Source of the DNA: Anaerolineales bacterium
GTDB lineage: Bacteria > Chloroflexota > Anaerolineae > 4572-78 > J111
Direction of reading: 5' to 3'
DNA: 6,223 bases
NCBI GenBank assembly: GCA_012032575.1
Contig: JAAUSP010000458.1
Span: 1 to 6,223, forward strand
Of the stretch, positions 1 through 6,223 are shown in pieces. Made by a program: the position numbers and the translations under genes. Positions within the stretch are counted from its first letter, which is position 1. Each line of letters opens with the position of its first letter. A model generated the notes under the pieces. It saw only the letters and a list, made by a program, of their open reading frames with translations. It did no database searches and had not been told where the DNA came from.

Positions 1-120
1 ATCCTGGAGGGCCTGGCGCGCGTGCTCGCGAAGGTCGACGAGGCGATCAAGCTCGTGCGCGCCGACCAAGGAGCCGGGCCGACAGCGCGCGAGAGCTCAA
101 GAAGCGCTTCAAGCTCGACG
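1..120 (+). pseudogene. Fragment resembling DNA gyrase / topoisomerase IV subunit A, frameshifted
   Basis: Translating from base 1 gives ILEGL, then VLAKVDEAIKLVRA. This matches the pattern 'ILEGL..aL..iDe.I.liR' in the coiled-coil part of the GyrA/ParC breakage-reunion core. The family pattern continues as 'A...L..rF.L', and that continuation (ELKKRFKLD) is found in another frame from about base 93, so one base is missing or two are extra near 91-96. After about base 120 the resemblance stops: the expected 'AIL..rL..L' does not appear in any frame. Only about 40 residues are present, with no start, no stop and no neighbouring topoisomerase sequence. It could be a real gene end, a relic, or foreign sequence joined at a contig end. 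The resemblance is from memory of the family, not a search. Confidence 0.45.
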
Positions 121-161
121 GATTCTCGGTCTATCTCGCGTTCGCGGACCGGTTCGGCGAT

Positions 162-1037
162 GTGGAACAGGCCAGCAAGAAGCCAAACGACACGCATGGC
201 AAAGATGCCGTCTCGGGCCTGACGCCGCCGCCGGGCGCGACGCTGCCCCCGCCGACCGCGACCTACACGCCCAGCTATACCCCGACCGCCACGCCGACCG
301 ACGCGCCGCGACTGGTCCAGCTTCCCACCCTCCCGCCGACGCCGACCAGCACCGCCACGGTCGTCCCAACCGCGCTACCCCTGCCAACTGCTACACCGAC
401 CCTGGCCCTGGTGATGCCGACGCCGCTGCCACCGCCAACCCTGCCGCCCACGCCCTTTCCCCCGCCCGCCGAAGCACCTATCGTGGAAGCGCCACCACCT
501 GCGATGGAAGTCGTTGAATCTGCTTTCGTGTCGCCGGTCAATCCGCCGGCTCCGGCTCCGGTACAAGCTCCGGCTCCCGCGCCGGCTCCGCCCCCGGCAG
601 TGACAGATTCGACCTTCAGTTCGCCGGTCACCCCCCCGGCTGCGGTCGCAGCGGCCCCCGTTGATTCGCCCTACGATTTTCTGCTGGCTGAATTTTTCAA
701 CAGCCCGACGACCAATGCTATCCTGGTCATTTATGTCGCCATTGTTGACCCCAACGAAATCCCTATCGGCGATATCAAAGTGGTCGGGACGCGGCTGGAC
801 CACAACCTGAGCTATGAAAGCCCGCTGTCCACCTGGCATTTTGAAGGGTACAACGCCCCCGGCGAGGTGGTCAAAAGCGGCAATGTTAAATTCGAGCCGC
901 CCAGCGGGATGGAAACGACTAACTGGATTCTTCACCTGGAAGACCCCGGCGGCAGGCGTCTCTCCGAGGATGTGCCCTTTAATACCGACGCCAACGATAA
1001 ACAGTGGTATTTTATCAAGTTTAAGCGCAAATTTTAA
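162..1037 (+). CDS. Secreted/surface-type protein with Pro/Thr-rich linker and C-terminal beta-rich domain (N-terminus uncertain)
   Basis: This is a hypothetical protein. Numbered from the GTG at 162, residues about 22-165 are low complexity. The first part is rich in Thr-Pro (TPSYTPTATPT, PTLPPTPTSTATVVPT) and the second in Pro/Ala (PAPAPVQAPAPAPAPPPA). Two copies of an 'SPV(N/T)PPA' motif lie 90 nt apart (bases 521-550 and 611-640). Residues 168-291 form a compact domain with alternating hydrophobic strands (ILVIYVAIVD, GDIKVVGT, GNVKFEPPSG, NWILHLEDPGG, QWYFIKFKRKF). It resembles the Ig-like or carboxypeptidase-regulatory-like domains on secreted Chloroflexota proteins. Such linkers usually hold a domain off the cell surface, but no signal peptide or membrane segment is visible. 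The GTG lacks a ribosome binding site, and the frame is open back to base 3, so the true start is probably upstream or lost at a chimeric join. No catalytic motif is seen. A hairpin terminator follows the stop by 22 bases. Confidence 0.6.
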   Translation: MEQASKKPNDTHGKDAVSGLTPPPGATLPPPTATYTPSYTPTATPTDAPRLVQLPTLPPTPTSTATVVPTALPLPTATPTLALVMPTPLPPPTLPPTPFPPPAEAPIVEAPPPAMEVVESAFVSPVNPPAPAPVQAPAPAPAPPPAVTDSTFSSPVTPPAAVAAAPVDSPYDFLLAEFFNSPTTNAILVIYVAIVDPNEIPIGDIKVVGTRLDHNLSYESPLSTWHFEGYNAPGEVVKSGNVKFEPPSGMETTNWILHLEDPGGRRLSEDVPFNTDANDKQWYFIKFKRKF

Positions 1038-1059
1038 CCAACCTCGAAATTTAATTTCT

Positions 1060-1096
1060 CGGAGTGCAAAAGCAAAGCTTTTGCACTCCGATTTTA
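1060..1096 (+). terminator. Strong rho-independent-type hairpin terminator
   Basis: CGGAGTGCAAAAGC (1060-1073) and GCTTTTGCACTCCG (1077-1090) are perfect reverse complements. They form a 14-bp stem closed by an AAA loop, followed by ATTTTA. The U-tract is short, but the stem is long and starts 22 bases after the upstream stop. It therefore separates the secreted-protein gene from the STAND gene. The hairpin is symmetric and could also act on the other strand, although no reverse-strand gene is seen next to it. Confidence 0.75.
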
Positions 1097-1116
1097 TCAC
1101 GCTCCATCTTCCCCGC

Positions 1117-1145
1117 TTGTATCTCCCGGCAGCGTAAGGTAAAAT
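1117..1145 (+). promoter_or_regulatory. Candidate sigma70-type promoter for the STAND-WD40 gene
   Basis: TTGTAT (1117-1122) and TAAAAT (1140-1145) are separated by exactly 17 bases. The -10 matches TATAAT at five of six positions. The -35 matches TTGACA only at TTG. Transcription would begin near 1152, giving a leader of about 50 bases. The position, just after the terminator and before the only long gene, makes it plausible. It is a prediction from consensus alone. Confidence 0.4.
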
Positions 1146-1190
1146 CAAGCTGCGTCAAATGTGAGTTTTCCCCCTCAGGCCCCAATTAAG

Positions 1191-1195
1191 AAAGG
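1191..1195 (+). promoter_or_regulatory. Ribosome binding site for the ATG at 1202
   Basis: AAAGG lies six bases before the ATG at 1202. It is a partial Shine-Dalgarno match at usual spacing. It supports this start over the internal ATG at 1232. Confidence 0.5.
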
Positions 1196-1201
1196 TTCCC
1201 G

Positions 1202-3397
1202 ATGACTGCTGTGAGTGAGTCAACTGTGGATATGGCTGCCCGCCGCAAGCAATTGATTGAGCTGACCAAAAACCTCGACATGCTCCGGGAACGGCAGGCC
1301 AAATATGGCGGCAATGCTCCCCTGGAACTGCTCAACCAGATTCAGGATCACCACGATGCGATTGACCTGCTGGAGCAAGCGCTGGCCGGCCAACTCTCCG
1401 CAGCCGAATTGAAAGAAGCGCTCAAGCCGCTGCTGCTGGCCCTGCGTGATGGCGAGGTGGTCAACATCACCGCCGAAACCTACGTGGCCGGCGACCAGGT
1501 GATCCAAAATATCACCCAACTGGCCGCCCGCGCCCTGACTACTGCTGAGGAGGCCGAAAAAGCCCAGGAAGTTATCACCCGGCGGCTGGCTCAGGGCATC
1601 GGTGATTACGTCCTGCGTCTCCAGAAGATTGCCGCCGATAAAAGCGACACCGCCGGCGGCAACCCCTACAAAGGGTTGGAGGCATACCGGCTGTGCGACG
1701 CCGAACTCTTCTATGGCCGCGATCAGGCCATCGCCGAACTGCTGGACAGGCTTCAACGCAGCCGTTTGACCATTCTTCATTCCGAGTCGGGCGCGGGCAA
1801 AAGTTCTATGCTGCAAGCGGGAATTTCGCCCCGGCTGCTGGCACAGGGACACCTGCCGGTTTACCTGCGCACCTACAACCAGCCCCCCAGCCTGGTGATC
1901 AAACAGGCTTTTTTGCCCAACTTGAGCGACATGCCCGAATTGGCTCAAACGCGCCTGCGCGATTTTTTGCGCCGCGTCACCGGTATATTAGGCCAGCCGG
2001 CCACCCTTTACCTCTTGCTGGACCAGTTTGAAGAGATTTTTACCCTGGTTGATGAACTCACTCGCGCCGCCTTTGTCGAGGAGCTGGCCGAGTGCCTGAA
2101 TGATGAAAGTCTCAATGTGCGCTGGGTCTTTTCGCTGCGGACGGAATTTTTTGGCAACATTGCCAACTTCCGGCCCACTCTGCGCAACCCGTTCGAAAAT
2201 GATTTTCGACTCAATCGCTTCACCCAGGCTGAGGCAGTTACGGTTATTACCACCCCGGCCCAACGGCAGGGCCTCAGTTTTGAGCCGGCTCTGGTTGAAG
2301 CGCTGCTGGCTGATCTGCGCGACCCTGACAGCGACGAAGTTTCGCCGGCCCAACTCCAACTGATCTGCTCGGCCCTGTACACCTTCTTCCGCCAGCGACA
2401 CGAAGCCGCACCTGGCCTGCCGCCGGTAATTACGCTCCAGATGTATCAGGCTGAGGGACGGGCCAAGGGTATCCTGCGCAACCACCTGGGCCGGGTGCTC
2501 CGCGCCACGGCCACCAAAGCCGAGCGAGAAACCGCCCGCCGGCTTTTGATGGCCCTGGTTTCCGCCGACCAGCGGCGCATCCGCCGGACCAAAGGCGAGT
2601 TACAGACGGCCCTGGGGGATTATCTGCCGCAAGTCAAAAGCCTGGACAAGCTGCTTGACCACCTGCTTGAAAACCGTCTTTTGAACGTGGAAAAGGATGA
2701 ACAGACCGACGAGCCAGCCTACGAACTGGCTCACGATTACTTGCTGATCGAACTCCGGCTCGACCCGGAAACCCAGGCCCGCCGCGCCGCCGAAGAACTG
2801 CTGAAACAGGAGTTGGCCGCTTACAAGCGTTTTGGCGCACAAGCCCTGTTGAGCGCCGAAAAATTTGCCATCATCAACAGCCAAAGCCAATTTTTACGGC
2901 TGGACAGTGAGGCCAAAGAATTTCTGCGCCGCAGCCAGATTGCTGTCAACCGGGTTAAGTTGCAGTGGTACGGCTTGATCGTTGCGGTGGTCCTGCTCAT
3001 CATTGGCGCAGCCGTGGCTGTAGCCATTTTTCAGGGCCGGGCGGCTGAGGAGCGCGCCTTTGCCGCTGCTACTGCCCAGGCCGGCGAGGCCCAGGCTCAA
3101 CTGGCCCAGGCCACTGCCCTGGCCGAAGCAGACCGGGCCTTGAACGCCCAAAGCACCGCCCAGGCTGAAGCCGATCGAGCGCTCCTGGCCGAATCTCAAG
3201 CCAGAGTGCTGGTTAACCGGGTGACTCTGGCTCAAGCGACCGCCCAGGCGGAAAAAGTAATTGCCGAGAGCAACGCCGCCGAAACCCAGCGCCAGGCCAA
3301 CCTGGCCAACGCCCGTCAGTTGACCAGCCAGGCCCAGACGGTTTTGGCTGAAAGCCGGAACAAGCCCTGCTTTTACTTTTTGAAGCCCAAAGATTAA
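1202..3397 (+). CDS. nSTAND-type NTPase with transmembrane helix and coiled coil (N-terminal part of frameshifted STAND-WD40 gene)
   Basis: STAND proteins are nucleotide-dependent switches; ligand binding to the repeat domain is thought to trigger oligomerisation. Residues 1-150 are mostly helical, with a strand-like stretch [19 protein letters not shown] (86-104) of a kind common in front of these NTPases. No effector enzyme is visible. The NTPase starts at NPYKGLEAY (154-162) and FYGRD (170-174). Walker A is SESGAGKSS (194-202) with Lys200, and Walker B is [10 protein letters not shown] (269-278). A sensor-like arginine sits in SLRTEFFG (311-318). A winged-helix-like region ends in YELAHDYLL (507-515). 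A hydrophobic segment at 590-610 ([20 protein letters not shown] core) is a single membrane span. Residues 612-719 are Ala/Gln/Glu-rich and probably a coiled coil. The last residues after ESRN ([11 protein letters not shown]) are out-of-frame sequence. The expected continuation, [20 protein letters not shown], lies one frame over. Confidence 0.85.
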
Positions 3398-3706
3398 CCC
3401 AAACGCTGGAGGTTGAACGAGCCATCGGGCAGGTTCCTTATCGTTATTTCCCGATGAAAGCCACCCTCGAAGGCCATACTAATTGGGTTAACAGTGTCGC
3501 CTGGAGCCCCGACGGCAAACAATTGGCTTCGGCCTCTGGCGATCAATCTATTATCATTGGGATGTAGCCACCGATCAGCCGGTTCTTACCCTCGAAGGTC
3601 ACACAAATGGCATCTACCTCGTCGCCTGGAGTCCTGATGGGAAACAACTGGCCTCGGCGTCAGCGGATCAAACGATTATCATTGGGATGCAGCGACTGGG
3701 CGACAA
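3352..3706 (+). pseudogene. Frameshifted middle segment carrying the end of the linker and WD40 repeats 1-2
   Basis: This stretch looks non-coding only because the frame changes twice. In the frame of base 3361 it reads [12 protein letters not shown], then a conserved-looking hinge ending in [15 protein letters not shown], then WD repeat 1 until a false stop at 3565-3567. In the frame of base 3558 it resumes as [15 protein letters not shown] and continues through WD repeat 2. At 3683 it passes to the frame used by the next segment ([15 protein letters not shown]). Both internal shifts are in TATCATTGGGATG, where the intact repeats have one more base before GG (ATTTGGGAT or ATCTGGGAT). The ATG at 3454 is internal to the protein and not a real start. 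Confidence 0.85.
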
Positions 3707-5100
3707 GTGGATGTCCTACGCGGCCACTCTGATGAGGTTATCAGTGTCGCCTGGAATCCTGATGGTCGGCAGTTAGCCTCGGCCTCGAGCGATCAGACTG
3801 TAATTATCTGGGATGTGGTGACCGGCAAGCTGAAAACGAGGCTGCGCGGTCATACAAGAACTGTTGCCAGTGTTGCCTGGAGTCTGGATGGCCAGCGGTT
3901 AGCTTCGGCGGCAGAGGATCACACCGTTATTATTTGGAATGTAGCGGCGCGCGGCCAGCTATGACCCTACGGGACCACACCGATATTGTCTACAACGTGG
4001 TCTGGAGTCCCGACGGTCAGCAGTTAGCCTCAGTCTCGGCTGATCAAACCATTATTGTCTGGGATGCGCAAACCGGCCAGCCCCAACGGGTACTCCGGGG
4101 CCACAGTAGTTGGGTTTTTGGCCTGGGCTGGACCCCCGATGGCCGGCAGTTGGCTTCGGGTTCGCAAGATCAAACCGTAATTATCTGGGATACGGCTACC
4201 GGCCAGGCAGCAGCTACCTTGCACGGTCACACAGACCGGGTAAAAAGTGTCGCCTGGAGTCCAGATGGCCGGCAGTTAGCCTCAGCCTCGCTCGACCAAA
4301 CCATTATTATTTGGGATGTAACCAGCGGTCCCATCTCGTTTATACTCCAAGGTCACACCGGTCGAGTGTTCGATGTGGCCTGGAGTCCAAATGGGCGGCA
4401 GTTGGCTTCAACTTCAGATGATACCTCTGTTATCATCTGGAATACAGCTACGATGCAGCCCAAAAGGACGCTCCTCGGTCACACCGATTCAGCCCTCGCC
4501 GTCGCCTGGAGTCCGGATGGCCGGCAATTGGCCTCCGCTTCGTATGATCGGACTATCATCATCTGGGATGCAGCCAGTGGTCAGCCCCAGAAAACTCTGG
4601 CGGATGACACCGGCTGGATCCTTGATGTGGCCTGGAGTCCGGATGGTCAGCAGTTAGCCTCAGCTTCGGACGCTCAAACCGTGATTATTTGGGATACGGC
4701 CACAGGTCAGCCGATCACTACGCTTCGCGGCCATAAAAATATCGTTACCAGTGTCGCCTGGAGTCCAGACGGCCGGCAGTTGGCCTCCGCATCAGAAGAT
4801 CAAACGATTATCCTCTGGGATGCAGTGACGCATCAACTCAAAAACACCCTCCACGGCCATACCGATTGGATCATCCGCCTGACCTGGAGTCCGGATGGAA
4901 AGCGCCTGGCTTCAGCGGCAGCCGATCAAACCATGATCATTTGGAATGCAGCTTCGGGTCATCCGGTCGCTACGCTTCAAGGCCACAATGATCAGATTAA
5001 CAGTCTCGCCTGGAGCCCCGATGGACAACTATTGGCGTCAGCCTCGGATGACCGGACCATTCGTTTAATAAACACCCGCTACATGCAGCCTTCGTGCCAG
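3466..5100 (+). repeat. Thirteen tandem WD40-coding repeats, 126-nt period
   Basis: Repeat starts (Leu of 'L.GH') are at 3466, 3591, 3716, 3842, 3967, 4093, 4219, 4345, 4471, 4597, 4723, 4849 and 4975. Spacing is 126 nt except 125 after the first, second and fourth. The DNA core GTCGCCTGGAGTCC.GATGG recurs with few changes, while the part coding residues 5-10 varies strongly. Thirteen is not a multiple of the usual seven blades per propeller. The array could fold as seven plus six, or use a degenerate extra blade, or a repeat could have been lost in evolution or assembly. Confidence 0.95.
3707..3964 (+). pseudogene. WD40 repeats 3-4 of the broken STAND-WD40 gene
   Basis: The GTG at 3707 is not a natural start. 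The same frame carries WD40 sequence upstream to 3683, and there is no ribosome binding site. The piece holds repeats 3 (from 3716) and 4 (from 3842), with cores [18 protein letters not shown] and SVAWSLDGQRLASAAEDH. It ends at a false stop (3962-3964) because one base is missing between about 3940 and 3960. Restoring one base (for example CAGCTATG to CAGCCTATG) gives ARGQPMTLRDH and a 42-residue repeat 4. The exact place of the missing base cannot be fixed from the sequence. Confidence 0.8.
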
Positions 5101-5799
5101 TGGGTCACGCGCAACCTGAGCGCGGCGGAATGGGACTTCTATCTGCCGGCCGGGATGCCCTACCATCGGACCTGCCCCGACCGGCCCGTTCACCCCAGCC
5201 TCATCGAAGCGGCCCGCGACCTGGCCCGAGCCGGTCAAATTGACGAGGCCATCGCCCAACTCAAACATCTGCTCAGCGTTGACCCCACCCTCGATCTGGA
5301 CCCGGCAGTGGAAGCACAGCAGGCATACCAGGAGGCGGTGCAATACCTGTTGGACCAGGCCGGAGAAGAAGCGCAAGCCGGTGATGTCGAAGCAGCCACG
5401 ACCACTTTAGAGCAAGCTGTCGCCCTGGACCCCACCCTCAGCCTCGACCCGCAGGCGGAAGCCCAACGCCTGGCCCAACCGACTTTTGAAAATAGCCTGG
5501 AAGCGGCAGTTAAGGCCGCACAAAATAACGATACCGAGACGGCCCAGGCAAAATTTGAGGAAGCGATTGAGTTCGCCGCTCCGCTCGACTCTGCCGAGTC
5601 CTGGCATGCCCTGTGTGACGCCGGAACCCGGCACGATCTGGCCGAAATAGTTCTCGACGCCTGCGACAAAGCCATCGAGTTGGAGCCGGACAACGGCCTG
5701 TATTACAACAGTCGCGGTATCGCCCGGCTGCAATTGGGCGATCAGCAAGGGGCGCAGGATGATTTTGCCAAATTCGAGGCGTGGCTGGAAGCGGAGTAG
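3934..5799 (+). CDS. WD40 repeats 5-13 plus conserved cap and TPR-like tail (C-terminal part of frameshifted STAND-WD40 gene)
   Basis: This would be the sensor end of the protein. The ATG at 3934 is an out-of-frame reading of repeat 4 (TGGAATGTA), so it is not a true start; the first real sequence here is MTLRDH from 3961. Residues 12-389 are nine WD40 repeats of exactly 42 residues. Each is built on '[22 protein letters not shown].atgqp...L.GH'. Blade 10 has lost the GH pair (LADDTGW) and blade 5 has DH. Residues 390-418 (CQWVTRNLSAAEWDFYL, YHRTCPDRP) match a cap that often ends WD40 arrays in STAND proteins. The tail has two copies, 49 residues apart, of an 'AG..dEA...L...l.vDPTL.LDP..EAQ' unit (from 431 and 480). 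It also has a TPR-like end (YYNSRGIARLQLGDQQGAQDDF). WD40 and TPR both mediate protein binding. No enzyme motif is seen. Confidence 0.85.
   Translation: MECSGARPAMTLRDHTDIVYNVVWSPDGQQLASVSADQTIIVWDAQTGQPQRVLRGHSSWVFGLGWTPDGRQLASGSQDQTVIIWDTATGQAAATLHGHTDRVKSVAWSPDGRQLASASLDQTIIIWDVTSGPISFILQGHTGRVFDVAWSPNGRQLASTSDDTSVIIWNTATMQPKRTLLGHTDSALAVAWSPDGRQLASASYDRTIIIWDAASGQPQKTLADDTGWILDVAWSPDGQQLASASDAQTVIIWDTATGQPITTLRGHKNIVTSVAWSPDGRQLASASEDQTIILWDAVTHQLKNTLHGHTDWIIRLTWSPDGKRLASAAADQTMIIWNAASGHPVATLQGHNDQINSLAWSPDGQLLASASDDRTIRLINTRYMQPSCQWVTRNLSAAEWDFYLPAGMPYHRTCPDRPVHPSLIEAARDLARAGQIDEAIAQLKHLLSVDPTLDLDPAVEAQQAYQEAVQYLLDQAGEEAQAGDVEAATTTLEQAVALDPTLSLDPQAEAQRLAQPTFENSLEAAVKAAQNNDTETAQAKFEEAIEFAAPLDSAESWHALCDAGTRHDLAEIVLDACDKAIELEPDNGLYYNSRGIARLQLGDQQGAQDDFAKFEAWLEAE
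5224..5454 (+). repeat. Two TPR-like coding repeats, 147-nt period
   Basis: Units beginning at 5224 (ARAGQIDEAIAQLKHLL) and 5371 (AQAGDVEAATTTLEQAV) are related at protein level. Each ends in DPTLDLDP or DPTLSLDP. The matching DNA GACCCCACCCTC occurs at 5281 and 5428, exactly 147 nt (49 residues) apart. The period is longer than the 34 residues of a standard TPR because an 'LDLDP..EAQ' extension follows each helix pair. Confidence 0.7.
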
Positions 5800-5862
5800 C
5801 CGGAGTACAGCTTGCATCAGTTCGTGACGAAATCAAAGCAAGGAGATACTTTCGTAGGCGTT

Positions 5863-5955
5863 ATGTCATTCCGACCGCAGGGAGGAATCTTCGTTGCCGT
5901 TGCCTAAAATATTATGGCGAATAAGAGGATTTCTCGCTGGCGCTCGAAATGACAT
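5863..5955. repeat. 93-bp imperfect inverted-repeat element (MITE/REP-like)
   Basis: The left arm begins ATGTCATTCCGACCGC and runs to 5892. The right arm (5925-5955) ends GGCGCTCGAAATGACAT. The reverse complement of the right arm starts ATGTCATTTCGAGCGCC, so the arms pair over about 30 bases with a few mismatches and one bulge, around a 32-base centre. The outermost eight bases are identical. The style, 'GTCATT.CGA...AATC' mirrored by 'GATT...TCG.AATGAC', is that of short dispersed intergenic repeats in many bacteria. As RNA it would fold into a long hairpin and could end transcription from the STAND gene. It has no coding content. Confidence 0.75.
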
Positions 5956-6039
5956 GCCCAGAATCATGCCCCTCAAATCGTGATGAATTTACGCACCCCT
6001 GTACTTAGATCAATCTTTGCCATACAGCCTCAGGATAAC

Positions 6040-6223
6040 ATGCTTAAAAGTCTGCCTCGCTCGTTTAGTCCCGTTTTTGTGGCAATTTTAATTTGCCTCA
6101 CAGCCTTCGCTGTTATTGCCCTCCTCTCCGACCGGGTCTTTGAACACCTCCCCCACTCCGAAGACGAAGCGGCCTATCTTTTCCAGGCCAAAGTTTTTGC
6201 CCAAAATCATCTCACTGTGCCGA
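6040..6223 (+). CDS. Membrane glycosyltransferase-like protein (GT39/ArnT-type), N-terminal fragment
   Basis: The frame runs off the window end; only 61 residues are seen from the ATG at 6040. A short basic start (MLKSLPRSF) precedes a transmembrane helix (PVFVAILICLTAFAVIALL). Next come HLPHSEDEAAYLFQAK and VFAQNHLTVP. A helix followed by an acidic 'P...DE..YlfQAk.la.g.l..p' loop is typical of membrane-embedded glycosyltransferases of the GT39/ArnT/PMT type. These move sugars from polyprenyl-phosphate donors, and the acidic pair in the first outer loop is functionally important. AGGA at 6032-6035 lies four bases before the ATG. An upstream in-frame ATG (5983) would add 19 polar residues and lacks a ribosome binding site. 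The exact substrate cannot be told from this fragment. Confidence 0.6.
   Translation, partial: MLKSLPRSFSPVFVAILICLTAFAVIALLSDRVFEHLPHSEDEAAYLFQAKVFAQNHLTVP

Follow-up and report, generated by a model that had tools for sequence, protein, structure and literature searches.

A STAND-WD40-TPR gene interrupted by four frame changes, probably misreadings, in a short Chloroflexota contig, and its recurrent N-terminal module

The window analysed here is a stretch of 6,223 nucleotides from an Anaerolineales bacterium (GenBank assembly GCA_012032575.1, contig JAAUSP010000458.1), and it represents the whole contig, because the protein-database entry P0121, which corresponds to the first open reading frame of the gene described below, sits on a contig of 6223 bp. 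Positions 1202 to 5799 of the forward strand hold one gene, which encodes an N-terminal module, an nSTAND1 NTPase, one transmembrane helix, a WD40 array, and a TPR tail. The gene lies in five frame pieces (A to E) in the window and runs without interruption in five relatives. Its module (residues 10-83; 1229..1450, + strand) was delineated from an alignment of 50 copies (A1), an AF2 model, and copies found elsewhere. The NTPase (residues 155-516; 1664..2749, +) matches PF20703 in the first piece with an E value of 1.7e-57 and 196.2 bits against a Pfam cut-off of 27.1. Its P-loop (at residue 193) and Walker-B-like motif (at residue 269) are both conserved. A PDB sequence search with the first 717 residues gave no match at E 0.01. 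The WD40 array (3460..5085, +), seen in the WD motifs and the unit alignment, consists of 13 units of about 126 nt, and both later pieces that were scanned against Pfam carry WD40; the TPR tail (5110..5796, +) matches PF07719 (TPR_2) with an E value of 5.7e-10, above the cut-off of that family. The receptor gene thus described belongs to a known kind of protein.

Between the NTPase and the array lies a single transmembrane-like helix (residues 592-610; 2975..3031, +), recognized from the hydropathy of the window piece and of two relatives. It starts at residue 592 both in the window and in the best-matching relative L001, and at residue 589 in the protein of genome G002. Lysines and arginines before and after the helix number 3 and 2 in the window, 3 and 1 in L001, and 4 and 1 in the G002 protein. 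Because of this excess of positive charge before the helix, the NTPase probably lies on the inner side of the membrane and the WD40 array on the outer side.

The relatives were sought in two ways. A scan of genome contigs gave at least 588 stretches, 540 of them relatives, of which 80 were kept; the best among the matches listed, L001 (JABTUK010000003.1, Anaerolineales bacterium H5_CFX5), shows 86% identity across the full 717-residue query, and its gene is one unbroken ORF. Positions 282-6223 of the window are collinear with 7046-13250 of L001, and so are the frame pieces. In the protein database, each search scored about 8,000 candidates, and the best 120 of 314 matches were listed. Among these, the five best full-length relatives (P0001-P0005) have 1576-1578 residues and no interruption; P0001 is the L001 protein itself ('hypothetical protein DPW09_18805', Anaerolineae bacterium). 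The identity of the closest one, P0003, to pieces A to E is 94.5, 93.4, 100, 97.6, and 87.9%, respectively, where the first value covers the first 714 residues and the last counts a gap of 41 residues. The nSTAND1-WD40 proteins of Chloroflexota such as P0001 and P0003 share the domains and their order with the window protein at 66-95% identity, and the genes around the STAND gene are the same in L001 and L104 as in the window, whereas the window copy differs from them by its four breaks and by having 13 rather than 14 WD units. No copy from the same strain was found among 25 genomes of the order, the best DNA identity being 86% (G001), followed by 71% (G002).

The initial annotation had proposed that a single STAND-WD40-TPR gene is hidden here by four one-base losses, and the domains, the collinear pieces, and the intact relatives bear this out. 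As had been claimed, all changes go in the -1 direction, the reading frame falling by one at each of the four steps, and the three losses inside the array shorten a 126-nt unit to 125: the WD motifs are spaced at 125, 125, 126, and 125, and then eight times at 126. Adding four bases to the 4598 nt indeed restores whole codons (4602 nt, or 1534 codons), and all five frame pieces that were compared are free of stop codons. Alignment to the intact L001 gene places the losses after 3350, 3556, 3681, and 3951, that is, within the frame changes between pieces A and B (3344..3360), B and C (3544..3566), C and D (3675..3691), and D and E (3938..3975), all on the + strand. The second to fourth fit the ranges first assigned to them, while the first falls slightly before its assigned range of 3353-3367. 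The prediction that annotation would split the gene also proved correct, since ORF calling yields pieces of 731, 85, and 621 aa, and the 731-aa piece stands alone in the database as P0121, an entry with one member. The second and third frame changes share one short sequence of two neighbouring WD units.

The length of 1533 residues given for the restored protein did not hold up as a natural length, because the protein lacks one WD unit (41 residues) and has a tail 2 residues short of that in P0003; with both added, 1533 + 41 + 2 gives the 1576 residues of P0003. Each of the five intact relatives carries exactly 14 units (5/5). According to the 123-nt gap to L001 and the matching of units, the absent one is unit 10 of P0003 and belongs at 4501..4627 (+), as units 9 and 10 of the window correspond to units 9 and 11 of P0003. 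Units 10 and 11 are the most similar pair in P0003 (0.78). An assembly collapse or a real recombination are both possible causes of the absence. Two observations go beyond the initial annotation: the absence of this unit between its neighbours at 4501 and 4627, and the start of the homology to the L001 locus only at 282.

The 14-unit relatives have the unit number of a double WD40 propeller (2 x 7 blades), and the 13 units of the window itself would leave one propeller short by one blade. A model of the L001 array has 57 strands (pLDDT 92.8, pTM 0.66) and matches two-propeller structures, with 2ymu at rank 1, Apaf-1 (3sfz) at rank 7, and AIP1 (1nr0) at rank 13; about half of the model fits at once (TMq 0.44-0.52). 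The fungal HET-E/HNWD NACHT-WD40 receptors (PMC2873952, PMC12222747) also combine a STAND NTPase with a WD40 array. In contrast to them, the number of units here is constant at 14 in 5/5 relatives, and the mean identity of units within one protein is 0.60. P0003 keeps all 13 window units in order (13/13) and P0001 keeps 12/13, while the order is lost in comparison with P0004 and P0005.

The STAND gene is flanked by the 3' part of an upstream gene (282..1037, +), comprising a Pro/Thr-rich linker and a conserved C-terminal domain, and by a downstream membrane-protein gene, of which the first 60 codons were compared (6043..6222, +). Both are neighbours of the STAND gene in L001 and in L104 too, and the two L001 genes are kept in G002. 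The neighbours are constant in three lineages. The upstream gene is 81% identical to its L001 counterpart over 256 aligned residues, with a dN/dS of 0.114, and the L001 protein has no Pfam match. The downstream gene, likewise without a Pfam match, is 65% identical to L001 in the 60 codons, and the L001 and L104 genes are 68% identical over 595 columns.

The left end of the contig (1..281) lies outside this locus, as homology to L001 starts only at 282. Its residues 1-25 in frame 1 gave eight weak PDB matches (E 0.27-2.4), seven of which belong to type II topoisomerases (A-type subunits) and align from query residue 1 onwards. The second frame piece of the left end had no PDB match, and its likeness to topoisomerases was seen by eye only, against L107 and L108. 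In a pattern check over six sequences, the looser pattern fits L107 and L108 only, and the stricter one fits none. When compared with the topoisomerases of G001 and G002, the left end scored no better than chance rows; it had no match in phages (query window 1-1200) or in plasmids, including a tblastn search with its two frame pieces. About positions 1-120 probably resemble a type II topoisomerase A subunit, perhaps with a frame change inside, followed by unplaced sequence. The 281 nt are a probable foreign join, that is, a joined fragment, and may contain a fifth frame change.

Whether the gene is broken or misread, a choice that the initial annotation had left undecided, can be approached through selection, which was counted on pieces A-E with the codons beside the four changes excluded. 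In comparison with L001, dN/dS is 0.151 before the first break (bootstrap 0.116-0.194) and 0.172 after it (0.136-0.214), the two intervals overlapping; it is 0.125 (0.070-0.200) between the changes and 0.189 (0.147-0.245) after the last one. The L001 gene compared with its G002 counterpart gives 0.160, and the window compared with G002 gives 0.216 for piece A and 0.114 for piece E, for which silent sites are near saturation. Hence, the relaxed selection on the broken part that would mark an old pseudogene is not seen, while a recent break remains compatible with these values.

The losses themselves carry further information. All four lie within 601 nt (P 0.008 for four random places in the gene), and the L001 columns at which bases were lost stand in stretches of identical bases with lengths of 4, 3, 3, and 1. 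Apart from them, the only indels in the gene relative to L001 are the one of 123 nt and one of 12 nt at the stop codon. Those of the upstream gene measure 3, 15, and 15 nt, as against the single bases of the four breaks. The chance that all four losses share one direction is 2 x 1/16, which is weak alone, and their clustering and the intact relatives weigh more. On account of the selection, the clustering, the base runs, and the joined left end, we prefer misreading, and the four frame breaks are probably errors of reading or assembly and not decay. Long-read assemblies are known to fragment genes by such errors (PMC12007338). With similarly good confidence, the four breaks, and perhaps the missing WD unit too, can be assigned to an error-prone stretch of a contig that probably has a foreign join at its left end. 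The initial annotation was correct and careful in its reading, but the feature it describes is most likely artefactual, and the gene is of a known kind. Three points count against misreading: one of the four losses is outside any run (run of 1 in L001); pieces C and D are 100 and 97.6% identical to P0003, so that substitutions reveal no poor stretch; and a very recent real loss would give an equal dN/dS.

This last situation would be a real and very recent pseudogene, in which the four losses and the loss of the WD unit exist in the strain and the receptor is dead there. One gene does hold all of these losses, a single damaging event could yield clustered losses, and the similarity of units 10 and 11 in P0003 is what a real recombination would predict. 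However, dN/dS past the first break does not rise over the value before it, no additional stop is found in any frame piece, and protein identity to P0003 is not relaxed between the breaks; we therefore consider such a pseudogene unlikely. The ORF layout would also fit naturally separate genes, one for an nSTAND1 protein (about 731 aa) and, after it, one for a WD40-TPR protein. Homologues that end near residue 720, which the initial annotation had named as the observation that would favour separate genes, are absent among the five nearest full-length relatives and present in the wider family, where nSTAND1 proteins of about 760 aa (P0132, P0144, P0147), some on long contigs, lack WD40 in the precomputed domains and are 46-48% identical over about three quarters of the query. 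Yet the five nearest relatives are single proteins, and the pieces between 3352 and 3960 lie in three frames and are nevertheless 93-100% identical to P0003, which makes separate genes highly improbable; for the lineage of the window, they are all but ruled out by the intact relatives. A programmed or phase-variable frame change, by which run-length slippage or ribosomal shifting would toggle the receptor on and off, might be suggested by the three losses at runs of 3-4 bases in L001 and by the identical short sequence of adjacent units at the second and third changes, but one protein would require four separate shifts and the relatives require none. Moreover, the usual phase-variable tracts are much longer than runs of 3-4 bases. 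With the intact relatives at hand, programmed shifting was set aside as extremely unlikely.

In a protein database, the 731-aa front of the protein passes for a complete one, so that the layout of the receptor disappears from view; like errors will conceal other repeat proteins.

The interesting part of the locus is the N-terminal module, not the frame breaks. Residues 10-83 recur at 12, 16, and 10 places in genomes G001, G002, and G006, and the module is present in 8 of the 12 genomes of the family. In 300 other genomes drawn from the phylum, it was found in 3 by a single-sequence search and in 12 by a profile at E 1e-6. The set collected comprises 45 ORFs. The module has about 63-74 residues, is helical, and lacks enzymatic features; it is near the N-terminus in most of the ORFs and C-terminal in L172, L180, L181, and L182. 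Pfam partners were determined for 38 of the 45 ORFs, L172 having been scanned in part and L001, L104, L096, L155, L160, and L163 not having been scanned whole. Among the 38, seven carry FGE-sulfatase (five of them with nothing else), two SIR2_2, three a strong nSTAND1, two NB-ARC, and two nSTAND2; others have NACHT or TPR, two have TCAD2 below the cut-off, and six have no Pfam match at E 0.01.

When 50 copies of the module were scanned against Pfam, no family matched more than 4 of them (best E 0.0003, Med4), and no EAD family was among the matches listed (25 of 64 families). In the PDB, a profile of the module hit designed TPR helices and, in unrelated proteins, short helical stretches. In the AF2 model (pLDDT 89.4), a helical hairpin is accompanied by a short third helix, beside the six helices of the death fold, and a fold search with the hairpin model gave no match at E 0.001 and middling Z rows, which say little. 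According to Kaur et al. (PMC7159879), effector-associated domains are small helical modules with many copies per genome, placed on STAND cores and effectors. Like EAD1-EAD12 (Kaur et al. 2020, 2021; PMC7159879, PMC8195603), our module is small, helical, located at protein ends, multi-copy in a genome, and attached to STAND cores as well as to FGE-like and SIR2 proteins. Unlike the named EADs, it has no fitting Pfam family and does not align to the EAD1-bearing protein P0035 (probability 1.1%), the published EAD alignments being outside the comparison. On sequence and model grounds, the module appears to behave like an effector-associated domain.

A mechanism can be proposed from the nSTAND1 domain, the transmembrane helix with its charge pattern, the matches to two-propeller structures (2ymu, Apaf-1, AIP1), and the module copies with their varied partners. 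Two seven-bladed WD40 propellers and the TPR tail would bind a ligand outside the membrane, and a single helix together with a coiled coil would relay the signal to the nSTAND1 NTPase within the cell. Oligomerization would then be driven by nucleotide exchange, and the clustered N-terminal modules may recruit proteins of the cell that bear the same module (FGE-like, SIR2, NACHT, NB-ARC, and TPR proteins), which would make the response. The domains, the intact relatives, the purifying selection, and the common module are observed; the topology, ligand binding, oligomerization, homotypic recruitment, and response are what we infer from them. As a whole, this chain from ligand sensing outside to module-based recruitment is plausible, with a chance that we put somewhat below even. 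Two results count against it: PADLOC models of known anti-phage defence match none of the three window proteins at 1e-3, and the neighbours are kept in three lineages, unlike those of mobile defence genes. All in all, the best explanation, and one that we consider likely, is a short contig of Anaerolineales-like Chloroflexota with one membrane STAND receptor gene that is intact in relatives and misread here; the receptor may act by a mechanism of the proposed kind.

The layout of a small adaptor module, a STAND-type NTPase, and two WD40 propellers is shared with Apaf-1 (3sfz). In contrast to Apaf-1, the window protein has nSTAND1 instead of NB-ARC, a transmembrane helix between the NTPase and the propellers, an added TPR tail, and a predicted hairpin where Apaf-1 has a death fold. 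The likeness may serve as a works-like analogy only. More speculatively, and with a chance that we put below even, the module may be an undescribed EAD family that has expanded, to as many as 16 places per genome, within a single family-level group of Anaerolineales-like Chloroflexota. There it would connect membrane STAND receptors, whose double WD40 propeller faces outward, with a dedicated set of FGE-like, SIR2, NACHT, and TPR partners, as a membrane-anchored bacterial counterpart of the Apaf-1 layout. A literature search pairing effector-associated domains with Chloroflexota found nothing pertinent. The module is common to a dozen or more proteins in one genome and offers a handle on the partners of such receptors in uncultured Chloroflexota. 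One genome also contains an open frame of 5714 residues that ends in four copies of the module in a row.

The gene upstream of the STAND gene (window 282-1037) encodes a Pro/Thr-rich linker and a conserved C-terminal domain, and it adjoins the STAND gene alike in the window, in L001, the best relative locus, and in L104, a locus of the related genome G002. Its counterpart at L001:6734-7798 has a lipoprotein-like start, and a Pfam scan of this L001 protein gave no match. Comparison with L001 also showed that the left end of the window (1-281) is not part of the STAND-gene locus, and a stretch of it (approximately 1-120) weakly resembles the type II topoisomerase A subunit; on the basis of these two features, the contig is probably joined.

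Within the STAND gene, the WD40 array lacks one WD unit at window 4501-4627 that each of the five intact relatives has. The N-terminal module (window 1229-1450; alignment A1) was found in related genomes on many proteins of differing kinds, and scanning of the A1 copies revealed no fitting family in Pfam.

In the related genome G001, the region L101:2051-6383 contains a module-SIR2_2 gene followed directly by an overlapping long ORF with an nSTAND-like NTPase at its start, an arrangement resembling a two-gene STAND system. At L095 of the same genome, both of two adjacent genes carry the module: one is NB-ARC-TPR, and the other is NACHT-like but matches no Pfam family clearly. In G002, a 5714-residue open frame has four consecutive module copies (L172:17699-18649 and L183; G002:C4) at its C-terminus, preceded on their N-terminal side by a weak, below-cut-off match to the pre-toxin-like PT-TG.
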